From Bacillota bacterium (GTDB lineage Bacteria; Bacillota; Clostridia; Peptostreptococcales; Anaerovoracaceae): DNA of 12,653 nucleotides. This document shows, in pieces, positions 1-12,653 of the stretch. Every line of letters begins with the position of its first letter. The first letter of the stretch is position 1. Below the pieces are notes generated by a model. The model made no database searches and was not told the DNA's origin. It was given only the letters and a program-made list of their open reading frames with translations. The position numbers and the translations under genes are program-made. The DNA is taken from assembly GCA_016282655.1 (NCBI GenBank), contig JAEELK010000164.1:1-12653 (forward strand), read 5' to 3'.

Positions 1-1
1 G

Positions 2-1798
2 ATCCTGATCATCAGCATCTGTTCCACCGCGGCCTCCGTGGCCTACGTTTATTTTACGGAGTACACAAAAGAGGTCTCCTATGCCGGGCTCGTGCTCTTG
101 AACGAGATCTTCTTCTTTTTCCACACGATGCTGGCGGGCAGCCTGACCCTTTATTTCATGAACGTCAACGGCTCCGCGCTGGGCCGTCCGCGGCGCTTCT
201 ACGCCGCCTACGCGATCCCCTTCCTGCTCGGCGAGCTCATGATCATGCTGAACCCCGCCACAAAGCTCGTCTTTTATATCGACGAGGCGCTCGTGTATCA
301 CCGCGGGCCCGTCATGCCGCTGCTCTACGCCCTGGCGCTCCTGTATATCCTGACGGGCTTCTTTTACTTCTTCCGCTACAAACGGGCCATCTCGCACGCA
401 GAAAGCATCGTCATCTGCAGCGTCGTGGCGCTGGCCGCGGTCGGCACGGTCCTGCAGGCCCTGCGTTCCGAGCTGCTGGTGGAGCTCTTCCTGGAGTCCA
501 TCGCGATCCTCACGCTGATGATCATCCTGGAGGATCACAGCAGGGCGCTCGACCAGGCGACGCAGGTCTCCAACCGCAGCGCCTTCAACGAAACGAACAA
601 GCGGCTGATGGAGACGGAGCAGCGCTACAGCATCGTGCTGCTGCGGATCCAGAATTTCAATTTCTTCTCGCGCCTCTTCAACAGCAGGAGCATGGACCGC
701 CTCATGGCGGACGTGGCCGCCTGGCTGCAGCACTTCGCCGGATGGGAAGACATCTTCCGCTTCTGGCAGGAAGGCTTCGCGATCCTCGTGTACGACCCGG
801 AGGGCAGAAGGGCCGAATCGCTTGCGCGGACGTTCAGCACGCGCTTCGATTCCGTCTGGAGCACGGATGAGGTGAGCGCGAAGCTCGAGACCGTCACGGG
901 CGTCGTGCGCGTGCCGGAGGACGTAAACAGCCTGCCGCAGCTGCAGGACCTGCTGATCAGCGGCTTTCAGGACACGCAGCCCGGCACGCTCCTCTCGCGC
1001 GCGGACGTCGCCGGCGCCAAGCGGGCCCTGGCGGTGGAGGACGCGCTGCGGAAGGCGATCCGCGACGAACGGATCGAGGTCTGGTATCAGCCCATCTGGT
1101 CTGCGGAGAGCGAGTCGATCGTGGCCGCGGAGGCGCTCGTGCGGCTCAGCGACGAGGCGCTGGAAGACCTGCATCCGGACGAATTCATCCCGCTCGCGGA
1201 AAAGAGCGGCATGATCCACGATCTGGGCCGCTTCGTCTTCCGGGAGACCTGCCGCGTCATCAGCCAGCATCGCCTGCCCGAGCGCGGCATCCGCTACGTG
1301 GACGTGAACGTGTCGCTCTATCAGTTCCTGCGCGACGATCTCTTCGCGTCCTTCGAGCAGACGCGCGGCGTGTACGGCGTCGCGGCGGAGCAGATCAACC
1401 TGGAGATCACGGAAGGCCTCGCGCTGGAGGAGATCGACCTGGTGGACCGGACCATCGAACAGATGCGCCGCGCCGGCTACAGCTTTTCGCTGGACGACTA
1501 CGGCACGGGATTCTCCAATCTTTCGCGGCTCCTGGAAGGGGAGTACATGAACATCAAGATCGACAAGTCGATCCTCTGGGGCGGAGAGCGGAACCCGGAA
1601 AAAGCAAAGCTGCTGGACGACCTCATCCGGATCATCCGCAGCATGCGAAACAACGTGGTGCAGGAAGGTGTGGAAACGAAAGAGCAGCTGGAGCGGGTGG
1701 TCCGCTCCGGCGCCAATCTGATACAGGGCTATTATTTCAGCCGTCCGCTCCGCGAAGAGGCCTTCGTGGACTACTTAGATAAAATGAACGGTCGTTAG
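2..1798 (+). CDS. Membrane-anchored EAL-domain c-di-GMP phosphodiesterase with degenerate GGDEF domain (5' partial)
   Basis: The reading frame is open from base 2, so the true start lies outside the window; numbering here uses the in-frame GTG at 38 as residue 1. The N-terminal ~165 residues hold several hydrophobic segments (around 17-42, 58-70, 93-114, 121-139 and 146-165), a membrane sensor module. Residues ~175-300 resemble a GGDEF domain (SNRSAF near its start), but the signature reads WQEGF at 243-247, so cyclase activity is unlikely. The EAL domain (~345-586) looks catalytically complete: E365-A-L, N424, E456, the DDYGTG motif at D486-D487, K507, D509, E543 and Q563. The expected activity is hydrolysis of cyclic di-GMP to pGpG at the inner face of the membrane, possibly controlled by the degenerate domain. 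It ends 10 bases from the convergent rnhA stop and no terminator is visible between them. The domain call is firm; the sensed signal is unknown. Confidence 0.93.
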   Translation: MLIISICSTAASVAYVYFTEYTKEVSYAGLVLLNEIFFFFHTMLAGSLTLYFMNVNGSALGRPRRFYAAYAIPFLLGELMIMLNPATKLVFYIDEALVYHRGPVMPLLYALALLYILTGFFYFFRYKRAISHAESIVICSVVALAAVGTVLQALRSELLVELFLESIAILTLMIILEDHSRALDQATQVSNRSAFNETNKRLMETEQRYSIVLLRIQNFNFFSRLFNSRSMDRLMADVAAWLQHFAGWEDIFRFWQEGFAILVYDPEGRRAESLARTFSTRFDSVWSTDEVSAKLETVTGVVRVPEDVNSLPQLQDLLISGFQDTQPGTLLSRADVAGAKRALAVEDALRKAIRDERIEVWYQPIWSAESESIVAAEALVRLSDEALEDLHPDEFIPLAEKSGMIHDLGRFVFRETCRVISQHRLPERGIRYVDVNVSLYQFLRDDLFASFEQTRGVYGVAAEQINLEITEGLALEEIDLVDRTIEQMRRAGYSFSLDDYGTGFSNLSRLLEGEYMNIKIDKSILWGGERNPEKAKLLDDLIRIIRSMRNNVVQEGVETKEQLERVVRSGANLIQGYYFSRPLREEAFVDYLDKMNGR

Positions 1799-1808
1799 CG
1801 GCGCGCGC

Positions 1809-2366
1809 TCATGCGCAGGGCGTTTCCATCGGCGGGCAGGCGGCCACGGCCAGGGCGTCCGCTCTCGCGTTCTGCTCGAGCGCGTGCAGGAACTCCGCTT
1901 CGGAGAACTGCGCCCCGTTCTTCTCCAGGAACGAGCGGTACAGCTTTTCCTGCGCCTCGGGCGTGAGCGTGTGACGCTTCACGTGCCCCTTCACGAGATA
2001 AAAGCGCAGCTCCTGGCGCGCGCACTGCTCCAGGATGGCCTCCCAGAGATCCCGGTTCTCCACGGGATCTTTTTTGCTGTTGCGCCAGCCGTTGCGCTGC
2101 CAGCCCAGATACCAGCCCTGCCGGAAGCAGTTGACCAGATAGGAGCTGTCCGAAAAGACCTCCACCGTGAGCCCGTCGCGCTTCAGCGCCCGCAGGCCCG
2201 CGAGCAGCGCGCTGAGCTCCATGCGGTTGTTGGTGGTGTTGCGTTCCCCGCCGGAGAGCTCCTTTTCCGCGCCGCCGTACTCCAGGATGCAGCCCCAGCC
2301 GCCGCTGTTCGTCTCGTTCTGGTTGCCGGAGCAGGCGCCGTCCGTGTAGATCCGTACCGTCTTCAT
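1809..2366 (-). CDS. rnhA: Ribonuclease HI
   Basis: A 185-residue protein that begins directly with the RNase H fold (YTDGACSGN near the N-terminus). Family members cleave the RNA strand of RNA-DNA hybrids in the cytoplasm (R-loops, replication primers) using two metal ions. The four catalytic acids are visible: D9 in YTDG, E50 in NRMEL, D73 in SDSSY and D170 in NARADALA. The GH pair before the last acid (G127-H128) is separated from D170 by about 42 residues, against about 10 in the E. coli enzyme. This is a lysine/glutamate-rich insertion and not a break. The start is supported by AAAGGAG (2377-2383 on the minus strand) nine bases upstream of the ATG. It stands alone, divergent from the secreted protein gene and convergent with the EAL gene. 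Confidence 0.95.
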   Translation of the reverse strand: MKTVRIYTDGACSGNQNETNSGGWGCILEYGGAEKELSGGERNTTNNRMELSALLAGLRALKRDGLTVEVFSDSSYLVNCFRQGWYLGWQRNGWRNSKKDPVENRDLWEAILEQCARQELRFYLVKGHVKRHTLTPEAQEKLYRSFLEKNGAQFSEAEFLHALEQNARADALAVAACPPMETPCA

Positions 2367-2392
2367 GCGAAAAACGCTCCTTTCTTTCCGCC

Positions 2393-2421
2393 ATTATGTG
2401 CGAAAAAGCAGGGAATGTAAA
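2393..2421 (-). promoter_or_regulatory. Probable sigma-A promoter of rnhA
   Basis: On the minus strand TTTACA (2416-2421) and CATAAT (2393-2398) are separated by exactly 17 bases. Transcription would begin near 2386, leaving a leader of only about 20 bases that already contains the AAAGGAG site. The -35 hexamer read on the plus strand is TGTAAA, a WalR-type half-site, so the two signals overlap. Confidence 0.6.
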
Positions 2422-2437
2422 GGCATCTTAAAAACGG

Positions 2438-2454
2438 TGTAATACGTTTGTAAT
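2438..2454 (+). promoter_or_regulatory. WalR (YycF)-type binding box, direct repeat TGTAAT-N5-TGTAAT
   Basis: The sequence is TGTAAT, five bases, TGTAAT. It matches every position of the published WalR consensus TGT(A/T)A(A/T/C)-N5-TGT(A/T)A(A/T/C). The 11-base register continues upstream: CTTAAA at 2427 (4 of 6 matching TGTAAA) and an exact TGTAAA at 2416, giving up to four half-sites one helical turn apart. The last half-site ends ten bases before the TATACT -10 (2465-2470), the geometry by which OmpR/PhoB-family activators replace a -35 element. No walR gene lies in the window, so the binding protein is inferred. Confidence 0.7.
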
Positions 2455-2464
2455 AGACTTCGAT

Positions 2465-2470
2465 TATACT
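2465..2470 (+). promoter_or_regulatory. -10 element (TATACT) for the secreted protein-yycH-yycI unit
   Basis: TATACT differs from the consensus by one base. No recognisable -35 exists at 2442-2447 (ATACGT), as expected for a promoter that needs an activator at the adjacent direct repeats. Transcription would begin near 2477, leaving a leader of about 84 bases before the ATG at 2561. The leader contains short inverted repeats but no clear riboswitch. Confidence 0.55.
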
Positions 2471-2560
2471 GTCTCCAAGAATACTGCAGAAGTATCTGCT
2501 TTGCCCTGCGCGGATCGCGCCGGAAAGCAGTCCGGGTCCTGCGGAAAGGAGGTCGCGCAT

Positions 2561-3094
2561 ATGAAAAAAGTGATCATGGCCCTCGTGCTCGTGCTGACGC
2601 TGCTCTGCGGCAGCTGCTTCGTCTGCGCCGCTTCCGACCCCGCCGTCACCGTGGTCAACCCGCAGGGCAACAGCACCGTCTACGCGGACAACATCCTGAT
2701 CTCCGTCAAGGTCACGGCCACCCGCGTCCTGAAGATCACGGTCTTTGAAGAAAAACTCCTGAACGAGGACGGCAGCCTCAGCTCTCTGGACAGCCTGGAA
2801 GCGCTGGGCCAGGTCACGGCGGGCAGCCTTCGCCACGTGGTCGTCTCCCCGGCGGAGACCTTCTACAGCAACGGCAATCTCAGCTTTTACACCAAAGAAC
2901 TGAAGGGCATCACCCCCGGCATCTACAAGCTGCGGGTCACCACGCTGGACGAGAACGGGCGTACCCAGTACCTGCAGGAGTGCTACGTCGTCGTGCGGCC
3001 CCCTTCCGAGGCCAAGGCGCTCAGCTTCCAGTCGGAGCAGTCCGGCGTGCTCAGCTTCCTGCAGAGCTTCCTGAAAAACATCTTCGGCAACTAA
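2561..3094 (+). CDS. Small secreted protein with a probable beta-sandwich (Ig-like) fold, unknown function
   Basis: This 177-residue protein is not one I recognise. The start at 2561 is chosen because AAAGGAGGT (2545-2553) sits seven bases upstream; the frame is open further upstream, but only this start gives a proper signal peptide. Residues 1-24 are a signal sequence (MKK, a hydrophobic run from 4 to 15, then VCA/A or CAA/S near 23-25). The cysteines at 16 and 19 do not sit in a good lipobox, so secretion by signal peptidase I is more likely than lipidation. The mature part has alternating strands (VTVVNPQGN, ILISVKV, LKITVFEE, IYKLRVTTLDENG, CYVVVRP) suggesting one extracellular Ig-like domain, then an amphipathic tail (GVLSFLQSFLKNIFGN). 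It is the first gene of the unit with yycH (9-base gap) and occupies the place walK usually has. A role at the cell surface or in WalK signalling is inference only. Confidence 0.8.
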   Translation: MKKVIMALVLVLTLLCGSCFVCAASDPAVTVVNPQGNSTVYADNILISVKVTATRVLKITVFEEKLLNEDGSLSSLDSLEALGQVTAGSLRHVVVSPAETFYSNGNLSFYTKELKGITPGIYKLRVTTLDENGRTQYLQECYVVVRPPSEAKALSFQSEQSGVLSFLQSFLKNIFGN

Positions 3095-3103
3095 GGCAGG
3101 GAA

Positions 3104-4570
3104 ATGTCCAGAGCCAGAAATATAGAAGCGCTGAAAAACATCCTGATAGTAGTATTGTTTCTGACAACGATACTACTATTGTATTTTTTGTGGGAAAACG
3201 TCACCATGAAGACCTTCCGCCTCTCCTCCATCCTGCCGGCGGGCAGCAGCCACAGCCTGCGGGCGGAGGACGTGACCCGGCCGGAGGAGATCGTCTTCTC
3301 CTTCGGGGCGGGCGGCGTCACGGCGGACCCGGACGTCGACGGAAGATACTGGGAGCTCTGGATGAACGCGTTCCAGAAATACTGCGGACGGGGAGAGCTC
3401 CTGGCGGAGGAGATCAGCCGCGCCCAGTTCCTGCAGCTCACGGACTACCGTGCGGTCTTCTGCCGCTTCGCGTATGACCTGCCTCTGGAGAGCTTCTGCC
3501 AGCAGCGCGGCATCAGCAACCGGGGCCTGAATCAGATCGCCTGCGTGACGGAGATGGGCTATTCGGCGGGCAGTCCGGAGAGCGTTTTCCTGTACGACGG
3601 CCGCAGCGGCAGATGCTACCGCCTGGTCTCGGAGCTTCCCGCGGAGGGCTTCGAGGAGATCATCCGCGCGGCGGAGCAGGGCGAATATCTGGTCTACTAC
3701 GGCGCGGCGAGCCTCTTCGGCGCGGAGAGCAGCGCAGTGCTGCCCCTGAACTACAGCAGCACGCTGGCGGAGACGCCCTGCGGCGCGGAGCTGGGCGGCG
3801 CGGACGACGCGGAGCGGAAAGCGATCGCGGAGCAGTTCTTCGGCGCGGACTTCGGTTTCGTGCGGCGCATCGAGGAGAGCCAGGGCAGCCTGATCTACAT
3901 GTACGGCTACGATCAGAAGACGCTGACCTTCGCCGCGGACGGCAGCATGGTCTACCGCGAGGCCCTGAACGGCGAGGCGGGCGCCCGCCGCGACTATTTC
4001 GAGGCGCTGCAGGACGCGCTGGACTTCATCGAGAACTACGGCGGCTGGCGGGAGGAGCAGGGCAGGCATCTGCAGCTGCGCGTCCGCGACGCCTACGAGA
4101 TCGAGAGCGACCGGCAGAAGGGCTATCGCTTCGTCTTCGGCGTCGGGCTGGAAGGCGTGCCGCTCTACGGCGGGGACGGGAACCTGCTGACGGTCGAGAT
4201 CTACGGCAGACAGGTCACGGCATACCGGCGCTGCCTGCCGGACGGCGATCTGGAAAAATGGAAAGAAGACAGAGAAAAAGAAGCGTTCTCCGTGGTGGGG
4301 CTCCTCAGCGAGGGCTATCCCGCCATCTACGAGGCGCTGCGCGGCGAGGCGCCGCCGCCCGTGCCGCCGGAAGGGGAGGAGGCGCCGCAGGAAGGCGCTT
4401 TCGAATGGGTGGCCGCGCGCCTGCAGAATGCGCGTCCCGGCCTGGTGAGGGACGCGGAGCGCGAAGGCAGCCTCCGGCCCGCCTGGGTCCTCTGCGTGGA
4501 CGACTGTGACTTCTTCTACGATCTTTACAGCGGCGAGGCTTTCGGCGCCGTGCCGCGGCAGAAGGATTAA
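3104..4570 (+). CDS. yycH: YycH-like (WalH) extracytoplasmic regulator of the WalRK system
   Basis: A 488-residue protein with a short cytoplasmic N-terminus, one membrane helix (residues ~13-30) and a large extracytoplasmic domain. In Bacilli, YycH and YycI bind each other and the WalK histidine kinase through their membrane helices and tune its activity. Assignment rests on the topology, the length (about 450 in Bacillus), the immediately following yycI and the yycJ-htrA-rlmH order; similarity of the outer domain is weak, as usual in Clostridia. A Pro/Glu-rich linker lies at residues ~415-431, before a final ~57-residue segment. The ribosome binding site (GGCAGGG) is modest and the gap to the preceding stop is nine bases, so coupling is likely. 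The codons for the membrane helix are strikingly AT-rich and form a hairpin (see 3146-3179). Confidence 0.82.
   Translation: MSRARNIEALKNILIVVLFLTTILLLYFLWENVTMKTFRLSSILPAGSSHSLRAEDVTRPEEIVFSFGAGGVTADPDVDGRYWELWMNAFQKYCGRGELLAEEISRAQFLQLTDYRAVFCRFAYDLPLESFCQQRGISNRGLNQIACVTEMGYSAGSPESVFLYDGRSGRCYRLVSELPAEGFEEIIRAAEQGEYLVYYGAASLFGAESSAVLPLNYSSTLAETPCGAELGGADDAERKAIAEQFFGADFGFVRRIEESQGSLIYMYGYDQKTLTFAADGSMVYREALNGEAGARRDYFEALQDALDFIENYGGWREEQGRHLQLRVRDAYEIESDRQKGYRFVFGVGLEGVPLYGGDGNLLTVEIYGRQVTAYRRCLPDGDLEKWKEDREKEAFSVVGLLSEGYPAIYEALRGEAPPPVPPEGEEAPQEGAFEWVAARLQNARPGLVRDAEREGSLRPAWVLCVDDCDFFYDLYSGEAFGAVPRQKD
3146..3189 (+). other. Intragenic AT-rich hairpin with T-run at the start of yycH
   Basis: Bases 3146-3159 pair with 3166-3179: the outer ten pairs (ATAGTAGTAT with ATACTACTAT) are perfect, followed by one G-U wobble and three more pairs, closing a six-base loop TCTGAC. 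Six T residues follow at 3184-3189. The stem is written with ATA, GTA, GTA, TTG on one side and ATA, CTA, CTA on the other, in a gene otherwise dominated by G/C-ending codons. The structure resembles a weak intrinsic terminator or attenuator. Its function is inference. Confidence 0.55.
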
Positions 4571-4579
4571 GGGGGCGCC

Positions 4580-5305
4580 ATGGACTGGAAGAAAGCCAAG
4601 AACATCATCATCGCGGCGCTGCTCCTGACCAACCTCTTTCTGCTCGGGCTGAACCTCTATGCCCGCTACGAAGGGCACCAGCAGACGGCGGAGGAGCAGC
4701 GGGCCATCCAGCAGCTGCTCGAGGAGCGGGGCATCCGGCTCGGCGCTGAGCTCCCGGCGCAGGAGCGCATGGGCGCGCTGCAGGTGGAATACGTGCATCT
4801 GGACGCGACGCGCCTGGCGAAGGCGCTCCTGGAGCAGGAGAGCCTGCCCGCGGACGCCTCCGAGGCGGAGATCGAGCAGAGCTGCCGCGCGTTCCTGCGC
4901 GCGCTGGCGGGCCGGGACGAAGAGTTCCTCCTGCAGAGCGTCAGCGCGGCGGGCGCGCAGACGGAACTGCGCTTCTGCAACGCCTATCACGGCATCCCGA
5001 TCGACGGGAGCTACCTCATCTGCAGCTGGGCGGACGGCCGCGTCCTCTCGCTGCAGCACAACTGGCTCCGCCCCCTCGAAGAAGGCAGCCGCATGGAGAC
5101 CATGGCTGCCGCGGTGGCGCTCCTGGAATTCGCGGGCGGACAGAGCCGCGGCGCGGCGCTGGAGGTGGAAGCGGTGGAGCTGGTCTACTGGCTGGACGAC
5201 AGCAGCATGGAGACCGCGGAGCTGCTCTCGGACACCGCCATGCCCGCCTGGCGCATCACCTGGGGAGACGGTCTGGTGGCGCACGTCAGCGCGTACAACG
5301 AGTGA
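4580..5305 (+). CDS. yycI: YycI-like (WalI) regulatory membrane protein
   Basis: A 241-residue protein starting MDWKKAKNIIIAALLLTN, which closely follows the characteristic MDWSK-K-I N-terminus of YycI. One membrane helix (residues ~7-26) is followed by a glutamate-rich amphipathic stretch and an extracytoplasmic domain with YycI-type features (CNAYHGIPIDGSY, WRITW near the C-terminus). YycI works with YycH to control the WalK sensor kinase of the essential cell-wall regulon. The start lies nine bases after the yycH stop behind a GGGGG ribosome binding site, so the pair is an operon. A rho-independent terminator begins 25 bases after the stop, closing the unit. Residue conservation outside the N-terminus is modest, but the context leaves little doubt. 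Confidence 0.87.
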   Translation: MDWKKAKNIIIAALLLTNLFLLGLNLYARYEGHQQTAEEQRAIQQLLEERGIRLGAELPAQERMGALQVEYVHLDATRLAKALLEQESLPADASEAEIEQSCRAFLRALAGRDEEFLLQSVSAAGAQTELRFCNAYHGIPIDGSYLICSWADGRVLSLQHNWLRPLEEGSRMETMAAAVALLEFAGGQSRGAALEVEAVELVYWLDDSSMETAELLSDTAMPAWRITWGDGLVAHVSAYNE

Positions 5306-5330
5306 GGCGCGACAAGGCGAAAGAAGGACG

Positions 5331-5358
5331 CGCGGCGCGAAGGCGCCGCGTATTTTTT
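5331..5358 (+). terminator. Rho-independent terminator after yycI
   Basis: CGCGGCGC (5331-5338) pairs perfectly with GCGCCGCG (5343-5350) around a GAAG loop and is followed by TATTTTTT (5351-5358). It separates yycI from yycJ, so the canonical yycHIJ locus is split into two transcripts here. Confidence 0.9.
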
Positions 5359-5410
5359 AGGAAGATACACGATATGTTTTTTTCTCCGACACAAGATCAA
5401 CACAATTCTC

Positions 5411-5419
5411 TGTCATACT
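5411..5419 (+). promoter_or_regulatory. Possible extended -10 promoter for yycJ-htrA-rlmH
   Basis: TG-T-CATACT gives an extended -10 just upstream of the yycJ start; the -35 region (5391-5396, ACAAGA) is poor. A promoter is expected because a strong terminator precedes this stretch, but this is only the best candidate. No WalR box is visible here. Confidence 0.3.
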
Positions 5420-5432
5420 TTGGTGGTAAAAA

Positions 5433-6227
5433 ATGAAGATGCGATTTTGTTCCCTGGCCAGCGGAAGCAGCGGAAACTGCTATCTCGTGGCCACACAGCA
5501 CAGCGCGATCCTGCTCGACGCGGGGATCAGCGCGAAGCGCGTCTGCGAAGGGCTGGCCCAGGCCGGCCTTCGTCCGGAAGACATGGACGCTCTGCTCTTC
5601 ACACACGAGCACAGCGATCACACCAAAGGCCTGCTCCCCATCCTGCGCAAATGCCGGAACATGCAGGCTTACGCCAGCGACGGGACCCTGCGGGGCCTCC
5701 GGGGGGAAGGTCTGGCGGAGCGGTTTCGGGCCATACGGCCGGGCGCCAGCTTCCGGGTGGGAGAGATCGAAGTGCGGAGCTTTCCGCTCTCGCACGACGC
5801 GGCCGAACCGACCGGCTACAGCTTCCGGGCGGAAGGCAGGCAGATCACGGTCCTGACGGACAACGGCGCGGTCTCTCCGGAGCAGCTGGAAGAGCTGCGG
5901 AGCGCGGACCTGCTGGTGCTGGAAGCCAATCACGACGTGGATATGCTCCGCATCGGACCGTATCCGTATCCGCTGAAACGCCGCATCCTGAGCGATCGGG
6001 GGCATCTGTCCAACGAGGGGGCCGCAGAGGCGCTGGTACAGAGCCTGCTGGAGGGAACAAGACCGAAGCGCGTGCTGCTGGCGCATCTCAGCAAAGAGAA
6101 CAATTTCCCCGAAATGGCCTTTCAGACCGTAAAGAACCGTCTGGAAGAAGCCGGCCTCTTCCTTGGGAGAGACCTGGAGATGGAGATCCTTTCCAGAGAC
6201 TGTCCCGGCAGCGTGTACGAACTGTAG
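5433..6227 (+). CDS. yycJ: YycJ/WalJ metallo-beta-lactamase-fold nuclease
   Basis: A 264-residue protein, the usual family length. It opens with the family signature FCSLASGSSGNCYLV (residues 5-19), and the metal-binding motif of the fold is complete: H58-E-H60-S-D62-H63, with later ligand candidates H121, D143, H167 and H218. YycJ homologues are cytoplasmic single-domain MBL proteins linked to DNA metabolism (5'-3' exonuclease activity and mutation avoidance reported in Bacillus and Streptococcus). They travel with walRK without being signalling proteins. The start has only a modest GGTGGT ribosome binding site about six bases upstream. It is the first gene of a unit with htrA, which follows after 19 bases. 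Confidence 0.93.
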   Translation: MKMRFCSLASGSSGNCYLVATQHSAILLDAGISAKRVCEGLAQAGLRPEDMDALLFTHEHSDHTKGLLPILRKCRNMQAYASDGTLRGLRGEGLAERFRAIRPGASFRVGEIEVRSFPLSHDAAEPTGYSFRAEGRQITVLTDNGAVSPEQLEELRSADLLVLEANHDVDMLRIGPYPYPLKRRILSDRGHLSNEGAAEALVQSLLEGTRPKRVLLAHLSKENNFPEMAFQTVKNRLEEAGLFLGRDLEMEILSRDCPGSVYEL

Positions 6228-6246
6228 GGAAAGGAGATCGGGAAAC

Positions 6247-7644
6247 ATGGAAAACAACAACATCAGAAACGATAATATACAGGAACCGCAGAGCGCCCCG
6301 AACTTTGTCATGGTAGACACGAGCGGACAGCCGCCCGTACCGGCCTCTGCACAGGAAGCCCCGAAAGAGGCCTCCATGGAATTCGGCCCCAAACAGAGCA
6401 GCGCCCCGCAGAAGAAGCGGAGCGGAAAGGCCTGGAAGGTCCTTCTGAGCCTGCTCCTCGTCATCTGCCTGGGATTCGGCAGCGGCTATGTCGGCGCGGG
6501 TCTCGCGATGCGGCAGGCGGCGCAGGGCGCCGACGGCAGCATCCTGAGCCAGAGCGCGGAGCTCTCCGGCGTGCAGGTGATGACGGACAGCAACATCAAC
6601 ACGGCGGAGGCCGTGGCGGCAAAGGCCATCCCCTCGGTCGTGGGCATCAGCACACAGCGGGAAGTGAACTACTTCTCCTTCTTTGGAAACAGCACCGGCA
6701 TCGCCAAGGGCGTCGGCACCGGGATCATCGTCTCGGAAGACGGCTACATCATCACCAACTCGCACGTCATCAGCGACGGCGAGGCGGATCAGATCACCGT
6801 ACAGCTGACGGACGGCAGAGAGCTCTCCGGCGAGGTCATCTGGTATGACGCCAACATCGATCTCGCGATCCTCAAGATCGAGGCGGAAGGGCTCGTCCCC
6901 GCGGAGCTCGGCGATTCCGACGCGGTCAACATCGGCGCCTACGTGGTCGCCATCGGCAACCCGCTCGGCATGGCCTATGACAGAAGCGTCACGCAGGGCG
7001 TCATCAGCGGTCTCGGCCGCAGCATCCAGGCGGCAAAGGACAGCTACAGCTCGCAGGTCAACAGCATGAGCAACATGATGCAGACCGACGCGGCGATCAA
7101 TTCCGGCAACAGCGGCGGGCCGCTGCTCAACAGCCGCGGACAGGTGATCGGCATCAACACGGCCATGGCGCCTTCCGCGGAGGGCATGGGCTTCGCGATC
7201 CCCATCAACACGGCCAAGAACATCCTGGAGAGCGTCATGGCGGAAGGCCATGTCACCAAGGCCTACATCGGCATCCAGGGCATGGACGTGACGGCGTATG
7301 AGCAGTACGTGCCGCAGTACAAAGCTCCTTGTGAGAACGGCGTCTACGTGCTGGAGCTCATCCCGGACGGCCCGGCGCTCGAAGCGGATCTGCGCGTTGG
7401 CGACGTCATCGTGGGTCTGGACAAAATGTCGGTCGACAGCATGTCCGGCCTCCAGAGGAGCCTCTACAATTACAAACCCGGCGACACCGTCGTCGTGAAA
7501 TTCTACCGCAACGGCAGCCTCATGGAGCAGGAAGTCACCCTGCAGACCCTGCCGCAGGCGGAAACGGGCAGCAGCGACAAGGGAAGCAGAGAAGAGAACT
7601 TCTCCCGCAACGGCTCCGGCTGGCAGGGATTCTTCGGGAACTAA
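6247..7644 (+). CDS. htrA: HtrA/DegP-family membrane-anchored serine protease with one PDZ domain
   Basis: A 465-residue protein. A disordered, Gln/Pro/Ser-rich N-terminus (1-60) precedes one membrane helix (~65-87), a trypsin-like domain (~115-315) with the triad H173 (TNSHV), D205 (NIDLAIL) and S289 (NSGNSGGP), and a C-terminal PDZ domain (~340-440, with GDVIVGLDK). Such enzymes degrade misfolded exported proteins outside the membrane and respond to envelope stress. The start is set by AAAGGAG (6230-6236) ten bases upstream; an in-frame open stretch extends further 5' but overlaps yycJ. It sits between yycJ and rlmH, the usual Firmicutes order. The C-terminal ~30 residues after the PDZ domain are Ser/Gly-rich and end in an aromatic GWQGFFGN. 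Confidence 0.96.
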   Translation: MENNNIRNDNIQEPQSAPNFVMVDTSGQPPVPASAQEAPKEASMEFGPKQSSAPQKKRSGKAWKVLLSLLLVICLGFGSGYVGAGLAMRQAAQGADGSILSQSAELSGVQVMTDSNINTAEAVAAKAIPSVVGISTQREVNYFSFFGNSTGIAKGVGTGIIVSEDGYIITNSHVISDGEADQITVQLTDGRELSGEVIWYDANIDLAILKIEAEGLVPAELGDSDAVNIGAYVVAIGNPLGMAYDRSVTQGVISGLGRSIQAAKDSYSSQVNSMSNMMQTDAAINSGNSGGPLLNSRGQVIGINTAMAPSAEGMGFAIPINTAKNILESVMAEGHVTKAYIGIQGMDVTAYEQYVPQYKAPCENGVYVLELIPDGPALEADLRVGDVIVGLDKMSVDSMSGLQRSLYNYKPGDTVVVKFYRNGSLMEQEVTLQTLPQAETGSSDKGSREENFSRNGSGWQGFFGN

Positions 7645-7650
7645 GCAGCC

Positions 7651-8130
7651 ATGAACGTTCGGATCCTTTGCGTCGGCAAGCTGAAAGAGCAGTACTGGAC
7701 GGAGGCCTGCGGAGAATACATCAAGCGTCTTGGACGCTACTGCAGCCTCAGCGTTACGGAAGTCAAAGAAGAGAAGGCCCCGCCGGAACTCTCCCCCGCG
7801 GAAGAGGCGAAGGTGAAGGAGAAAGAGGGCCGGGAGCTGCTGCGGCAGCTTCGGGACGGCAGCTACGTGATCGCGCTGGAGGTCGGCGGAAAGAGACTTT
7901 CCTCCGAAGGGCTGGCGGAGAAGATCGAGTGCCTGGGGCTGGCCGGCAAAAGCGAGATCTGCTTCCTCATCGGCGGCTCGCTCGGCCTATCGGACGAGGT
8001 CCGCGCCCGCGCCGACATGGCGCTCTCCTTCTCGGACATGACCTTTCCGCACCAGCTCATGCGGGTCATCCTGCTGGAGCAGATCTACCGCTCCTTCAAG
8101 ATCCTGAAGCATGAGGTCTATCACAAATAA
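7651..8130 (+). CDS. rlmH: 23S rRNA (pseudouridine-1915 N3)-methyltransferase RlmH
   Basis: A 159-residue SPOUT methyltransferase, exactly the family length. The SAM-binding knot is recognisable as LIGGSLGLSDEV (residues ~106-117), followed by the LSFSDMTFPHQLMR region and LLEQIYRSFKI; the C-terminus ends in YHK, as in known RlmH. It methylates pseudouridine 1915 in helix 69 of 23S rRNA on assembled 70S ribosomes. It begins six bases after the htrA stop with no strong ribosome binding site, so translational coupling is likely. It is the last gene of the yycJ-htrA-rlmH unit and is followed by a run of hairpins. Confidence 0.97.
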   Translation: MNVRILCVGKLKEQYWTEACGEYIKRLGRYCSLSVTEVKEEKAPPELSPAEEAKVKEKEGRELLRQLRDGSYVIALEVGGKRLSSEGLAEKIECLGLAGKSEICFLIGGSLGLSDEVRARADMALSFSDMTFPHQLMRVILLEQIYRSFKILKHEVYHK

Positions 8131-8144
8131 TTCGTTTATCATAC

Positions 8145-8213
8145 GTCTTTTCCGATCCTCACTCCGGAAAAGGCAAAACAGATCTTTTTCCGCTCCTCAC
8201 TCCGGAAAAAGAT
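8145..8213. repeat. Twin hairpins with nearly identical loops
   Basis: Hairpin A: CTTTTCCG (8147-8154) pairs with CGGAAAAG (8165-8172) around loop ATCCTCACTC; a T-G and a G-C pair can extend it to 8145-8174. Hairpin B: 8182-8192 pairs perfectly over 11 bases with 8203-8213 around loop CTCCTCACTC. The loops match at 9 of 10 positions and the stems share the same core, so the two are diverged tandem copies. Neither has a T-run, so they are not ordinary terminators. Confidence 0.75.
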
Positions 8214-8218
8214 AAGAA

Positions 8219-8258
8219 CGCGAGGCGCCGAGACAGATCCGGCGCCTCGCGCTGTTTT
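8219..8258 (+). terminator. Terminator-like hairpin C downstream of rlmH
   Basis: Twelve perfect pairs between 8219-8230 and 8240-8251 around a nine-base loop, followed by CTGTTTT (8252-8258). The very stable GC stem and short T-run are consistent with termination of the yycJ-htrA-rlmH transcript. Confidence 0.75.
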
Positions 8259-8266
8259 GGGCGAGA

Positions 8267-8301
8267 CGCCGAAAAAAATTCGGCGCCCCGTGCTGTTTTT
8301 T
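8267..8301 (+). terminator. Terminator-like hairpin D, a diverged copy of hairpin C
   Basis: CGCCGAA (8267-8273) pairs with TTCGGCG (8279-8285) around five A residues. The stem can extend outward with two mismatches, and GCTGTTTTTT follows (8292-8301). The arms and tail repeat the layout of hairpin C, and it ends only seven bases before the nhaA -35. Confidence 0.65.
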
Positions 8302-8307
8302 GGCGGC

Positions 8308-8336
8308 TTGCCTTGCCTATAAAAATAATCTATGCT
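8308..8336 (+). promoter_or_regulatory. Sigma-A promoter of nhaA
   Basis: TTGCCT (8308-8313) and TATGCT (8331-8336) have the ideal 17-base spacing. Transcription would begin near 8343, giving a leader of about 60 bases. This places the first in-frame ATG (8332) inside the -10 element, which rules it out as the start codon. Confidence 0.75.
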
Positions 8337-8403
8337 AAACTTTAAATGTTGCAATTCAGCAAATTGTTTCGTTTGTTGCGAAAATGAAAGGCAGGGAGAC
8401 CCC

Positions 8404-9543
8404 TTGAAAAAACTCGTCGAAACGGCGCGGACCTACTCGCTTCCGCTCATCATTGGCGTCGTGCTGGCGCTGATCTGGGCGAACGTCGGGCCGGAATCCT
8501 ATCACACCTTTGTACACCATCCCCTTTTTGGCACCAAGAGCATCTCGGTCCATTTTCTGGTCAACGATATCTTCATGGTCTTCTTCTTCGCCACGGCCGG
8601 CGTGGAGATCGTGCACAGCCTGAGCCCCGGCGGCGCGCTGAACCCCGTGAAGAAAGCCGTCGTGCCCCTCATGTCCACGCTGGGCGGCGTGCTCGGCCCC
8701 GTGGTGGTCTTTCTTGCCCTGAACCTTGCCATCGGCAGCCCGGACTGGACCAACGGCTGGGGCATCCCCACCGCGACGGACATCGCGCTGGCCTGGCTGG
8801 TGGCCCGCGTGGTCTTCGGCAAGAATCATCCGGCGGTCAGCTTTTTGCTGCTGCTGGCGGTCGCGGATGACGGCATCGGCCTGATCATCATCGCGGTCTT
8901 CTATCCGGATCCCACGAAGCCCGTACAGCCGATCTTCCTGCTGCTGGTCCTGGCGGCCATGGTCATCGCCTTCCTCTTCAACAAGTTCAAGTTCAGAAGC
9001 ATGTGGTGGTACATCCTCATCCCCGGCGTCATCTCCTGGATCGGCATGCACAGCGCAGGCCTGCATCCCGCGCTGGCGATGGTCTTCGTGGTGCCCTTCA
9101 TGCCGAAAAAGATCGCGCCCGAACTCGCGCAGAAGTACCAGGCGACGCTGGTCGACTTTGAAGAAAAAGTCGGGCCCTTCGTGGACTTCGGCCTCATCTT
9201 CTTCGGTCTCGCCTGCGCCGGCGTATCCTTCGCGGGCATCAACACCCTCACCTGGATGGTCATGATCGCGCTCATGGTCGGCAAGCCCGTCGGCATCTTC
9301 CTGCTGGGCAATCTGGCCAGGCTCTTTGGCTGCCGCCTGCCGGACGGCATGGGGCAGAAAGAACTGCTGCTCGCCGGCGTGGTCGCGGGCATGGGCCTTA
9401 CCGTAGCGCTCTTCATGTCCGAAAGCGCCTTTACGGATCCGGCACTCATCGGCGCCGCCAAGATGGGCGCCCTCTTCACCGCCTTTGTCAGCGTGCTGGC
9501 CATCGTGCTCGGCAAGCTCTTCGGCATCAAGAAAGTGAAATAG
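8404..9543 (+). CDS. nhaA: Na+/H+ antiporter NhaA
   Basis: A 379-residue polytopic membrane protein (family about 390). NhaA exchanges cytoplasmic Na+ or Li+ for protons and supports pH and salt homeostasis. The residues known from E. coli NhaA are present: D126 in ATDIALA (equivalent to D133), the adjacent pair D155-D156 in VADDGIG (D163/D164) and K294 in GKPVGI (K300). A further signature, VAGMGLTVALFMSESAF, matches the GIGFTMSIFI region. The start is the TTG at 8404 (MKKLVETARTYSLPL) behind GGGAG five bases upstream; the frame reads further back but runs into the promoter. It is co-transcribed with the small gene at 9556, whose ribosome binding site overlaps the nhaA stop. Confidence 0.93.
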   Translation: MKKLVETARTYSLPLIIGVVLALIWANVGPESYHTFVHHPLFGTKSISVHFLVNDIFMVFFFATAGVEIVHSLSPGGALNPVKKAVVPLMSTLGGVLGPVVVFLALNLAIGSPDWTNGWGIPTATDIALAWLVARVVFGKNHPAVSFLLLLAVADDGIGLIIIAVFYPDPTKPVQPIFLLLVLAAMVIAFLFNKFKFRSMWWYILIPGVISWIGMHSAGLHPALAMVFVVPFMPKKIAPELAQKYQATLVDFEEKVGPFVDFGLIFFGLACAGVSFAGINTLTWMVMIALMVGKPVGIFLLGNLARLFGCRLPDGMGQKELLLAGVVAGMGLTVALFMSESAFTDPALIGAAKMGALFTAFVSVLAIVLGKLFGIKKVK

Positions 9544-9555
9544 GAGGAAAAAAGA

Positions 9556-9843
9556 ATGAAGTATTACATTTGCTCCTTCCGCGACACCGACAGCCTGGTG
9601 GAGACCATGCAGGAAGCCACCGAATACGATCCCGCCTCCCGCAACTTCCGCATGCACGAGGCCTTTCTGGTCCGCAGCGAGGGTCCGGACGAAAACGGAG
9701 AGCTGAACCCGGAAGAGACCATGGAGCCGGAGTTCTTCGACCGCAGGGCCGAAAACGTCTTCATCCTCGGCTTTGAAGAGGATCGTCCGGAATGGCTGGT
9801 AAAAAGCCTGGAAGAAGGAAAGCTCTACGTGGTCAGACGATAG
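9556..9843 (+). CDS. Small acidic protein of unknown function, coupled to nhaA
   Basis: A 95-residue protein I do not recognise. It is soluble, has no signal or membrane segment, and is strongly acidic (roughly twice as many Asp/Glu as Lys/Arg). It starts MKYYICSFRDTDSL and ends with a strand-like LYVVRR; the middle (~40-65) is rich in Glu, Pro and Asn and probably flexible. AGGAGG (9542-9547) overlaps the nhaA TAG stop and lies eight bases from the ATG, so it is surely translated and coupled to nhaA. A strong terminator follows within 30 bases, making a two-gene operon. A regulatory or accessory role for the antiporter is a guess from position only. Confidence 0.85.
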   Translation: MKYYICSFRDTDSLVETMQEATEYDPASRNFRMHEAFLVRSEGPDENGELNPEETMEPEFFDRRAENVFILGFEEDRPEWLVKSLEEGKLYVVRR

Positions 9844-9870
9844 CGCCGGGCCGCGAACACAACAGAAGAA

Positions 9871-9910
9871 AAGAAAAACGCTCCGCCGCAATGCGGGGCG
9901 TTTCTTGTTT
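9871..9910. terminator. Bidirectional terminator between the nhaA unit and lrgB
   Basis: Bases 9876-9886 pair with 9893-9903 (11 pairs, one G-T wobble) around loop CGCAAT. The plus strand continues TTCTTGTTT and the minus strand runs into TTTTTCTTTTCTT, so it can end both converging transcripts. Confidence 0.85.
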
Positions 9911-9926
9911 CCGGGGGAGCGTCCGT

Positions 9927-9949
9927 GCGGCGCGGAGGCCGCGCGCCGC
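9927..9949 (-). other. GC-rich hairpin directly after the lrgB stop
   Basis: GCGGCGCG (9927-9934) pairs perfectly with CGCGCCGC (9942-9949) around a seven-base loop. It has no T-run on the minus strand, so it probably protects the 3' end or adds to the terminator 25 bases further on. Confidence 0.5.
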
Positions 9950-10644
9950 TACAGCAGGTAGAGCACGATCAGCGGGCAGAGCAGCGCGGTGAATACGCCG
10001 CCGAGGACCATGGCGAGGCTGGACATGGTGCCGGCCTCCTGGCTCTCCTCGAAGGCGCGGGCCGTGCCGGCGGCGTGGCTCATGGTGCCGAGCGCGAGGC
10101 CGATGGCCCGTTCGTCGCGGATCCGGCAGAGCCGCAGGAACTGCGGGCCGAAGATGGCGCCCAGATTGCCGGCGATCACCACCATGGCCATGGTCAGCGA
10201 GCCGACGCCGCCGATGGTCTCGGAGAGATTGATGGCGATGGCCGCGGTGGAGCTGCGCGGCAGCATGGAGATGAGCAGTTCTCTGTCCACGCCCATCAGC
10301 CGGCAGAGGAAGATCAGCATGGCGAGCGAAGCCACCGTCCCGATGAGGGTGGCCAGAACGAGCGGCAGCAGGTTCTTTTTCAGAAAGTCCAGATGCCGGT
10401 AGAGCGGCAGCGCCAGAACGACGGCCGTCACGGGCAGCGTGAAGCTCAGGAGCATGTTCTGCGCCTTGTATTCGGCATAGGGGACGTGCAGGAAGAGCAA
10501 AAAGAACACGACCAGCAGGGTGCTGACGAGGATGGGCTGCAGCACGGCGCGGCCGCTCTTTTTATAGAGCCAGCAGCCGAACCAGAAGCTGCCCAGCGTG
10601 AGGCAGAGGCCCCAGTAGGGGTTGCTCAGAAAGAACTCTCTCAT
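9949..10644 (-). CDS. lrgB: LrgB-family membrane protein
   Basis: A 231-residue polytopic protein with about six or more hydrophobic segments (roughly 13-30, 34-54, 63-82, 90-112, 145-168 and 208-231). The C-terminal family signature is clear: GLALGTMSHAAGTARAFEE, then SSLAMVLGGVFTALLCPLI. LrgA and LrgB act together. They were first described as antiholin-like regulators of murein hydrolase export and autolysis; the Bacillus pair (PftAB) imports pyruvate, and the plant homologue PLGG1 carries glycolate and glycerate. The ATG overlaps the lrgA stop by four bases (ATGA), and AAGGAGG (10649-10655) lies four bases upstream inside lrgA. No lytSR regulator is nearby. Confidence 0.94.
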   Translation of the reverse strand: MREFFLSNPYWGLCLTLGSFWFGCWLYKKSGRAVLQPILVSTLLVVFFLLFLHVPYAEYKAQNMLLSFTLPVTAVVLALPLYRHLDFLKKNLLPLVLATLIGTVASLAMLIFLCRLMGVDRELLISMLPRSSTAAIAINLSETIGGVGSLTMAMVVIAGNLGAIFGPQFLRLCRIRDERAIGLALGTMSHAAGTARAFEESQEAGTMSSLAMVLGGVFTALLCPLIVLYLL

Positions 10645-11000
10645 TGCGCCTCCTTCCGGCCGTGCTTGCGGCGCAGCAGGAGCTCCGTGACCTTCGCGGT
10701 GACGTAGAGCCCGAAGAGGCTGCTGAGGATGACGGGGATCAGGATGCGCAGCAGATTGTGTCCCAGCGTGCCGAGGTGATCGATGAGCCCGACGCCCGGG
10801 ACCACAAAAAAGAGCATCATATTCCGGGTGATCAGCTCGCAGAGCGCGGCGATGCTCTCCGGCCTCACCGCCTTCAGGCAGAGGAGGAGGAAGAGGATCA
10901 GCAGACCGGCCACGCTGCTCACCAGGTAGATGCCGGTAAAATGGGAGACGATCTCTCCCAGGAAGAGCATGAGCAGGATCAGAAACGCCTGGCGTATCAT
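10641..11000 (-). CDS. lrgA: LrgA/CidA-family membrane protein
   Basis: A 119-residue hydrophobic protein with four predicted helices (roughly 5-25, 27-46, 60-77 and 86-108) and a basic tail (RRKHGRKE). It shows the holin-like family pattern: a conserved stretch after helix 2 (LKAVRPESI), then ITRNMMLFFVVPGVGLIDHL. It is the expected partner of LrgB and overlaps it by four bases. Its start lies nine bases after the stop of the NfnA-like gene without a strong ribosome binding site, so it depends on translation from upstream. This puts the electron-transfer protein and the transporter pair in one transcript. Confidence 0.92.
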   Translation of the reverse strand: MIRQAFLILLMLFLGEIVSHFTGIYLVSSVAGLLILFLLLCLKAVRPESIAALCELITRNMMLFFVVPGVGLIDHLGTLGHNLLRILIPVILSSLFGLYVTAKVTELLLRRKHGRKEAQ

Positions 11001-11009
11001 AAGAACGAC

Positions 11010-11855
11010 CTAACGCGGAAGGGCCTTCCGCAGCAGATGACAGGCGTCGTCGTGCGGATGGCGCTCATAGTCGCGGTAGCCGGCGCTGTCGCGGAGCAGG
11101 GCGTCGAAATCGACCTGCGAGGCGTCGAAGTCCGGCCCGTCCTGACAGGCGAAGACCTTTTTGCCGTTCAGCAGGAGCTCGCAGCCGCCGCACATGCCCG
11201 TGCCGTCCATCATGATGGGGTTCATGGACATGATGGTCTTGATGCCGTGGCGCTTGCCCACGTGCGAGACGAATTTCATCATGACGATGGGGCCGAGCAT
11301 GTAGATGCGGTCATAGCGGACGCCGGTGTCGAGCCTGTTTTCCAAAAAACGGCTCACCATGCCCTTTTGGCCATAGGAGCCGTCGTCCGTACAACAGAAA
11401 AAGTGATCGCAGGCGCTGCGGAACTGTTCCTCCAGGACCACCTGACTCTTGTTATGAAAGCCCAGCAGGAGATCCACGGCGCAGTTCTGTTCGCGCAGCG
11501 CGCGCGCGATGGGATAGCTCATGAGGGCGCCCATGCCGCCGCCGATGACGGCATAACTCAGCCCGGCCTCGATCGGCGCGGGATTGCCGAAGGGGCCGGA
11601 GATCTCCGGCAGCTCGTCGTTTTCGAAGAAACGCTCCAGGTACTGCGTGACGGGCCCCAGCGGCCGGCAGAGGAACGAGATGCTCCCCGCGGCCGGATCG
11701 AAATCCGTGAGCACGAGCGGGATGCGTTCCCCGCCTTTCTCGGCGCGGACGATGACGTACTGTCCGGCGCGCGCCGCCTTGGCGATCTCGGGCGCCTCTA
11801 CGGTATACTGCAGCAGATGCGGTCCGAGCAGATCTCTTTTCAGGATGCGGAACAA
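11010..11855 (-). CDS. NfnA/SudB-type FAD- and [2Fe-2S]-binding oxidoreductase subunit, without its NfnB partner
   Basis: A 281-residue protein of the sulfide/dihydroorotate dehydrogenase-like family (PyrK fold). The N-terminal FAD-binding barrel contains AGQYVIVRAEKGGERIPL; the nucleotide domain has AVIGGGMGALMSYPIARAL and the family motif TDDGSYGQKG. The cluster motif is D217-G-T-G-M-C222-G-G-C225 with C237 further on: aspartate replaces the first cysteine of PyrK, the NfnA arrangement. NfnA normally pairs with the GltD-like NfnB to link NADH, NADPH and ferredoxin; no NfnB is in the window. The chosen start is TTG at 11855 with AAGGGAG (11864-11870) eight bases upstream, giving the typical MFRILKRDLL N-terminus. 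A longer reading from 11921 would begin inside the promoter. It heads the operon with lrgA and lrgB. Confidence 0.9.
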   Translation of the reverse strand: MFRILKRDLLGPHLLQYTVEAPEIAKAARAGQYVIVRAEKGGERIPLVLTDFDPAAGSISFLCRPLGPVTQYLERFFENDELPEISGPFGNPAPIEAGLSYAVIGGGMGALMSYPIARALREQNCAVDLLLGFHNKSQVVLEEQFRSACDHFFCCTDDGSYGQKGMVSRFLENRLDTGVRYDRIYMLGPIVMMKFVSHVGKRHGIKTIMSMNPIMMDGTGMCGGCELLLNGKKVFACQDGPDFDASQVDFDALLRDSAGYRDYERHPHDDACHLLRKALPR

Positions 11856-11910
11856 AATGAAGTCTCCCTTCTCAAGTGTCCGAGCGTGAAGTTGCTTCAA
11901 TTCAGTTAAA

Positions 11911-11939
11911 AGTATAAACAATTCTCGCGGGATTTACAA
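11911..11939 (-). promoter_or_regulatory. Sigma-A promoter of the NfnA-like-lrgA-lrgB operon
   Basis: On the minus strand TTGTAA (11934-11939) and TATACT (11911-11916) are spaced by exactly 17 bases. Transcription begins near 11904, with a leader of about 49 bases. The leader has two short competing inverted repeats (TGAAG with either of two CTTCA copies); the second loop would contain the AAGGGAG site, so mild translational control is possible. Confidence 0.8.
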
Positions 11940-11984
11940 TCACCGATCGTGGAAAGCGAAAAAAGTCTGATCACAAAGCTTATA

Positions 11985-12013
11985 TTGTGGTTTGTCCGTG
12001 TTCATGATACAAT
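11985..12013 (+). promoter_or_regulatory. Sigma-A promoter with extended -10 for the C_GCAxxG_C_C gene (and probably scpA)
   Basis: TTGTGG (11985-11990), 17 bases, then TACAAT (12008-12013) preceded by TGA, an extended -10. Transcription would begin near 12020. The -35 elements of this and the divergent promoter are 45 bases apart, so one regulator could act on both. Confidence 0.75.
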
Positions 12014-12065
12014 ATATATTCATAAAGATGGGGCTTTGCGCCCTGCCGCCGGAAAGGAGAACGAA

Positions 12066-12521
12066 ATGCCGGAAAAGATCGTTTATCAGCAGATCCTGGA
12101 TGACGCGACCCAGGTCTTCACCCACGGATACGCCTGCTCCGAGGCGGTCATCTACGCCCTGCGCAAGAACTTCGGCTGGGATCTCTCGGACGACGCCATC
12201 GCGCTCAGCAGCGGCTTCCCCTGGGGCATGGGCGGCGCGGGCTGCATCTGCGGCGCCGTCGCCGGCGGCGTCATGTGCATCGGCTACGTCTTCGGCCGCA
12301 GAAAGCCGGGCGAGCCGGTCGCGCGCTGCCATCAGCTCGCCAAGGAATACGCGGAGACGGTCAAGGGAAAGATGGGCCCGCTCTGCTGCAGCAAGTTCAT
12401 CCAGGAATTCCAGGACAGGAACGACCCCGCCCGCAAGCGGAAGTGCACGGACGCCGTCATGATCTGCGCGGAGACCGCCGCCCGCATCATCGTGCGGGAG
12501 CTCGGTCTGGAAGCCGAATAA
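12066..12521 (+). CDS. C_GCAxxG_C_C-family putative redox protein
   Basis: A 151-residue soluble protein with nine cysteines (24, 60, 62, 71, 88, 107, 108, 127 and 134). The family core is the glycine-rich GFPWGMGGAGCICGAVAGG (residues 50-68), corresponding to the GGTGEVCGAVTGA-type signature, followed by KMGPLCCSKF and a late KRKC...C pair. Members are thought to be redox-active or metal/cluster-binding proteins of anaerobes, but their reaction is unknown. The ATG at 12066 is chosen because AAAGGAG (12053-12059) is six bases upstream; the frame is open 39 codons further back, but that part contains the promoter. The gene lies 18 bases before scpA and probably shares its transcript. Confidence 0.9.
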   Translation: MPEKIVYQQILDDATQVFTHGYACSEAVIYALRKNFGWDLSDDAIALSSGFPWGMGGAGCICGAVAGGVMCIGYVFGRRKPGEPVARCHQLAKEYAETVKGKMGPLCCSKFIQEFQDRNDPARKRKCTDAVMICAETAARIIVRELGLEAE

Positions 12522-12539
12522 GAAAGAACGGAACGCCTT

Positions 12540-12653
12540 ATGGCATATAAAGTCAAGCTGGATGTCTTCGAGGGGCCCTTCGACCTTCTGGTCTATCTGA
12601 TCGAGAGCGCCGAGGTGAGCATCTACGACATCCCCATCGCGGAGATCACCGCC
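12540..12653 (+). CDS. scpA: Segregation and condensation protein A, N-terminal fragment
   Basis: Only the first 38 codons are in the window; the frame is open to the last base. The N-terminus [20 protein letters not shown] followed by YDIPIAEIT is diagnostic of ScpA, the kleisin of the bacterial SMC condensin complex. It bridges SMC heads and binds ScpB for chromosome segregation. The L of the usual FEGPLDLL is F here, a conservative change. The ribosome binding site is weak (ACGGAA) and the gene follows the cysteine-rich protein by 18 bases, so coupling or a shared transcript is likely. Confidence 0.93.

Follow-up and report, generated by a model that had tools for sequence, protein, structure and literature searches.

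A predicted WalR-dependent promoter in front of a secreted-protein, yycH-like and yycI-like operon in Clostridia

In Firmicutes the cell wall is under the control of WalRK, an essential regulatory system. Are the genes that tune the kinase WalK themselves under the control of WalR? The question is raised by the DNA analysed here (the window), which is the whole 12,653-nucleotide contig C221 of a draft Anaerovoracaceae genome (1.41 Mb, 247 contigs, 88.6% complete). The original prediction, that WalR drives the wal accessory genes of this contig together with a gene for a secreted protein, gained support from the presence of walRK in the genome and from the conservation of the repeated motif in relatives. 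We put the probability at roughly 80% that the region upstream of these genes is a WalR-activated promoter without a -35 element, serving the secreted Ig-like protein, yycH and yycI, and that its output feeds back on the accessory half of the system only; this reading is built on sequence comparison.

The half-site array and the genes that it faces

The stretch TGTAATACGTTTGTAAT at 2438-2454 matches the WalR consensus TGTWAH-N5-TGTWAH, in the form quoted in PMC9210968, without a mismatch, as had been claimed for it, and it is the sole exact match in the window. When up to two mismatches are allowed, the window contains six matches against 1.45 expected. The box is composed of the predicted half-sites 3 (TGTAAT, 2438-2443; family consensus YGTAAY) and 4 (TGTAAT, 2449-2454), the latter being the proximal one and predicted from its sequence and its conservation in the family. 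Two further predicted half-sites lie upstream at the positions originally given for them, a degenerate half-site 2 (CTTAAA, 2427-2432) and a distal half-site 1 (TGTAAA, 2416-2421). All four are on the forward strand, and together they span 2416-2454 in an exact 11-bp register. The box is followed after 10 nt by a -10 element, TATACT (2465-2470, forward strand), from which a transcription start near 2477 is predicted. The described lack of a -35 holds as well, the best hexamer at spacers of 15-19 matching TTGACA at 2/6 positions. Across the genome as a whole the box alone is weak evidence, since it has four exact matches against two for a reversed-pattern control. The box combined with the 10-nt distance and the -10 yields one match with no mismatch, and the control none.

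The first gene downstream of the array (2561-3094, forward strand) encodes a protein with a signal-type N-terminus, for which neither a Pfam family nor an NCBIfam family was found. A structural model from 28 sequences (mean pLDDT 85) consists of a signal-type helix, an Ig/FnIII-like sandwich whose fold matches are generic, and, apart from the sandwich, a C-terminal helix modelled with lower confidence. The alignment shows that this C-terminal end is well conserved and includes one invariant Phe. The next two genes on the same strand score below the curated Pfam cut-offs, at 19.2 bits for PF07435 (cut-off 27; 3104-4570) and 19.2 bits for PF09648 (cut-off 29.7; 4580-5305), and match no NCBIfam family; therefore we keep the names yycH-like and yycI-like. 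The gene order supports these names. The yycI-like gene is followed by an MBL-fold gene in the yycJ/walJ position (5433-6227, PF12706), an HtrA-like protease gene (6247-7644, PF13365 and PF13180) and an rlmH-like SPOUT methyltransferase gene (7651-8130, PF02590), all on the forward strand, and walK precedes the genes in class relatives.

Conservation of the array in the family and the class

A search with the protein of 2561-3094 recovered it in 42 of 119 genomes, and 30 family loci were fetched. A box with at most one mismatch is present within 260 bp upstream of the first gene in 29 of them (1.6 expected from dinucleotide shuffles), and the exact box in 13 (0.07 expected from the same shuffles). 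The single miss, L068, is a locus whose protein match starts at residue 86, and its true upstream (L098) holds the exact module. The usual layout in the family is TGTAAA-N5-YTTAAA-N5-YGTAAY-N5-TGTAAY-N10-TATAMT, so that the 11-bp repeats are kept in relatives, as the original prediction had proposed to check. The exact proximal module, that is, half-sites 3 and 4 with the -10, was found in 49 of 90 relatives' genomes. With one mismatch allowed the figure rises to 58/90, and matches of this kind away from the locus were left out because the control is then not clean (14 matches against 74). For exact matches, the shuffles and the reversed-pattern control rule out a chance origin of the array. 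The yycH gene lies downstream in all 25 exact-module loci fetched from the search of 90 relatives. At one of them, L094, a yycH match directly follows the module and no secreted-protein match was found, so that yycH appears to be the target that stays constant.

Beyond the family, we searched the class with a pattern limited to the proximal pair of half-sites plus the -10, regardless of locus. Exact matches were obtained in 81 of 291 class genomes (83 matches), compared with four matches for the reversed pattern. In 25 of the 30 class loci fetched, the module lies 9-148 nt behind the end of a walK match; a yycH match follows the module in 20, and the next ORF encodes a small protein of secreted type, judged by eye from its N-terminus, in 28. 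The distal half-sites are absent from the search pattern, and their cores are invariant in 57/57 non-redundant instances, with T at -20 and A at -18 in half-site 1 and TAA at -9 to -7 in half-site 2. Most spacer positions are near random across the same set, which comprises exact-module instances only (65, without L165, minus rows at least 80% identical to kept ones and the off-locus L144 and L158). None of these 57 instances carries a -35 above 3/6; nine score 3, against about 31 that score at least 3 after base shuffling. From its sequence pattern, the array is a promoter element of four half-sites in fixed arrangement that recurs across the class, and not a local curiosity. Exact modules also occur off the locus within the class, at L144, L158 and L165.

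Outside the class, the module was found in 28 of 241 genomes, and 0 of the 10 loci fetched is a wal locus. The module, here two half-sites and the -10, precedes birA-like genes at L168 and L169 and related putative envelope-protein genes at L171 and L172. Another regulon may therefore use it outside the class (L168-L173).

An rnhA-like gene (RNase H, PF00075) lies on the other side of the array at 1809-2366 on the reverse strand; it adjoins a GGDEF-EAL protein gene (2-1798, forward strand) that is truncated by the contig start. A promoter-like site for rnhA, TTTACA-N17-CATAAT, is found on the reverse strand at 2393-2421, and half-site 1, read as its reverse complement, forms the -35 of this site. 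With this overlap, the array could belong chiefly to the divergent promoter of rnhA, or be an AT-rich chance patch, and WalR would then play no role in it. The TTTACA is indeed kept in 26 of 29 family loci compared with 9 of 44 loci elsewhere, and a -10 for rnhA of at least 5/6 in 9/29 compared with 0/44. However, rnhA is divergent in none of the 44 outside-family loci (which include the off-locus L144 and L158), where the array persists and faces the same operon, and the shuffles fail to reproduce the array. We regard this explanation as very improbable. The rnhA site seems to have been added to an older array at the level of the family, and WalR bound at half-site 1 might hinder rnhA.

WalR in the genome and other predicted WalR boxes

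The genome contains four OmpR-family regulators. One of them is encoded on contig C26, after a LysM/M23-type peptidase gene and before a WalK-like kinase gene. The best matches of its DNA-binding domain are the solved VicR, YycF and WalR domains, and the stretch RTVDVTVRRLREK, which covers the WalR recognition helix, is identical in 2d1v (YycF) and 2hwv (VicR), which we take to be the B. subtilis and E. faecalis proteins. Its best NCBIfam family is YycF with 337.3 bits, just under the cut-off of 340; that of the kinase is WalK with 511.5 bits (cut-off 725). Hence walR and walK are both present, and, as originally proposed, they are not adjacent to the accessory operon, which lies on another contig. 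On family contigs that carry both loci, walR is tens of kilobases away from yycH (e.g. on contig C42 of G003, at 49.2 kb and 89.2 kb), which excludes an assembly artefact as the cause of the split.

Among the relatives, the exact module was found in 49 of 65 genomes with WalR and in 0 of 25 without (Fisher p 9e-12, kinship ignored). It likewise goes with yycH, which was found in 38 of 61 relatives: 34 of the 38 have the exact module, compared with 0 of 23 without yycH. The four exceptions comprise G028 and G043, which carry a module with one mismatch near the locus, G008, whose contig begins at the module position, and G027, in which WalR and yycH are present, yycH lies behind a parallel rnhA and the promoter module is lost. 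In eight of the 61 relatives WalR is present with neither a yycH match nor an exact module.

In promoters activated by PhoB/PhoP, tandem 11-bp half-sites of an OmpR-family regulator replace the -35. The array is alike in this respect, and the genome encodes three OmpR-family regulators besides WalR, one of which could be the protein that uses it. Yet the consensus here is that of WalR, matched exactly, and the three other regulators have recognition helices that depart from that of WalR. The position just behind walK in most of the class loci and the lack of the module in every relative without WalR also argue for WalR, so a regulator of the PhoB/PhoP type appears improbable to us.

The genome search for boxes, another check set out with the original prediction, led to a gene for a cell-wall amidase. 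An exact box in reversed orientation precedes this gene on contig C208 (L103:1810-1826), and the arrangement is conserved, with an exact reversed box in 9 of the 14 amidase-like loci examined (of 30 fetched) against 0.02 expected. The distance to the -10 was taken in the 11 amidase loci whose box has at most one mismatch, and TATAMT lies 36-38 nt after the reversed box in 10 of them. The predicted WalR sites thus occur in two orientations, each with its own distance to the -10. Two other exact boxes were seen in the genome. The one on contig C4 (L101:1155-1171) is reversed and lies about 70 nt before a gene similar to those of Na/phosphate cotransporters, with no clear -10 at the amidase distance; the one on contig C197 is followed by a start codon after about 23 nt.

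The walR upstreams of relatives look different. No exact box was found in 33 of 34 (14 from the family, mostly 3.7 kb, and 20 at the level of the order, about 1.2 kb), a count of exact boxes only, in which the promoter of a longer operon could sit further upstream. The single exact box, at L212, is reversed. Contig C26 starts inside the upstream peptidase gene, which places the promoter of its walR off the contig. The feedback therefore seems to fall on the accessory operon only and not on walRK. This scarcity of boxes agrees with the statement in PMC9210968, in the part cited here, that wal operons are not autoregulated in C. difficile or other Firmicutes.

A proposed feedback on the accessory half of the wal system

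We infer the course of events at this promoter, from WalR binding and activation, through the arrangement of the dimers, the start site and the extent of the operon, to the sign of the feedback. Two WalR dimers would sit in tandem on the four 11-bp half-sites, from about -61 to -23 relative to the predicted start. The bound WalR would stand in for the missing -35 and bring RNA polymerase to TATACT. The resulting operon would comprise the genes for the secreted Ig-like protein, YycH and YycI, and perhaps continue into yycJ-htrA-rlmH. YycH, YycI and perhaps the secreted protein would then act on WalK at the membrane, so that WalRK output would set the dose of its own modulators, with walRK itself free of boxes.

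WalR might also bind the array and repress the accessory operon, in which case the loop would be reversed. In S. aureus, the position of the site decides the mode of action, and sites between or downstream of the -35 and -10 are linked to repression according to the portion of PMC10746227 used here; half-site 4 is located where that spacer would be. We regard this rule as the strongest objection to activation. However, there is no -35 from which the promoter could work unaided, and box and -10 are 10 nt apart in all pattern instances and in the family loci found by protein. As the missing -35 and this fixed distance make activation the simplest reading, and the former supports it well, we consider repression unlikely, though less so than the alternatives above, and take WalR to be the probable activator.

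Because the modulators of WalK would be made from a WalR promoter, a feedback loop on the accessory half is predicted. Its sign would depend on whether YycHI inhibit WalRK, as in B. subtilis where they are repressors, or stimulate it, as in S. aureus where they are activators (both as summarised in PMC10746227).

The secreted protein may act from outside the membrane as a modulator of WalK or YycHI, as an analogy with other small secreted proteins of feedback loops suggests. One such protein is CpxP, which is small, secreted, encoded by the regulator's own target operon and placed to act on the sensor outside the membrane. The likeness to CpxP-type proteins lies in these features, and the protein here is predicted to be Ig-like. 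Unannotated so far, it is likely a new part of the wal system.

The array shares with known WalR sites the exact consensus, the 11-bp direct repeat, the WalR recognition helix and a cell-wall amidase as a target. It differs from them in its four half-sites in fixed register, the fixed distance to the -10, the absence of a -35, the WalK accessory operon as the predicted target and the class-wide conservation. The walRKHI(J) operons of Bacilli also contain genes for YycH/WalH and YycI/WalI, which follow walRK in many class relatives. Unlike those operons, the genes described here are headed by a secreted-protein gene and have a predicted WalR-box promoter of their own, and in Anaerovoracaceae the operon is separated from walRK; for walRKHI of S. 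aureus, the passages of PMC4801191 cited here place two promoters upstream of walR. The wal operon of Clostridioides difficile is given in the cited part of PMC9210968 as walA-walR-walK-truA2, where walA encodes a predicted lipoprotein. It is alike in having an extra envelope-protein gene, but that account lists no yycH, puts walA upstream of walR and reports no autoregulation. A WalR site before yycH in Clostridia did not appear in the titles or abstract beginnings among the matches listed for WalR/YycFG in one open-access library.

A class-wide circuit, in which a box-free walRK is paired with a WalR-activated accessory operon and its first product, the secreted Ig-like protein with the conserved C-terminal helix, serves together with YycHI as a new extracellular modulator of WalK, has in our estimate about an even chance of being correct. 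If so, the rule that wal operons are not autoregulated would hold for walRK and fail for the genes that tune WalK. A four-half-site promoter on the accessory operon throughout the class offers a testable feedback circuit, and the accessory promoter would be a natural WalR reporter promoter.

The window that carries the wal accessory genes also contains, on the reverse strand within 9949-11000, a gene for an LrgB-like autolysis modulator. It is preceded by a small membrane-protein ORF (10641-11000), which is LrgA-like by eye.
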